This document shows positions 1-64,000 of a DNA stretch of 64,000 nucleotides, piece by piece. The stretch covers positions 186,001 through 250,000 of the forward strand of contig JAHEEA010000001.1 of NCBI GenBank assembly GCA_024640945.1, given 5' to 3'. The translations under genes were made by a program, and so were the position numbers. The notes under the pieces were generated by a model, which was not told the DNA's origin, did not search any database, and saw nothing but the letters and a program-made list of their open reading frames with translations. Source of the DNA: Candidatus Methylopumilus sp. Its GTDB lineage: Bacteria; Pseudomonadota; Gammaproteobacteria; Burkholderiales; Methylophilaceae. Position 1 is the first letter of the stretch. Each line of letters begins with the position of its first letter.

Positions 1-790
1 TACGTTGATTGCTCATACGTTTTCCACCACCAACTGATTTCTCAGTCCCCACTGACGTCCCAATTTTATTCGCTATCCAAGACAATACTTCCAGCATCGG
101 CGCTGGATAACTATCGCTCACAATATAACAATCCTTAATGACTGTTTTTGCTAAAACTGACTGAATTAGAAATGTAACGAAAGCTGCTGCATCATCACGA
201 TGAATACGATTGGTCCATGTGTTGCTCTCAGGCCATCGGGCAACATTTCTTGCTAAATCCATCATGCGAGTTCGTCCCGGACCATAAATGCCGGTTAATC
301 TAAGCGCCGTACTTCCCCAGCGACTGGAGGCTTTTGCTGATTGATGCAAAAATGCTTCTGCCTCTAATAAACGTCGCCCTCCGAAATCACAAGGCTCGGG
401 CTTCACATCTTCATCTAAAAACGTATCGCCTTCTTGACCGTACATCCGCGTACTTGATACAAAAAATACATGCTGCAATTGCGAAGTATTTGCTAGCGCG
501 GCCAAGGTATTTTTTAACCCTTGCACATAAATCTGCTGATAATTTTCATCCGTTTGCTCATGTGCTGAAACACAATAAATTAAGCAGGCTGGATTGAATT
601 CGGAAAGTATTTTTAAAGTTTCAGGCCGGGTCACATCTGCAGAGATGATAGGAAAACTTGAGTCTTTTATTGCTTGGCGACGCAAACCAATAACGTTTAA
701 ATTAGTATGTAAGAGCTGGCTCGCAATTTCCAAACCCAAATCTCCGCAACCGACAATCAACACATCCGTTGCGCGTATTTTGTTCATCAT
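1..790 (-). CDS. YeeZ-like NAD(P)-binding SDR family protein (3' end outside window)
   Basis: Partial gene: its C-terminal end runs off the window at base 1. The first residues after the start, MMNKIRATDVLIVGCGDLG, give a Rossmann nucleotide-binding loop of the GxGxLG type. Further on come an SDR-like STRMYG motif and a SxRLTGIYGPGR-type segment, and the visible end carries a GGGKRMSNQR stretch typical of YeeZ-like epimerase/dehydratase proteins. The ATG at 788-790 overlaps the TGA of the upstream NUDIX gene (ATGA), which points to translational coupling. The family is atypical-SDR and its substrate is mostly unassigned, so no reaction is proposed. Family assignment is good, function unknown. 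Confidence 0.85.
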   Translation of the reverse strand, partial: MMNKIRATDVLIVGCGDLGLEIASQLLHTNLNVIGLRRQAIKDSSFPIISADVTRPETLKILSEFNPACLIYCVSAHEQTDENYQQIYVQGLKNTLAALANTSQLQHVFFVSSTRMYGQEGDTFLDEDVKPEPCDFGGRRLLEAEAFLHQSAKASSRWGSTALRLTGIYGPGRTRMMDLARNVARWPESNTWTNRIHRDDAAAFVTFLIQSVLAKTVIKDCYIVSDSYPAPMLEVLSWIANKIGTSVGTEKSVGGGKRMSNQR

Positions 791-1380
791 GAATTAAATG
801 CGGGGCCTGGCTGCCAAGTACCGTTAAGAAACTTCTCTGCCCACATTAATGAAACAATGGTTTTGCCATCGGTTAATTCTCCAGATTGAATCATGGATAA
901 AGCTTCTTCCATAGACATCGCAAATAATTGCAAAGCTTCGTCTTCATCACGACTTGGGGTGCCCGATATCAAACCTCGCGCTAAGAAAATATGGATCACC
1001 TCAGTGGAATACCCAATGCAAGGATGTTGCAAACCAAGGTACACCCAATCAGTTGCCTCAAAGCCAGTCTCTTCAAGCAACTCACGCTGACCTGTTAATA
1101 ACAAGTCTTCGCCCGGATCAATTTTACCTGCGGGCAGTTCAATAAAAATACGGTTAAGCGGGTAACGGAACTGACGTTCAAATAATATTTTTCCATCATC
1201 TAGCACTGGGATAATAATCACGGCGCCAGGATGAACTAAAAATTCACGCTGCCCTAGATTACCACTTGGCAATCGCACTTGATCACGCTTAGCTAATATC
1301 CAATTACCTTGTAAGATGTCTTCTGATGAAATACAGGTTTCAATGAGTTCGTCAGGAATGTCTTTATCAAATTTAATCAT
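787..1380 (-). CDS. NUDIX hydrolase, probable ADP-ribose pyrophosphatase
   Basis: 197 residues. A complete Nudix box (GX5EX7REUXEEXGU) spans residues 85-107, with Gly85, Glu91, Arg99-Glu100 and Glu103-Glu104 in the expected places for Mg2+ and diphosphate binding. The segment before it (ERQFRYPLNRIFIELPAGKI) is the pattern of the NudF/ADP-ribose pyrophosphatase subgroup, which splits ADP-ribose or similar nucleoside diphosphate sugars to AMP plus sugar phosphate. Its start overlaps the stop of the upstream TPR lipoprotein gene by 4 bp and its stop overlaps the YeeZ-like start, so the three probably share a transcript. The exact substrate cannot be read from sequence. Confidence 0.92.
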   Translation of the reverse strand: MIKFDKDIPDELIETCISSEDILQGNWILAKRDQVRLPSGNLGQREFLVHPGAVIIIPVLDDGKILFERQFRYPLNRIFIELPAGKIDPGEDLLLTGQRELLEETGFEATDWVYLGLQHPCIGYSTEVIHIFLARGLISGTPSRDEDEALQLFAMSMEEALSMIQSGELTDGKTIVSLMWAEKFLNGTWQPGPAFNS

Positions 1381-2279
1381 TTCGTTTTAAAGCTTTCTTG
1401 AACAATCTGCCAACGGCCTGCAACCCTAAGTAATTTCAATAACTTTCTACCAGTATCCTTGTAATTACCTGCCTGATATTGCTGGATAAAAGTGACTTCC
1501 AATTGGTCATTAGCAATGCTTTCCCAATGAACATCAGTAATAGTCAAATTAACTGACTGATTAGCAGCTAATTTACTCTTACGCTGCTCACGCCAAATAA
1601 CAGCTGTTTTACTATCACCAGAGAACGTATTCACATAATGATTAAAATAACTCTTAAGATTTCTAGAAGTCCAGGCTTCCCGCCAAGAATCTAAAAATGC
1701 ATGGACTTCCGTATCTACTTGAGCATTGTTAGAAGACTGCTGCCCGATTAATTCAGGTGGTAGAACCGTAGGAACATCTTTGACATCTTTAGGGGGCGCA
1801 ATCACAAAATCTAAACCCCTGGGCTTCTCATATTGTTTAAATTTTTCTTCACGCTTAACCTCAACAGATGCTGCTGCAGGCTTTGAAAGAACAGACTTAG
1901 GAGTTAGCTTAGTTTTTCTATCGCGCGCTGTTTTAAGCTGAGCATCAGAAGCCTGCGAATCATTAATAATAAATTGGTAATTATTCAGTGCTTGAGCCAC
2001 CCGACCATCGTGCTCATAGGCATCTGCTAATTTAATACGCAATTCCAAATCATGTGGCTTGATGCTGACTGCATTTTCATAAGCTGTCATAGCTAAACCC
2101 CAGTCTCCCTGACCAATTGCCACATTAGCCTTTGCAACCAATTCATTAATTTCCGAATCGGTAGCAAATCTTTTATATGTTTCATCAACGAATGCACAAC
2201 CTGCAATGCTAATGCATATCAGATAAATTATGGCGCGGTTGAGTATTCTTCCATAAGGAAAGCGGTTAAAGCGATTCAT
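1377..2279 (-). CDS. TPR lipoprotein with C-terminal NTF2-like domain (copy A)
   Basis: Predicted outer-membrane or periplasmic lipoprotein. A hydrophobic signal segment ends in the lipobox IAGC. One to two TPR helices follow (AIGQGDWGLAMTAYENAVSI and a second repeat), then a linker, then a roughly 110-residue C-terminal domain of NTF2/SnoaL-like character with W..AW, QRK, Q.Y and W.IV.ESF signatures. It is a paralogue of the next gene upstream, with the same architecture. An upstream ATG at 2303 lies inside a terminator hairpin, so I place the start at 2279; 2288 is also possible. It overlaps the NUDIX gene by 4 bp. Function unknown; similar C-terminal domains occur with peptidoglycan-related proteins, so an envelope role is only inferred. 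Confidence 0.78.
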   Translation of the reverse strand: MNRFNRFPYGRILNRAIIYLICISIAGCAFVDETYKRFATDSEINELVAKANVAIGQGDWGLAMTAYENAVSIKPHDLELRIKLADAYEHDGRVAQALNNYQFIINDSQASDAQLKTARDRKTKLTPKSVLSKPAAASVEVKREEKFKQYEKPRGLDFVIAPPKDVKDVPTVLPPELIGQQSSNNAQVDTEVHAFLDSWREAWTSRNLKSYFNHYVNTFSGDSKTAVIWREQRKSKLAANQSVNLTITDVHWESIANDQLEVTFIQQYQAGNYKDTGRKLLKLLRVAGRWQIVQESFKTK

Positions 2280-2302
2280 GTCATCCATTATTAATAAAAA
2301 CA

Positions 2303-2348
2303 AAAAAGGCTTTATTTACCAGAATAATCTAATAAATAAAGCCTTTTT
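2303..2348 (-). terminator. Rho-independent terminator between the two TPR lipoprotein genes
   Basis: A long stem of about 16 bp (left arm near 2303-2318, right arm 2333-2348) contains GGCTTTATTTA and its complement, flanked by A and T runs on both sides. It lies just downstream of the 2362-3306 gene on the minus strand. It would end or attenuate the transcript coming from nuo and DUF2818, leaving the following genes with their own promoter. Confidence 0.75.
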
Positions 2349-2361
2349 AAATGATGTGAGA

Positions 2362-3306
2362 TTAATGTTTAAATGATTCCTGAACAATTACCCAACGATT
2401 TTTTTCACGTTTCAATCGTAGCGTTTTATTGCCCTTGTCATTATATGAAGCAGATTGATAATTCTGAGTAAACTCTACATCAAATGTATCTTTCGCTACA
2501 TTCTTCACATTGAAATTGCTTAATTCTAATTTAATAGATTTACCATGTGAAATCTTACTTTTTCGTTGTGCTAGCCAAGCTTTTCTAGTTTTAGCTTCAC
2601 CTTTGAAATCCTGAGCGTAATGATCAACATAAGCATCTAAATTCTGATCAATCCAAGCAGAACGCCAGCCTTCAACTGCAGCTAAAATTGCTGCATCTTC
2701 TGGGTTGTTTGCAGGCTTAGCAACTTCAGGTGCCACTGCCTTTTCTTGAGCAACTGCTACAGGGGCTTTTGGTGCAGGAGCAGGGGTAGGCGCAGCAGCA
2801 ACATCTGCAGGCTTATATGCATTTGCAGGTATTTCTAAAGGACGCTTAGCTTCAGCAATCGTTTCCGCTACAGCAGCTTTACTATCAAGTGTGATAGTAG
2901 AAGCTGGCTTTGCATCGGGCGCTGCCGGCTCTTTACCAAAACCTAATTTAGCTTGATTGGTTTTTGCGATAGCAATAACTTTTTCTGAACTATCGACACC
3001 GTTAGCTGAATCAATAATCACTTGATAAATATTAAAAGCCTGAGCCAATTTACCATCAAGCTCATAAGCCTTAGCTTGTTTTAACTTCAAGTCCCAATCG
3101 TTAGGTTTAAGCTTTGCAGCTTCTTCATACGCCGCAATCGCTTTACCAAAATTACCGATTTCCATCGCAGAGTCGCCTTTAACAACTTGCGTATTAAAAT
3201 CACCATTAGGGAAAAATTTCTCACTAATTTCTTTTGTATATGAGCATGACGCTAATACTACCAATAGCGCTGAAATAATCATTAAATACTTATAGCTTTT
3301 CTTCAT
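2362..3306 (-). CDS. TPR lipoprotein with Ala/Pro-rich linker and C-terminal NTF2-like domain (copy B)
   Basis: 314 residues. The signal peptide ends in lipobox LAS-Cys21. TPR-like helices follow at about residues 40-105 (MEIGNFGKAIAAYEEAAKLK and the next repeat), then an Ala/Pro-rich low-complexity linker at about 130-200, then an NTF2-like domain at about 208-312. A strong Shine-Dalgarno (GGAGG) sits 5-6 bases before the ATG. The C-terminal domain aligns by eye with that of the neighbouring copy A and with the long BamE homologue at 59862-61193. It sits 18 bp after the DUF2818 gene with no terminator between them, so nuo readthrough is likely. Probably envelope-located; role unknown. Confidence 0.8.
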   Translation of the reverse strand: MKKSYKYLMIISALLVVLASCSYTKEISEKFFPNGDFNTQVVKGDSAMEIGNFGKAIAAYEEAAKLKPNDWDLKLKQAKAYELDGKLAQAFNIYQVIIDSANGVDSSEKVIAIAKTNQAKLGFGKEPAAPDAKPASTITLDSKAAVAETIAEAKRPLEIPANAYKPADVAAAPTPAPAPKAPVAVAQEKAVAPEVAKPANNPEDAAILAAVEGWRSAWIDQNLDAYVDHYAQDFKGEAKTRKAWLAQRKSKISHGKSIKLELSNFNVKNVAKDTFDVEFTQNYQSASYNDKGNKTLRLKREKNRWVIVQESFKH

Positions 3307-3324
3307 ACCGCCTCCAATAAATTC

Positions 3325-3615
3325 TTAATCTTGCCACAGAAATCGATAAACAAATCCCGGAAAACTAAACACCAGAAATAAACATACTGTTGTCGCATAG
3401 AATTCCCATTTCTGTGGAGCCACTTGCCCCATCGTCATCACTTCTGCATAGCGAGCGATTCCACCGAGCAAGAAATACAATGTGCTTAATTCTATCAGAC
3501 ACCACCCAATATGTTTAGGTTGTTTTTTTATTGGGATGATAAAAAACAATCTTGGAGAGAACCAAGGCGAGTTAGCAAGTACTAGTCCCAACATTAATAA
3601 AATAAGATGTGTCAT
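3325..3615 (-). CDS. DUF2818 family membrane protein
   Basis: 96 residues with three hydrophobic segments (about 1-15, 38-58 and 72-92) and the family-like patterns ANSPWFSPRLFF and FPGFVYRFLWQ. DUF2818 proteins are known as small inner-membrane proteins encoded right after nuoN in betaproteobacteria; that is the arrangement here, with only 4 bases between the genes. This suggests a role linked to complex I assembly or simply co-transcription, but no biochemical role is known to me. Confidence 0.85.
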   Translation of the reverse strand: MTHLILLMLGLVLANSPWFSPRLFFIIPIKKQPKHIGWCLIELSTLYFLLGGIARYAEVMTMGQVAPQKWEFYATTVCLFLVFSFPGFVYRFLWQD

Positions 3616-3619
3616 TGAA

Positions 3620-5068
3620 CTATGACAAACTTAATGTAATTGCATACGCACAAAGATTCATTAAAGATTGTGGCATTAATCCCAAAGCCAACAATGCCAA
3701 TGCATTCAAACTTAGCACCCAATGCATTTCAGTTGTAGTCTTTATCACCGACTTATCTTTAGGTTCATCAAAATACATAATTTTTACAATACGTAGGTAA
3801 TAGAATGCGCCGATGACCGCCATCAATACGGCGAACACTACCAACCAAATCATGCCTGCTTGTAACGCAGCTTGTAATACTGCGAATTTAGCATAAAAAC
3901 CTAAAGTTGGAGGCACGCCAGCCATTGAGAACATCGTGATTAGCATCAAAAAAGCATACCAAGGATTGCGTTGATTTAAACCCTTCAAATCATCTAATTG
4001 ATCAGCTTCAAATCCTTTGCGTGATAGCAATAAGATCATTCCGAAACCTGCGAGGGTCATCAGCACATAAGAAACAATATAAAACATCGCTGAGGCAAAT
4101 CCATTAACGCTTGCACTCATAATGCCGTAAAGTAAAAATCCCACATGCGAAATGGTTGAGTAAGCGAACATTCGCTTAAGACTAGTTTGTGCAATCGCAG
4201 TGATATTACCGATAACAATGGACAATACTGCCATAATAATCAGCATGCCCTGCCAATCAATCGCCAAAACAAATAACCCTTGAGCAAGCAACCGAATAAC
4301 TAAAGCAAACGCCGCTAATTTGGTGACCGAACCGATGAATAATGTCACTGCTGTCGGTGAGCCTTCATATACGTCTGGCACCCACATTTGAAAGGGCACC
4401 GCACCTAACTTAAATGCCAATCCAGCAACGATAAAGACCAAACCTAGAATTAGTACAGGTCGATTTTGAACTCCATTTAACAAACTACTACCGACTTCAG
4501 AAATATTCAAACTACCTGTAGCACCATAAAGCATCGACATGCCATAAAGCAACATTCCTGATGCCAATGCACCCAACACGAAATATTTCATCGCTGCTTC
4601 AGCCGCACGTGCATTATCTCTATCCATCGCAACTAAGGCATACAGACATAAAGACAATAATTCCAGGCCCATATATAGCGTTAAGAAATGTTGACCTGAA
4701 ACCATAATCATCATGCCCGCAACAGCAAATAGAACAAGGGCATAAAACTCGCCACGGAACATCCCACGCAAGCTAATGTAGGTGCGGGTATATACCAACA
4801 CGATTGCTGTGGTTAGATAAATCATGAGCTTGAGAACATCCGACATTGGATCATCCACAAACATGCCAGAAAATGAATAGGTCACACTCGCCACATGGGT
4901 GGTCATTGTAATGAAAGCTGCGCCCAATAAAGTCAATTGCGCCAACATAAAGATTGCGATGCGGTTAGCTGGCTTAATAAATAAATCAACCAGTAGAATA
5001 AACATCGCCATTGAGAGAACGAAGATCTCAGGTAGCGCCGCAATTACATCAGTTTGAATACCATTCAT
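3620..5068 (-). CDS. nuoN: NADH-quinone oxidoreductase subunit N
   Basis: 482 residues, the usual length. Antiporter-like, proton-pumping membrane subunit of complex I with about 14 predicted transmembrane helices. The characteristic proton-antiporter stretch is visible (MAGVPPTLGFYAKF), along with the conserved segment FKLGAVPFQMWVPDVYEG that carries the lysine and broken-helix motif, and the lysine of AQTSLKRMFAYSTISHVG. It is the last nuo gene of the operon and lies 35 bp downstream of nuoM. Confidence 0.98.
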   Translation of the reverse strand: MNGIQTDVIAALPEIFVLSMAMFILLVDLFIKPANRIAIFMLAQLTLLGAAFITMTTHVASVTYSFSGMFVDDPMSDVLKLMIYLTTAIVLVYTRTYISLRGMFRGEFYALVLFAVAGMMIMVSGQHFLTLYMGLELLSLCLYALVAMDRDNARAAEAAMKYFVLGALASGMLLYGMSMLYGATGSLNISEVGSSLLNGVQNRPVLILGLVFIVAGLAFKLGAVPFQMWVPDVYEGSPTAVTLFIGSVTKLAAFALVIRLLAQGLFVLAIDWQGMLIIMAVLSIVIGNITAIAQTSLKRMFAYSTISHVGFLLYGIMSASVNGFASAMFYIVSYVLMTLAGFGMILLLSRKGFEADQLDDLKGLNQRNPWYAFLMLITMFSMAGVPPTLGFYAKFAVLQAALQAGMIWLVVFAVLMAVIGAFYYLRIVKIMYFDEPKDKSVIKTTTEMHWVLSLNALALLALGLMPQSLMNLCAYAITLSLS

Positions 5069-5103
5069 ATTTCTATTTTTCCAAAATTTCTTAACCGAAC
5101 TGG

Positions 5104-6594
5104 CTAGATACCAACTGGCAATTTAGTCGTTGCCATGTGTTCAAGAAAGTTGTTGACTGTAGCATGCGTCATTTCAGTAATCGGCTGCGGATAAACACCA
5201 AAGCCAATAACTAAGATCGCCAATACGCTTAAGATTAGTAATTCACGTTGATTAACATCAACCAGTTCAGCCACATGCTGATTACCAATATCACCGAAGA
5301 ACACACGTTTTACCATCCACAAGGTATAAGCCGCCCCAAAAATCAATGTGGTTGATGCTAAAAAGGCGTACCAGAAATTCTCTTGCAATGCGCCCAAGAT
5401 CACCATGAACTCTCCAACAAATCCAGAAGTGCCAGGTAGACCTGAGTTGGCCATTGCAAACAAGACAGCAAATGCTGCAAATTTAGGCATCGTGTTCACT
5501 ACACCACCGTAATCAGCAATTTGACGTGAATGCATGCGGTCATAAAGCACACCAACACTCAAGAACATCGCGCTAGAAATAAAACCGTGCGAAATCATTT
5601 GAACAATCGCACCTTCTAAACCGAGCGAACTAAAAATAAAGAAACCAAGCGTGACAAATCCCATGTGCGAGATAGATGAATATGCAATCAGCTTTTTCAT
5701 ATCCTGCTGAACCAATGCGACTAAAGCAATATAGACCACTGCAATCAATGACAATGTAATCATAAAGCCTGATAAATAATGAGCTGCATCTGGTGCGATA
5801 GGCATCGCGAAACGCAAGAAACTATAGCCACCTAATTTCAAAGCAATCGCAGCCAAAACCACTGAACCGCCCGTTGGCGCTTCAACGTGTGCATCAGGCA
5901 GCCAGGTATGTACAGGCCACATTGGAATCTTTACCGCAAAAGCAGCAAAGAAAGCCAAGAAAATCAGAATCTGGACATTCATAGCAAGCGGCATACGATA
6001 ATAATCAACCAGCTCGAAACTATTGCTTTGATGATATAGATAGATGAATGCAACAAGCATTAACAAGGAGCCAAGCAACGTGTAAAGGAAGAACTTAATC
6101 GTCGCATAAACGCGATTTGGACCACCCCAAATACCAATTACCAAGAACATTGGAATGAGCATTGCCTCCCAAAACACGTAATACAAAATCGCATCAAGCG
6201 CACTAAATACACCAATCATTAGGCCTGACATAATCAAAAATGAGGCCATGTATTGTGCAACACGCTTAGTAATCACCTCCCATCCAGCGATCACAACTAA
6301 TACCGTCGTAAAGCTTGTTAAAAGTATCAATGGAACTGAAATTCCATCCGCGCCTAAATGGTAATGAATATTGAAAGAAGGAATCCACAAATGACCTTCT
6401 TGGAACTGAAAACCACCATCAGTAAAATTAAAACCGGTATATAAAGGGATTGTGACAGCGAAAGCAATGAGTGCGCCCGCCAATGCAACCCAGCGAGCTG
6501 TCTTAGCGTTTTTGTCATCACCTGTTAATAACACCAAGATCCCGGCAAGAATCGGCACCCAGATCGCAAGACTTAATAATGGCAGAGAAGTCAT
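5104..6594 (-). CDS. nuoM: NADH-quinone oxidoreductase subunit M
   Basis: 496 residues. Antiporter-like subunit of the complex I membrane arm. Visible landmarks are the charged glutamate segment YYVFWEAMLIPMF, the broken-helix region FAVKIPMWPVHTWLPDAHVE, the lysine segment DMKKLIAYSSISHMGF, and the late-helix motif GLPGTSGFVGEF. It starts directly after the nuoL stop (1 bp apart), consistent with coupled translation. It pumps protons together with NuoL and NuoN. Confidence 0.98.
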   Translation of the reverse strand: MTSLPLLSLAIWVPILAGILVLLTGDDKNAKTARWVALAGALIAFAVTIPLYTGFNFTDGGFQFQEGHLWIPSFNIHYHLGADGISVPLILLTSFTTVLVVIAGWEVITKRVAQYMASFLIMSGLMIGVFSALDAILYYVFWEAMLIPMFLVIGIWGGPNRVYATIKFFLYTLLGSLLMLVAFIYLYHQSNSFELVDYYRMPLAMNVQILIFLAFFAAFAVKIPMWPVHTWLPDAHVEAPTGGSVVLAAIALKLGGYSFLRFAMPIAPDAAHYLSGFMITLSLIAVVYIALVALVQQDMKKLIAYSSISHMGFVTLGFFIFSSLGLEGAIVQMISHGFISSAMFLSVGVLYDRMHSRQIADYGGVVNTMPKFAAFAVLFAMANSGLPGTSGFVGEFMVILGALQENFWYAFLASTTLIFGAAYTLWMVKRVFFGDIGNQHVAELVDVNQRELLILSVLAILVIGFGVYPQPITEMTHATVNNFLEHMATTKLPVGI

Positions 6595-8631
6595 TTAAAC
6601 CTTCATGAATAGGCTAAGTAATAGGAATAGGCTAAGTAATAGGAATACGCCAATAATCATGGCAAATGCATAGTGGTAGATCAAACCAGATTGCAAACGG
6701 CGTACACGTTGAGCAATACGGCCGATTAAATTAGCCGTGCCGTTAACTAGCAAACCATCGATCAGTTGCACATCACCGATTTTCCAAAGTTTGCTACCAA
6801 TAAAGCGTGAACCACCTGCAAATATTTTTTCATTAAAGCTATCAAATCCATATTTATTTTCAAGTACGTACATAATCAAGCTACATTTTGATTTGATATA
6901 CGCTGGAATATCAGGGCGTTTCATATAGAAGAACCATGATAAAACGACACCTGATAGTGCAAGAATAAATGGGAGTGATGTGAGACTATGAAGCGCCATG
7001 GCTTGGGCACCATGGAAATCTTCTTTAAGCTCGTGCATCACAGGATGCACGGACTCATTGACAAAAATTACACCGTCAAAGAAATGGCCAAACAGCATCG
7101 GCTCGATAGCAAAATAACCAATGGCTAAAGAAGGGATCGCTAATAACACTAGTGGCAATGTTACAACCCAAGACTGTTCATGCGGCACTTCATTCGGCGC
7201 CAAGCCGTGATGATGGTCGTGATCATCATGAGCGTGATGATGGTCATGTTTTTTCTCCATCCAACGCTCTTTACCATGGAAGACTAAAAAGTACATCCTG
7301 AATGAATAAAATGCCGTAACAAAAACTCCAGCTAACACTGCAAAATAAGCAAATCCGCTGCCTGGGATGTGAGACATTTTTGCAGCTTCAATGATTGAGT
7401 CTTTTGAATAAAATCCAGATAAAAATGGCGTTCCGATTAAAGCGAGAGAGCCAATCAGTGAAGTGATCCAAGTAATTTTCATATACTTACGTAGGCCACC
7501 CATATTGCGAATATCTTGATCATGATGCATTCCCATGATGACAGAACCCGCACCCAAGAATAAAAGTGCCTTAAAGAAAGCATGTGTCATCAAATGAAAA
7601 ATGGCCACTGAATATGCAGACACACCCAGCGCTACGGTCATATATCCCAATTGAGATAATGTTGAATAAGCAACGACACGTTTAATATCGTTTTGGATAA
7701 TCCCTAAGAACCCCATAAATAATGCAGTGATTGAACCAATCACCAAAACAGTTGAAAGCGCTGTAGTTGAGATCTCAAACAATGGCGACATCCGAGCCAC
7801 CATAAAAATACCAGCCGTTACCATTGTTGCAGCATGAATCAACGCTGAAATAGGCGTTGGGCCTTCCATTGAATCTGGCAACCAAACATGTAAAGGTACT
7901 TGTGCTGATTTACCCATCGCACCAATGAATAATAAAATACAAATCATGGTAATCACTGACCACTGCGTTCCAGGTACAACACTCACCCAGATATCAGCCA
8001 ATTCTGGCGCACGTTGAAACACGGTTGCGTAATCGAGACTTCCAAAGAAAAACAGCACCATGCCAATACCTAGCAAGAAACCGAAATCGCCTACACGGTT
8101 CACCAAGAAGGCTTTTAAATTGGCATAGATAGCAGTTGGTCTAGTAAACCAAAAACCAATCAACAGATAGGAAACCAAACCAACAGCTTCCCAACCAAAA
8201 AAGAGCTGCATAAAATTGTTAGACATCACTAACATCAGCATTGAAAAAGTGAATAGTGAAATGTAGCTAAAGAATCGACGATAGCCTGGATCATCATGCA
8301 TATAACCGATGGTATAAATGTGAACCATCAATGAAACAAAAGTCACCACCAACATCATCATGGCCGTTAACTGATCAACCAAGAAACCCACTTCAAATGT
8401 GTAGTCGCCAGTTGTCATCCATGTATAAACCGTGCCATTAAAGATATGGCCCTTCATTACATCCAAGAACACTAGCACAGACAAACCAAAGGCACCGCCA
8501 ACGCCTAAAATAGTCAGCACATGTGCAAGGCTGCGTGGTAATACCTTCCCTGAAATCCCGACAATTGCAGCCGCAATAAGTGGCAACAATGGAATTAACA
8601 AGTAAATAGTTTGCATAGAGATGTTATTCAT
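6595..8631 (-). CDS. nuoL: NADH-quinone oxidoreductase subunit L
   Basis: 678 residues, slightly long for the family. Distal antiporter-like subunit. Landmarks include FFGWEAVGLVSYLLIGFW (conserved Glu), SAQVPLHVWLPDSMEGPTP, and DIKRVVAYSTLSQLGYM (conserved Lys). The C-terminal part contains the long lateral helix and anchor of the NuoL family. Two oddities: a histidine-rich loop of about 20 residues near residues 460-477, and a perfect 18-bp tandem duplication in the last transmembrane segment that repeats LLLSLF. Neither breaks the frame. Confidence 0.98.
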   Translation of the reverse strand: MNNISMQTIYLLIPLLPLIAAAIVGISGKVLPRSLAHVLTILGVGGAFGLSVLVFLDVMKGHIFNGTVYTWMTTGDYTFEVGFLVDQLTAMMMLVVTFVSLMVHIYTIGYMHDDPGYRRFFSYISLFTFSMLMLVMSNNFMQLFFGWEAVGLVSYLLIGFWFTRPTAIYANLKAFLVNRVGDFGFLLGIGMVLFFFGSLDYATVFQRAPELADIWVSVVPGTQWSVITMICILLFIGAMGKSAQVPLHVWLPDSMEGPTPISALIHAATMVTAGIFMVARMSPLFEISTTALSTVLVIGSITALFMGFLGIIQNDIKRVVAYSTLSQLGYMTVALGVSAYSVAIFHLMTHAFFKALLFLGAGSVIMGMHHDQDIRNMGGLRKYMKITWITSLIGSLALIGTPFLSGFYSKDSIIEAAKMSHIPGSGFAYFAVLAGVFVTAFYSFRMYFLVFHGKERWMEKKHDHHHAHDDHDHHHGLAPNEVPHEQSWVVTLPLVLLAIPSLAIGYFAIEPMLFGHFFDGVIFVNESVHPVMHELKEDFHGAQAMALHSLTSLPFILALSGVVLSWFFYMKRPDIPAYIKSKCSLIMYVLENKYGFDSFNEKIFAGGSRFIGSKLWKIGDVQLIDGLLVNGTANLIGRIAQRVRRLQSGLIYHYAFAMIIGVFLLLSLFLLLSLFMKV
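6611..6646 (-). repeat. 18-bp perfect tandem repeat (2 copies) inside the 3' end of nuoL
   Basis: Two identical 18-base units, 6611-6628 and 6629-6646, lie head to tail in frame in nuoL. Each encodes LLLSLF on the minus strand, so the last transmembrane helix holds a doubled six-residue unit just before the C-terminal MKV. An in-frame unit like this can expand or contract by slippage without breaking the reading frame. Confidence 0.9.
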
Positions 8632-8652
8632 TATTTCTGGTTCAGCCTTAGG

Positions 8653-8958
8653 CTACCCTTTTAAGCTATCTAGATCATCAACATTAATCGTGCGTAAATT
8701 ACGGAACAGCACCACTAAGATGGCAAGACCAATGGCAGATTCAGCAGCCGCCACAGTCAAAATAAAGAACACAAAAACCTGACCTGCAATGTCATTCAGG
8801 TAATGTGAAAATGCGATGAAATTTAAATTTACAGCAAGCAACATTAGCTCAATCGCCATCAATAAGATAATGACATTTTTACGGTTCAGAAAAATACCTA
8901 CCACGCTAATCGCAAATAGCAACGAACCTAATATTAAGTAGTGAGATAAACTGACCAT
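8653..8958 (-). CDS. nuoK: NADH-quinone oxidoreductase subunit K
   Basis: 101 residues, the exact family size. Three transmembrane helices with the two conserved membrane glutamates used in proton transfer ([14 protein letters not shown] in helix 2, and [13 protein letters not shown] in helix 3). The start overlaps the nuoJ stop by one base, and nuoL follows after 21 bp. Confidence 0.98.
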
Positions 8959-9590
8959 TATGAAGCCGCCTTTTCATCTTTTTCAGAAACTTCCACTTCC
9001 GCCGGCATACTCACGATACGGACGCGATCAGCACGTTTAACACGTACCTGCGCTGCAGGATCGATGAACTTGGAATCTTTACGGTCACGCATTGTGAGTG
9101 CGATCGCAGCCACGATCGCCACCAATAATACGACTGCAGCTAACTCGAATGGGAGTAAGTAATCAGTATATAAATGCAAACCCAATTCGGCAGTATTGCT
9201 ATAATCAGCCGCATGCGGTGCAGGCGGCGCAAATACTGCCAAACCAAAATATTTGGTCCCTAGAATCATCACCATTTCAGCCGCCATTAACGCACCGACT
9301 GTTCCGGCCAGAGGTAAATAACTCCAAAATCCTTCGCGTAATTTATCAAGATTAATATCAAGCATCATCACCACAAATAAGAACAGCACCATCACGGCAC
9401 CAACGTATACCAATACTAATGCAATTGCCAAGAACTCAGCTTCAAGCAAGAGCCAAATGCCTGCTGCTGTAAAGAAAGCTAACACCAAATAAAGCGCTGC
9501 ATGGACTGGATTGCGAGCAGTAATCACACGTAATCCAGCAATAAGTAAAATCGCTGCAAGTGCATAAAAAACGTAATCTTGAAAAATCAT
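8958..9590 (-). CDS. nuoJ: NADH-quinone oxidoreductase subunit J
   Basis: 210 residues. Membrane subunit with five predicted helices. The helix-3 segment [20 protein letters not shown] has the conserved pi-bulge-type motif of the family. The polar, charged C-terminal tail (about residues 175-210) is typical of betaproteobacterial NuoJ. It is encoded between nuoI and nuoK in the canonical operon order. Confidence 0.97.
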
Positions 9591-9602
9591 TGAATCATCG
9601 CC

Positions 9603-10094
9603 CTATCTAAATTTAGCGTCTGCTGCACGGTCGGCAGCAATTTGCGCTTCATTCTTATCGCCCACTTCGAGCAACATCTCTTTGGTATAAAGCAAATCGC
9701 CGCGCTGTTCACCGTGATAATCGAAAATACGTGTTTCAACAATAGAATCGACAGGGCAAGACTCTTCACACATGCCACAAAAAATACATTTAGTTAAATC
9801 AATGTCATAACGTGTAGTACGGCGTGTATTGTCTTCGCGCTGTTCAGACTCAATCGTAATCGCCATTGCGGGACACACAGCTTCACATAACTTACAAGCG
9901 ATACAACGTTCTTCCCCATTTGGATAACGGCGTAAAGCATGCAAGCCCCTAAATCGTGGTGACATTGGTGTGCGCTCTTCAGGAAACTGCACAGTGATTT
10001 TACGTGAGAAGAAATAACGCCCGGTGAGCGCCATGCCTTTCAGCAATTCAACCAACATCAAACTTGAAATAACTTCTTTAATTTTCTTAATCAT
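9603..10094 (-). CDS. nuoI: NADH-quinone oxidoreductase subunit I (two 4Fe-4S clusters)
   Basis: 163 residues, the usual length for the betaproteobacterial/mitochondrial (TYKY) type. Two ferredoxin-type CxxCxxCxxxCP motifs bind clusters N6a and N6b: Cys64/67/70/74 and Cys103/106/109/113. The amphipathic N-terminus (residues 1-30) contacts the membrane arm. It carries electrons from NuoG towards NuoB. nuoJ follows 12 bp downstream. Confidence 0.98.
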
Positions 10095-10115
10095 ATTTTT
10101 TACATACTCGTCCCA

Positions 10116-11171
10116 TTAATGGAACAAATAGCCCCAAGGAGTTTGCATCATCGCGCCAACGACAACGATCCAAACCAAGGTAATTGGAATGAACACCTTC
10201 CAACCCAAACGCATAATTTGGTCATAACGATAACGTGGGAAAGTTGCACGGAACCATAAGAAGAAGAATAGTAGGAAGCCTACTTTTGCAAGCAACCATA
10301 AGAAACTATCAGGAATCAAAGATGGCACTGGTGATAACCAGCCACCCAAGAACATGATAGCAGCGAGCATCGCTACCAATATCATGTTGGCATATTCAGC
10401 CAAGAAGAACACAGCAAACGCCATGCCTGAGTATTCTACGTGGAACCCAGCTACAATTTCAGACTCACCTTCAGCCACGTCAAACGGGGCGCGATTAGTT
10501 TCAGCAACTGCACTAATAAAATAGACGACAAACAATGGGAATAATGGTAACCAGTACCATTCAAAAATACCCCCAGTTTGCGCTAGCACTATTTTGCCCA
10601 AATTAAGTGAGTTCGCGCACATCAATACTCCAACAAGCGCAAACCCCATCGCAATTTCATAAGAAACAATTTGTGCGGCTGAACGAAGCGCACCCAGGAA
10701 AGCATATTTAGAATTGGAAGCCCAACCTGCGATGATTACACCATACACAGCAACTGACGTCATCGCTAAAATGTATAAAAGACCGGCATCAACATCCGCC
10801 AGCACCATGTCCATATCAAATGGCACAACAGCCCAAGCTGCAAAAGCAGGGGCGATTGCTAATACCGGGCCAATTAAGAATAAGGCCTTGTTAGCTTCTG
10901 AAGGAATAATGATTTCCTTCATCAGCAGTTTAATACCATCAGCTAGCGGCTGTAACAATCCAAAATAACCCACGCGATTCGGGCCAATTCGCACTTGCAT
11001 AAATCCAATGACTTTACGTTCAGCTAATGTAAGGTAAGCCACACAGCCCATTAACGGCAAGACAATCGCCACAATCTTAATTAATGTCCAAACAGTGACA
11101 GAAACGGCAGGCCAATAGCTACCAAACTGAAAGGCTAAATAATTTAATAAAGGCTGCATTAATTCCATCAT
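10116..11171 (-). CDS. nuoH: NADH-quinone oxidoreductase subunit H
   Basis: 351 residues, eight or more transmembrane helices. Contains the highly conserved quinone-chamber segments [18 protein letters not shown] (about residues 51-68) and [20 protein letters not shown] (about 224-243). It links quinone reduction to the proton pumps. Its ATG overlaps the nuoG TGA (ATGA), so the two are translationally coupled. Confidence 0.98.
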
Positions 11172-13549
11172 GCTTTCGATACCTCGATTTCGCCCATCAT
11201 TTCACCTAGCACACTAGTTGCAGAATGTGATCCAACGACTCGCACCACGCCTTTAGCTACACGATTATCTAGTTGAGCTGGCAATTTCAATTTGCCCTTA
11301 CCTTGCTTCACAATCACTTGATCGCCCTCTTTAACACCAAGCTTAGCCATCAAAGCTGCATTCATTCCAGCAGTTGCTTTCACTGCATATTTCGTTTTTT
11401 GTAGAGGCGGTGAACGGCGAACAACAGCATCCATTTGGAACTGTGGCACTTCACCTAAACGTTGAAGTGCAGTTCCTTTTTCCATTACCTTAACGTCGAA
11501 CAAGACGCGCAGGTTGTTATTCAATCGACTCCAAACCACTTTAGATGGCTTCTCGCCACCGAAAATCTCATTCTTAACTTCTTCACTGCTCTCATAGTCA
11601 AAGCCGCTCAAACCTAAAGTATTCGCTAATACACGCAATACTTTCCAAGCCGGACGACATTCGCCTAGAGGGCGCACTGCCGCAGCGAAACTTTGCACGC
11701 GACCTTCCATGCTCATACGCGTCCCTGAAGTCTCGGTAAACGGTGCAATTGGTAGTAACACATGTGCATTTTCCAAGGCTTCTGATTTATATGATGTCAA
11801 TGCAATCACACATTCCGCTTGGGACATCGCTTGTTTTGCTAAAGCCGCATTACTGCAATCTAATTCCGGCTCAACGTTCACTAAGATATAAGCTTTTCTT
11901 GGTTGCTCCAACATGCTCTTCGCATTTAGCGCACCTTGACTAGGCAACACGCGCGCCAAATCCAAACCAATCCGATTAGATGATTCAAATAAAATGCCGA
12001 ATGTTGCGCCACAGAGTGATGAAATTGCTTCAGCCAAAGTATAAATTTCAGCGTAGCGAGGATGATATTGCGCGATATTACCTAAGAAAATCACACTCTT
12101 AGGACTAATCAAATCATAGTCCTTACCATGACCAGCCAAGCTCTCAGCAATCGCCTGACTATTTTCACGCACCGTCACACCTTCCAAAATATCGCTAATC
12201 GATTTAGGTAGGCAAAGTGAGAGACGCTGTAACCCAGACATCGCTTTTAAGATTTGAGCAAGCACATTCACCATATCGTTAGGTGAGCAAATTGCTTTAT
12301 GGCTAACATTAATTAATTGGTCATCATCCATAGGATTGACCATAGAAAGTTCTGCGCCTTGAGCAACAGCCTTGCGGATGCGCTGAGCAATTAATGGATG
12401 CTCATTACGTAGATTACTACCGATCACTAAGAAGCGATCCATGTCTTGGACATCACTGATATTGCAACCCATCCAAGGTGTACCTTGGAAGCGGCCATCC
12501 AGACGGAAATCACTGCGACGTAGACGATGATCCACGTTGCCTGATTTCAAAGCTTTTGCAAGCTTCTTAACTAGGAAACCTTCTTCCATCGTGCTATTTG
12601 GAGAAACCAATACACCTAAATCAGCAGGATTTTCATCCGTAATTTCTTTAATGTGGCGAGCAGCAAATTCAAGCGCTGTTTTCCAATCCGTTTCATGCCA
12701 TTCACCATGATGTTTAATCATAGGCTTAGTCAAACGATCTGGACTGTTTAAACCTTCGTAAGAGAAGCGATCACGGTCAGATAGCCAACACTCGTTAATA
12801 CTCTCTTTTTCACGTGGCAAAACGCGCATAACTTTGTTGTCTTTAACTTGCACTTCAATGTGCGAGCCTAAACCATCATGCGCTGCAATCGATGGACGAC
12901 GAGTTAATTCCCAGCTACGTGCTGAGTAACGGAATGGCTTACTTGTTAAAGCGCCAACTGGACACAAATCAATGATGTTACCTGACAATTCAGATTCAAC
13001 ACTCTTGTCCACATAAGCCATAATTTCAGCATGCTCACCTCGACCAACGAGACCCAACTCTTGCATCCCGCCTACTTCTTTTAAGAAGCGAACGCAACGC
13101 GTACATTGAATACAACGCGTCATATCAGTGCTGACCAATGGACCAATATTTTTATTGAGTACCACACGTTTTTCTTCGGTGTAACGTGAACCACTGGCAC
13201 CATAAGCAACTGCGACGTCTTGCAAATCACACTCGCCACCTTGATCACAAATTGGGCAATCTAAAGGATGGTTAATCAGCAAGAACTCCATCACACTCTT
13301 CTGCGCTTCGATAGCTGATTTTGAGCGAGTAAAAATCTTCATGCCATCAGCAACAGGTGTTGCACAAGCTGGCAATGGTTTATTGAACTTCTCAACCTGT
13401 ACCAAACACATACGGCAGTTTGCCGCGACTGACAATTTCTTGTGATAACAGAAACGTGGAATTTCCACGCCAAGCTGATCCGCTGCATCAATAATCGTAG
13501 TGCCGTGATCGACTTCGACTTGTTTGCCGTCTATTTCAATTTTCAACAT
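11168..13549 (-). CDS. nuoG: NADH-quinone oxidoreductase subunit G
   Basis: 793 residues. N-terminal [2Fe-2S] ligands Cys34/45/48/62; His94-Cys98-Cys101-Cys107 for the HxxxCxxCx5C cluster; Cys146/149/152 plus Cys196 for the second 4Fe-4S cluster. A large molybdopterin-oxidoreductase-like region follows that is catalytically silent in complex I. The extra N7-cluster cysteines of some bacterial NuoG are not obvious. It transfers electrons from NuoF/NuoE to NuoI in the cytoplasmic arm. It is separated from nuoF by a single base. Confidence 0.98.
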
Positions 13550-13550
13550 A

Positions 13551-14873
13551 TTATTTACCTGTCACCATGGATTTGCCATGCTGAATGTAGTATTCAAATT
13601 CTGGTCTAAAGTGTTTAATAAAACTCAATACTGGTGTTGCTGCAGCCTCACCTAACGCGCAAATAGTGCGGCCTGAAATATTATTACTAATGTCCGTTAG
13701 CAAGTCCAAATCTTCCATCTTGCCTTCGCCATCTACAATACGTTTAATCACGCGATATACCCAGCCAGTACCTTCGCGGCAAGGCGTACATTGACCACAT
13801 GACTCTTCGTAAAAGAAGTAAGACAAACGTTTAAGCGCAGTCACCATACAAGTGGTGTCATCCATCACAATCATAGAGCCCGCACCAAGACTAGAACCCG
13901 CTTTTGATAAGCCTTCATAGTCCATGGTTGCGCCTATAATCGCAGAAGCTGGCAATACCGCCGTTGATGGACCACCTGGAATCACTGCTTTGAGCTTACG
14001 GCCTTTCCAAATACCGCCTGCCATTTCTAGTAATTCAGCAAATGGCATCCCCATGTTCACTTCGTAATTGCCCGGCTTTTCGACATGGCCAGAAACAGAG
14101 AACAATTTAGTACCCCCTGAATTAGGCACGCCTAGATCTTGGAAGGCTTGACCACCATGTTGCAAAATCCAAGGGATAGAAGCATACGACTCTGTGTTAT
14201 TGACGTTGGTTGGCTTACCAAATACACCATAACTCGCAGGGAATGGGGGTTTGAAACGCGGCTGACCTTTTTTGCCTTCAATTGACTCAATCAATGCCGT
14301 CTCTTCGCCGCAAATATAAGCGCCGTAACCGTGCACCGCATACAAATCAAAACAGAAGTCAGTACCAAATAGGCTTTCACCTAAATATCCCGCTTTACGC
14401 GCATCCGCTAAAGCTTCTTCAAAAATCTCATAATCTTGCCAAATCTCGCCGTGGATATAGTTATAGCCAACACGCGCACCCAAGGTATAAGCAGCAATCG
14501 CCATACCTTCAATCAATTGATGTGGGTTATAACGAATAATATCGCGGTCTTTAAATGTACCTGGCTCACCTTCATCGGTATTACAAACTAAGTACTTAGT
14601 ACCGTCGTAATAGCGTGGCATAAAGCTCCACTTAAGCCCTGTTGGGAAACCAGCACCACCACGACCACGCAAGCCTGAAGTTTTAACTTCGGTAATGATA
14701 TCTGTGGCTTTTACTTTACCAGTGACAATACGCTTAAGCTGCGCGTAACCACCTAAAGCTTCATAATTCTTTAGGCTACCCGGGTTAACTTTTGTTGAAG
14801 CACCTAGAGTTTGAAGAGTCACTAATGTTTGTTTACTTAAATCAGTGACCACAGGCTTTTTATGTAACGACAT
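13551..14873 (-). CDS. nuoF: NADH-quinone oxidoreductase subunit F (NADH/FMN binding)
   Basis: 440 residues. NADH-binding [15 protein letters not shown] at about residues 70-84, an FMN-site [13 protein letters not shown] at 98-110, and cluster N3 ligands Cys359/362/365 ([12 protein letters not shown]) plus Cys405. This is where electrons enter complex I. The ATG overlaps the nuoE stop by one base. Confidence 0.98.
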
Positions 14874-15346
14874 TATTTCAAGCCCTCCAAAATCTCATCC
14901 ACTTTGGCTGGGGTTAAGAACTCATGCATTTGCGTGTTGTTGATGTGCATCAGTGGTGCGCCTCCACAACAACCCATACATTCACCTTCTTTTAGACAGA
15001 ATTTCCCATCTTTTGTGACTTCATTAAAACCAACTTTTAGTTTCTTCTGAAGGTGATCAACAATTTCGTCTGAACCACGCAACATACATGAAATGTTGGT
15101 ACAAATCGTAATCTTATGTTCGCCGACTGGTCGTAAGTCATACATGTTGTAGAACGTTGCAACTTCTAACGCAGCAATCGCCGGAATACCTAGATATTCA
15201 GCCACATAAGCAATTGTTTCTTTTGATAGCCAACCTTTTTCAGCTTGCGCAATACGGAGCGCAGACATCACCGCACCCTGACGATTCTCTTTAGGGTACT
15301 TAGTGAGTTCATACTCAATCTTCTTGAGAGATTCTTTAGACAGCAT
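14873..15346 (-). CDS. nuoE: NADH-quinone oxidoreductase subunit E
   Basis: 157 residues, thioredoxin-like fold. The [2Fe-2S] N1a ligands are spaced as in the family: Cys82, Cys87, Cys123 and Cys127. N-terminal helices ([19 protein letters not shown]) match the family. It partners NuoF and overlaps both neighbours by one base. Confidence 0.98.
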
Positions 15347-16599
15347 TATCGATCAATCTCCCCAAACACAATATCTTGCGTACCAATAATCGCGACCAAG
15401 TCAGCAATCATGTGGCCTTTAGTCATTTCATCCAATGCTGCCAAATGCGGGAAGCCAGGGGCGCGGATTTTCAAACGATAAGGCTTATTCGCCCCATCAG
15501 AAATCATATAAATACCAAACTCACCTTTAGGATGCTCAACTGCGGCATAAGCCTCACCTGCTGGCACATGGAAGCCTTCAGTGAACAGTTTAAAATGGTG
15601 AATCATGTCTTCCATATTTGTTTTCATGCCTTCGCGATCAGGAGGCGCCACTTTATTGTCGCTACTAATTACAGGGCCTGGGTTTTGACGCAACCAGTCA
15701 ACGCACTGTTTGATGATGCGGTTAGATTGTCTGAATTCTTCAATACGCACCAAGTAACGGTCGTAACAATCACCATTCACACCCACTGGAATATCAAAAT
15801 CTAACTTATCGTAAACTTCATACGGTTGTTTTTTACGCAAATCCCAAGCAATGCCTGAGCCGCGTAACATTGGGCCTGTCATACCAAGCGCCAATGCACG
15901 CTCCGGTGTCACAACGCCAATACCAACAGTACGTTGTTTCCAAATACGGTTATCCGTTAATAAGGTTTCGTATTCATCCACGTAGGCTGGGAAACGATTT
16001 GCGAAATCCTCAATGAAATCGAGCACAGAACCTTGACGGTTCTCATTGAGCTTAGCAATTTCTTTTTTACTACGGAACGTTGAGTTTTCATGTTGGGGCA
16101 TGCGATCTGGTAAATCACGATACACGCCACCCGGGCGGTAATAAGCCGCGTGCATACGCGCACCTGAAACCGCTTCATAAATATCAAACAAGTCTTCACG
16201 CTCACGGAAAGCGTACAAGAATACACTCATTGCACCCACGTCTAGCGCATGCGCGCCTAACCAAAGCAAGTGATTTAAAACACGAGTAATTTCATCAAAC
16301 ATCACACGGATGTACTGCGCACGGATCGGCACATCCACACCCATCATCTTCTCAATCGCCATGACATAAGCATGTTCATTTGACATCATGGACACATAAT
16401 CTAAACGGTCCATGTAAGGAACCGATTGAAGATAAGTACGGTTTTCAGCAAGTTTCTCTGTGCCACGATGCAATAAACCAATGTGCGGATCAGCACGCTG
16501 GATCACTTCACCATCCAACTCCAACACCAAACGTAATACGCCATGGGCCGCAGGATGCTGCGGGCCAAAGTTCATTGTGTAATTTCTAATCTCAGCCAT
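15346..16599 (-). CDS. nuoD: NADH-quinone oxidoreductase subunit D
   Basis: 417 residues, the usual length for separate (not CD-fused) NuoD. The N-terminal [18 protein letters not shown] is the quinone-site beta-hairpin carrying the conserved histidine. Further conserved blocks are [24 protein letters not shown] and FGEIDR at the very end. It forms the quinone reduction site with NuoB. It overlaps nuoC by 8 bp. Confidence 0.98.
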
Positions 16600-17188
16600 T
16601 ATGGAAACCTTCGTCGCGAATGACGCGTGGCACGTTGTTTCTTAATTCAATTGAAACTGGCTCGTAAATCACACGTTGCTGTACTGGGTCGTAACGCATC
16701 TCAACGTTACCAATCATTGGGAAATCTTTTCTGAATGGGTGCCCAACAAAACCATAGTCAGTCAATAAACGGCGTAAATCTGGGTGACCGTCATACATGA
16801 TACCGAAGAGGTCGAATGACTCACGTTCAAACCAGTTAGCGACTGGGAACAAGTCAACCAGGGTTGGCAATACTGGGAATTCATCATCCGGCGAAAACAC
16901 CTTCAAGCGAATACGATGATTCAGCGTTACTGATAAAAAGTGATACACGGTCGCATAACGCAAACCTTCCCAAGTGCCGTCAGCGTAATCACTGTAATCA
17001 ACACCACACAGGTCGATCATTTGTTCAAATTTGAGTTTCTTGTTGTCGCGCAGTGTCTTAACCACCTTAAGCATGTCTTTCGCGCCACATTGGATGGTAA
17101 GTTCATTTAAATCAACCGTAAGCTTGGTGATTTTCTCGCCAAGCACTGCTTGGACATTTTCGGTGAGTTTTTGTAATCGCGTCGTCAT
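16592..17188 (-). CDS. nuoC: NADH-quinone oxidoreductase subunit C
   Basis: 198 residues. Typical 30-kDa-subunit motifs: [10 protein letters not shown] and the signature [20 protein letters not shown], followed by GHPFRKDFP. It is a structural part of the hydrophilic arm that links NuoD and NuoI. It is encoded as a separate gene, in the ABCD order. Confidence 0.98.
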
Positions 17189-17200
17189 CTTTTCTTGTCC

Positions 17201-17677
17201 TCAGCGAGCGATGGTATTGGTACGTTTGATCTTGTTTTGCAATTGGATAATTCCATAAAGCAGAGCTTCAGCAGTTGGCGGGCAACCTGGTACATAAACA
17301 TCAACTGGCACAATACGGTCACACCCGCGAACTACTGCATACGAATAATGATAATAGCCACCACCATTAGCGCAAGATCCCATGGAGATTACCCAGCGAG
17401 GCTCGGCCATTTGGTCATAAACTTTACGCAAAGCTGGCGCCATTTTGTTAACTAACGTACCCGCTACAATCATCACATCAGACTGACGTGGGCTTGGGCG
17501 AAACACCACACCAAAACGATCCAAGTCATAACGTGAAGCACCTGCGTGCATCATCTCTACAGCACAGCAAGCTAAACCGAATGTCATTGGCCACAAAGAA
17601 CCTGTGCGGGTGTAATTAATCACCGTATCAAGACTCGTCGTGACAAAGCCTTTTTCTAATAAGCCCTCGATACTCAT
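17201..17677 (-). CDS. nuoB: NADH-quinone oxidoreductase subunit B (cluster N2)
   Basis: 158 residues. The four N2-cluster cysteines are in place: tandem Cys37-Cys38 (ACCAVEMMH), Cys102 ([10 protein letters not shown]) and Cys132 ([11 protein letters not shown]). It hands electrons to quinone at the NuoB/NuoD interface. It lies 28 bp downstream of nuoA. Confidence 0.98.
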
Positions 17678-17705
17678 GTAGCGACTTTCATCATATTAGT
17701 TATGT

Positions 17706-18062
17706 TTATTCCCACTCTAGCGCACCCTTCATCCATTCATAGATGAAGCCGACGACCAAAATACTTAGAAATACCATCATCGCAAGGAAGCCGAATAAGC
17801 CAATTTCCTTAATGACCACAGCCCAAGGAAATAAAAATGCAATTTCCAAATCAAAAAGAATAAACAGAATAGCAACGAGGTAATAACGAACATCGAATTT
17901 CATACGAGCATCTTCAAATGCCTCAAAACCACACTCGTAAGGGGAATTTTTTTGCGCGTCAGGGCGATTCGGAGAGACAATTTTACCGAGAACAATAGGC
18001 CCCACACCTACAGCTAGGCCAACCAAGATAAACAATAAAATCGGGAAATAATTCTCCAGCAC
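17706..18062 (-). CDS. nuoA: NADH-quinone oxidoreductase subunit A
   Basis: 118 residues, three transmembrane helices, with the conserved [20 protein letters not shown] loop that contains the quinone-channel cysteine. First gene of the nuo operon. The start is GTG at 18060-18062 with a GGAG Shine-Dalgarno about 7 bases upstream. An overlapping ATG two bases upstream is in another frame and is not used. A perfect palindrome lies about 30 bp upstream of the start. Confidence 0.96.
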
Positions 18063-18380
18063 ATCAAGCTCCAGTTTTTAAAGCGTTTTTTTGATTGCAT
18101 CTTGCAATCAAATAATTTAGTACTAATTAATCCTTGTGATTGTAACCCAAGCCTAGCGCTTCGTGCAAAGCACAAACGCTTAAATTTAGCATTTCAAATG
18201 CCAATTGATGAATACATATAAAAATAATCAAAAAACAATCTTCATGCAGATTTCGTAACATCAAAAACCATATCTGACAGGCCTTTGGCGAAGTTCGTTT
18301 CGCAAAAAGGTATTTTTAAAATCAAAAGCATTGAAATAATTTAACCATCCGTTTAATGTGGGCTTTTAATATTAATAGGC
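18063..18380. other. Divergent intergenic region between nuoA and the accessory patch
   Basis: 318 bp without a coding sequence, between nuoA (minus) and the gene at 18381 (plus). It must hold the nuo promoter. Visible structures are the nuoA Shine-Dalgarno, a perfect 9-bp palindrome at 18091-18111, an imperfect GTGC/GCAC hairpin at about 18155-18180, and a GCGAA/TTCGC repeat near 18289-18304. No copy of the tRNA-Leu 3' end was seen. I cannot assign -35/-10 boxes confidently. Confidence 0.6.
18091..18111. promoter_or_regulatory. Perfect palindrome upstream of nuoA
   Basis: TTGATTGCA-TCT-TGCAATCAA: two 9-bp arms with a 3-bp centre, about 30 bp before the nuoA start codon. There is no T-run after it in the nuo direction, so it is a poor terminator. 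It could be a protein operator or a 5'-leader hairpin. The regulator is unknown. Confidence 0.5.
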
Positions 18381-19271
18381 ATGCAAACGATGAAGAATAG
18401 CAATGGCGGCCCAGTGACTAAATCTGGCAAATTAACTTCATCTAAAAACGCGCTAAAACACGGTGCCACCTCTAAACATTTCATTAATGAAAATGAAGTG
18501 CACGAGTACGAACAACTCCTCTCAAAACTTCAAAAAACTTACAGCAGCGACAATCCACTCGTGTCCATGCAACTTGAACGTATTGCAAAAATAAAAATAC
18601 AACTCGAGCGCATCAATCAAGTAATCAATGCATCCTTCGAGATGACTGAGATTCAAAACAATATTGACGTGATTTTGATGAATAAACTTCAGATGTCAGA
18701 AGATCAACAATCTCAAGCCACAGAGATGATCGCAAGTAATATTGATCTCGATCAGATCGTCAATGAAGAGCGAATGAAGGTTTCAAAAGAGTTAAATCAG
18801 CTTTCATTCGAAACATTCAACAATCCGCAATCCTTCTTAGATCAAGCGCCACCGTTCTGTAAATACTTACATGGGAAGGCCAAAGAGCATCAAGTGCCGA
18901 TTTCAACCTATATTACCTATGAAGAATCGATGAATAATTCACAAAGTGACTTAGAAGCTAAAATTCATTTCAGACTTATCAAATTTATGAGTTTAGAGGA
19001 AAAATTTAATCCCCTTCAAAATACAACCGAGGCGATCTTAACCACCCCTCTTGAAGATTTATTAGTCGGTGCAAAATCAATTGCATCAGCCATTCATAAA
19101 ATGAAGAAAATTGACTCAAAATTATTTATTTTCAGTCAATTAAGAAACGTGAATCAATCTCCTGTTAGCCTTGATTTCGATGTGCTTGATAAACTATATC
19201 GATATCAAACAACCCTTCAGCGTCAACTCTCAACATGCATTGGAGAACTACTAGCACTTAATAAAATTTAA
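18381..19271 (+). CDS. Uncharacterised 'NALKHG'-motif protein
   Basis: 296 residues, no signal peptide or membrane segment, charged and largely helical. The N-terminus (GKLTSSKNALKHGATSKHF) carries the SSxNALKHG signature of a scattered family of uncharacterised bacterial proteins often found near mobile DNA. The C-terminus (YRYQTTLQRQLSTCIGELLAL) fits the same family's terminal RYE..LxRQ...EL..L helix. The central part is lower in similarity and Asn/Gln-rich. It opens the accessory patch, divergent from nuo. Codon 4 is an alternative ATG (18390). No function can be assigned; DNA binding is possible from the basic N-terminus but unproven. Confidence 0.7.
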   Translation: MQTMKNSNGGPVTKSGKLTSSKNALKHGATSKHFINENEVHEYEQLLSKLQKTYSSDNPLVSMQLERIAKIKIQLERINQVINASFEMTEIQNNIDVILMNKLQMSEDQQSQATEMIASNIDLDQIVNEERMKVSKELNQLSFETFNNPQSFLDQAPPFCKYLHGKAKEHQVPISTYITYEESMNNSQSDLEAKIHFRLIKFMSLEEKFNPLQNTTEAILTTPLEDLLVGAKSIASAIHKMKKIDSKLFIFSQLRNVNQSPVSLDFDVLDKLYRYQTTLQRQLSTCIGELLALNKI

Positions 19272-19316
19272 GTGCTAACGGTTTATAATACGCAAAACAA
19301 TCTTCTTGGATAAATC

Positions 19317-19538
19317 TTGAAAACCACCGCTGAACGCGTTCAACATATGATGGAAGCACTCAATATAAAAGAGCAAACTGAGTTTGGTCTATTGTGTGGC
19401 GCATCACGAAGCGTTGTCTATCAATGGCTATCTGGAAGAATAAAAAGTGTCGACGCACGATATGCTTTCAAATTAGAGGATAGCACCCCGTTTTTAGCTC
19501 GATGGATCATGCTCGGTGAAGGTAAGCCAACTAAATAA
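19317..19538 (+). CDS. Small XRE/cI-like phage-type repressor
   Basis: 73 residues from a TTG start; the in-frame ATGs at 19347 and 19350 would remove the first helix, so TTG is preferred on family grounds although no good Shine-Dalgarno is visible. It contains a helix-turn-helix of the lambda-cI/XRE type (LLCGASRSVVYQWLSGRIK) and ends with DARYAFKLEDSTPFLARWIM, a pattern seen in prophage repressor DNA-binding domains. The peptidase/dimerisation half of full-length cI proteins is absent. It is followed by a good terminator. A natural candidate to bind the inverted repeats at 19624-19664 is this protein (inference). Confidence 0.75.
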   Translation: MKTTAERVQHMMEALNIKEQTEFGLLCGASRSVVYQWLSGRIKSVDARYAFKLEDSTPFLARWIMLGEGKPTK

Positions 19539-19553
19539 ATAATTTAATTCCCC

Positions 19554-19581
19554 AAAAGCCACGTATATCGTGGCTTTTTTT
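19554..19581 (+). terminator. Rho-independent terminator after the XRE gene
   Basis: Hairpin GCCACG-TATAT-CGTGGC (19558-19574) with preceding A's and a run of seven T's. It separates the XRE gene from the next transcription unit. Confidence 0.85.
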
Positions 19582-19623
19582 ATGTCAAAAATTAGATACC
19601 AATATAAATTTATAAAAATAATT

Positions 19624-19664
19624 GTGTAGAACTCTTGACTATTAATTGTATAGTATTCTACACT
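19624..19664 (+). promoter_or_regulatory. Promoter with nested inverted repeats before the 85-aa/SSAP genes
   Basis: A TTGACT box (19635-19640) and a TACACT box (19659-19664) are 18 bp apart. They lie within a perfect 8-bp inverted repeat, GTGTAGAA (19624-19631) and TTCTACAC (19656-19663). A second inverted repeat, ACTAT (19638-19642) and ATAGT (19650-19654), lies inside it. Overlap of operator-like repeats with both promoter boxes suggests repression of the downstream 85-residue protein and Sak gene. The regulator is inferred, not shown. Confidence 0.55.
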
Positions 19665-19707
19665 AAATCCATCGTATTTATTCCACGACTAACAACGGAG
19701 TGATGAA

Positions 19708-19965
19708 ATGGCTAAAAGAAACTTTGAATGGGCAACAGTGATGTATGAGCATTCTTCCTATGATGTTTGTGTTGCGATGTATCACGATGAGGTGTTTCAG
19801 GTCGATGAGATTAGACCGATCGATAGTGAGATTGATATAACCCCCGTGATGGATGTTAGGGTTATTGGTTGGATGTTTGAAAAAGCGAAAGATGAGATTG
19901 AACAGCGTGAGGACTTACCCTACCCCTCGACGACTTATATTGGTCGGCAAGTTGGGGAGTGGTAA
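19708..19965 (+). CDS. Hypothetical protein, phage-remnant neighbourhood
   Basis: 85 residues, acidic, no signal peptide or membrane segment. A clear GGAG Shine-Dalgarno precedes the ATG. It resembles nothing I recognise. The Asp/Glu-rich middle and conserved aromatic residues are compatible with a small cytoplasmic phage accessory protein. It is followed after 2 bp by the SSAP gene and its own end carries the ribosome-binding site for it, so the two are coupled. Confidence 0.65.
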   Translation: MAKRNFEWATVMYEHSSYDVCVAMYHDEVFQVDEIRPIDSEIDITPVMDVRVIGWMFEKAKDEIEQREDLPYPSTTYIGRQVGEW

Positions 19966-19967
19966 TC

Positions 19968-20348
19968 ATGCGCTATGCTGAAATAAGAAAGATAAATGTT
20001 AACCGATACGTAGAGCAGAAAAATGGCTTAGCTTATCTATCATGGGCTTGGGCAGTCGATCAATTGCTTCAGTTAGATGAGACTGCAACATGGGAATATG
20101 GAGAACCACAGTTGTTTGGTGAAACGATGATGGTGTTTTGCACGGTACATGCGTTTGGTAAATCCAGGAAAGCGCAGTTACCAGTAATGGACTTTAAAAA
20201 TCGAGCCATTGCTAATCCAGATGCATTCTCAGTCAATACGGCGATGCAACGATGTTTAGCTAAAGCAATTTCACTCCATGGCTTAGGAATGTATCTCTAT
20301 GCTGGGGAAGATTTACCACAAATCGAAAAACAAAATAACGGTAGCTAA
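19968..20348 (+). CDS. Sak-type single-strand annealing protein (DUF1071 family)
   Basis: 126 residues. The sequence follows the DUF1071/SSAP_Sak pattern from end to end: INVNRYVEQKNGLAYLSWAW near the start, LPVMDFKNRAI in the middle, and NTAMQRCLAKAISLHGLGMY with YAGEDLP at the end. Phage proteins of this family anneal single-stranded DNA and promote strand exchange in Rad52-like fashion. The start is set by a GGGGAG Shine-Dalgarno 8 bp before the ATG at 19968; a GTG at 19959 overlaps that site and is less likely. Shorter than many family members (around 150-200 residues), yet the core is complete. No SSB or exonuclease partner is next to it. Confidence 0.88.
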   Translation: MRYAEIRKINVNRYVEQKNGLAYLSWAWAVDQLLQLDETATWEYGEPQLFGETMMVFCTVHAFGKSRKAQLPVMDFKNRAIANPDAFSVNTAMQRCLAKAISLHGLGMYLYAGEDLPQIEKQNNGS

Positions 20349-20424
20349 AATCGAGAGTCTCTAGGATAACTCATGACGTAGCTTGAATTTTGGATTAATG
20401 TCACTCCGCACAAAGATTTAATGC

Positions 20425-21099
20425 TTAAAAAAAACCAACTTTTGATTGCAGATATCGATAAAAAACTGATATTTTTTTCAACCAATAAACAGCCATTCGC
20501 CGAACAAAATATCTCAATAAGCGAACTTGACGCTTTAAAGGTGATTTATGAAAGATCTTAGCACTATGATGATCAATACGAAATGTGCTTAAGGTGATCC
20601 TGAATGGCAAATAAATCCAATATAAAAACACTTTCAATAAGCGGCTAATAAATATCATGCAACTCTTAATAGCACGACCAATCGAATAGTCATCAAGCGG
20701 GGTCTTATCTAAAATAGCACGTAAGACATTCAAAAAAGCTGAGGGATACTTCTGATTAATTCCAGAGAGTTTTTTGAGGTTAACAGGGGAATGGATCAAA
20801 GGGGTGGCGTCACCTTCATAATCAAAAGATGCTGTTAAATTATTTTTTTCATTCTCAACAAAACGCTTATGTTCTCTCGCCTTCAGGCGCGCTTGATTTA
20901 AAGTAAATTCAGGATAAGCACCTATACGTACAATGTATTGCTTATCATTTAAAACACTTTCGAACTGAAAGACCTTGGTGCCGTCAGGCGCAACAAGTAC
21001 AAACAACCCACCGCCATCATTCAAAACGTAAGGGGTCGCACTAGCTTCTGCAGCTTCAATTGTCGCGAGGTCTAGTAGCTTATCTGCAAATCTCACCAT
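20425..21099 (-). pseudogene. Truncated/decayed P4-type tyrosine integrase
   Basis: The first 85-90 residues form a P4-integrase Arm (DUF4102) domain: LNDGGGLFVLVAPDGTKVFQ, then YIVRIGAYPEFTLNQARLKA. Family integrases are about 400 residues; this frame stops at 224. The following stretch keeps a few catalytic-domain echoes (HKSPLKRQ, resembling the 'H.VPLS.Q' block) but has no recognisable R...HxxR...Y set, and large parts of the domain between Arm and catalytic core are missing. I read it as an inactive remnant with internal deletions and a C-terminal truncation. It marks one end of a former integrated element, opposite in strand to the SSAP gene. Confidence 0.8.
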
Positions 21100-21142
21100 G
21101 AGCGCGTTAAATCACCTGAAAACTTTGAATAATGGTAAAAAT

Positions 21143-21173
21143 AAAAAAGGCAAATCTTTCGACCTGCCTTTTC
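21143..21173 (-). terminator. Terminator of the bactofilin operon
   Basis: On the minus strand, AAAAGGCA and TGCCTTTT arms surround a GGTC-GAAA-GATT inner hairpin, followed by T's. It lies 36 bp downstream of the last bactofilin gene and separates it from the integrase remnant. Confidence 0.8.
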
Positions 21174-21208
21174 ATAACACTAACACCCTAAATACTTACT
21201 CCTGAAAA

Positions 21209-21628
21209 TCATTTATTGAGACTTAAATCACCTGTAATTGAAGTTCCTGGCAATACTTTAATACTGCCGTAGGCAATCTTACCAGTGACATTCGCACCGG
21301 GATTAAGCACCAACTCTTTGCAATCAATGTCGCCATTAACTTCACCAAAGACAGAAAGAAGGCGGCACTTAATTTGACCTGATACGAAACCACTCTTACT
21401 GACCGTGAGTTTATCAACGCTAATCTCACCTTTAAACTTACCTTCAATGTGTAGCTCACCATTAGAATTAATTTTTCCTTCAATGGCGCAACTTTCACCC
21501 AAAATAGATGGCTTAGCAAACCCAATCTTTGGTGCGCCATGCGCAATACGATCCTGATTAATAGCAACCTGCACCTCAGGGGAAACCTCTTGTGGCTCTT
21601 GTGCTTTACTTTTATTTCTATTGAACAT
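21209..21628 (-). CDS. Bactofilin (second copy in operon)
   Basis: 139 residues. The central domain from about residue 42 to 137 is the right-handed beta-helix of the bactofilin (DUF583) family, with repeated hydrophobic/Gly rungs (ILGESCAIEGKINSNGELHI, then GEISVDKLTVSKSGFVSGQI). The N-terminal 40 residues are flexible and polar. Bactofilins polymerise without nucleotide into membrane-associated filaments that position cell-wall enzymes. It overlaps the preceding M23 peptidase gene by 11 bp, so it is translated with it. Confidence 0.95.
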   Translation of the reverse strand: MFNRNKSKAQEPQEVSPEVQVAINQDRIAHGAPKIGFAKPSILGESCAIEGKINSNGELHIEGKFKGEISVDKLTVSKSGFVSGQIKCRLLSVFGEVNGDIDCKELVLNPGANVTGKIAYGSIKVLPGTSITGDLSLNK

Positions 21629-22676
21629 TTTTTGCTAATTCCATCGCTAAAAGTGGATTAAGTTTGTCATTATCAATTGCAATCTCATAATGCAAATGCG
21701 TGCCCGTAGAAGTGCCTGTACTCCCAACAATCCCTACTGGAGTCCCAGCTTCAATCTTTTGACCTGGCCTGACTAAAACTTTACTTAAGTGCCCATACAA
21801 GGTTTTGAATCCAAAAGCATGATGGACGGTGACGACATTACCATAACCTGTATTGCTAGAATCCACATCAACAATCCCAGCCGCAGTCGATTTAGCCATC
21901 ATGTCATTGTGCGGAATAAAATCAACGCCTTCATGAAAAGCAAGCCTACCCGTCACCGGATGCACGCGCACACCGAAATTTGATGAAACGCCAGAGTTAT
22001 TAATAGGTTTAGTATCCGGAATGGCTTTATAGATAGATTTAATCTGCTCGTTCAGCTGAATTTCTTTAATCAATGCATTCTTAGACTTAGCATCTGGAGT
22101 GTCAATATCAAGCGAGCGGTCAACACCACCTTGACCACCTAATGATCTTTTAGCCTTCGTCATCAAGGTATCTACATGCCCTTTACTAACGCCCACCGAG
22201 TTAAGGGTTTGCGCAAGCACATGATTAGCTTTATTCAATTCTCTTTGCGCAAAATCAACCAACATTAATACATTTTTCTGGTTCTGTTTCTGGCGCTGAG
22301 CCTCTGCAAGCAACTGCTCTTGATTTAATGAAGCCACATCAATCGAATCATCATGCATTACATCAGCTAAAGCTTGCATTGCTTTACGATTCATTGCATC
22401 AGTTTTAAATTTAGTATGTTCCAATTCACTATAACGGAGCATATGAAGTGCATTCATCGCAATTAAAAAAACTAACATCGTTAAAAGCGACAATACAAGC
22501 ACAATGCCAACACGCGCAGTTTTCATCTGCACATTGGCGGTGATGTAGTAATAATGCAACTCATCTTCACGCTCAAGAATAATGCGCGAATCTTTAAAGT
22601 CGTGATTCCACAACTTCTTAATCGCAGCAATCGGTGAGCGAAAATGCGGCCTTATATGTGTAAAAACACTAATCAA
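21618..22676 (-). CDS. Membrane-anchored M23 (LytM) peptidoglycan endopeptidase
   Basis: 352 residues. A cytoplasmic N-terminus of about 55 residues, one transmembrane helix (56-77), a helical and probably coiled-coil periplasmic region (about 85-220), then a LytM domain. The zinc ligands and catalytic residues are intact: His248 and Asp252 (HEGVD), His296 (YGHLS) and the HLH motif at 327-329. It should cut peptide cross-links in peptidoglycan. It is sandwiched between two bactofilin genes and overlaps both, a context known for shape determination (for example the Helicobacter Csd1-CcmA arrangement). Confidence 0.95.
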   Translation of the reverse strand: MISVFTHIRPHFRSPIAAIKKLWNHDFKDSRIILEREDELHYYYITANVQMKTARVGIVLVLSLLTMLVFLIAMNALHMLRYSELEHTKFKTDAMNRKAMQALADVMHDDSIDVASLNQEQLLAEAQRQKQNQKNVLMLVDFAQRELNKANHVLAQTLNSVGVSKGHVDTLMTKAKRSLGGQGGVDRSLDIDTPDAKSKNALIKEIQLNEQIKSIYKAIPDTKPINNSGVSSNFGVRVHPVTGRLAFHEGVDFIPHNDMMAKSTAAGIVDVDSSNTGYGNVVTVHHAFGFKTLYGHLSKVLVRPGQKIEAGTPVGIVGSTGTSTGTHLHYEIAIDNDKLNPLLAMELAKNVQ

Positions 22677-23058
22677 GCTTGTTAGCCTTTGCAGCAGCTG
22701 CTAATTCAGCCATCGCCGCCTTAGATGGTTTTTCAGGCGAGATTTTATTTAGCTTGCCTTCAATAACAGCACCTTGTTCAATTTCAATAAATTGATACTG
22801 AAGCTCACCTTTAATACGACCAGTAGAACGCACAATCAGCAAATTGCTCGCATGAATTGAATCGGTAACTTCGCCCTTCACCTCAGCAGTTTCAACCCGC
22901 ACATTGCCTTTGGCTTTACCTTTTTCACCAATCTGAATTTCTTTGGCGGTAATTTCACCCTCAATGGTGCCATGCAAATAAACGGTCTCTGGTAAGTTAA
23001 TATTACCTACGATCGTCACGCCCTCACCGATATAAAGACAGCCTTCTTTTTCTTCCAT
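22669..23058 (-). CDS. Bactofilin (first gene of bactofilin-M23-bactofilin operon)
   Basis: 129 residues. The beta-helix rungs run from about residue 7 to 105 (LYIGEGVTIVGNINLPETVY and following), with a short N-terminus and an Ala/Lys-rich tail. It differs clearly from the second bactofilin, so the pair is not a recent duplication. It overlaps the M23 gene by 8 bp. It probably polymerises with its partner to place the peptidase (inference). Confidence 0.95.
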   Translation of the reverse strand: MEEKEGCLYIGEGVTIVGNINLPETVYLHGTIEGEITAKEIQIGEKGKAKGNVRVETAEVKGEVTDSIHASNLLIVRSTGRIKGELQYQFIEIEQGAVIEGKLNKISPEKPSKAAMAELAAAAKANKLD

Positions 23059-23267
23059 TTTAAATTCTCAAATTTAACTAGAACGCGGATTTTAACATCA
23101 TTTTTTACAAAAAAATCCAGAACTAACAATTATAAGGAATTAAATTGATTAATAATCATTTAGTTAGGCAGTAAGATATGGGTTTTAAGGTGTTTTTTAA
23201 AAATTTTTAGATTCTCAATGTTAAAATGCGTACCCTTACTCAGCTTAATAAAGCCAAAGTGCTCTGC

Positions 23268-24110
23268 ATGCAAAAATACTTACACATAATATTAATCATG
23301 AGCTCATGCATCATTCTAAATGCTTGCGTTGCTGTTATTGCTGCCGGCGGTGTTGCTGGAAAAGAATTTCTGCCAAACTCAAAATCCCATCAAGAAGTAA
23401 TACCTATCACTACAATCAAACCTCAGCCTGCAGCAGCCAATAGTGCAACTAAGGTCACGCCCTTAGTTGTTGCAGAAAAACCTCTACAAACAGCACCAGA
23501 ACAAAAAAAAGAAGTCACGCAGCCAAAACCTGTTGCACAAAAAACGATCTCTTCAACAGAAGCCATCCCAGCAAATCAACTGGAACTACTGAATAAATTC
23601 CCATGGACCGTCAAGAGTGCACCATCGATTCCAGATGTCACCAATTTAAAAGATAATGCTTTTATATTTGCGGCCAATGGCATATTTAGTGGTTTTGGTG
23701 GGTGCAATTATTTTTCAGGAAAATTCAAGGCGAATAACCAGGGTGATTTTCTAATCACAACACTCAAGAGTTCAAATGAGGCTTGCTCTAAAAATAACGA
23801 CGATGAAACAAAACTGATTAACGCCCTCATCATGGCAGACCAATTCAAAATTCAAGATAACAGACTAAGCCTGCTTTCAGATGAGCTCACCTTAGTCAGT
23901 CTAGATCAATCCAAAGAAATCAATATTGATGAGCTGATTCAAAAATCAAGCAATCCAAAACGCCCAAAACAACATAAAATCAAGAAACTAAAAACATCAA
24001 AATCAACAAAAATAAACAAAGCCGAGACCAAGACTAATAAAACAAAACCCGTAAAACAAAAGATAAGAAAAGCTAAAGTCCAAGCCAAGGCAAATAAAAC
24101 TAAAAAATAA
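23268..24110 (+). CDS. META-domain (HslJ-like) lipoprotein with lysine-rich tail
   Basis: 281 residues from the ATG at 23268, chosen because it starts a proper lipoprotein signal peptide ending in LNAC; an earlier ATG (23226) would add 14 polar residues. A Pro/Thr-rich linker follows, then a META/HslJ domain (about residues 105-225 of this product) with the hallmark FSGFGGCNYFSGKF and a second cysteine in SSNEACSKN. The last 50 or so residues are almost entirely Lys, Thr, Asn and Ala with about one lysine in three (for example KQHKIKKLKTSKSTKINKAE), a histone-H1-like tail that the family lacks. Envelope stress or heat-shock links are known for HslJ; a role here is unproven. Confidence 0.8.
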   Translation: MQKYLHIILIMSSCIILNACVAVIAAGGVAGKEFLPNSKSHQEVIPITTIKPQPAAANSATKVTPLVVAEKPLQTAPEQKKEVTQPKPVAQKTISSTEAIPANQLELLNKFPWTVKSAPSIPDVTNLKDNAFIFAANGIFSGFGGCNYFSGKFKANNQGDFLITTLKSSNEACSKNNDDETKLINALIMADQFKIQDNRLSLLSDELTLVSLDQSKEINIDELIQKSSNPKRPKQHKIKKLKTSKSTKINKAETKTNKTKPVKQKIRKAKVQAKANKTKK

Positions 24111-24194
24111 GTGCACTATTCTAGTGCGACATATTGTTCACATTGATCAATATCAAGTAATATTCAAAATTAATAAAACTTTGATGGTCAGATT

Positions 24195-25025
24195 ATGTCA
24201 ATCAGCGCAAGAATCATTGAAAAACGAAAAGAATTAAACTTTTCGATCGAAGAGTTGGCAAAGCAAACCTGCATGTCAACCAAGCAAATTCATGCCATTG
24301 AAAATGATGATTACGCGCCATTCCCTAGTGACTCGCTGAGAAGGCAATGCGTTATAAAGGTTGCGAAACTCCTAAAAATAAACCTCGACGAATTTCCAGA
24401 ATTAACCAACAATAGCTCGCTGACTACATCTGAGACCCTCGCTTATATTCCAGAAGAAAAACCAAGTCCTTTAGAAGAAATTTCTCATAAGAAAAAATTC
24501 AAGTTCACCGCTATAAAGAAACATTTGGCTGTCATTTCACTGATAATATTAAGCGCTGCTGGCGTTCAACATTTTATTCTTAATGAAGACTTCTCTAGCG
24601 CTGACCTTTCACTGCCAAAAGATACTGTAGATTCAGCGGCAGAAGTAGCCACTGAAGAAACTAAGATCGCAATAGATGCTACAAACAACACACCAACCGA
24701 AGCAGTAACTGCAGAGCCAGCAAACCCAACAAGTAGCTGCCCTAACAGCGCACAAGCAACCCCAATCAGCATTGAAAATCCAATCAAACCGGCTGGTCAC
24801 ATTTACTTTGAAAGCCAGAACGTTCAAACGGTTTGCATTTCAGATGCAGATGGAAAAACCGAAACATTTAAAGTCTTTGCGGGATCCAAATATATCTTTG
24901 ATGGCAAACAGCCATTTACCATGACCGCGAACGATTTTGGAAAGTTAGCGATTTACTATCAAGGCAGAAAAGTTCCTGAAGTTGCTAATGTCCAGGCCAT
25001 TAACCTATCAGGAAAGCCTCTCTAA
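24195..25025 (+). CDS. RodZ-like HTH membrane protein
   Basis: 276 residues. The N-terminal helix-turn-helix of the RodZ type (residues 5-66; LSIEEL/STKQIHAIENDDY-like region) is followed by a basic juxtamembrane stretch, one transmembrane helix (111-129), a Thr/Ala/Pro-rich periplasmic linker and a C-terminal domain resembling DUF4115 (about 195-275). RodZ links MreB filaments to the elongation machinery. The C-terminal domain has two cysteines, one near residue 195 and one in VQTVCISDADG, that could form a disulfide. It is not in the usual pilF-rodZ-ispG context, so it may be a second RodZ-like protein. Confidence 0.75.
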   Translation: MSISARIIEKRKELNFSIEELAKQTCMSTKQIHAIENDDYAPFPSDSLRRQCVIKVAKLLKINLDEFPELTNNSSLTTSETLAYIPEEKPSPLEEISHKKKFKFTAIKKHLAVISLIILSAAGVQHFILNEDFSSADLSLPKDTVDSAAEVATEETKIAIDATNNTPTEAVTAEPANPTSSCPNSAQATPISIENPIKPAGHIYFESQNVQTVCISDADGKTETFKVFAGSKYIFDGKQPFTMTANDFGKLAIYYQGRKVPEVANVQAINLSGKPL

Positions 25026-25040
25026 AACTGGAATTCGGAT

Positions 25041-25478
25041 TTATTCTGTACTAGTTGGCGGCACCCAGCCGCCATCGTCCATCTTCAAAGCCTCGCGAGG
25101 GGCGATATCAAGCTTACAAGCATATCGCGTCATCAAATCTCGATAGCCATTAGCTTCATACTGCCCAAAATCTTGATTGCCCGTCAAATCAACATATTCG
25201 TTAGTTGCTCGAATGACTGCAATCACACTGACATTTTGAATGTAATTAGCGCTGCATTGTGAACGCATCGTACGATAGAGCTTAGACCATAAATGTGATG
25301 TATCTGGTACATCAATCCGATAAGTAAAGGTCACAAAATCACCCTCACGAAAGATTGTGTCAGCTTCCAAAAAAATAGTTTCGTTAAAGGCTTTAAATTG
25401 AACGTCATAATCCCCAGCAAATGCTGTGCTCAGTTGAAAAGAACCAAATAACAAATACCATTTAAACTTCATATTCAT
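25041..25478 (-). CDS. Hypothetical secreted protein
   Basis: 145 residues with a signal peptide (cleavage probably after FAG or AFA near residue 21). The mature part is predicted beta-rich and has two cysteines (SQCSAN and RYACKLD) that could be paired. The C-terminal YACKLDIAPREAL segment faintly resembles surface-adhesin-E-like proteins, which have a conserved C-terminal cysteine and arginine, but I would not name it on that. It converges with the RodZ-like gene (15 bp between stops). Confidence 0.65.
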   Translation of the reverse strand: MNMKFKWYLLFGSFQLSTAFAGDYDVQFKAFNETIFLEADTIFREGDFVTFTYRIDVPDTSHLWSKLYRTMRSQCSANYIQNVSVIAVIRATNEYVDLTGNQDFGQYEANGYRDLMTRYACKLDIAPREALKMDDGGWVPPTSTE

Positions 25479-25516
25479 GATTATTGAGTGACGAATTTAG
25501 ATAGGTTGCATTAAAT

Positions 25517-25546
25517 AAAAAAGGGAGTCAAATGACTCCCTTTTTT
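25517..25546. terminator. Terminator downstream of the Pal-like gene
   Basis: A near-perfect hairpin with GGGAGTCA/TGACTCCC arms and A6/T6 flanks. It works for the Pal-like gene on the minus strand and looks bidirectional. Confidence 0.85.
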
Positions 25547-25561
25547 ATTCTAACATCTCAA

Positions 25562-26131
25562 TTACTTATACTTAATATCAGTGCGACGATTATGACTCCA
25601 TGCATCTTCATCGTGGCCTTCCATCATCGGTTTTTCTTCACCGTAGCTCGTGGTTTCAATTTGTTTATCCTTAACACCCAACGTTGTTAAGACATTTTTG
25701 ACAGCCACCGCACGCTTCTGACCCAATGCCAAGTTATATTCACGACTACCACGCTCGTCAGCATTGCCTTCAAGCATGATACTGGTATCAGCATGCTCTG
25801 CTAAGTATTTACCATGCGCCTCGACTAAGTCTTTGTATTCAGGTTTAACATCAAATTTATCAAAGTCAAAGAATACATTGCGTTTAGATAAAATATCTTC
25901 AGCCGCATCTTTAACTGCTTCTGTTTTTTCCTCTTTGGCTACAGGCAAAGCTTTCTGCTCAACTGCTGCATCTGACGGTGCCTCTACTTTTGGCGCCTTC
26001 ACTTGAGGAGTAGGAGTGGGTTTAGCTTCAACAACCGATGCCTTTGCTGGCGCCGGTTGTGGCGGCGTTGTTTTCAACATGGAACAGGCTGAAAACAATG
26101 ATAATCCTAAAATTGCAACTAATTTCTTCAT
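25562..26131 (-). CDS. Pal/OmpA-family peptidoglycan-binding lipoprotein
   Basis: 189 residues. Lipoprotein signal with lipobox FSAC (Cys16), a Pro/Ala/Lys/Glu linker (about 17-78), then an OmpA-like domain (about 82-189). The peptidoglycan-binding residues are present: Asp and Arg in EGNADERGSREYN, and SHNRRTDIKY at the end. In length and order it is like Pal, the Tol-Pal lipoprotein that ties outer membrane to peptidoglycan, but no tol gene is adjacent, so it may be a second Pal-like protein. A terminator follows. Confidence 0.88.
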   Translation of the reverse strand: MKKLVAILGLSLFSACSMLKTTPPQPAPAKASVVEAKPTPTPQVKAPKVEAPSDAAVEQKALPVAKEEKTEAVKDAAEDILSKRNVFFDFDKFDVKPEYKDLVEAHGKYLAEHADTSIMLEGNADERGSREYNLALGQKRAVAVKNVLTTLGVKDKQIETTSYGEEKPMMEGHDEDAWSHNRRTDIKYK

Positions 26132-26220
26132 GCTCTTATTACCTTTCTTATGATTACATTTGAAACTTAAATACAGATTCTACGCCTGTTTTTTAAAAAG
26201 CTTAAATTTAGCAAGAAATA

Positions 26221-26248
26221 AAAAAGCCCGCATTAAGCGGGCTTTTTT
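26221..26248. terminator. Terminator downstream of HU gene
   Basis: Stem AAAAAGCCCGC / GCGGGCTTTTT with loop ATTAA. It follows the HU gene on the minus strand by 15 bp and could also stop plus-strand transcription. Confidence 0.85.
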
Positions 26249-26263
26249 ATTAAAACGCATGAA

Positions 26264-26539
26264 TTACTTGTTCACTGCGTCTTTTAATGCTTTACCAGCT
26301 GTGAAGCCAGGTGCTTTACGTGCAGCAATTTTCAATTCTGCGCCAGTACGTGGGTTACGACCAGTACGAGCAGCACGTTTAGTTACTTTAAATGTACCAA
26401 AACCGATCAATGTTACTGAGTCACCTTTTTTAAGTGCGCCAGTAATTGCGGCAACTGCTGCATCAACCGCACGGCCTGCAGCTGCTTTAGATAATTCTGA
26501 TGATTTTGCAACTGCTTCGATTAGTTCTGATTTATTCAT
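26264..26539 (-). CDS. hupB: HU-family DNA-binding protein
   Basis: 91 residues, the usual length. N-terminal dimerisation helices ([20 protein letters not shown]), then the DNA-wrapping beta-arm with the conserved [14 protein letters not shown] block carrying the intercalating proline. Gene-internal features are typical of HU-beta. It is a nucleoid protein that bends DNA. It stands alone with its own terminator. Confidence 0.95.
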
Positions 26540-26666
26540 GTTATTTTCCCTAATTAATATTTAAATTTAACAACGCGATTGCTAATTTAACACTTAAGAG
26601 TTCTCAAGAAATTAACAATTATCGTATTTATATCATATATTATGGACGATACAAGCCATTTTTAAT

Positions 26667-26697
26667 AAAAAAAGCCCTAAACATTTAGGGCTTTTTT
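26667..26697 (-). terminator. Terminator downstream of tRNA-Leu
   Basis: Hairpin with AAGCCCTAAA and TTTAGGGCTT arms and long A/T flanks, 9 bases after the tRNA 3' end on the minus strand. It ends the tpiA-secG-tRNA transcript. Confidence 0.85.
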
Positions 26698-26705
26698 AAA
26701 ATTTC

Positions 26706-26790
26706 TGGTGCGGCTGGAGAGACTCGAACTCTCACGACTTTCGTCACCACCCCCTCAAGATGGCGTGTCTACCAATTCCACCACAGCCGC
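26706..26790 (-). tRNA. tRNA-Leu (anticodon GAG), CCA encoded
   Basis: 85 nt on the minus strand. Acceptor arms GCGGCTG and CAGCCGC pair fully, the T-loop is GTTCGAGTC, the anticodon stem CCATC/GGTGG encloses loop TTGAGGG giving GAG, and a long class-II variable arm fits tRNA-Leu. The 3' CCA is encoded. It lies 13 bp after secG, as in other betaproteobacteria, where nuoA normally follows. Confidence 0.95.
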
Positions 26791-26803
26791 GGTGTCTTTA
26801 ATG

Positions 26804-27136
26804 TTATTGAGGGACTTTTTTACTTTCTGGTGCGGCTGGCTGGACAGGCGTTGTCTCAGTCGTTTGTGCCTTCACAGCAGCTTTTACGACACTTCCACTA
26901 TCAGCACGGTGACCTGACATATAAGCAAGCGTTAAACTCGTTGCAAAAAATACAGCTACAAACATCGCTGTTGCGCGACTTAAGAAATTGGCTGAACCAC
27001 TTGCACCAAATAAGCTACCAGATGTACCACTACCAAAAGCAGCGCCCATATCAGCACCCTTGCCGTGTTGTAATAGCACCAGCCCAATTACCCCTGCAGC
27101 TGCACAGATGTGCACGATTAATACTAAAGTTTCCAT
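26804..27136 (-). CDS. secG: Preprotein translocase subunit SecG
   Basis: 110 residues from the ATG at 27136 (METLVLIVHICAAAGVIGLV). A 27-residue upstream extension would run into tpiA and is not family-like. Two transmembrane helices flank the signature LLQHGKGADMGAAFGSGTSG. The C-terminal tail is Ala/Pro/Thr-rich. Part of the SecYEG channel. It is 13 bp downstream of tpiA. Confidence 0.95.
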   Translation of the reverse strand: METLVLIVHICAAAGVIGLVLLQHGKGADMGAAFGSGTSGSLFGASGSANFLSRATAMFVAVFFATSLTLAYMSGHRADSGSVVKAAVKAQTTETTPVQPAAPESKKVPQ

Positions 27137-27149
27137 GATGTTTACTTTT

Positions 27150-27929
27150 CTATTTCGCCCCGCCCGTTTGTGTCGCAAAGGCAGCAGCTTGACCAATTTT
27201 TTCGAAATCGTTCGCATCTAACGAACACCGACCGATGAGACCACCATCGATATCTTGCATAACCAGTAATTGTGCCGCATTTACCGGATTTACGCTACCC
27301 CCATATAAGATGCACACGCTTTGCGCGGCCTCTGCATCATAGCCTGCGATACGATTGCGAATGAACTCATGCATAGACTGGGCTTGTTCTGGTGAAGCAC
27401 TTAAGCCTGTACCAATCGCCCAAATCGGCTCATAAGAAACCACGGCGTTGGCAAACACACCGCCGCCTTTAGTCAGCAACAATTCATCAATTTGCTCGGC
27501 AATCACACGCTCCATCACGCCTGACTCGCGCTCTTGTAAGGTTTCGCCCACACATAAGACCGGCGTCAAACCAGCTTCCTTCACCATCATAAATTTAGCG
27601 GCAATATTTTCCGCACTCTCGCAATAAGCAGTACTACGCTCAGAGTGACCCAAAATCACGTAGCTTGCCCCAAAATCCTTAAGCATGGTCGCACTCACCT
27701 CACCGGTATAAGCACCCACAGGGTAGCGCGCGACGTTTTGCGCGCCCCAGGCAATATTGGTACCAGCCAATAAAGATTGGGCTTGAGCAAGATAAGGATA
27801 GGGAACGCACACCGCGAAATCAACATTTTTGATCGGTGCAAGCTTTTGCTTAAAGGCTTCAAATAAAGCTTGATTTGAAGCTAAGGAGCCATGCATCTTC
27901 CAATTGGCTACAACTAACTTACGACGCAT
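27150..27929 (-). CDS. tpiA: Triosephosphate isomerase
   Basis: 259 residues. Active-site blocks are all visible: VANWKMHG (Asn-Lys), VILGHSERS (His) and the catalytic glutamate in [11 protein letters not shown], with phosphate-binding YGGSVNPVN and [10 protein letters not shown] near the end. It interconverts dihydroxyacetone phosphate and glyceraldehyde 3-phosphate in central carbon flow. The position before secG is conserved in this bacterial group. Confidence 0.98.
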
Positions 27930-27968
27930 ATAGAGACCTAATAAATTTGCAGTGGATTTTACTCTTGA

Positions 27969-29660
27969 TTAGACAGGCTGCCAATGCTGCACATTCAGCT
28001 GGATTTCTTGGCGACCATTAAAGCAATTAGTTTGTAATTGATAGACCGCGCGTATCGTATTCGGCAATAGATCTTGCTGCTGGAAGAAGATAGCGTCCAC
28101 CAATCGACCCGCTTTTTCCAAGGTCAATTTTAAATGGCGCTCCCCAACAATACGCTGCTGCTTCACCACAAACTCATCCGCAAAGAGTGGTTGCGGAAAA
28201 CCCTGACCCCACACATGTTGTTCTAAGGTACATGCAAAATCCCAGGCCATATCATGCGCATCGAGGGCGCCGTCAACCTCGATCACGGCTTGCAAGTCAG
28301 CAGGACTCAACAAACTCGCCGCCACTTCTTCAAAGGCGCGCTCGAATATCTCAAAGCGATCTGCGTTAATGGTCAGGCCTGCAGCCATAGCATGCCCACC
28401 AAACTTCAAAATCAAATCAGGATGCCGCTTAGACACTAAATCCAGTGTATCCCGCAAATGTAAGCCCTGAATAGATCGCCCCGAACCTTTCAGCACGCCA
28501 TCTCCAGCGTCTGCAAAGGCAATTACAGGACGATAATATTGTTCTTTTAGGCGCGACGCCAAAATGCCAATGACACCTTGATGCCAACTAGGCTCAAACA
28601 TACTCAAACTAAAGCGATGACTCACATCAACATCTTCAAGAGCAATTGAGGCCGCATCTTTCATATCCGCTTCAATCTCACGTCGCTGCAAATTAAATTC
28701 ATGTAATCGCTTCGCCATTGCATCAACTTCTACTGGATCATGACTGATCAAGCAGGCAATTCCCAAAGACATATCATCCAAACGGCCTGCAGCGTTTAAG
28801 CGTGGTCCGACACTAAAGCCTAAATCCTGGGCAGTCACCCGCGATAAATCTCGCCCAGCTAATTTTAATAACGCGCGAATCGCTAGGCAGCCCTTACCCG
28901 CACGAATACGGCGTAAGCCTTGATCAACCAAAATACGATTGTTGTCATCAAGTTTGACCAAATCTGCGACCGTGCCTAAAGCCACGATATCTAACAACTC
29001 AGTCAAGTTAGGTTCTATCTGCGACTCAAAAGCACCGCGCTTTCTCAGTTCAGCCCGTAGCGCCAGCATCACATAAAAAATCACCCCAACACCTGCTAAG
29101 TGCTTGCTCGGAAAATCACAACCGCGCTGATTAGGATTGACGATACATGCAGCCTGAGGTGTCTCATCAGCAGGTAAATGATGATCCGTCACGAGAACCT
29201 GAATGCCTAAAGCGTTCGCTGCTGCAACCCCTTCTACGCTAGCAATCCCGTTATCCACCGTAATAATCACGTCTGGGCCGCGCGTGGCTGCCAACGCAAC
29301 AATTTCAGGGGTGAGTCCATAGCCATATTCAAAACGATTGGGAACCAAGTAATCCACTTGCGCGCCCATGCTGCGCAATCCCTTAATCGCAACAGCCGTC
29401 GCAGTTGCCCCATCACAATCATAATCACCGATCACGAGCAAAGATTTGTTAGCGGCAATAGCATCCGCTAACAAACTTGCCATTTGGGTGTTATGCGTGA
29501 GAAGTTCAGGGGGAATTAAATTGGCGAGCGAGGACTCAATCTGCACCGCCTTTGCAATCCCGCGGGAGGCTAAAATTCTTGATAATGCCAAGGGAATGCC
29601 ACTTGCTGATAATGCGACTGCAACGCTCGCATCAAAAGACCGCTCAACAATCTTGGTCAT
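27969..29660 (-). CDS. recJ: Single-stranded-DNA-specific exonuclease RecJ
   Basis: 563 residues, the usual length. DHH-superfamily metal motifs: GDYDCDGATATA (motif I), VTDHHLP (motif III, DHH), and later PRLNAAGRLDD and FGGHAMAAGL in the DHHA1 domain. A 5'-3' exonuclease acting on single strands in repair and recombination. The ATG overlaps the stop of the upstream RpfE-type gene (4 bp), so the two are coupled. Confidence 0.98.
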   Translation of the reverse strand: MTKIVERSFDASVAVALSASGIPLALSRILASRGIAKAVQIESSLANLIPPELLTHNTQMASLLADAIAANKSLLVIGDYDCDGATATAVAIKGLRSMGAQVDYLVPNRFEYGYGLTPEIVALAATRGPDVIITVDNGIASVEGVAAANALGIQVLVTDHHLPADETPQAACIVNPNQRGCDFPSKHLAGVGVIFYVMLALRAELRKRGAFESQIEPNLTELLDIVALGTVADLVKLDDNNRILVDQGLRRIRAGKGCLAIRALLKLAGRDLSRVTAQDLGFSVGPRLNAAGRLDDMSLGIACLISHDPVEVDAMAKRLHEFNLQRREIEADMKDAASIALEDVDVSHRFSLSMFEPSWHQGVIGILASRLKEQYYRPVIAFADAGDGVLKGSGRSIQGLHLRDTLDLVSKRHPDLILKFGGHAMAAGLTINADRFEIFERAFEEVAASLLSPADLQAVIEVDGALDAHDMAWDFACTLEQHVWGQGFPQPLFADEFVVKQQRIVGERHLKLTLEKAGRLVDAIFFQQQDLLPNTIRAVYQLQTNCFNGRQEIQLNVQHWQPV

Positions 29661-30613
29661 GATTTTGAAATGGCAGAAAAATAAGTAAGCAATGGTTTTT
29701 TAAGGCGCCAAAATTTCCATACATCTAAAGGCGTCAAGGTCACAATATACGTGTAATTCGCCACACCCATCCGCAAGCTTAAGCGTTTGAGCTTACCCAC
29801 TCTTAATGCTTTTAACATAGGGAGAAACCACTGCGATTCAAGATGCTGAAGCTGATCCAACCAAAGCAAAACATGCTTCTCTTTCGGCAGATCAGAAAAC
29901 GTTTGCGGAACCTTATGATCATTGGCTTTAGTTAAAACAGCTAAGCCTTTAAGCAAAGGATCTTCTGCATAAAAAGAGAATTTAGACTTCGCCACGATTT
30001 CAGGCAAAACGCCGCCGCCAGAAAACCAAATGCTATTCACAGGCAATAACCCTGACGCTTCGCGCTGCTCATTCACCAGATGTTCATGAAGCAGCATTTG
30101 CGCTTCATTAATTAGCATTCGCAGCTTAAGCGCGTCGTCACCTTCAGGCATATAAGCGCGCGTATCACGGCCCCATACCTCAGAAATCATGCGAGTATTC
30201 ACATCCATGGCTTGGCTCATGGGCATCATCCAAACATGTGGATCATCTGTTGCTAGAAATTGATAGCCCGCTTGTGAAAAATGTTGATTAAGCTTTTCAC
30301 GTAAAGCATTGGAATCTTCCATGCTTAAATCATGAAGTGGATGCAGCTCAAAGAAATCGCGCTGTAATGAGAAATGGACTAAATTGACTTGCAGGTAAGA
30401 CTCAGCCGTTGGCAACAATCCGTGACCCAACATACTAATACTGGCAACTGGCCAATCCCGTTGCTTGGCAATCCCGAAAGATTTACAAGCAAACGCTTCC
30501 AAGGGCAGATCGCGTCGTTCCACCAAACCAGAAGCACACAAGCGCTCTAATGCGGCAGAATTATACTGCGCTAGAAACTGACCAAAATTCGGCAAATATA
30601 AAACGACATTCAA
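29657..30613 (-). CDS. RpfE-type conserved protein next to recJ
   Basis: 318 residues, no signal peptide or membrane segment. Patterns such as NSIWFSGGGVLP and DVWGRDTRAYM-like EVWGRDTRAYMPEG resemble proteins annotated as 'RpfE-type regulatory' or phosphoglycerate-mutase-like (COG4255) found beside recJ in beta- and gammaproteobacteria. The gene overlaps recJ by 4 bp. The activity is not established in the family to my knowledge, and none of the phosphatase metal motifs is convincing here. Confidence 0.72.
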   Translation of the reverse strand: MNVVLYLPNFGQFLAQYNSAALERLCASGLVERRDLPLEAFACKSFGIAKQRDWPVASISMLGHGLLPTAESYLQVNLVHFSLQRDFFELHPLHDLSMEDSNALREKLNQHFSQAGYQFLATDDPHVWMMPMSQAMDVNTRMISEVWGRDTRAYMPEGDDALKLRMLINEAQMLLHEHLVNEQREASGLLPVNSIWFSGGGVLPEIVAKSKFSFYAEDPLLKGLAVLTKANDHKVPQTFSDLPKEKHVLLWLDQLQHLESQWFLPMLKALRVGKLKRLSLRMGVANYTYIVTLTPLDVWKFWRLKKPLLTYFSAISKS

Positions 30614-30722
30614 AATGATGTACTCAAGTAATTGCGTCTTACCTTCAAAAATAATTCACTTTTAAAAAGTAAATTTTAGCGATACCATTTTCACATACTA
30701 TTTAATGAAATCAATCCCTCTA

Positions 30723-31175
30723 ATGGAACTTATTTTATGGCGTCATGCAGATGCCGAGGACGGCTTCCCTGATATTGAGCGTGCGCTCACCCCAAAAGGC
30801 AAGGAAGATGCAAAGAAAATGGCGGCATGGCTTAAACCACGCTTACCTAAAGACACCCGAATTTTAGTGAGCCCTGCAAGGCGCGCGCAAGAAACTGCCA
30901 GCGCTTTAGAACTGCCCTTCACGACGCTAGATCAACTCTACCCTGACGCTTCTCCACAATCATTGCTCCAACTTGCGAATTGGGATACTACAAAAGGCTC
31001 AGTTTTAATTGTAGGTCATCAGCCAACATTAGGCATGGCTGCAGCCATTGCCATGACCAGAAAGACGCACTATTGGTCAGTTAAGAAAGGATCGGTCTGG
31101 TGGCTTGCAAGTCGCGTTCGCGCGGAAGAAGAACAAGCCGTCATCCGCCTTGTGCTCGCCCCTGAAATGCTTTAA
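30723..31175 (+). CDS. SixA-like phosphohistidine phosphatase
   Basis: 150 residues from the ATG at 30723, which puts MELILWRHADAED at the N-terminus as the RHG motif of the histidine-phosphatase family; an ATG at 30705 adds six residues without a better ribosome site. The second catalytic histidine is in VLIVGHQPTLGM. Short and without a cap domain, as in SixA. It would remove phosphate from phospho-histidine (for example on Hpt or PTS proteins). It is followed by the CYTH gene. Confidence 0.85.
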   Translation: MELILWRHADAEDGFPDIERALTPKGKEDAKKMAAWLKPRLPKDTRILVSPARRAQETASALELPFTTLDQLYPDASPQSLLQLANWDTTKGSVLIVGHQPTLGMAAAIAMTRKTHYWSVKKGSVWWLASRVRAEEEQAVIRLVLAPEML

Positions 31176-31230
31176 ATCGCAAGATAGATGACTAGGCAAG
31201 ATAATTAGCTATCGGTCATAATAGCGACTC

Positions 31231-32229
31231 ATGGCAAACGAAATCGAACTTAAACTCCGCGTTGCCGAGTCAGACGTTTCAAAACTCAATCTCCATCCCG
31301 CGATTACCAACCGTTTGGTCGGCGAGCCTCTGACCCGCAAACTCGTGAGTATTTATTACGATACCCCCAATCTAGACTTATTAGATTCAGGGCTGAATTT
31401 GCGCGTCCGCAGCATGTCGGGAGGCTGGTTCCAAGCGGTTAAAAGTTCAGGCCAATCAATTGGCGGCTTACATCAGCGTTTAGAGTGGGAAGATTTGCTG
31501 ACTAAAAACGAACCCGACTTCAAGAAAATCACCGAACCCCACTTAGCCAATATTTTCGCAGATCAAGTTTTAAGAGAAGCACTTGCGCCAGTGTTTGTAG
31601 TTGATGTGATGCGCACAGATTGGCGTCTAAAATACAAAGATGGCAGCGAAATTGAAGCCTCACTCGACATTGGTGACTTAAAAATTTGCACCCCTAACGT
31701 TTGGCAGAGCATCGCGCCCATCCATGAATTAGAGATAGAACTTAAAAAGGGTAAAATTTCCCACCTGTTTGATTTGGCTTTGGAATTGCAAAATGACATC
31801 GCACTGAGCATTGAAAACGTCAGCAAAGCGCAAATTGGCTATCGCTACCTGCGCCCTCAGCCAACCATCAAAACACATACGCAAGCCATGAATATTAAGC
31901 GCTACAGAACGCCGCCGACTACTCAGCAAATCATGGAGGAAGCGCTTAGCAGCATGCAAGACAATCAAGAAATTCTCAAAAAAGTGAATCACACGCCTGC
32001 GGTTTATCATATGCGCTTAGCCTGCAATCGCTTGGCGAGTGCCCTTACCTATAGCGGCCACCGTTCTATGGATAGGGATACCCAAAGCATTATTCAAGAT
32101 TTGGAGTGGTTGTCGCCGTTCTTAACTTCACCTTGTGACACTTATGCTTACGAGGCACTGACCGCCATACTCAGCGGCCAACGCTATCAAAGAATTCTAC
32201 TGAGCCTGGGTGCCTGGTTACACAAATAA
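31231..32229 (+). CDS. CYTH-domain inorganic triphosphatase with shortened CHAD domain
   Basis: 332 residues. The CYTH tunnel domain (residues 1-205) starts with the diagnostic EIELKLRV and has the usual charged strands (YYDTPNLDLLDSGLNLRVRS, EASLDIGD, HELEIELKKG). YgiF-like proteins hydrolyse triphosphate or bind polyphosphate. A CHAD domain normally follows with two histidine-rich helical halves; here only about 110 residues remain (YHMRLACNRLASAL and LSGQRYQRILLSLGAWL), so the second half is missing. E. coli YgiF is about 430 residues. A terminator lies just after the stop. Confidence 0.85.
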   Translation: MANEIELKLRVAESDVSKLNLHPAITNRLVGEPLTRKLVSIYYDTPNLDLLDSGLNLRVRSMSGGWFQAVKSSGQSIGGLHQRLEWEDLLTKNEPDFKKITEPHLANIFADQVLREALAPVFVVDVMRTDWRLKYKDGSEIEASLDIGDLKICTPNVWQSIAPIHELEIELKKGKISHLFDLALELQNDIALSIENVSKAQIGYRYLRPQPTIKTHTQAMNIKRYRTPPTTQQIMEEALSSMQDNQEILKKVNHTPAVYHMRLACNRLASALTYSGHRSMDRDTQSIIQDLEWLSPFLTSPCDTYAYEALTAILSGQRYQRILLSLGAWLHK

Positions 32230-32256
32230 AAAAGCCGCCCACTAAGCGGCTTTTTT
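32227..32256. terminator. Bidirectional terminator between CYTH and glycine-zipper genes
   Basis: AAGCCGC / GCGGCTT stem with A and T runs on both sides, between converging genes. Confidence 0.85.
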
Positions 32257-32257
32257 A

Positions 32258-32971
32258 TTACCAACCACGTCGATGCGCATCTTCTCGTTCATGACCCCAT
32301 GGGCGCCCAAAATCACGACGCGGTGATGAATGATATCCACCATAAATCATCACTGATGGAACTGCTTGATAAATCCTCACTGGCTCACGGTAAATCACTT
32401 GTGGGCTTGGACTGTAATAAGTTGAAGGTGAAACAACGGTGGTGACTTGGGCTGGCAAGGTGCGATTTGCTTCACTCACCGCAATGCGCACTTTAACCGT
32501 CGATCCAGGCTGTGTATTAGCCACTGTAGTGAAATCACGCCCGTTATATCGATAAGTAACCAAATAACCTCGGCTCACATCTTGCCACTGGTCAACAGTC
32601 ACGCAACGCTGAATTGGACGCTCGGTCACCACTGTGCTTGGCGTGCTACCAACACTATCTCCAACAATCGCGCCAATGCCCGCACCAACTGCTGCTGCGG
32701 CAACCCTGCCATTACCTTGACCAATAGTACTACCAAGCAAACCCCCTGCAATACCACCAATGATGCTGCCTGCTGGCGAGCTACTATTCACACTAACACT
32801 CTCACGAACCATTTCTGCTCTGCATTCTTGACGCGGTGTATTCACACGTTCGATTTGAGGCGCCGCAGAAATCACGGGCGCATCATCATAAAATGCATCC
32901 TCCGCCCATACTGGCGCTGAAGCAGACGCTAGTAACAATGTAATTAACATCTTTTGTGTAAATTGACGCAT
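32258..32971 (-). CDS. Glycine-zipper 2TM-domain outer-membrane protein
   Basis: 237 residues from the ATG at 32971 (MRQFTQKMLIT...), which begins a normal signal peptide ending in VWA; an upstream start would add eight residues. A glycine-zipper 2TM segment (about residues 75-115: SIIGGIAGGLLGSTIGQ and the following Gly/Ala stretch) matches the 17-kDa-antigen type. After it comes a beta-rich region and a Tyr/Arg/His-rich tail. Such proteins sit in or at the outer membrane; function unknown. Confidence 0.82.
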   Translation of the reverse strand: MRQFTQKMLITLLLASASAPVWAEDAFYDDAPVISAAPQIERVNTPRQECRAEMVRESVSVNSSSPAGSIIGGIAGGLLGSTIGQGNGRVAAAAVGAGIGAIVGDSVGSTPSTVVTERPIQRCVTVDQWQDVSRGYLVTYRYNGRDFTTVANTQPGSTVKVRIAVSEANRTLPAQVTTVVSPSTYYSPSPQVIYREPVRIYQAVPSVMIYGGYHSSPRRDFGRPWGHEREDAHRRGW

Positions 32972-33073
32972 TTCCACCCTCTCATTTTTAAACACTGCAA
33001 GATATGCAGTTAATCCTTCAACGTACTAAAAATAGATTGGATGACAATCCCAATAAAAAACTTCAATCATTCC

Positions 33074-33106
33074 TTTACAATCTTAATGAGAATTATTATC
33101 ATTATC
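33074..33106 (+). promoter_or_regulatory. Promoter overlapped by a Fur box
   Basis: TTTACA (33074-33079) and TATCAT (33097-33102) are exactly 17 bp apart and each matches 5 of 6 consensus bases. The 19-mer at 33088-33106 matches the classical Fur box at 16 of 19 positions (GAGAATTATTATCATTATC) and covers the -10 box. The gene at 33138 starts 31 bp later. Fur plus iron would block this promoter. The glycine-zipper gene reads the other way and could also be affected. Confidence 0.8.
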
Positions 33107-33137
33107 GATCATAGCAAACAAATAAAATCGATACATA

Positions 33138-33902
33138 ATGAAATACTCAAAACTAATCAGCATCCTAGCCCTTGTTTCAGCAACATCATACGCATGGGCA
33201 GCCGCCGATGAAATTCAGGTTTATACCGATGAGATGAACGAGGTTGGGCAGTATGGCGTTGAACTTCATCTCAATTACGTGCCTAAAGGTGCGACTGAAG
33301 TTGAGCGTAACGGTCAAATTCCATCCAACCACCGCTTTCAAGCAACTCCTGAGTTTTCATATGGGATTAGCAAAGAGTTAGAGGCTGGCTTATATGTGCC
33401 GACAGCCGTAGCAGAAGATGGCCATGCCTACGCGACAGGCCTACGCCCTCGCTTAAAATATATCCATCAGCAACCTGAAGGCAGTATTTTCTTTTGGGGT
33501 TTAAATACAGAATTTGGTTATAGCACTTTGCGTGTCACTGACACGATGTGGGGGATGGAGCTGCGCCCGATTATCGGCATGCGCACTGATAAATGGATGG
33601 TTTCTTTCAATCCAATTATCGACATTCCACTTTCAAAAGGCGGCTTGAATCAAGCGGCATTTGAGCCCTCTATTAAAGTCATGCGAAAAATCAACGAGAA
33701 GCTAGAACTCGGTATGGAACATTACAGTGGCTTTGGTCCTGTAAATAACTTGCAAGGCTACAAAAACCAAGAACACATGGCATACGCTGTGGCCGACTTT
33801 AAAGTCAAAGAAATGGAAGTTAACTTTGGTGTGGGGCGAGGCTATCACAACGGGGAAGATGAATGGGTTGTTAAATCCATTATCGCCTTCCCGTTTAATT
33901 AA
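33138..33902 (+). CDS. Outer-membrane beta-barrel-like protein, probably Fur-regulated
   Basis: 254 residues with a clean signal peptide (cleavage after AWA near residue 21). The mature protein alternates polar and hydrophobic residues with many aromatic girdle residues (SFNPIIDIPLS, VNFGVGRG...) and ends in a phenylalanine-Pro-Phe-Asn tail, in keeping with a small beta-barrel. No TonB box or plug is visible, so it is not a siderophore receptor. Some resemblance to porin-like 'phenol degradation MetA-pathway' proteins. The Fur box suggests expression when iron is short. Confidence 0.7.
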   Translation: MKYSKLISILALVSATSYAWAAADEIQVYTDEMNEVGQYGVELHLNYVPKGATEVERNGQIPSNHRFQATPEFSYGISKELEAGLYVPTAVAEDGHAYATGLRPRLKYIHQQPEGSIFFWGLNTEFGYSTLRVTDTMWGMELRPIIGMRTDKWMVSFNPIIDIPLSKGGLNQAAFEPSIKVMRKINEKLELGMEHYSGFGPVNNLQGYKNQEHMAYAVADFKVKEMEVNFGVGRGYHNGEDEWVVKSIIAFPFN

Positions 33903-33919
33903 ACTGAACTACATCTTAG

Positions 33920-35383
33920 TTAAAGTGATTTGATTAAGGTGTAAGTGAGCGCCACACCAAAACCATTCACATCACTCGCTACTGCCCCTAACCCACCTTT
34001 GCGGTTGTAAGAAGATAGATCCACATGCACCCAAGGGGTATCGTTTTCAATAAATTTACTCAAGAAACGAGTCGCATGCACATGATCGGCACCACCTTCT
34101 AAAGTACATTGTTTAATGTCAGCAATACTGCTTTCTAAGTCTTCATCATAATCATCATCAAATGGGAACGCACAAACCCGCTCACCCACTTTCAAGCCCG
34201 CACCAACCGCTTTACACAATAGCTCTGGTTTATTCCCAAGCACACCACTATAACGATCACCCAATGCACTGACCATACTCCCAGTCAGCGTTGCAAAATC
34301 AATCATGAACGCAGGCTTTTCACGAGAAGCGAGGGTCAAGGTATCAGCAAGCACCATACGCCCCTCGGCATCGGTATGCACAATCTCAATGGTAGTGCCA
34401 TTGAGTGCAGTCACCACATCATTTTGCTTATAAGCTAATGGGCCAATATGGTTCTGCGCAATCGCCAACCAACAATCAATTTTGATTGGCAGCTTCGCTT
34501 CTGTCACAGCCGTTAAAACACCTAAAGCCACTGCAGAACCATTCATGTCTTCATGCATACCATGCATATATTTGGCAGGTTTTAAATTGTGACCGCCCGT
34601 ATCAAAACAAATACCTTTACCAACGAGCGCCATCGTTTGAGTCGCTTTTTTAGGCACATAAGTCAAACGGACAATCACGGCATCTTGAGGATCAGAGCCT
34701 TGACCCACAGCCACGAAAGCACCTGCACCCATTTTCTTAAGCTTTTTCATATCAAACACTTCGGTTTTCCAACCTTGTGTTTTTGCCATTTTTTTAATCT
34801 TACCTAGATATAAGGTCGGCGTTAATTCATTCGGCGGCGTCATAGTTAGCGTGCGAGTTAAGGTATTGCCAGCAACCAAAGCTTGCGCATCTAGATAAGG
34901 ATCATCCTCGCTCCAGCCAAAAATCTGAATCGTCTTTAATGGCTGGGCTTTTGGCTCATCCTTAGCCGGCTTACCTTTACGTTCAGGCAATTCAGCAGCA
35001 TTCACAGCCGCCACATAAAATGCATCTTTGGCCGCTTGCTGGCGGACTGCATCAACACCATAAACAGCAATCGTTAATGTGGATGGATGTTCATCCAACA
35101 AAGGCTTCACAGCCTTACGCAATGATGTGTGACGCTTAAAAGCACTCAATTCTTTATCCAACACTATCCAGCTTGCTACAGCACCATTTGGCAAATCAGT
35201 AATCAAAGCGGTTTTAAGCAAATCACTATATTTTTTATTGGTACGTTTTAGCTTGGCGTCTAAGGCCTCAGAAAAGGGTAAGTTTTTAGGGCGTGTTGCA
35301 GGCAAAACAAATAACAAATGCGTGCTACCGACTAATGATTTTTCATCAGCAATGATTAAATTTTGTTTTAGAGAAACAGACAT
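33920..35383 (-). CDS. M17-family leucyl aminopeptidase-like protein
   Basis: 487 residues. C-terminal catalytic domain with the M17 signature HTDAEGRM (usually NTDAEGRL; the first residue differs), metal ligands in LVGKGICFDTGGHNLK and in HEDMNGSAV, and the substrate region in the remaining blocks. The N-terminal macro-like domain is present (about 1-160). Metal-dependent aminopeptidase acting on N-terminal residues. The asparagine to histidine change at the signature fits the alternative 'PepA-like/DUF' subgroup, so specificity is uncertain. Confidence 0.88.
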   Translation of the reverse strand: MSVSLKQNLIIADEKSLVGSTHLLFVLPATRPKNLPFSEALDAKLKRTNKKYSDLLKTALITDLPNGAVASWIVLDKELSAFKRHTSLRKAVKPLLDEHPSTLTIAVYGVDAVRQQAAKDAFYVAAVNAAELPERKGKPAKDEPKAQPLKTIQIFGWSEDDPYLDAQALVAGNTLTRTLTMTPPNELTPTLYLGKIKKMAKTQGWKTEVFDMKKLKKMGAGAFVAVGQGSDPQDAVIVRLTYVPKKATQTMALVGKGICFDTGGHNLKPAKYMHGMHEDMNGSAVALGVLTAVTEAKLPIKIDCWLAIAQNHIGPLAYKQNDVVTALNGTTIEIVHTDAEGRMVLADTLTLASREKPAFMIDFATLTGSMVSALGDRYSGVLGNKPELLCKAVGAGLKVGERVCAFPFDDDYDEDLESSIADIKQCTLEGGADHVHATRFLSKFIENDTPWVHVDLSSYNRKGGLGAVASDVNGFGVALTYTLIKSL

Positions 35384-35533
35384 GAAAAACCTCGCTAACT
35401 TCTTATAAATGTATTTAAATGCATCTAACTTCTTTTAAAAATGCCATATAGGCATTTGAATCAATTAGCAAAACCCGCCTAATACTTGACCAAATCAGTC
35501 AAAAAAGCGAATATATGGGTTGGCTTAATAATC

Positions 35534-35610
35534 GCTTAACAAATTAAGCAAAGAATATACCGATCTAGAGTGCATAATTTCTAGTTGATTATACCTTTTA
35601 GATCACTCTA
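35534..35610 (+). promoter_or_regulatory. Inverted repeats in the aceE upstream region
   Basis: A perfect palindrome GCTTAA-CAAA-TTAAGC (35534-35549) and a wider inverted repeat TAGAGTG (35566-35572) / CACTCTA (35604-35610) lie in the 250-bp gap before aceE. A GGAGA Shine-Dalgarno follows about 10 bases before the ATG. They are candidate operators for pyruvate dehydrogenase control; the regulator is unknown and PdhR-type sites are not clearly matched. Confidence 0.4.
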
Positions 35611-35633
35611 AAAGTTTCCCGGAGAACCCGAAT

Positions 35634-38288
35634 ATGGCATTTACCCCCGATATTGACCCACAAGAAACCCAAGAATGGCTTGAAGCCATTGATGCGGTAT
35701 TGGCCAACGAGGGAACCGAACGTGCGCATTATCTATTAGAAACGCTAATTGATAAGGCGCGTCGCTCAGGCGCATACCTTCCATACAACGCAACAACTGC
35801 GTATGTGAATACCATTCCTACGCATTTACAACAACGTTTGCCAGGCAACCCAGATATGGAACGTCGCATTCGTGCCCTCATCCGCTGGAATGCCATCATG
35901 ACCGTGCTTCGCGCTAATGAGAAATCACCAGGAGTAGGTGGTCACATTGCCAGCTTCCAATCTGCAGCAACTTTATATGACGTGGGCTTTAACCACTTCT
36001 TCCGTGCAGCCAATGATAAATTTGGTGGCGACTTAATATTTTTCCAAGGCCACTCATCACCTGGCGTGTATGCCCGTGCTTTCTTGGAAGGTCGCCTAAC
36101 AGAAGATCAAATGGATAATTTCCGCCAAGAAACTGGTGGCAACGGTTTATCAAGCTACCCACATCCTTGGTTGATGCCTGATTTCTGGCAATTCCCAACG
36201 GTTTCAATGGGTTTAGGTCCATTACAAGGGATTTACCAAGCGCGCTTCTTGAAATACCTACATGACCGCGGCATTGCGGATACATCAGACCGTAAAGTTT
36301 GGGTGTTCTGCGGCGACGGTGAAATGGACGAGCCTGAATCATTGGGCGCGATTTCATTGGCTTCACGCGAAAAATTAGACAATCTTATTTTCGTGATTAA
36401 CTGTAACTTACAGCGTCTTGACGGCCCTGTGCGCGGCAACGGCAAAATCATCCAAGAATTGGAATCTGATTTCCGTGGCTCTGGCTGGAATGTATTGAAA
36501 GTCATTTGGGGTTCATATTGGGATCCTCTGCTTGCCATGGACAAAGATGGCTTACTTAAAAAACGCATGGAAGAATGCGTTGATGGTGAATACCAAAACT
36601 TTAAAGCCAAGGGTGGCGCATACACTCGTGAACACTTCTTCGGCAAATATCCCGAATTGAAGGAAATGGTTGCAGCGATGTCTGACCAAGACATCTGGCG
36701 TCTGAACCGTGGCGGCCATGACCCACATAAAGTATACGCGGCTTATGCAGCAGCAACACAACACAAAGGTCAGCCAACTGTCATCTTAGCGAAAACCGTT
36801 AAGGGCTACGGCATGGGCGATGCAGGCGAAGCACAAAACACAACCCATCAACAAAAGAGCATGGATATCGCTTCACTAAAAGCTTTCCGTGATCGTTTTG
36901 ATTTGCCACTGACAGATGAGCAAGTAGAGAACTTATCTTTCTACAAACCACCTGCAGACTCCCCAGAAATGGTTTACATGGCTGAACGCCGTGCGGCAAT
37001 GGGCGGTTCTGTACCGTCACGCCGTCGCAAAGGCAACGAATTAACCGTGCCACCACTTTCAGCGTTCGACAATATGTTGGGTGCGACTGGTGACCGTGAG
37101 ATTTCAACCACCATGGCATTTGTTCGGATTCTTTCAACCTTGGTACGCGACAAGCAAGTAGGCAAATATATTGTGCCTATCGTGCCTGATGAAGCACGTA
37201 CCTTTGGTATGGAGGGTATGTTCCGTCAACTAGGGATTTACTCATCTGCCGGCCAATTGTATGAGCCACAAGATAATGACCAAGTCATGTTCTACAAAGA
37301 ATCTAAAGATGGTCAAATCTTAGAAGAAGGTATTAACGAAGCTGGCGCGTTCTCATCATGGATTGCTGCAGCGACGGCATATAGCGTCACTGGCACACAA
37401 ATGATTCCGTTCTACATCTTCTACTCAATGTTCGGTTTCCAACGTATTGGCGACTTAGCTTGGGCAGCAGGCGATTCACGTGCGCGTGGCTTTGTGCTTG
37501 GCGCAACAGCAGGTCGTACCACATTGAACGGTGAAGGCTTGCAACATGAAGATGGCCATAGCCACTTGATGTCAGCAACCATACCAAATTGCGTATCTTA
37601 CGATCCAACATTTGGCTACGAGCTTGCAGTAATCATTCAAGAAGGTATGCGCCGCATGGTGCAAAACCAAGAGGATGTGTACTACTACATCACCTTAATG
37701 AATGAGAACTACAGCCATCCAGAGATGCCAAAAGGCTCTGAAGCCGGCATCTTGAAGGGTATGTACTCATTCAGCAAATCAAAAGCCAAAGGCCCTAAAG
37801 TGCAATTAATGGGCAGTGGCGTGATCTTGCGTGAAGTGATTGCAGCAGCTGAATTACTCGAAAAAGACTGGGGTGTATCACCAGACGTTTGGAGCGTAAC
37901 AAGCTTCACAGAACTGCGTCGTGAAGGCTTAGATGCTGAACGTTGGAATATGCTCAATCCAGAGAAGAAACAAAAACAAAGCTATGTTGCAGAGTGCTTG
38001 AGCGGTGCTGAAGGCCCCGTGATTTCATCAACGGATTACATGAAATCATTTGCCGATCAAATTCGTAATTTCATTCCGCAACGCTTCGTTTCGCTCGGTA
38101 CTGATGGTTATGGCCGTAGTGATAGTCGTGAAGCGCTACGTAGCTTCTTCGAAGTGGATAGATATTATGTGGTGCTTGCCGCGCTTAAAGCATTAGCGGA
38201 CGATGGCAAATTGCCTGCAAGCAAAGCAGCTGAAGCGATTAAGAAATACAAGATCGACATCAGCCGCCCTAACCCAACAACAGTTTAA
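35634..38288 (+). CDS. aceE: Pyruvate dehydrogenase E1 component (homodimeric type)
   Basis: 884 residues, the usual length for alpha2-type E1. The thiamine-diphosphate and Mg2+ site GDGEMDEP at residues 227-234, followed by NLIFVINCNLQRLDGPV, and the FQGHSSPGVYAR block near 137-149 confirm the type. It decarboxylates pyruvate and passes the acetyl group to AceF. First gene of the aceE-aceF-lpdA operon; aceF starts 47 bp later. Confidence 0.98.
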   Translation: MAFTPDIDPQETQEWLEAIDAVLANEGTERAHYLLETLIDKARRSGAYLPYNATTAYVNTIPTHLQQRLPGNPDMERRIRALIRWNAIMTVLRANEKSPGVGGHIASFQSAATLYDVGFNHFFRAANDKFGGDLIFFQGHSSPGVYARAFLEGRLTEDQMDNFRQETGGNGLSSYPHPWLMPDFWQFPTVSMGLGPLQGIYQARFLKYLHDRGIADTSDRKVWVFCGDGEMDEPESLGAISLASREKLDNLIFVINCNLQRLDGPVRGNGKIIQELESDFRGSGWNVLKVIWGSYWDPLLAMDKDGLLKKRMEECVDGEYQNFKAKGGAYTREHFFGKYPELKEMVAAMSDQDIWRLNRGGHDPHKVYAAYAAATQHKGQPTVILAKTVKGYGMGDAGEAQNTTHQQKSMDIASLKAFRDRFDLPLTDEQVENLSFYKPPADSPEMVYMAERRAAMGGSVPSRRRKGNELTVPPLSAFDNMLGATGDREISTTMAFVRILSTLVRDKQVGKYIVPIVPDEARTFGMEGMFRQLGIYSSAGQLYEPQDNDQVMFYKESKDGQILEEGINEAGAFSSWIAAATAYSVTGTQMIPFYIFYSMFGFQRIGDLAWAAGDSRARGFVLGATAGRTTLNGEGLQHEDGHSHLMSATIPNCVSYDPTFGYELAVIIQEGMRRMVQNQEDVYYYITLMNENYSHPEMPKGSEAGILKGMYSFSKSKAKGPKVQLMGSGVILREVIAAAELLEKDWGVSPDVWSVTSFTELRREGLDAERWNMLNPEKKQKQSYVAECLSGAEGPVISSTDYMKSFADQIRNFIPQRFVSLGTDGYGRSDSREALRSFFEVDRYYVVLAALKALADDGKLPASKAAEAIKKYKIDISRPNPTTV

Positions 38289-38335
38289 GTAGCAATTAAG
38301 CTTACACAGAGAAGACTCTCTTAAGGAATAACAGC

Positions 38336-39670
38336 ATGGCAATTAAAGAAGTTCTTGTCCCTGATATTGGTAACTTTGATAGCGTTGACGTCATTGAAGT
38401 GCTTGTAAAAGAAGGTGACACTGTTGCAAAAGATGACTCGCTCATCACTTTGGAATCTGACAAAGCGTCGATGGACATTCCTGCGCCATTTGGTGGCGTA
38501 GTAAAAAGCATCAGCATGAAGGTGGGCGATAAAGTTGCTCAAGGTGGTTTAATTTTGACACTAGACGCATCTGAAGACGCGCCTGCAGAGAAGCCTGCTG
38601 CTCAACTTACTGCCACCCCAGTGGTAGCAACTGTGACTGTGGATGAAAAGCCAGTTGCAATTCCTGAGCCGACACGTCCAGTGCCTGAAGTACCAAAAGT
38701 CATTCAGCCACAAGCAAGACCAAATCCAATTGGTGCAAGTGCAGTAGCGGCAGACGGCAAGGTAGCCCACGCAAGTCCATCTGTGCGCAAATTTGCACGT
38801 GAACTCGGCGTAAACTTAAGCCTAGTGCGTGGCACAGGTCCAAAAAACCGTATTAGTCAGGAAGATGTGCAAGCCTTTGTCAAAGGCGAGCTTGCTAAAC
38901 CTCGTTCTGAGAATATGGGTTCAGGCTTAACAACCTTGGCAATGCCTGTGATTGATTTCAGCCAATTTGGCGAGATTGAAAACAAACCACTTTCACGCAT
39001 CAAAAAACTTTCTGGCGCTAACTTGCATCGCAACTGGGTCACTGCTCCGCATGTGACGCAATTTGACGAAGCTGATATTACCGACTTGGAAGAGTTCCGT
39101 AAGTCGATGTTAGCTGACGCTGAAAAACGCGGTGCAAAACTTACCCTACTCGCTTTCTTGATGAAAGCCGTAGTGAATGCATTACGCACTTATCCAAACT
39201 TCAATGCATCACTTTCACCAGATGGCGACAGCTTGATCATGAAGAACTACTTCCACGTAGGCTTTGCATGCGATACGCCAGATGGCTTGGTAGTTCCTGT
39301 GGTACGTGATGTAGATAAAAAAGATGTGCTCGATATTGCACGTGACTTAGCTGACTTATCTGGCAAGGCACGCGAACGCAAACTCAAAATCGAAGAAATG
39401 CAAGGCGGTTGCTTCACCATTTCCAGTTTAGGCGGTATTGGTGGCACGATGTTTACCCCAATTATCAATTGTCCTGAAGTGGCGATTTTGGGTGTATCTC
39501 GCTCAACATTCCAACCGGTTTACAACAAAGAAACCAACGGCTTCGAGCCACGTCTCATATTGCCGATGTCCCTTTCATACGACCACCGCGTAATTGACGG
39601 TGCAGATGGCGCTCGCTTTACCAGCCACTTGCGCATGATGTTATCCGACGTTCGTCGCTTGTTACTTTAA
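38336..39670 (+). CDS. aceF: Dihydrolipoamide acetyltransferase (E2)
   Basis: 444 residues. One N-terminal lipoyl domain (lipoylated Lys43 in [10 protein letters not shown]), a Pro/Ala-rich hinge, a peripheral subunit-binding domain (about 142-180, starting ASPSVRKFARELGVNL), and the catalytic domain with YDHRVIDGADG near 411-423. Only one lipoyl domain is present; many gammaproteobacterial E2 have three. lpdA follows 9 bp later. Confidence 0.97.
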   Translation: MAIKEVLVPDIGNFDSVDVIEVLVKEGDTVAKDDSLITLESDKASMDIPAPFGGVVKSISMKVGDKVAQGGLILTLDASEDAPAEKPAAQLTATPVVATVTVDEKPVAIPEPTRPVPEVPKVIQPQARPNPIGASAVAADGKVAHASPSVRKFARELGVNLSLVRGTGPKNRISQEDVQAFVKGELAKPRSENMGSGLTTLAMPVIDFSQFGEIENKPLSRIKKLSGANLHRNWVTAPHVTQFDEADITDLEEFRKSMLADAEKRGAKLTLLAFLMKAVVNALRTYPNFNASLSPDGDSLIMKNYFHVGFACDTPDGLVVPVVRDVDKKDVLDIARDLADLSGKARERKLKIEEMQGGCFTISSLGGIGGTMFTPIINCPEVAILGVSRSTFQPVYNKETNGFEPRLILPMSLSYDHRVIDGADGARFTSHLRMMLSDVRRLLL

Positions 39671-39679
39671 GGGGTTGGC

Positions 39680-41467
39680 ATGAGCAATTTAGTAGAAGTC
39701 ATTGTCCCTGATATTGGTAACTTCGATAGTGTTGACGTTATCGAGGTGTTAGTAAAAGTCGGCGACACCGTTGCAAAAGAAGATTCTTTAATCACACTAG
39801 AGTCAGACAAAGCATCGATGGATATTCCATCATCAGATGCTGGCGTAGTGAAAGAAATCAGAATCAAAGTAGGTGATAAAGTTGCTAAAGGCACACCAAT
39901 TTTGGTGCTAGAAGCAGAAGCTGGCGCGAGTGCGGCAACACCTAAAACAGAGGCCCCAAAAGCTGAAGCTACTCCAGTATCAGCCCCAGCAAGTGCACCG
40001 CTGAGCGCACCAACAACAGCAGCAGCACCTCAAAGTGACAACGATGTGACTTGTGAAGTAGTCGTGCTAGGCTCTGGCCCTGGCGGCTACACTGCCGCCT
40101 TCCGCGCTGCCGACTTAGGTAAAAAGGTTGTTTTAATCGAACGCTATTCAACACTCGGTGGCGTTTGCTTAAACGTAGGCTGTATTCCATCTAAGGCGCT
40201 TTTACACACAGCTAAGGTGATCACCGAAGCAGAAGAAACAGCGCATCACGGCGTGTCATTTGGTCAACCAAATGTTGACCTTGAGCAACTCCGCACATGG
40301 AAAGCTAACGACGTTGTAGGCAAGCTTACAGGCGGCTTAGCAGCGATGGCTAAGCAGCGCGAAGTGACTGTGGTTCAAGGCCTAGGTAAATTCACTAGTC
40401 CAAATCAAATCGCAGTGACCGGCGCTGATGGCAAAATCACTGAAGTAGGCTTTGAAAACGCAATTATTGCAGCGGGTTCGCAAGCGACTAAATTCCCTGG
40501 CGCGCCAGACGACGAACGCATTATGGACTCGACTGGGGCACTCGCCTTAGCTGACGTGCCTAAGCGCATGCTCGTGATTGGTGGCGGTATTATCGGCCTT
40601 GAAATGGGTACGGTTTATGATGCACTTGGCTCAAAAGTCAGTGTGGTTGAGTTTACTGATGGCCTCATTCAAGGTTGCGATCGTGATTTAGTGCGTCCAT
40701 TACAAAAACGTATGGAAAAACGCTTTGAAGCAATTATGCTTAATACCAAAGTAGCGAACATTGAAGCTAAGAAAGATGGCATCCATGTGAGCTTTGAGGG
40801 CGTCAACGGTAATACTGATGCACCTAAAGGCGTGGAAGTATATGACCGCGTATTAGTTTCAATTGGTCGCCGTCCTAATGGTCTCAACATTGGCGCTGAG
40901 AATGCGGGCGTAGCGGTTGATGAACGTGGCTTTATCAATGTCGACAAACAAATGCGCACCAACGTGCCGCATATCTTTGCGATTGGCGATATCGTTGGTC
41001 AACCAATGTTGGCACACAAAGCAACGCATGAAGGCAAAGTCGCAGCTGAAGTGATTGCTGGCCATAAGGTTGAATTCCAAGCATTAGTAATACCATCTGT
41101 AGCTTACACCGATCCAGAAGTGGCTTGGGCTGGCATGACAGAAACTGAAGCAAAAACCAAAGGCATTGCGATTGAAAAAGCAAGCTTCCCTTGGGCGGCA
41201 AGCGGACGTGCATTGTCAGTTGGTCGTACCGAAGGGACGACTAAACTGATTTTTGATAAAGATACGCATCGCGTGATTGGTGCAGGTATCGTTGGCGTGA
41301 ATGCTGGCGAGCTGCTTGCAGAAGCTGTATTAGCGATCGAAATGGGTGCTGATGCACACGACTTAGGTTTAACCATCCATGCGCATCCAACACTTTCAGA
41401 AACCGTATGTTTTGCGGCAGAAATGAAAGAAGGCACGATTACCGATTTGTATATTAAGAAACGGTAA
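39680..41467 (+). CDS. lpdA: Dihydrolipoamide dehydrogenase with N-terminal lipoyl domain (E3)
   Basis: 595 residues, about 120 longer than plain E3 because a lipoyl domain is fused at the front (Lys44 in [10 protein letters not shown]), then an Ala/Pro-rich linker (about 82-122). The FAD-binding [13 protein letters not shown] follows, the redox cysteines 163 and 168 (CLNVGC), the NAD motif [10 protein letters not shown], and the active-site His-Glu pair in HAHPTLSE. It reoxidises lipoamide in the complex. The lipoyl fusion is known in several betaproteobacteria. A terminator follows. Confidence 0.97.
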
Positions 41468-41486
41468 TGATCTAGGCATCATTAAT

Positions 41487-41513
41487 AAAAAGCCCACGCT
41501 TGTGGGCTTTTTA
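41487..41513 (+). terminator. Terminator of the aceE-aceF-lpdA operon
   Basis: AGCCCAC-GCTT-GTGGGCT hairpin with an A-run before and T-run after. Confidence 0.88.
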
Positions 41514-41623
41514 TTTAATTTAAAACAACTATTGATTATATAGATATAAGTATTAATTACTTTTAGAGAACGCTTACCTCTGTTATCTTCTCGCCCGAAT
41601 ATAAAATTTTTAAAGAAATTACT

Positions 41624-42883
41624 ATGAAAAATAAATATCAATTATTGCCATTAGCGGCACTTTTACTGAGCACACAAGCGCTTGCAACTGACGGCTACTT
41701 TTCTCACGGCTATGGCGTTAAGTCACAAGGCATGGGCGGCGTAGGCATTGCACTCCCACAAGATGCACTTGCTGCCGCAACCAATCCTGCGGGCATGGGT
41801 TTAATCGGCGATAGGATTGATTTTGGCGTGACTTGGTTCCGCCCAATTCGAGAAGCTAAAATTGAAGACAATGGCCTACCTTTCAATGGTGACGGAACCT
41901 ACAAAGCGAATGAAACCAAAAACTTCTTCATTCCTGAATTTGGCTACAACAAAGTCATTAATGACAAATTATCACTAGGCGTCAGCGTTTATGGCAATGG
42001 CGGCATGAATACCGATTACAACCGTGCGATCCCACTTTTTGATATGTCTGGCAGAAATAAAGCAGGCATTGATATGGCACAGTTATTTATCGCACCAACT
42101 TTAGCTTGGAAAATCAATGAAAACCATACTGTCGGGGTTTCTGTAAATTTGGCTTACCAACGCTTTGAAGCCAAGGGCCTGCAAAATTTCATGATGTCTT
42201 CAAGTTCACCAAGCAATTTAACTAATCGCGGTCATGACAACTCTTATGGCGCAGGTTTACATTTGGGTTGGATAGGCAAGGTCAACGATACAGTATCACT
42301 TGGGGCAACCTATCAAACTAAAACTTATATGACCAAGTTTGATAAATATAAAGGCTTGTTTGCAGAGCAAGGTGACTTTGATGTGCCAGAACAATACGGT
42401 CTTGGTATTGCGATCAAAACAAGTCCAAAACTCACTATTGCAGCCGATGTTCAACGCATTAACTACGGCGACGTAGATTCTGTAGGCGCATCCGTCACTA
42501 ACTTGACCGTTAGGGAAATACCATTAGGTGATAACAATGGTGCTGGTTTTGCATGGCGCGATGTCACCGCCTATAAACTAGGTGTAAGCTACGCTTGGGA
42601 CGAAACATTTACGCTTCGTGCCGGCTACAACCACAGCAGCCAGCCCATCCGTAAAAGTGAAACCCTCTTTAATATCTTAGCGCCAGGCGTGGTGCAAGAT
42701 CATTTAACCTTAGGTGCAACTTGGGTACTGCCTAACAAATCAGAACTGTCATTTGCCTACATGCACGCTTTTAAGAAGAAAGTACAAGGATCAAATTCAA
42801 TTCCTACAAACTTTGGCGGCGGTGATGCCAACTTAAAAATGCACGAGGATTCTTTAGGCATTGCTTACGGCTGGAATATTTAA
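41624..42883 (+). CDS. FadL/OmpP1-family outer-membrane transporter
   Basis: 419 residues with a signal peptide cleaved after LAT or AT near residue 22. The mature start (GYFSHGYGVKSQGMGGVGIA and ATNPAGMGLIGDRIDF) has the family's N-terminal hatch with the NPAG motif, then a long beta-barrel with repeated aromatic-rich strands and a C-terminal strand ending in Ile. FadL-type channels take hydrophobic compounds across the outer membrane; the substrate here is unknown. Its own terminator follows. Confidence 0.9.
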   Translation: MKNKYQLLPLAALLLSTQALATDGYFSHGYGVKSQGMGGVGIALPQDALAAATNPAGMGLIGDRIDFGVTWFRPIREAKIEDNGLPFNGDGTYKANETKNFFIPEFGYNKVINDKLSLGVSVYGNGGMNTDYNRAIPLFDMSGRNKAGIDMAQLFIAPTLAWKINENHTVGVSVNLAYQRFEAKGLQNFMMSSSSPSNLTNRGHDNSYGAGLHLGWIGKVNDTVSLGATYQTKTYMTKFDKYKGLFAEQGDFDVPEQYGLGIAIKTSPKLTIAADVQRINYGDVDSVGASVTNLTVREIPLGDNNGAGFAWRDVTAYKLGVSYAWDETFTLRAGYNHSSQPIRKSETLFNILAPGVVQDHLTLGATWVLPNKSELSFAYMHAFKKKVQGSNSIPTNFGGGDANLKMHEDSLGIAYGWNI

Positions 42884-42894
42884 GACTTAAGCTG

Positions 42895-42922
42895 CAAAAA
42901 AGGAGGCTAAGGCCTCTTTTTT
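42895..42922. terminator. Terminator between FadL-type and DUF1348 genes
   Basis: GAGGC-TAAG-GCCTC with flanking A6 and T6, between converging genes. Confidence 0.75.
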
Positions 42923-42927
42923 ATTGC

Positions 42928-43407
42928 CTACAGTCCCAACTCACTCAAGTCCTCATGGTCATCTGGTCTTCTGCCTTGCTGCCAGTGAAACAAACGGTCT
43001 GATTCCTGAATTGCTAAATCATTGATACTGGCATAGCGCTTTTGCATCAGGCCGTTTTCATCAAACTCCCAATTCTCGTTACCGTATGAGCGCCACCATT
43101 GACCTGCATCATCATGCCATTCATAGGCAAAACGCACAGCAATTCGATTGCCTTCAAATGCCCACAGCTCTTTAATTAAACGATACTCGTGTTCTTTAGC
43201 CCATTTACGCTTTAAGAACTCAACAATATCAGCGCGACCTTTTAGAAACTCATTGCGATTACGCCACTGGCTATCTAAGGTGTACACCATCGCCACTTTC
43301 TCTGGATCACGGCCATTCCATCCATCTTCAGCCATACGTACTTTTTGCATAGCAGTTTCGCGAGTAAACGGTGGTAATTGAGGACGAGGTGTATTGAGCA
43401 TATCCAT
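42928..43407 (-). CDS. DUF1348 (NTF2-like) family protein
   Basis: 159 residues from the ATG at 43407 ([17 protein letters not shown]); a longer start at 43455 would overlap the gene upstream. The sequence follows the DUF1348 pattern: [30 protein letters not shown], and [18 protein letters not shown] near the C-terminal end. It is an NTF2-like fold protein of unknown function, apparently cytoplasmic. It lies 4 bp after the small membrane protein gene. Confidence 0.85.
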
Positions 43408-43411
43408 CAGA

Positions 43412-43600
43412 TTACTGGCCTTCAGCAGCAGGTTGATCTTGATAAACCTCATCAAATACTTGCTGATTCAAAATCTCAATTTTTTCTGGGTGAATTTCAG
43501 GAAGCGGATACGCTGCTTGGGTCTGCTGCGATTGGCTCAATTGAATATAAGCATAAAGGCCAAGATTCAATATCAACAAAAATAGGATGATTTTGTTCAT
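43412..43600 (-). CDS. Small membrane protein, probably a SPOR-type gene lacking the SPOR domain
   Basis: 62 residues: one transmembrane helix (about 4-20, [18 protein letters not shown]) and then a short periplasmic stretch with [12 protein letters not shown]. This pattern is the N-terminus of SPOR-domain proteins that follow coaX in many betaproteobacteria, where a further roughly 100-residue SPOR domain binds denuded peptidoglycan. Here the frame ends at residue 62 with a stop. It overlaps the coaX stop by 4 bp, so it is still coupled. Either a truncated pseudogene product or a functional minimal form. Confidence 0.7.
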
Positions 43601-44331
43601 AGTGCTTTACTCATTAAAAATAAGCCACGCAAAACCAAATACTCATGATCAATAGCGTTGATTTGAAAGCTTTGTTTAAGGCTTTGTATTAATAACTTTC
43701 CATCACCACCCGTCACGATACAAATAGGCGATTGATGCGCAGTTTTTTCTAATTCCGCATACATCGCAGCAACCGCGCCAGCCATTGCTAGCAATGCGCC
43801 TGTGTATGCTGCATTTTGCGTATTTTTAGGAAATACCTGATAGCTACCACCAGTGGCATCAACCGCAGCTGTATTCTTAACGAATGCTGAATGCAGCATA
43901 TGTAAGCCAGGGGCAATGACACCACCAATGAATGTGTTCTGGTCAATAGCATCCACCGTCAAGGCAGTGCCTGCATTCACCACTAAGCAAGGTTCATGTG
44001 TTGAGTCATGCGCTGCAATTAAAGCCGCCCATCGATCAACACCTAACTTGACTGGATCATCATACGTATTTTTTAAAGCCCCAAATTGAGTGCTTGATTT
44101 CACCCAATGGATTGTTAATGCCAATGGGGCTAAATACGCTTTTAGCTTTTCAGCGGCTTGCTCACCAGCCACATTGGCCACTAGCACTTGAGAACATGTG
44201 CGCCAAACTTCAGGTAAGGCCGTTTCTGCCAGTTTTTCATTAAAAGCCACTCCAGAGTCCTGCATCGCCCCATCAACTCCAAAAACAGCCCATTTTGAGC
44301 GTGTATTGCCAATATCAATCGCTAGAATCAC
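43597..44331 (-). CDS. coaX: Type III pantothenate kinase
   Basis: 244 residues. ATP-binding DIGNTRSKWAVF at the N-terminus, GVDRWAAL, and NAGTALTVDAID are the CoaX signature blocks. It phosphorylates pantothenate in the first step of coenzyme A synthesis, without feedback by CoA. It overlaps birA by 4 bp, the usual birA-coaX pair of betaproteobacteria. Confidence 0.97.
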   Translation of the reverse strand: MILAIDIGNTRSKWAVFGVDGAMQDSGVAFNEKLAETALPEVWRTCSQVLVANVAGEQAAEKLKAYLAPLALTIHWVKSSTQFGALKNTYDDPVKLGVDRWAALIAAHDSTHEPCLVVNAGTALTVDAIDQNTFIGGVIAPGLHMLHSAFVKNTAAVDATGGSYQVFPKNTQNAAYTGALLAMAGAVAAMYAELEKTAHQSPICIVTGGDGKLLIQSLKQSFQINAIDHEYLVLRGLFLMSKAL

Positions 44332-45332
44332 AACACACCTCGTAAACTAATCTCACCTGCAGAAAAACGCTGTTCGCCTTGGGGCGTATTCACCAATAAA
44401 ATGCCATCGCTAGCCACACCAGAAACCTCACCTAATACTTCACGCCCATCTGGCATGATTAAGCGAACAGCCTGATGATGATAAGCATGATGCGCAGACC
44501 ATTCATCCCGCAAAGCTTCAAAGCCACCACGTTCAAATTCACTGAGCACATCGGCCATGTGCTTCAAAATCGTACCAAGCAATACGTTAGGATTGGCTGC
44601 CTCAGGCGCAAGCGTGCTGATATCGGTCGCTGGCTGATCGATTTGTCGACGCATTTCTTCAGGTAAATTGAGATTCACACCAACCCCAATTACCGCAGCG
44701 CTTGGGCCATCCATATCGCCTTGTAGCTCAATCAAAATCCCAGCCAATTTTTCTGGGCCTCGCCCATTGGCAACTAACACATCATTCGGCCACTTCAAGT
44801 TTGCTTGCTTAATACCTAAAGTATGCAAAGCACGAATGAGCGCAACACCAATGGCCAGACTTAACCCAGAAAGCGCTGATGCACCGCTTTGAAAACGCCA
44901 CAACAAAGAAAAGGTTAAACTCGCACCTAGTCCTGCCTGCCAACTTCGCCCCCTCCGGCCTTTACCCGCAGTTTGCAGCTCTGCGACCACACAAGTTGCA
45001 TGAGGCGATAAAGCCAAGCCTTGCTGATTGGCCTTCTTCATCAAATAACTATTAGTGGATTCTAGCGAGTCATGCAGCTCTAATTTAAACCAGGCACGTT
45101 CAGGACCAATTGCAGTCAAAATCGCTTCGCGATCCAGCATCACAATAGGGTCCGGAAGCTTATAGCCACGGCCTCGCACTGAAAATACAGTAACCCCAAG
45201 ATTTTGAGCTTCTTGAACCGCTGTCCACACGGTTGTCCGTGTGACATTAAAATGCTTAGCAAGCGCTTCACCAGAGTGAAAACGACCATCAGCCAGTAAG
45301 CGCAAAATTGGGAATGTTAGCGTATTGATCAT
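44328..45332 (-). CDS. birA: Biotin ligase / biotin operon repressor
   Basis: 334 residues from the ATG at 45332 (MINTLTFPILRLLADG...), which starts the winged helix-turn-helix; a longer start upstream (45398) adds an unlikely polar stretch. HTH (about 15-60), catalytic SLESTNSYLM, biotin/ATP loop AGKGRRGRSW, and the central KWPNDVLVANG. It attaches biotin to carboxylases and may repress biotin genes. It diverges from glnS. Confidence 0.95.
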   Translation of the reverse strand: MINTLTFPILRLLADGRFHSGEALAKHFNVTRTTVWTAVQEAQNLGVTVFSVRGRGYKLPDPIVMLDREAILTAIGPERAWFKLELHDSLESTNSYLMKKANQQGLALSPHATCVVAELQTAGKGRRGRSWQAGLGASLTFSLLWRFQSGASALSGLSLAIGVALIRALHTLGIKQANLKWPNDVLVANGRGPEKLAGILIELQGDMDGPSAAVIGVGVNLNLPEEMRRQIDQPATDISTLAPEAANPNVLLGTILKHMADVLSEFERGGFEALRDEWSAHHAYHHQAVRLIMPDGREVLGEVSGVASDGILLVNTPQGEQRFSAGEISLRGVL

Positions 45333-45440
45333 ATTGACTGAGAGTTTAGCATAGGCATTTGATGGTTTGCCTTCAACGAAGGTGCCACTTGAACACATGC
45401 ACAGTGTAAAATAATGATTAATCTATCTATAGTATTGAAT

Positions 45441-47219
45441 ATGTCATCTGAAAAAACACCAATTGCGCCTGCGTCTAACTTCATTCGTGGGATTATCGAG
45501 CGTGATTTAGCACAGGGAAATTTAAATAAACCTAATGGTGCCGCTCGCCTTTGGGCTGGAACGCCTGGCGATTCTACTCATCATGCTGCGGGTCAACCTG
45601 ACCCTGCAAAAATTCGCACACGTTTTCCACCAGAACCTAACGGCTATCTTCATATTGGTCATGCAAAAAGTATTTGCCTGAATTTTGGTTTGGCACGCGA
45701 CTACGAAGGTGTTTGTCATATGCGTTTTGATGACACCAATCCAGAAAAAGAAGAACAAGAATACGTCGACAGCATTACTGAGATGGTCCAATGGCTGGGC
45801 TTCGGCTGGGATGCTTTTGGCAAGTCGCATTTGTACTACGCGAGCAATTATTTTGAAATGATGTACCAAGCAGCAGAATCGCTGATCAGCGCTGGCAAAG
45901 CTTATGTGGATGAACAGTCTGCTGAAGAGATGCGTACTAACCGAGGTACGTTAACTGAGCCAGGTAAAAACTCACCTTGGCGTGACCGTACTATCGAAGA
46001 AAACCTCACCAAATTCCGTGAAATGCGCGATGGCCAACACGCCGATGGTAGTATGGTGTTGCGTGCAAAAATTGACATGGCTTCGCCTAATATCAATTTA
46101 CGAGATCCAGCGATTTACCGCATTAAACGTGCTCATCATCACAATACCGGTGACCAATGGTGTATTTATCCGATGTACACATTTGCGCATCCGCTAGAGG
46201 ATGCATTTGAGGGAATTACTCATTCTATTTGTACTTTAGAGTTTGAAGACCAACGTCCTTTCTATGATTGGGTCTTGGAGCGTTTGGCTGAAGCCGGCAT
46301 GCTCGCACACCCGCTACCAAAACAATATGAATTCGCACGCCTAAATCTGACTTATGTCGTGCTTTCAAAACGAAAACTGATTGAATTAGTTGAAAACAAA
46401 CACGTGGTAGGTTGGGATGACCCTCGCTTACCAACTTTAGCTGGCGCACGTCGCCGTGGCTACAGCCCAGAAGGCTTCCGTTTATTTGCCGACCGTATTG
46501 GCGTCTCAAAGTCTGATTCTTGGATTGAGTACACCATTCTCGAAGACTGCATGCGAGAAACACTCAATCAATCAGCAGAACGTCGTATTGCCGTGTTAGA
46601 TCCAATTAAATTGGTAATTGATAACTACCCAGACGGTCAATCAGAGGATTGCTTTGCACCCAACCATCCGCTTAAACCTGAATTAGGAAAGCGCATAGTA
46701 CAACTCACCAAAGAGTTATGGATAGAACGCGAAGACTTTATGGAAGAACCAAGCAAAGGATTCTTCAGACTTTGCCCTGATGGCTTAGTCCGTTTACGTT
46801 ACGGCTATGTGGTGAAATGTACAGGCTTTGAAAAAGATACAAACGGGAATGTGACATCCGTTCATTGCGAATACCTTCCAGACACAAAATCTGGCACCCC
46901 AGGTTCTGATAGCGTAAAAGTGAAAGGCAATATTCATTGGGTCTCAGCTGCACATGCTTATGCAGCGGAAATTCGTATGTATGACCGCTTATTTAAAGAA
47001 GCGCATCCAGGAAGTGGTGACAGAGATTATTTAGCAGATATTAATCAAAACTCAGTAACCACGATTACGGCACAATTGGAATTAAGCTTGCAAGATGCAT
47101 CTCCTGCCGAAAGCTTCCAATTTGAACGTCATGGCTATTTTGTAGCCGACAGAAAAGACAGTGTTGCTGGCAAACCGGTATTTAATAGGACCGTAACTCT
47201 TAAAGACACCTGGCAATAA
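45441..47219 (+). CDS. glnS: Glutaminyl-tRNA synthetase
   Basis: 592 residues from the ATG at 45441 (MSSEKTPIAPASNFIRG); the upstream ATG at 45414 gives an unusual nine-residue leader. Class I signatures: PPEPNGYLHIGHAKSI (HIGH) and VVLSKRKL (KMSKS-like). The anticodon-binding domain follows from about residue 340. It charges tRNA-Gln. It converges with the FimV-like gene (8 bp between stops). Confidence 0.97.
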   Translation: MSSEKTPIAPASNFIRGIIERDLAQGNLNKPNGAARLWAGTPGDSTHHAAGQPDPAKIRTRFPPEPNGYLHIGHAKSICLNFGLARDYEGVCHMRFDDTNPEKEEQEYVDSITEMVQWLGFGWDAFGKSHLYYASNYFEMMYQAAESLISAGKAYVDEQSAEEMRTNRGTLTEPGKNSPWRDRTIEENLTKFREMRDGQHADGSMVLRAKIDMASPNINLRDPAIYRIKRAHHHNTGDQWCIYPMYTFAHPLEDAFEGITHSICTLEFEDQRPFYDWVLERLAEAGMLAHPLPKQYEFARLNLTYVVLSKRKLIELVENKHVVGWDDPRLPTLAGARRRGYSPEGFRLFADRIGVSKSDSWIEYTILEDCMRETLNQSAERRIAVLDPIKLVIDNYPDGQSEDCFAPNHPLKPELGKRIVQLTKELWIEREDFMEEPSKGFFRLCPDGLVRLRYGYVVKCTGFEKDTNGNVTSVHCEYLPDTKSGTPGSDSVKVKGNIHWVSAAHAYAAEIRMYDRLFKEAHPGSGDRDYLADINQNSVTTITAQLELSLQDASPAESFQFERHGYFVADRKDSVAGKPVFNRTVTLKDTWQ

Positions 47220-47227
47220 AAAGGGTG

Positions 47228-48055
47228 CTAAAGATCAAATATCGCTTCCATTTTTTTTCGTTGCTTTTCTTGGACATGCCGCTCTCTAAAGCCTAACAAC
47301 ACAACAACTAAAATAACAAAAAGACCTATAGCTAACCAAATCATAAAACCACTAAAAAAACCGACCTCGAGATCCTTCAAAGGGGTTTTAAAATCAAAAT
47401 TTTGATCATCCCTAACACCCTCAGATACTGGTGGCTTTATTTGATATTTTGGATTAAGAGGATCATCCTCTGTCATATGTGCAACATCAACAAAAGGCTT
47501 TGGCTTAGGCTTTGGCTTAGGTTCAGCTTTTACTGGTGTTTTTGATACACTCACATCCAAGTTAACATCAGATTTAACGCCCAGTTCTTCTGGAGTGGGG
47601 ACAAGAAGCGTATACCCAACGATCAAATAGTGTTTGTTCTTTCCAACGAAAGCATCTTTGTTAATTTTATAAAACGCGCTCATTACGTTCTTCAAACTAA
47701 CACCAGGAGGTTGATATTTCTGAGCTACCTTTCCGAACACATCTCCAGCTTTAACCTTATATGTATGGCGGCCGTTGGATTCTTTTAATTTCTTATCAAC
47801 AGAAGACTTACCGCGCTTTTGATTACCAATGACTTTAGAGTCCGCTGCTTTTCTTTTACTTTTATTATGAATTGATTTCAAAGATGCTCGTTCAGCACCA
47901 TGCATCTCAGGTGAAGGTCTTTTGGCATTTCCATTCGAATGTTGAATCTTAGATTTATTATATTCAGCTGATAAGCTGATATTCGGAATTAAAAGTACCA
48001 AAGGCAATAAAACAAGCAATGCTTTTTGAAAGCAAAAAATATTGATAGATCTCAT
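47228..48055 (-). CDS. FimV-like N-terminal (LysM) membrane protein
   Basis: 275 residues. Signal peptide (LVLLPLVLLIPNISLSA), a basic linker (about 35-93), then a FimV-type LysM-related domain (HTYKVKAGDVFGKVAQKY, and SLKNVMSAFYKINKDAFVGK ending LIVGYTLLVP; about 96-153). A Lys-Pro repeat linker, an acidic stretch and one transmembrane helix near the C-terminus (about 236-256) with a basic cytoplasmic tail follow. It lacks the long acidic and TPR part of FimV (often over 600 residues). It may bind peptidoglycan and tether a polar factor; this is an inference. Confidence 0.78.
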   Translation of the reverse strand: MRSINIFCFQKALLVLLPLVLLIPNISLSAEYNKSKIQHSNGNAKRPSPEMHGAERASLKSIHNKSKRKAADSKVIGNQKRGKSSVDKKLKESNGRHTYKVKAGDVFGKVAQKYQPPGVSLKNVMSAFYKINKDAFVGKNKHYLIVGYTLLVPTPEELGVKSDVNLDVSVSKTPVKAEPKPKPKPKPFVDVAHMTEDDPLNPKYQIKPPVSEGVRDDQNFDFKTPLKDLEVGFFSGFMIWLAIGLFVILVVVLLGFRERHVQEKQRKKMEAIFDL

Positions 48056-48103
48056 ACAACCCTAAACTAAAAAATTATGACTGGGAATAGCAATATATCG
48101 AGC

Positions 48104-49462
48104 CTACAAAGACTCTATCTCAACAACTGCCGAGATATCTTCGGCGAGCTTTTTAACCAATACGCTATCTTGACCTTCAACCATGACGCGAATCTTAGGC
48201 TCAGTACCAGAAGCGCGAAGCAAAACACGGCCTGAAGATCCAAGCATTTTTTCAGCTGTTTTAACCGCTGTCTGAATCGGCGCATTTTCTTTTAAATTAA
48301 TACGCTCTTTTACCGTCACATTCACTAAAGCTTGTGGATATAGACGGAGTGCCTGATATTGAGCGTTCAAGGTGGTTTTTTGCGCATTTAAAGCACTGAT
48401 CACCTGCAAGGCAGCAATGATTCCATCACCGCTCGTATGACAATCTAAACTCAAAATATGACCCGAGTTCTCACCACCCAATTGCCATTGATGCTCAACG
48501 AGCATTTCATGTACATAGCGGTCACCCACATTCGCTCGTAAGAAAGGGATATTCAATTTAGCTAAATGATGCTCCAAAGCTAAGTTGGTCATTAATGTGC
48601 CAACCACACCACCGACTAAAGAACCTTGCTGCTGTTTATGCTGCGCAATGATATAAAGCAATTGATCACCATCAAGCAGATTCCCTAGCGCATCTACCAT
48701 CATCAGACGATCACCATCACCATCAAAGGCAATGCCCAAGTCAGCCTGATGCTCAAGCACGGCTTTCTGCAAAGCTTGTGGATGCGTACTGCCGCAATCG
48801 AGATTAATGTTCAAACCATTCGGTTGATTTCCAATCAATACGAGCTCGGCACCTAACTCATGGAACACAGGTGGCGCAACATGGTAGGTGGCGCCGTTCG
48901 CACAATCCAACACGATTTTTAAACCACGCAAGTCTAAGTCGTTTGGGAAGGTACTTTTACAAAACTCAATATAACGACCCGCAGCATCATCAATACGCTT
49001 AACTCGACCAAGTTCAGCTGAAGCCATCACCTGCATCGGCTTATCCAATTCAGCTTCAATCGCTAATTCAACTTCATCAGGAAGTTTTGTGCCTAAGCTA
49101 GAGAAAAACTTAATGCCATTATCTTCAAAGGGATTATGCGATGCTGAAATCACAATCCCTGCTTGCGCCCGCAATGCGCGAGTCAAATAAGCAATCGCAG
49201 GCGTTGGCATCGGGCCTGTTAAACGCACATTGACGCCCGCAGCACATAAACCTGCTTGCAGCGCAGATTCCAACATATAACCAGAGATACGCGTGTCTTT
49301 ACCAATCAATACGGTTGGATGTGCATCTTTAGCCAGATGATGGTCTGCACTTGCAAGCACACGGCCCGCGGCATAGCCCAAACGCATCACAAATTCCGGC
49401 GTAATTGGACCTGTCCCTACACGCCCACGCACACCGTCCGTACCGAAGTATTTTCTGCTCAT
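48104..49462 (-). CDS. glmM: Phosphoglucosamine mutase
   Basis: 452 residues, the usual length. Catalytic phosphoserine in [16 protein letters not shown], Mg2+ loop DGDGDRLMM, and the sugar-binding GGENSGHI, with [14 protein letters not shown] at the end. It converts glucosamine-6-P to glucosamine-1-P for UDP-GlcNAc. It lies 11 bp after folP in the conserved ftsH-folP-glmM order. Confidence 0.98.
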
Positions 49463-49473
49463 ATTTTCATCTT

Positions 49474-50319
49474 TTATATTTCTTTTAATGATAGTGGATG
49501 CCGCATCACTGCCGAAACTACTTTTAAAGCCTCTACAGTGGCTTTTACATCATGCACACGCACAATATTGGCGCCTTTCATGGCAGAAATCACTGAAGCC
49601 GCCAAACTTGCATAAAGTCGTTCATTCACATCAGCACCAGCGACTTGCCCAAGCACTGATTTGCGAGACAAACCAATTAACAATGGCGCATCCAACTTTT
49701 GTAAAGTTGATAAGCCTTCTAATAAAGCTAAATTATGCGCCGTCCGCTTACCAAAGCCAAATCCAGGATCTAAAGTGATTCTTGCTTTTGCTATTCCTGC
49801 TTGTTCAGCAGCAGCTAGTCGGCCTTTTAAGAAATCATAAACCTCTAGCACCACATCTTGATATTGCGGATCTTCTTGCATATTTTGTGGCCGGCCTTGC
49901 ATGTGCATCAGACACACCCCGACATCACTTGCCGCGACAATTTCCAAAGCTTGCGTCTCTTGCAGAGCGCACACATCATTGACTATATCGACTCCAGCAA
50001 GAATCGCTAAACGCATCACTTCCGGCTTGTAGGTATCGATAGATAAAGGCACGCCAATACCAGCCAAGCCTTCAATCACAGGAATCACACGATTCAACTC
50101 TTCATCTAATGAAACAGGCATCGCGCCTGGGCGTGTGGATTCGCCGCCAATATCTAAAATATCAGCACCTTGCGCAACCAAATCGTGGGCATGTGCAATC
50201 GCTTTATCAGTGGAGATAAATCGACCGCCATCTGAGAAAGAATCAGGCGTGACATTAACAATGCCCATCACCTTAGGGGCACTTAAATCAAGTTGGAATT
50301 TACCGCAGATAAAGTTCAT
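49474..50319 (-). CDS. folP: Dihydropteroate synthase
   Basis: 281 residues. Signature loops [15 protein letters not shown] and [11 protein letters not shown] at the N-terminus, [14 protein letters not shown] in the middle and GLSRKSVLG later, with a terminal [15 protein letters not shown]. It joins p-aminobenzoate with the pterin diphosphate in folate synthesis. It is followed by glmM. Confidence 0.98.
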
Positions 50320-50330
50320 ATAAATAAAGA

Positions 50331-50360
50331 AGCCATATCAAGCGTTGGCAAGATATGGCT
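50331..50360 (-). terminator. Hairpin/terminator after ftsH
   Basis: AGCCATATC / GATATGGCT arms around a 12-base loop, then a T-rich stretch on the minus strand, 20 bp after the ftsH stop. It could partly separate ftsH from folP-glmM. Confidence 0.6.
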
Positions 50361-50379
50361 TTTCAAAAACGATTCCTAA

Positions 50380-52290
50380 TTAGTTCTCAGCCGCAGGCGC
50401 TGGCTTAGATGGTTTGCGCGGCTTAGCTTTTTCATTTGTTCCTGACGAACCAGCATCGCCCGAAGGTGTTGTGTTGACTTTCACCACTGGCTTAGGTGGT
50501 CGTGGCGGCAAGCCAGCCATAATGTCGTTAATTTGCTCAGCGTCGATGGTTTCCCATTCAAGCAAAGCAGCAGTCATGGCCTCGACTTTGTCACGATTAT
50601 CCTCTAGCAACTTACGCGCGATTGCATATTGCTCATCCAAGATACGACGAATTTCAGCATCGACTTTTTGTTGCGTCGCTTCAGAAACTGTTTTGGCTGA
50701 CATGCTACCGAACATTGACTCTTGATCGCTACCAACATAAACCATGGTGCCCAAAGTATCAGACATGCCATAACGCGTCACCATATCCCGTGCCAACTTA
50801 GTTGCACGTTCAAAATCGTTTGAGGCACCTGTCGACATTTGATGCATGAAGATTTCTTCAGCGATACGACCACCAAATAAAATCGAAATTTCTTCTAACA
50901 TCTTGTCACGATAATTACTGATACGGTCAAACTCTGGTAACTGCCAAGTCAAACCCAATGCCCAACCACGCGGCATAATCGTCACTTTATGAACAGGATC
51001 TGCCTTAGGTAACAGCTTAGCAACTACGGCATGACCTGATTCATGATAAGCCGTATTGCGGCGCTCTTCTTCACGCATCACCATTGATTTACGCTCTGGG
51101 CCCATGAAGATTTTATCTTTAGCATCTTCGAAGTCAGCCATATCTACTGTCCGCTTATTACGACGGGCCGCAAATAGCGCAGCTTCGTTCACCAAATTAG
51201 CTAAATCCGCACCTGAAAATCCTGGTGTACCTCGTGCCAAAATATCCGCTTTAACGTCAGCATCAATCGGCACCTTACGCATATGTACCATTAAGATTTG
51301 TTCGCGACCACGGATATCTGGCAATCCAACCATCACTTGCCTATCAAATCGACCTGGACGTAGCAGCGCTTTATCTAAAACGTCAGCACGGTTAGTTGCG
51401 GCAATGACGATCACGCCTGAGTTAGGCTCAAAACCATCCATCTCAACTAGCATTTGGTTAAGCGTCTGTTCACGCTCATCGTTGCCGCCGCCAGTGCCTG
51501 CACCACGATGACGACCGACAGCATCAATTTCGTCAATAAAGATAATGCAAGGCGCGGCTTTTTTAGCTTGTTCAAACATATCGCGAACACGCGCGGCACC
51601 AACACCAACGAACATTTCTACGAAATCAGAACCAGAAATAGTAAAGAACGGTACTTTAGCTTCGCCAGCAATCGCTTTAGCCAATAAAGTCTTACCTGTC
51701 CCTGGAGGGCCAACCATCAAGATACCACTTGGGATGCGACCACCTAGTTTTTGGAATTTACTTGGATCTCGCAAAAACTCAACAACTTCAGAAACTTCTT
51801 CTTTAGCTTCGTCACAACCTGCCACATCGGCAAATGTCGTTTGATTATTTGCACCATCTAATTGACGCGCTTTGCTTTTACCAAAGGAGAATGCGCCGCC
51901 TTTGCCGCCGCCCTGCATTTGACGCATGAAGAAAATCCATACGCCAATTAAAAGAATCATCGGGAACCAGTTAATTAAGATGCTGACTAGCAATGATTGT
52001 TCTTGCTCAGGCTTGGCTTCAACTTTAACGTTATGATCAAGCAAGTCGCCAATCATGCCTGGGTCGTAAGGCGCGTAACTGTTGAATTTCTTGCCGTCAC
52101 TAGTTTCACCATGCAACACACGGCCTTCGATTGTGACTTTCGCAATATGGCCTTGCTTCACTTCATTAATGAATTGTGAATAGACCATTTGAGTATCAGC
52201 GCCTGACTTGCCCGCGAACTGATTGAACACAGTCATGAGCACGACGGCAATAATGATCCAAATAGCGATGTTTTTAACGATGTTATTCAA
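50380..52290 (-). CDS. ftsH: ATP-dependent zinc metalloprotease FtsH
   Basis: 636 residues. Two N-terminal transmembrane helices (about 6-24 and 100-120), AAA module with Walker A GPPGTGKT and Walker [12 protein letters not shown] ([18 protein letters not shown]), and the zinc site HESGH in YHESGHAVV. The C-terminal tail is Pro/Lys-rich. It degrades membrane and cytosolic proteins such as LpxC and SecY. It follows rlmE as in other proteobacteria. Confidence 0.98.
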
Positions 52291-52386
52291 GACGACATCC
52301 TTTTATAGATTGTTCTAACGTCATTTATTAAATGACAATTTAATCTTACCACCAATTAAGCACTCAACATTGAGCGCCTTTAATAA

Positions 52387-53016
52387 TTAAACCGTATTAT
52401 CTTTACGCTTTAATCCTAATAAATAAACTTCAGTACTGCGGTCACGAGAAGCCTTAGGTTTACGCGTGACTACCTTCTCAAAACTTTCACGCATGATTTG
52501 CATGATTTCTTCGAAGCCAGTTCCCATGAAAACTTTGACGAGGAAATTACCCTCAGGTTTCAACCATTTCAAACTAAAATCAACAGCCAATTCCGTTAAA
52601 TAGGCTGCATTTGGTTGGTCAACCGAACTCATTCCACTTATATTGGGGGCCATATCTGAAATTACAAGGTCTACTTTTTGACCGTGCAACATTTTTTCTA
52701 GCTCTGCTAAAACTTCATCTTCACGAAAATCGCCTTGAATAAAGTCCGCACCAGGAATCCCCACCATAGGCAGAATATCTAAAGCAACTACACGACCTTG
52801 GCCTTTGATACGCTGGACCGCCACTTGCGACCAACTACCTGGCGTCGAGCCTAAATCGACGACGACCATTCCAGGCTTAATTAAGCGATCTTTATCATCA
52901 ATCTCAATCAGCTTATATGCGGCACGCGCACGATAGCCATCCTTCTGTGCAAGTTTCACATAAGGGTCATTTAGATGCTCTTGCATCCAAGCTTTACTGG
53001 TTTTACTTCTTTTCAT
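52387..53016 (-). CDS. rlmE: 23S rRNA (uridine-2'-O)-methyltransferase RlmE
   Basis: 209 residues. SAM loop [15 protein letters not shown] and the K-D-K-E catalytic set in their usual segments: Lys in [11 protein letters not shown], Asp in [11 protein letters not shown], Lys in NFLVKVFMG, and Glu in STEVYLLG. It methylates U2552 of 23S rRNA in E. coli terms. It diverges from yhbY, the common arrangement. Confidence 0.97.
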
Positions 53017-53088
53017 GGTCTATATTTTTTGAGTCCAACTTCATGTGATAAAATGCCACCCTTTTTGAAACAATCAGATAGAGTCATT

Positions 53089-53376
53089 TTGAATACTAAA
53101 CAAATTAGCCATCTACGTGGTTTGGCACACAAGTTAAATCCTGTCGTGATGATTGGCAACAATGGCCTAACAGAAACTGTACTACGTGAAATTGAGAACA
53201 GCTTAAATGCGCACGAACTCATCAAAATTAAAGTGTTTGGTGATGACAGAGCTTTACGCGTTAGCATGTTAGAAGATATCTGCAAAAGTACTGGTGCGAT
53301 TGCGGTTCACCATATTGGTAAACAACTCGTCATTTATCGCACTTCAGAAACGCCGAAAATCGTTATTCCTAAATAA
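53089..53376 (+). CDS. yhbY: YhbY/CRS1-type ribosome assembly RNA-binding protein
   Basis: 95 residues if started at the TTG at 53089; this begins MNTKQISHLRGLAHKLNP, matching E. coli YhbY (about 97 residues). An in-frame ATG at 53053 would add 12 residues (PPFLKQSDRVI...), and an ORF reaching back to 52975 runs into rlmE; both are less family-like. GNNGLTETVLREIENSLNAH is the GxxG-type RNA-binding loop, followed by ELIKIKV. It binds 23S rRNA during 50S assembly. A short GATAGAG ribosome site precedes the TTG. Confidence 0.88.
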   Translation: MNTKQISHLRGLAHKLNPVVMIGNNGLTETVLREIENSLNAHELIKIKVFGDDRALRVSMLEDICKSTGAIAVHHIGKQLVIYRTSETPKIVIPK

Positions 53377-53427
53377 AATCTAACATGAGTTCATCGCGGT
53401 TGATTCTCCCAAACTGCGATGACTGCG

Positions 53428-53880
53428 TTAGCGTGTCGCTTTAAATATCAGCACAAATCCTAACAAGCTTTGAATTAAGTAAGCAATACTTGCTACACCG
53501 TGCCAAGTTTCAAAACGATCAGCAAATACACTATTCATCACATCAGATGGCATCGCTTGCGCTTTTAATTGAGCAATCACTGGTGCAATTCCAAAGTGAC
53601 CAGCCAATGTCAGCAACAACATAAAAAATACGGCCCAAAAGAACCCTTGTTTTAATGCCTTTGTACCAAATTTACTGAGTCTGTGAATTGAAAGATAAAA
53701 GCCAGAAATCAAGCCAAGATAAGCGACCAACTTAAACATCTCGCCCGCCAAGCTACCGGCAAGCTGATGATCCTGTAAATGGTAGAACATCGTTGGCGCC
53801 GCTAGGTAGCCAATTGCCCATAATGCACCGACCCACAAGGTAATAAAAATAAGTGCTAATTTATCTGAAAATTGGTTCAT
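53428..53880 (-). CDS. DUF4149 membrane protein
   Basis: 150 residues, four transmembrane helices (about 8-28, 46-64, 79-100, 127-146). The pattern WVGALWAIGYLAAPTMFYHL and the FGIAPVIAQLKAQA block fit DUF4149 (TMEM205-like). It sits between greA and yhbY on the minus strand, a conserved position. Function unknown. Confidence 0.85.
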   Translation of the reverse strand: MNQFSDKLALIFITLWVGALWAIGYLAAPTMFYHLQDHQLAGSLAGEMFKLVAYLGLISGFYLSIHRLSKFGTKALKQGFFWAVFFMLLLTLAGHFGIAPVIAQLKAQAMPSDVMNSVFADRFETWHGVASIAYLIQSLLGFVLIFKATR

Positions 53881-53913
53881 AACTAGCCTCGCTGATGAGG
53901 TGAATGAAATAAA

Positions 53914-54390
53914 TTAAATATATTGTACGTTTAATACTTCGTAAGAGCGAATGCCACTTGGCGCAACAACTTCTGCAACATCACCAGCCACTTTGCCAAT
54001 CAATGCACGTGCAATTGGTGAGCTAATTGAAATCTTACCGCTTTTAATATCGGCTTCATCATCACCCACGATTTGGTAAGTTGATACGCCACCTTCGTCC
54101 AAATCTTCAACTTCAACAGTCGCACCAAACACACAACGGCCTTCGGCGTTCAATGTTCTAGGGTCAATAATCATTGCATTTGAAAGCTTACCTTCGATCT
54201 CGGCAATACGACCTTCGATAAAGCTTTGTTTTTCTTTTGCTGACTCGTATTCGGCATTTTCAGACAAATCGCCTTGAGCACGCGCTTCCGCAATCGCCTC
54301 AATGACACTTGGACGCTCAACGCTTCTTAAGTGATGCAACTCTGCTTTTAATAACTCTGCACCATTAATTGTTACTGGAATTTGATTCAT
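53914..54390 (-). CDS. greA: Transcription elongation factor GreA
   Basis: 158 residues. N-terminal coiled-coil with the acidic tip ([20 protein letters not shown]), and the C-terminal FKBP-like domain ending in [12 protein letters not shown]. It rescues backtracked RNA polymerase by stimulating transcript cleavage. It is 33 bp upstream of the DUF4149 gene and follows the car operon terminator. Confidence 0.97.
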
Positions 54391-54440
54391 TTTTTAACCC
54401 TACTTTATTAAGACTTCAAACTGCAATGTCTATAAAACAA

Positions 54441-54469
54441 AAACCACACCTAAAAGTTAGGCGTGGTTT
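54441..54469 (-). terminator. Terminator of the carAB operon
   Basis: A 13-bp stem (54441-54453 / 54457-54469). The one A/C mismatch on the plus strand becomes a G-U pair in the minus-strand transcript, so the stem is built for the car transcript. A U-rich tract follows. Confidence 0.85.
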
Positions 54470-54489
54470 AAATAATTAATTGAATAATA

Positions 54490-57400
54490 TTATTGATTGA
54501 GTGATAAGTGCAACTCTTGGATTGATTTCACTTCCAGCTCTTGCATGTGTGCCATACCAATACATGCAGCTTTAGCACCAGCCAAGGTTGTGTAATAAGT
54601 CACTTTTTGTTGCAAGGCATTACGACGAATCGCGTAAGAGTCTTGTACTGCACGCTTATCATCAGTCACATTCACAATAAAGCTAATTTCATTGTTTTTG
54701 ATCATATCTACAATGTGCGGACGACCTTCTGCAACTTTATTCACTGGCGTTACTTCTAAGCCAGCGTCAGCAAGTGCGCCTGCTGTGCCGCGTGTTGCAT
54801 ATAACTGGAAGCCTAAGTTAGCTAAGGCTTGTGCAATTTCAACTACACGTTCACGATCTTCACGACGGACACTAATAAAAGCTTTACCGCCAGAAGGCAA
54901 TTTATCCCCTGAACCTAGTTGCGCCTTCACAAAAGCCTCGGCAAAAGTGTTACCAATCCCCATCACTTCACCAGTCGACTTCATTTCTGGGCCAAGAATC
55001 GTATCAACGCCAGGGAACTTAATGAATGGGAATACAGCTTCTTTCACCGAGTAATATGGAGGAATAATTTCTTTTGTAACGCCTTGATCTTTTAGCTTGC
55101 GACCTGCCATACAACGAGCAGCCACTTTTGCTAATTGCAATCCACAAGCCTTAGAAACAAATGGCACAGTACGTGAAGCACGTGGATTTACTTCTAACAC
55201 GTAAACCGTCTCACCTTGGATTGCGAATTGAACGTTCATCAAGCCAACCACACCTAGCGCTTTTGCCATTTGCACGGTTTGTACACGCAACTCGTCCTGC
55301 AACTTGGCAGATAAGCTATATGGTGGCAATGAACATGCTGAGTCACCTGAGTGAACCCCTGCTTGCTCAACGTGCTCCATGATGCCGCCAATAATCACTT
55401 CTTCACCATCGCAAAGTGCATCAACGTCGACTTCTAAAGCATCATTCAAGAAACGATCCAGCAATACTGGTGACTCGTTCGAGACCTTCACCGCTTCACG
55501 CATATAACGCTCAAGCTGTGCTTGCTCTTGTACGATTTCCATCGCACGGCCACCCAACACATAAGAAGGGCGCACAACTAATGGATAACCAATTTCTTGT
55601 GCTAAACGCAAAGCTTCATCAGGTGTTCTAGCTGTACGGTTAGGTGGTTGTTTTAAACCCAAACCTTGCAACATTTGCTGGAAGCGCTCACGGTCTTCTG
55701 CACAATCAATCGCATCAGGAGAAGTACCAATGATAGGCACACCCGCTTTTTCTAAATCACGCGCTAGTTTTAATGGAGTTTGACCGCCGTACTGAACAAT
55801 CACGCCAACTGGCTTTTCAATTGCAACGATTTCTAACACGTCTTCAAGCGTTAGTGGCTCGAAGTACAAACGATCTGAAGTATCAAAGTCTGTAGAAACA
55901 GTTTCAGGATTACAATTAACCATAATGGTTTCATAACCATCCTCACGCATTGCGAATGCTGCATGAACACAGCAATAGTCAAACTCAATCCCTTGACCAA
56001 TACGGTTTGGACCACCGCCTAATACCATGATTTTCTTTTTATCTGTTGGCTTCGCTTCACACTCTTCTTCATAAGTTGAGTACATATAAGCGGTATTCGT
56101 TGCGAACTCTGCAGCACAAGTATCCACACGCTTATAAACGGGGCGTACATTCAAGGCTTGTCGATAAGCACGAACTGCGTGCTGATCAGTTCCCAACAAC
56201 TTAGCTAAACGACGGTCAGAGAAGCCACGACGTTTTAACTGGAATAAAGCATCTTTATCCAAATCTGCTAAATGACGACCTTTAAGCGCCATTTCGCGTT
56301 TGATAATGTCTTCGATTTGTACCAAAAACCACGGATCAATTTTTGAGTGATCAAATACTTGATCAACGGTCATGCCGGCACGGAATGCATCGCCAACAAA
56401 CCAAATACGCTCAGGGCCTGGCTCACCCATCTCTTTTTGAATTTCATCCAAGTCTGTGGATTTTTCATCCAAGCCATCCACGCCCACTTCAAGACCACGT
56501 AAGGCTTTTTGGAATGACTCTTGGAAAGTACGGCCCATCGCCATCACTTCACCAACAGATTTCATTTGCGTCGTTAAACGTGAATCCGCTTGTGGGAATT
56601 TTTCGAATGCAAAACGAGGAATTTTTGTGACTACATAGTCAATAGAAGGCTCAAATGAAGCTGGCGTAGCACCACCAGTAATCTCATTTTTAAGCTCATC
56701 CAAAGTAAACCCAACTGCTAATTTTGCAGCTACTTTAGCAATCGGGAAGCCTGTTGCTTTAGAAGCCAAGGCTGATGAGCGTGAGACACGAGGATTCATC
56801 TCAATCACAATCATGCGGCCATCCACTGGATTGATTGCAAACTGTACGTTTGAACCGCCTGTATCAACGCCAATCTCACGCAATACTGCTAAAGAAGCGT
56901 CACGTAAAATTTGGTATTCTTTATCTGTAAGTGTTTGTGCTGGCGCAACAGTGATAGAGTCGCCCGTATGTACGCCCATCGGATCCAAGTTCTCAATTGA
57001 ACAAATAATAATGCAATTGTCTTTGGTGTCGCGCACCACTTCCATCTCGTACTCTTTCCAACCAAGCAATGATTCTTCAATCAATAACTCTTTAGTTGGA
57101 GAGGCTTCAAGACCACGCTCACAAATGGTAATAAATTCTTCACGATTGTAAGCAATACCACCACCACTACCACCCATGGTAAATGATGGGCGAATAATCA
57201 CTGGATAACCAATGCTAGACTGAACTTGTAGCGCCTCTTCTAAGCTATGCGCCATAGAAGAACGTGCTGAACCAAGACCAATCTTAGTCATGGCTTCTTT
57301 GAATTTTTGACGGTCTTCAGCCTTATCAATCGCTTCCTTGCTTGCGCCGATTAACTCAACATTGTATTTCTTTAGAACACCATGCTTATCAAGATCCAAA

Positions 57401-57696
57401 GCACAGTTCAAAGCGGTTTGACCACCCATCGTAGGCAACAAAGCATCTGGACGCTCTTTAGCAATAATTTTCTCAACAACTTGCCAAGTCACAGGCTCGA
57501 TGTAGGTCGCATCCGCCATCTCAGGGTCAGTCATAATCGTCGCAGGATTAGAGTTCACCAGAATGACACGGTAACCCTCTTCGCGAAGCGCCTTACACGC
57601 CTGTGCACCTGAGTAATCGAACTCACAGGCCTGACCAATCACAATTGGACCAGCGCCAATAATCAGAATGCTTTTAATGTCTGTACGTTTTGCCAT
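54490..57696 (-). CDS. carB: Carbamoyl-phosphate synthase large subunit
   Basis: 1068 residues, close to the family's 1073. Two homologous ATP-grasp halves (starting near residues 1 and 550) with [13 protein letters not shown] and [12 protein letters not shown], each with its ATP-binding loops. The C-terminal allosteric MGS-like domain (about 935-1068, after [18 protein letters not shown]) contains the regulatory region. It makes carbamoyl phosphate for arginine and pyrimidines. It is 7 bp from carA. Confidence 0.98.
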
Positions 57697-57703
57697 AATT
57701 TTC

Positions 57704-58837
57704 TTATTGATTGTGCTGTTTCATAGATGCAATGAATCGATCAAACAAATAACTCATCTCTGTAGGACCAGGACTTGCTTCTGGGTGACCCTGGAAACTG
57801 AACGCAGGTTTATCAGTGCGCGCAATCCCTTGCAAACTACCATCAAATAAAGAGACATGCGTTGTGCGAACATTAGCCGGCAACGAAGCTACATCTACCG
57901 CAAAACCATGGTTTTGGCTGGTAATAAAGACACGCTTGTCATCCACATCTTGCACTGGATGGTTTGCGCCGTGATGCCCAAACTTCATCTTAACGGTTTT
58001 AGCACCAGAGGCTAAAGCCAACAATTGATGACCCAAGCAAATACCAAAAGTCGGAATGCCAGTTTCTACAATTTGTTTAATCGCCGAAATTGCGTAATCA
58101 CACGGTTGAGGATCGCCAGGGCCATTTGATAAAAACACACCGTCTGGCTTTAAAGCCAATGCTTGTTCAGCCGTTGCTTGCGCTGGAAGCACGGTTACTC
58201 TACAGCCACGGGCAACCAACATACGTAAAATGTTGCGCTTAACGCCATAATCAAATGCAACTACATGGAATTTTGGATTTTCTGATTCTCCATAACCGCT
58301 CGCCAAATCCCATTCACTCTCGGTGAACTCATAAGAATCAGTCACGCTTACAACTTTTGCCAAATCCATTCCTGACAAACCAGGAAACGCTTTCGCCAAC
58401 TCAAGTGCTTTCGCTTCATCAACTTCACCAGCGATAATACAACCGGCTTGCGCGCCCTTCTCTCTGAGCACACGAGTTAACTTACGGGTATCAATATCAG
58501 AAATCGCAACAACGTTATTTGCGACCAGATATTCAGATAAAGATTGTTCACTACGCCAATTACTATGCACCAATGGCAAATCACGAATGATTAAGCCACT
58601 TGCATAAACTTTTCCAGATTCAACATCTTCTGAGTTCACGCCAGTGTTGCCAATGTGAGGATAGGTCAGCGTTACGATTTGTTTGGTATACGATGGGTCA
58701 GTGAGAATTTCTTGATAACCAGTCATAGAGGTGTTGAAAACAACTTCACCAGCTGTTTGGCTGGGAGCACCAATTGAAATACCACGAAACACTGTTCCAT
58801 CAGCAAGTACTAACATGGCTGGTGTGTGTTGCGGCAC
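57704..58837 (-). CDS. carA: Carbamoyl-phosphate synthase small subunit
   Basis: 377 residues. GTG start (58835-58837) with an AGGGG Shine-Dalgarno 6 bases upstream; starting at the later ATG would lose part of the N-terminal strand. Class I glutaminase: nucleophile in [13 protein letters not shown] and HPE catalytic pair in [11 protein letters not shown]. It supplies ammonia to CarB. A leader hairpin lies upstream. Confidence 0.97.
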
Positions 58838-58889
58838 GTATAACCCCTTGTTTTTAAAAAATTGTCGCTTTGACTAAAGCGGATGTGCA

Positions 58890-58919
58890 AAGCGGGAGGA
58901 GTATTTACTCTTCCCGCTC
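58890..58919 (-). promoter_or_regulatory. Hairpin between dapB and carA
   Basis: AGCGGGA...TCCCGCT with inner GAGTA/TACTC-type pairing (58890-58918). On the minus strand the following bases are only weakly T-rich, so it may be the dapB terminator or a carA leader hairpin. Confidence 0.45.
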
Positions 58920-59015
58920 AATTAATGTTCCATATTATAGCTGAAACCACCTCAGCTATCAATCAGCTTTGCGTAAATCACATGCTAATTTTATTAGTTT
59001 TTTAAACTTCTACGC

Positions 59016-59816
59016 CTAACGCAGACCTAGCACGTCTTGCATATCAAATAAGCCTGATTTTTTATCAGCCATAAACTTTGCTGCACGAAGCGCACCCAAA
59101 GCAAAAGTCGCCCGACTACTGGCCTTATGCGTCAATTCAACACGCTCGCCAATACCTGCAAACAAGACAGTATGATCACCTACAACGTCACCGCCACGAA
59201 CTGTTGCAAAGCCAATTGTATTAGCATCACGCTCACCCGTGACACCCTCGCGACCATAAATTGCACAGGTTTCAAGATTGCGACCTAAAGCATCAGCTGC
59301 GGCCTCACCCAAACGTAAAGCTGTACCAGAAGGCGCATCGACTTTATGGCGATGATGCGCTTCAATAATCTCAACGTCATAACCTTCATCCAAAACCTTG
59401 GCAGCAGCTTGTACTAAACTAATCAATAAAGTAACACCCACGCTCATGTTCGGCGCGAACACTACAGGAATAGTTTTTGATGCTGATTCAATCAGGTTTT
59501 TTTCAGCGGCACTAAATCCAGTCGTCCCAATGGCCATGCTTACGCCCACTGCCTGACAAGCAGCCAAATACTGCAAGCTAGGCTCAGGACGCGTAAAATC
59601 AACCAAGACATCAGCGCCTTGTAAAGCACTCACAACATCATGACTAATTTTCACGCCAGTAAGTTTACCAAACTGCTCCCCAGCATCACGTCCAATTTGC
59701 GGACTATCACCACGATCAAGTGCAGCATGCAAAGTTAACTCTGGATCAGAAAAAACTCCATCCAACAAAGCATGTCCCATGCGACCAGAGCAACCAGCAA
59801 TCACTACTTTTAGCAT
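59016..59816 (-). CDS. dapB: 4-hydroxy-tetrahydrodipicolinate reductase
   Basis: 266 residues from the ATG at 59816 (MLKVVIAGCSGRMGHALL); an upstream start at 59834 adds six residues. NAD(P)-binding GCSGRMG at the N-terminus and the catalytic EAHHRHKVDAPSGTAL block around 155-170. Fourth step towards lysine and diaminopimelate. The order bamE-dapB-carA is conserved. Confidence 0.97.
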   Translation of the reverse strand: MLKVVIAGCSGRMGHALLDGVFSDPELTLHAALDRGDSPQIGRDAGEQFGKLTGVKISHDVVSALQGADVLVDFTRPEPSLQYLAACQAVGVSMAIGTTGFSAAEKNLIESASKTIPVVFAPNMSVGVTLLISLVQAAAKVLDEGYDVEIIEAHHRHKVDAPSGTALRLGEAAADALGRNLETCAIYGREGVTGERDANTIGFATVRGGDVVGDHTVLFAGIGERVELTHKASSRATFALGALRAAKFMADKKSGLFDMQDVLGLR

Positions 59817-59861
59817 TTCAAATTCACTTCTCAATAAAACTTAATAAAATATAAGCACCGC

Positions 59862-61193
59862 TTAGAAGCCAATTTTCTCAAGCATACGCTCAAAGTAACC
59901 AGGCTCATCAGCTGATAAAGGCTTGTCCTTAGCGGACTGCGGTTTAGATACAGACTGCTCAACATCTTTCTTAACAGGGTCTTGCACAGACTCTGGTTGT
60001 ATTTGGAACTCAGGTGCAATAGTTAGAGGCTTATCAACCGGAGAATCCAAAATTTCCATTTTAGGCTTCTTATGGTATTCGGCTTCCTCATCAGGAGACT
60101 TAACGATCTTAGCTGACTCCATGACCACTGGTTTCCCATTCAAACTTATTTTAGAAGTAACTGATTCTTTCACAATCATCCATTTATTTTTGTCACGCTC
60201 AAAAACCAAAGTCAACACCTTAACCACTTGATCACTATAGCGCGGAGAACTATAGTGCTGAAAAAACTCAACATTCGCCTTATTACCGTCAACGCTTACT
60301 ACCACGTTTTCCAGCCCCAACTTAATATCGCCTTGTTTCGCAGATAATCGTTTCTTACGTTGCAACAACCAAGCTTTTTTAGTCAAGCCAATAGGTTTAA
60401 ATTGATTAGAATAAAAACTCAGGTACACACTAATATTTTTATTACGCCAAGCATCTGCCCAACTAGCAACTCTCTCAAGCACTTGATTCTTATCATCAAC
60501 GACAGTATCTGTTTGATGGTGGGCGATAGGTTGCTTCAGCTCGGAAGCATCTTTAATAACCTGCAAACTCGATGAATTTTCACTAACCACTTTATCTTCT
60601 AAAGATTTTGGTGCTGAAGCTACAATAAGGGGTGGCCCAACCACTCTGGAAGACTGAATGGAATCAGCAATTTTAGATTCCAACTTCTCAACTGGCTTGC
60701 CCGCAACCTTAGATGGCACCTTATCAACGAGTTCATCACTTCCCCAAAACTTGAATCGATCAAGCCAGCCCTTTTTAGGATCTTCATTCAATAACGCTTT
60801 ATTACTCTTGGCAGTTGTCACATCTTCAACTGAAGCCATTGCAACGCCTTCAGCCCCAGGCTGCCCTGAAAGAATTACGTCCCCACGAACAGCTTTCAAC
60901 CCATTGTCACTAAATTCTAAAATGACGCGACGGCGCTCAATCACTCGGCCATCTTTGTTCATTTGATATAGATAATCCCAACGATCAAGATGGAAACTAT
61001 CTTGCAGTAATGGCGTACCCATAACATAACGCACCTGAGATTTAGTCATGCCAGGCTTAAGCTGCATCATCATTTTCGATGTCACAACATTACCCTGCTG
61101 AACATCAAGCTTGTATGTTTTAAAAGAAGGCAGCGTAGATGTGCAAGAAGCACTTAACAAAGCAAGCAATAAGATTAGATGACGCATTATCAT
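59862..61193 (-). CDS. BamE-family lipoprotein fused to an NTF2-like C-terminal domain
   Basis: 443 residues. Lipobox LSASC (Cys17), then a BamE-like fold (about 25-108) with LKPGMTKSQVRYVMGTP and DRWDYLYQM. Normal BamE is about 110-150 residues. A long linker (about 110-235) leads to an NTF2-like domain (about 240-346) with W..AW, QRK, FFQHY and W.IVKES signatures, matching the C-terminal domains of the two TPR lipoproteins at 1377-3306. A disordered, Pro/Lys tail follows. BamE belongs to the outer-membrane protein insertion machine; the extra domain is unusual. It sits next to fur, as standard bamE does. Confidence 0.88.
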   Translation of the reverse strand: MIMRHLILLLALLSASCTSTLPSFKTYKLDVQQGNVVTSKMMMQLKPGMTKSQVRYVMGTPLLQDSFHLDRWDYLYQMNKDGRVIERRRVILEFSDNGLKAVRGDVILSGQPGAEGVAMASVEDVTTAKSNKALLNEDPKKGWLDRFKFWGSDELVDKVPSKVAGKPVEKLESKIADSIQSSRVVGPPLIVASAPKSLEDKVVSENSSSLQVIKDASELKQPIAHHQTDTVVDDKNQVLERVASWADAWRNKNISVYLSFYSNQFKPIGLTKKAWLLQRKKRLSAKQGDIKLGLENVVVSVDGNKANVEFFQHYSSPRYSDQVVKVLTLVFERDKNKWMIVKESVTSKISLNGKPVVMESAKIVKSPDEEAEYHKKPKMEILDSPVDKPLTIAPEFQIQPESVQDPVKKDVEQSVSKPQSAKDKPLSADEPGYFERMLEKIGF

Positions 61194-61310
61194 GACTTAA
61201 ATAAGAATTAACGATAATATAACACGATAGCTAAGGTCTTAAACAGACAACCATGAATGTCGCAAACTATGGACCTACTGATTCATTAAGATTTAAAACA
61301 GAGAATATTT

Positions 61311-61742
61311 ATGACGATACGCGACCCTGACGAGTTAAAAAGTGTAGGCCTTAAAGCAACGCTACCTAGATTAAAAGTACTCAGTCTTTTTGAAAACAGT
61401 AAAGAACGTCATTTATCAGCCGAAGATGTATATAAGGTATTGCTTAACTCGGGTGATGACGTTGGCCTTGCAACAGTTTACAGAGTACTAACGCAATTTG
61501 AACAAGCTGGATTATTGGTTCGCCATCACTTTGAAGGTGGCAAAGCTGTATTTGAGCTCAATCACGGCACGCATCACGATCATATTGTATGTATGCAATG
61601 TGGCGTAGTTGAAGAATTCTGTGATGATAAAATTGAAGTGCTACAACACAAAGTAGCGGAGGAACGAGGTTTTAAGATTAAAGAGCATTCTCTTTATATT
61701 TATGCAGACTGCAATAAACAATCCTGCAGAAATAAAGCTTAA
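61311..61742 (+). CDS. fur: Ferric uptake regulator Fur
   Basis: 143 residues. Winged-helix N-terminus (LKSVGLKATLPRLKVLSLFE), the metal-binding HHDHIVCMQCG region and a second cysteine pair in YADCNKQSCRNKA, all expected for Fur. It represses iron uptake genes when iron-loaded. It is divergent from the BamE gene and converges with recN (4-bp stop overlap). Confidence 0.96.
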   Translation: MTIRDPDELKSVGLKATLPRLKVLSLFENSKERHLSAEDVYKVLLNSGDDVGLATVYRVLTQFEQAGLLVRHHFEGGKAVFELNHGTHHDHIVCMQCGVVEEFCDDKIEVLQHKVAEERGFKIKEHSLYIYADCNKQSCRNKA

Positions 61743-63391
61743 TCAGATAACATTTCTTTTGCATGTTGACGCGTCGTTTCAGTAATCTCGACCCCGCCCA
61801 ACATTCGCGCAATCTCTTCAATACGCGCATTTGGATCTAAGGCCTCAATAGTACTGAGCGTCATCTGATCTTTTTGAATTTTCTTAACATTTAAATGGTG
61901 CTTACCTTGCGAGGCAACTTGCGGCAAATGAGTAATCACTAGAACTTGCCTGTCGCCACTTAACTGTTTCAACAATAAGCCAACGATTTCAGCCACACCA
62001 CCACCAATACCTACATCCACTTCATCAAAAATCATCGTTGGCACACTACCCTGCTCTGCAGTCACCACACGAATAGCCAGGCTAATTCGAGACAACTCCC
62101 CACCTGAAGCCACTTTATTGAGAGGTCTTACTTCAACGCCAATATGTCCAGCAACCAAAAATTCTACCTGCTCCAAACCACTGGCCGTCGGTGCCTGGTC
62201 TGTCAGCGCAACTTCAAATCGACCACCAGCTAATGATAAGCGCTGCATTTCAGTAGTAATTTTTTGACTGAGCAGCGGTGCGGACTGCTGACGTCCTACG
62301 CTCAAGCGTTTAGCTAAAGTTTGATATTCTTGTTCAACCTCGGCCTCTTGTTTTGCTAGCTCGCCATCAGCGCCAACCGCTTCGAGTTCAGACATACGCT
62401 GTTGCCAAGCATGTAACTCATCACTAAGCGCTTCTGGTTTTAAACGATACTTGCGGCTCATGGCATGAATCGCTTGTATTCGTGACTCAACTTCAGCAAG
62501 GCGCTCGGGATCTAACTCAGCACGCTGTAAATAACGATTTAAGAAACGATCCGTCTCTTCAAGCTGAATAATTGCGGAATCTAAATTAGTGATTGCCTCA
62601 TCTAAGGCCGAATCAAAATCACGCAAACCCTGCAATTTGTGTTGCGCGGAAGCTAGATGACGCAAAGCTGAGATTTCACCCTCACTCAATAATTCACGGC
62701 ATTCTTCACATCCAGCCAACAAGCCAGCGCCATTAGATAAACGACTATGTTCTTGCTGCAAGCTATCCCACTCTTCTTGGCTAAAGCTAAGCTGCTTCAA
62801 TTCGCGCACTTTATCTCGCAGTTCCGCCAACTCGTCCGCGTACTTGCTTGCGTTCCGCTCCATCTCAACACGGCGCTGATATAGCTGTTGCCAAGCTTTA
62901 TATTGCATCGCCGTTTGTGAAGCTAAATCCGTCAAACCACAATAAGCATCAAAAATTTCTTTTTGAGTATTTAGCTTTAATAATGAGTGATGTGCATTTT
63001 GGCTATAAATGTCCACCAAAAATTCACCAGCCTCTCTCAGCTGCTGAACTGTTGCGGCTTGACCATTAATGAAAGCACGCGACCTTCCATCAGCATAGAT
63101 AACACGACGACACAACAATTCGTCATCGGCATTAGGAAGCTCATTTTCTTGCAACCACGCCTTTAGCGCAGGCAGTTGAGCAATATAGAAAATAGCACTA
63201 ATCTCAGCCTTTTCGGCTCCAGTCCTCGTGATGCCGCCTTCACCTCGCACACCAATCGCTAAAGATAATGCATCAATTAGAATTGATTTGCCTGCCCCAG
63301 TTTCACCGGTCAGGACAGTAAACCCCTTTGAGAACTCGATGTCGAGCGCATCGACAATGACAAAATCACGAATGGATAGACTCTGCAGCAT
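61739..63391 (-). CDS. recN: DNA repair protein RecN
   Basis: 550 residues, the usual length. SMC-like: N-terminal Walker A GETGAGKS, a long coiled-coil middle, and the C-terminal signature SGGELSRISLAIRV followed by FDEVDVGIGGGVAEIVG (Walker B). It organises broken DNA ends in repair. It lies 19 bp after nadK. Confidence 0.97.
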   Translation of the reverse strand: MLQSLSIRDFVIVDALDIEFSKGFTVLTGETGAGKSILIDALSLAIGVRGEGGITRTGAEKAEISAIFYIAQLPALKAWLQENELPNADDELLCRRVIYADGRSRAFINGQAATVQQLREAGEFLVDIYSQNAHHSLLKLNTQKEIFDAYCGLTDLASQTAMQYKAWQQLYQRRVEMERNASKYADELAELRDKVRELKQLSFSQEEWDSLQQEHSRLSNGAGLLAGCEECRELLSEGEISALRHLASAQHKLQGLRDFDSALDEAITNLDSAIIQLEETDRFLNRYLQRAELDPERLAEVESRIQAIHAMSRKYRLKPEALSDELHAWQQRMSELEAVGADGELAKQEAEVEQEYQTLAKRLSVGRQQSAPLLSQKITTEMQRLSLAGGRFEVALTDQAPTASGLEQVEFLVAGHIGVEVRPLNKVASGGELSRISLAIRVVTAEQGSVPTMIFDEVDVGIGGGVAEIVGLLLKQLSGDRQVLVITHLPQVASQGKHHLNVKKIQKDQMTLSTIEALDPNARIEEIARMLGGVEITETTRQHAKEMLSD

Positions 63392-63410
63392 AATATTGGC
63401 TACCTAAGCC

Positions 63411-64000
63411 TTAGCTCCAGTTAAGCTTATTGCGAAGTCGGTCGAAATAACAATAGTCGCTTGGATGTAAGAGAGAAATAGCATTTTCAGCACGTACAAT
63501 ATTAATTTTATCGCCCACCTGAAGCTCAACCTGAGATTGCCCATCACAACTTAGTTGCGCCTCATCAAATTGCACAAGTACAACTTCAATATGACTAGAA
63601 CTACTTACCGCAATAGGACGATTACTTAGAGTATGAGGACTAATCGGCACTAAGGAGATCGCTTCCAAATTAGCATGCAGAATAGGGCCGCCCGCAGACA
63701 GTGCATAGGCCGTTGTACCAGTAGGCGTGCTCACAATCAAACCATCGCTTCTTTGCTTATATACAAATTTTCCATCGATGTTCACTTCCAGCTCGATCAG
63801 CCTCACACCACTTTTAATGACTACATCATTGAGTGCGCAGCTAGAAAACACTACTTTATTTTGACGTGTGACTTCCGCCGACAAAAGCATACGAGACTCT
63901 TTAATATAGTCTCCAGCCAGAATACGATCAATTTGCACCAACATATCTTCAGAGCGCACATCTGTTAAGAATCCGAAACGACCTCGATTAATACCAATTA
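63411..64000 (-). CDS. nadK: NAD kinase (5' end outside window)
   Basis: Partial: the N-terminal part, including the GGDGT motif, lies beyond base 64000. The visible residues begin with GINRGRFGFLTDVRSEDM, a NadK block, then SRMLLSAEV, and the diagnostic TPTGTTAYALSAGGPI. It makes NADP from NAD and ATP. nadK-recN adjacency is conserved. Confidence 0.96.
   Translation of the reverse strand, partial: IGINRGRFGFLTDVRSEDMLVQIDRILAGDYIKESRMLLSAEVTRQNKVVFSSCALNDVVIKSGVRLIELEVNIDGKFVYKQRSDGLIVSTPTGTTAYALSAGGPILHANLEAISLVPISPHTLSNRPIAVSSSSHIEVVLVQFDEAQLSCDGQSQVELQVGDKINIVRAENAISLLHPSDYCYFDRLRNKLNWS

Follow-up and report, generated by a model that had tools for sequence, protein, structure and literature searches.

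The L,D-carboxypeptidases Csd6, Pgp2, and Bd1075 carry a C-terminal NTF2-like domain (PF24125; Csd6_C, spelled Cds6_C in Pfam). The pocket of this domain binds peptidoglycan fragments in Campylobacter jejuni Pgp2, as mapped by NMR; binding of the ligand is weak, the K307A variant is weakly pulled down by sacculi, catalytic-site variants likewise bind sacculi poorly, and cells with Y233A, K257A, or K307A are straight while those with F242A or E324Q are intermediate (PMC8038945). Bdellovibrio Bd1075 needs its NTF2 domain to reach the convex side wall (PMC8938487). Peptidoglycan binding has also been described for BAM subunits of E. coli, where the complex favours mature, tetrapeptide-rich wall; BamA and BamC are crosslinked to peptidoglycan in cells and native BamE is not (PMC9242858). 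What is new in the protein described here is the combination of a known BAM subunit with a known peptidoglycan-binding domain: an open-access library, searched by title and start of the abstract, yielded no publication on a BamE–NTF2 fusion, and domain databases may already list the architecture.

The gene lies in a stretch of 64,000 nucleotides from Candidatus Methylopumilus sp. (the window), at positions 59862–61193 on the minus strand, and was identified by its open reading frame, which starts with MIMRHLILLLALLSASC, by the translation of 443 residues, and by a match to the BamE family PF04355. Its neighbour on the 3' side is presumably a dapB-like gene (59016–59834, minus strand), and the divergent neighbour is one that we take to be fur-like (61311–61742, plus strand), both names being read from the translations. 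Far from this locus, an ORF at 20425–21099 has an N-terminal part that we assume to resemble an integrase arm domain, followed by other sequence. The BamE protein begins with a signal peptide and the lipobox LLSASC ending in Cys17 (aa 1–17; 61143–61193, minus strand), which were read from the sequence and conform to a lipoprotein signal, and Cys17 is invariant across 13 aligned BamE fusions. The BamE domain follows at aa 34–101 (60891–61094, minus strand; E 1.8e-24) and scores 85.8 bits against a curated cut-off of 23.2. As the sole PF04355 match found in this genome, which is 96.6% complete, the protein is the organism's own BamE and not an extra paralogue.

Beyond the BamE domain there is a short predicted helix at aa 141–155 (the KGWLDRFKFWGSDEL region; model helix 143–150; 60729–60773, minus strand), and a linker of 134 residues, mostly disordered, leads to the NTF2-like domain of the Csd6/Pgp2/Bd1075 type at aa 234–348 (60150–60494, minus strand). 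The Pfam match to PF24125 spans aa 238–343 (E 2.2e-15, 57.3 bits against a curated cut-off of 27). The domain is followed by a tail of 99 residues with a conserved C-terminal helix, predicted at aa 429–443 (DEPGYFERMLEKIGF; model helix 433–440; 59865–59909, minus strand). Besides BamE and PF24125, the only Pfam family above its cut-off is SnoaL_3, which falls on the PF24125 stretch; no Pfam match was found to the YkuD catalytic domain, nor to an OmpA-type peptidoglycan-binding domain in a listing to E 10 that, after filtering, retains few matches above about 0.1. In our view, an ordinary BamE lipoprotein has probably acquired here a module expected, by homology, to bind peptidoglycan.

Overall confidence in the AlphaFold2 model of the whole protein is low (mean pLDDT 66.7, pTM 0.39), and the model is uninformative on domain packing; by part, ten-residue means of pLDDT are 83–98 in the NTF2-like domain and 62–92 in the BamE domain, and the linkers are of low confidence. 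The first-pass annotation had linked the added domain of BamE to those of two TPR lipoproteins of the window, A and B, and the model of TPR lipoprotein B has the same order of elements as the BamE copy, with three helices and four strands at aa 202–313. The first four Foldseek matches of both models are Bd1075 (7o21) and Pgp2 (6xj7), with E 1e-8 for the BamE model to 7o21, and Csd6 (4xzz) ranks 9 for the BamE model and 6 for the TPR-B model; the BamE half of the former matches N. gonorrhoeae BamE (5wam) at rank 5. By VIA-align, the three carboxypeptidases are among the best matches, with Z for the BamE model of 15.6 for 7o21 (rmsd 3.1, 122 residues aligned), 15.4 for 4xzz (1.7, 110), and 15.1 for 6xj7 (1.7, 112), yet they are tied with unrelated NTF2-like folds. 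The specific kinship to Bd1075, Csd6, and Pgp2 therefore rests on sequence: in a profile search of the PDB with the domain, E ≤ 0.01 was reached by chains of these three proteins only.

The same annotation had seen a C-terminal pattern common to BamE and the two TPR lipoproteins and had described the three as a set with one shared module. Its motifs (W..AW, QRK, Q.Y, and W.IV.ES) do occur in all three, as does PF24125, and Pfam, pairwise, and profile–profile comparisons, predicted structure, and tree all argue for a common module; the domain is, however, internal in BamE, and the set has five members in this genome rather than three, namely BamE, three TPR proteins, and one YkuD enzyme. TPR lipoprotein A (1377–2303, minus strand) has its NTF2-like domain at 1395–1706 and TPR lipoprotein B (2362–3306, minus strand) at 2377–2688, corresponding to C-terminal PF24125 matches at aa 200–303 (E 1.8e-14) and aa 207–310 (E 4.9e-19), respectively. 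The remaining two copies are encoded by adjacent genes on contig 10, one for a TPR protein and one for a YkuD-domain protein; at L002:1-1833, a TPR-NTF2 gene adjoins a YkuD-NTF2 gene. In pairwise blastp, BamE aligns with TPR-B at 73.9 bits (42% identity) and with TPR-A at 53.9 bits (34%), against a best score of 23.9 bits for shuffles of the NTF2-like domain of BamE with the domains of these two partners (n = 2000). When six groups of the domain were compared profile to profile, probabilities ranged from 98.8 to 100. In the genome's YkuD protein the active-site motif is CIV, that is, Val where most L,D-transpeptidases have Arg. Because Bd1075 has Val at this position as well (PMC8938487), the enzyme is more likely of the carboxypeptidase type.

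Pgp2 residues Y233, F242, K257, K307, and E324 correspond to Y257, F265, R279, K325, and E343 of the window BamE, with K257 replaced by Arg; the register of the alignment was checked by the 6xj7 row, a K307A variant, which has Ala at the expected place. The five positions are kept as Y, [FY], [KR], K, and E in 81 of 83 distinct BamE-fused domains, the exceptions being L084 (Gln for Arg) and L247, which has lost its last part at a contig end. All five columns are within the 20 most conserved of 107, and random sets of five columns were equally conserved in 21 of 100000 draws; this conservation may in part be structural. The other four copies in the genome retain the same five positions, and YkuD-fused domains have Lys in the K257 column, counted from the Trp four residues before it, in 43 of 45 cases, the other two being off-pattern. 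In genome G003 (96% complete), the BamE copy is the single PF24125 match, has the longest branch, and is without the K257 equivalent. Such decay is what would be expected if the partner proteins or their ligand matter, and it is one case.

A BamE match was found in 143 of 150 sampled Methylophilaceae genomes, and the best BamE ORF was read in all 143. The NTF2-like domain is present in 33 of these ORFs, 14 of them with two copies; 33 is a lower bound, since four of the 110 unfused ORFs lack their 3' end. By genus, the fusion occurs in 10 of 10 genomes of the window's genus, all of them small (0.8–1.8 Mb), in 19 of 21 of g20 (one is without it and one is cut), in the single genomes of g4 and g5, and in 2 of 23 of g7, while the other 18 Methylophilaceae genera with a BamE match have none, so that 5 of 23 genera are fused. 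Outside the family, fusions were found in 13 of 97 Gallionellaceae genomes with a BamE match, five of them with two copies, and in 17 of 61 Thiobacillaceae genomes. These two counts refer to best BamE matches, for which 30 loci were read in each family together with 5 and 14 long-frame ORFs, respectively; the remaining best-match frames are at most 198 aa, and the shortest fusion frame is 256 aa. Both samples also contain weaker second BamE matches, some of them within long frames. The first family (f24) was assigned to Gallionellaceae since the named loci L149 and L172 fall among its tree rows, and the second (f42) to Thiobacillaceae since L148 and L154 (Thiobacillus) fall among its rows, as does L180 (Hydrogenophilaceae). 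No BamE match was found among the best 29 new loci of a class sample of 370 genomes, and a BamE-like paralogue with a PF24125 domain is present in L216, from another family. In all, 63 genomes of three families, the window's included, encode the domain in the same uninterrupted frame as BamE; this excludes a frameshift or assembly error joining two genes, which the first-pass annotation had named as a possible artefact.

The domain itself is far more widespread than the fusion. PF24125 occurs somewhere in 133 of 150 family genomes, and a domain alignment found matches in 165 of 300 genomes of an order sample and 65 of 370 of the class sample. Since so many genomes have the domain and so few the fusion, the enzyme side of any such system does without a tagged BamE; likewise, with only 33 of 143 Methylophilaceae BamE ORFs (again a lower bound) carrying it, BAM as such can do without the domain. 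That the fusion replaces a lost BamC was also considered and is excluded, because 142 of the 150 family genomes, including that of the window, have BamC (PF06804), and the window fusion is thus not a BamC substitute.

BamE of this family is long even where it is unfused. The first-pass annotation had put the protein at about three times the family length; the domain explains its 443 residues only in part, as unfused BamE ORFs of the family measure 230–444 aa from stop to stop (in the 104 of 110 that are free of a contig-end cut). Fused or not, BamE of the family has a KLKFW-like (xFW) motif after the BamE domain in 129 of 143 ORFs. Of the 138 ORFs whose 3' end is intact, 137 terminate in [IV]GF, typically as GYFERMLEKIGF. 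Endings similar to GYFERMLEKIGF are seen in other Betaproteobacteria (e.g., L156, L177, L190, and L204). In Methylophilaceae, the NTF2-like domain is located between the xFW motif and the C-terminal helix, behind a linker of 125–528 residues; in the fusions of Gallionellaceae and Thiobacillaceae it is at the extreme C-terminus. The two g7 fusions (L097 and L098) are 78–80% identical to unfused g7 BamE over the N-terminal 150 residues, while their NTF2-like parts have no match in unfused g7 and share 50% and 66% identity with their closest g20 counterparts among the fusions; the DNA of g7 neighbours matches these loci up to the module and then again past it. From this comparison, the module was gained, lost, or exchanged as a unit, in either direction, and, judged by these identities, it sits in the two g7 genomes on a BamE core of another lineage. 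In g20, the tree groups the first copies together (support 95) and likewise the second copies (84), apart from L081, which is unplaced; both groups lie within a single clade (support 95), which points to one duplication.

How often the fusion arose is addressed by two trees, for which the domain offers about 110 columns, few for this question. A tree of 170 rows separates the BamE-fused domains by family, with two groups for Gallionellaceae, and places L084 apart on a long branch. In a 132-row tree, from which L084 and rows of long proteins were dropped, in which the rest was thinned at 80% similarity, and for which L216 was not counted, the 58 BamE-fused domains lie on one side of a branch with a support of 61, which is not significant, and the copies of Methylophilaceae and Thiobacillaceae group together (support 85). 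When the copies of Gallionellaceae and Thiobacillaceae were constrained to group together, the likelihood exceeded that of the unconstrained search, and the constraint withstood the test (p-AU 0.84).

We propose a model in which the NTF2-like domain of the window BamE, given the binding expected from its relatives, most likely tethers BAM to peptidoglycan, and we regard this as the probable reading. Lipid-anchored BamE would sit in the BAM complex, its linker would bridge the distance between outer membrane and wall, and the pocket of the NTF2-like domain would weakly hold stem peptides of peptidoglycan, whereby BAM would be tethered to, or paused at, wall stretches that offer suitable peptides. 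The same wall feature might be read by the YkuD enzyme and the TPR proteins, such that wall trimming and outer-membrane assembly would be co-located. A docking role on the peptidoglycan side was also the guess of the first-pass annotation, for which homology to Pgp2 and the kept pocket now argue; its restriction to the envelope of this lineage did not stand, as the domain is distributed more widely. Against this model stand the many functions that NTF2-like folds serve, the weak ligand binding of Pgp2, the poor sacculus binding of its catalytic-site variants, and the result that native E. coli BamE was not crosslinked to peptidoglycan in cells.

A different role for the domain, which we consider unlikely but the strongest of the competing explanations, is that of a protein–protein module, where copies pair with each other or share a partner and BamE recruits the TPR or YkuD proteins without touching the wall directly. 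The presence of five copies in one genome would suit such a role, as would the existence of proteins with two to four copies, and NTF2-like folds often oligomerise, CaMKII hubs being among the structural matches. Gene order fits as well: a YkuD-NTF2 ORF has a second, non-YkuD NTF2 ORF within 1.5 kb in 30 of 30 family loci and, among the best loci listed for the class, in 24 of 29, and this neighbour is a TPR protein in 7 of 7 examples scanned. However, Bd1075 is reported to be monomeric, and Csd6 and Pgp2 dimerise via an N-terminal region that is absent from Bd1075 (PMC8938487), and a pairing role sits poorly with the place of all five pocket columns among the 20 most conserved of 107. We think it less probable still that the pocket holds another envelope ligand, such as a sugar, a lipid-linked precursor, or a client's C-terminal peptide, with BamE as a sensor or in substrate handling; the very varied functions of the NTF2-like folds among the structural matches leave room for this, but the residues kept in the pocket are the ones tested for peptidoglycan, and the YkuD enzyme of the same genome, of a family that acts on peptidoglycan, has the domain too. 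Neutral accretion of a common periplasmic domain into a long and tolerant BamE linker, with no function in BAM, would account for the patchy distribution (5 of the 23 Methylophilaceae genera in which BamE was matched) and for linker lengths of 125 to 528 residues, but it is very improbable given a pocket kept in 81 of 83 domains, presence in every one of the 10 genomes sampled from the window's genus despite their size of 0.8–1.8 Mb, and the occurrence of fusions in three families, two of which also have second copies.

Returning to a tether between BAM and the wall, we note that PF24125 is also found on other proteins of related genomes, which were picked from matches in the order sample mostly for long frames, so that their shares are no census. 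Among them are further TPR proteins and nine distinct TolC-type OEP proteins (PF02321; ten were scanned, two being the same gene) with a C-terminal PF24125 domain: L211:19-1830, L214:19-1830, L223:1-1869 (the same gene as L385:943-2823), L225:4-1830, L372:826-3105, L386:688-2619, L387:2114-4042, L388:2195-4003, and L389:2069-4009. On these efflux channels, the domain is a possible wall dock, and the positions of the hosts fit a docking role because several of them lie at the wall or reach through it. Other hosts were seen as well. In a FimV protein (L384:949-4431), the PF24125 domain precedes the FimV_N domain; one protein (L368:2499-5069) has four PF24125 domains as its only Pfam matches at E ≤ 0.001; and two proteins of one genome (L374:829-3567 and L375:811-3555) have a DctM-like membrane part with a C-terminal PF24125 domain. 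The DctM-like hosts are unexplained by a role in wall docking.

How cells couple the insertion of outer membrane proteins to the condition of their wall is an active question, and a domain of the wall-binding kind on a BAM subunit offers a defined pocket for which a loss-of-binding mutation is known in a relative. Because the fusion is present in some lineages and absent from close sisters, it provides a clean switch, with the domain present, absent, or altered as K325A, for probing the effect of a tether between BAM and the wall. PF24125 is also a candidate for a general docking tag of envelope machines. It is tempting, if doubtful, to speculate further that it is a portable wall-address tag of the order, carried by the enzyme, TPR, BamE, TolC-type, and FimV proteins and directed at one state of the stem peptide, and that, where BamE bears the tag, peptide trimming by the tagged L,D-carboxypeptidase creates or removes the sites at which BAM docks, thereby programming the places of outer membrane protein insertion.

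Compared with Csd6, Pgp2, and Bd1075, the window BamE has in common with them the NTF2-like domain, its fold, and the pocket residues, but here the copy is on BamE, a protein without the YkuD catalytic domain. With BamE of E. coli and Neisseria it shares the lipobox, the BamE domain, the status of the only copy found, and the match to 5wam, whereas the solved BamE chains that it matched are short (87–176 aa) and the window protein extends to 443 aa with its linker, NTF2-like domain, and C-terminal helix. TpgA of Acinetobacter, the N-terminal part of which matches the window BamE weakly (9vnj_B, E 0.09), has an OmpA-like peptidoglycan domain of a family other than PF24125. RmpM, too, is a protein that binds the wall. 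TpgA combines its peptidoglycan-binding domain with a partnership with an autotransporter adhesin (PMC13082670), while Pal anchors BAM in Caulobacter (PMC2797634) and RmpM is a constituent of BAM in Neisseria (PMC6604945). In these last two systems, an accessory protein with an OmpA-type peptidoglycan-binding domain thus accompanies BAM as a separate protein; the domain of the window protein, in contrast, has a different fold and is a covalent part of BamE itself.
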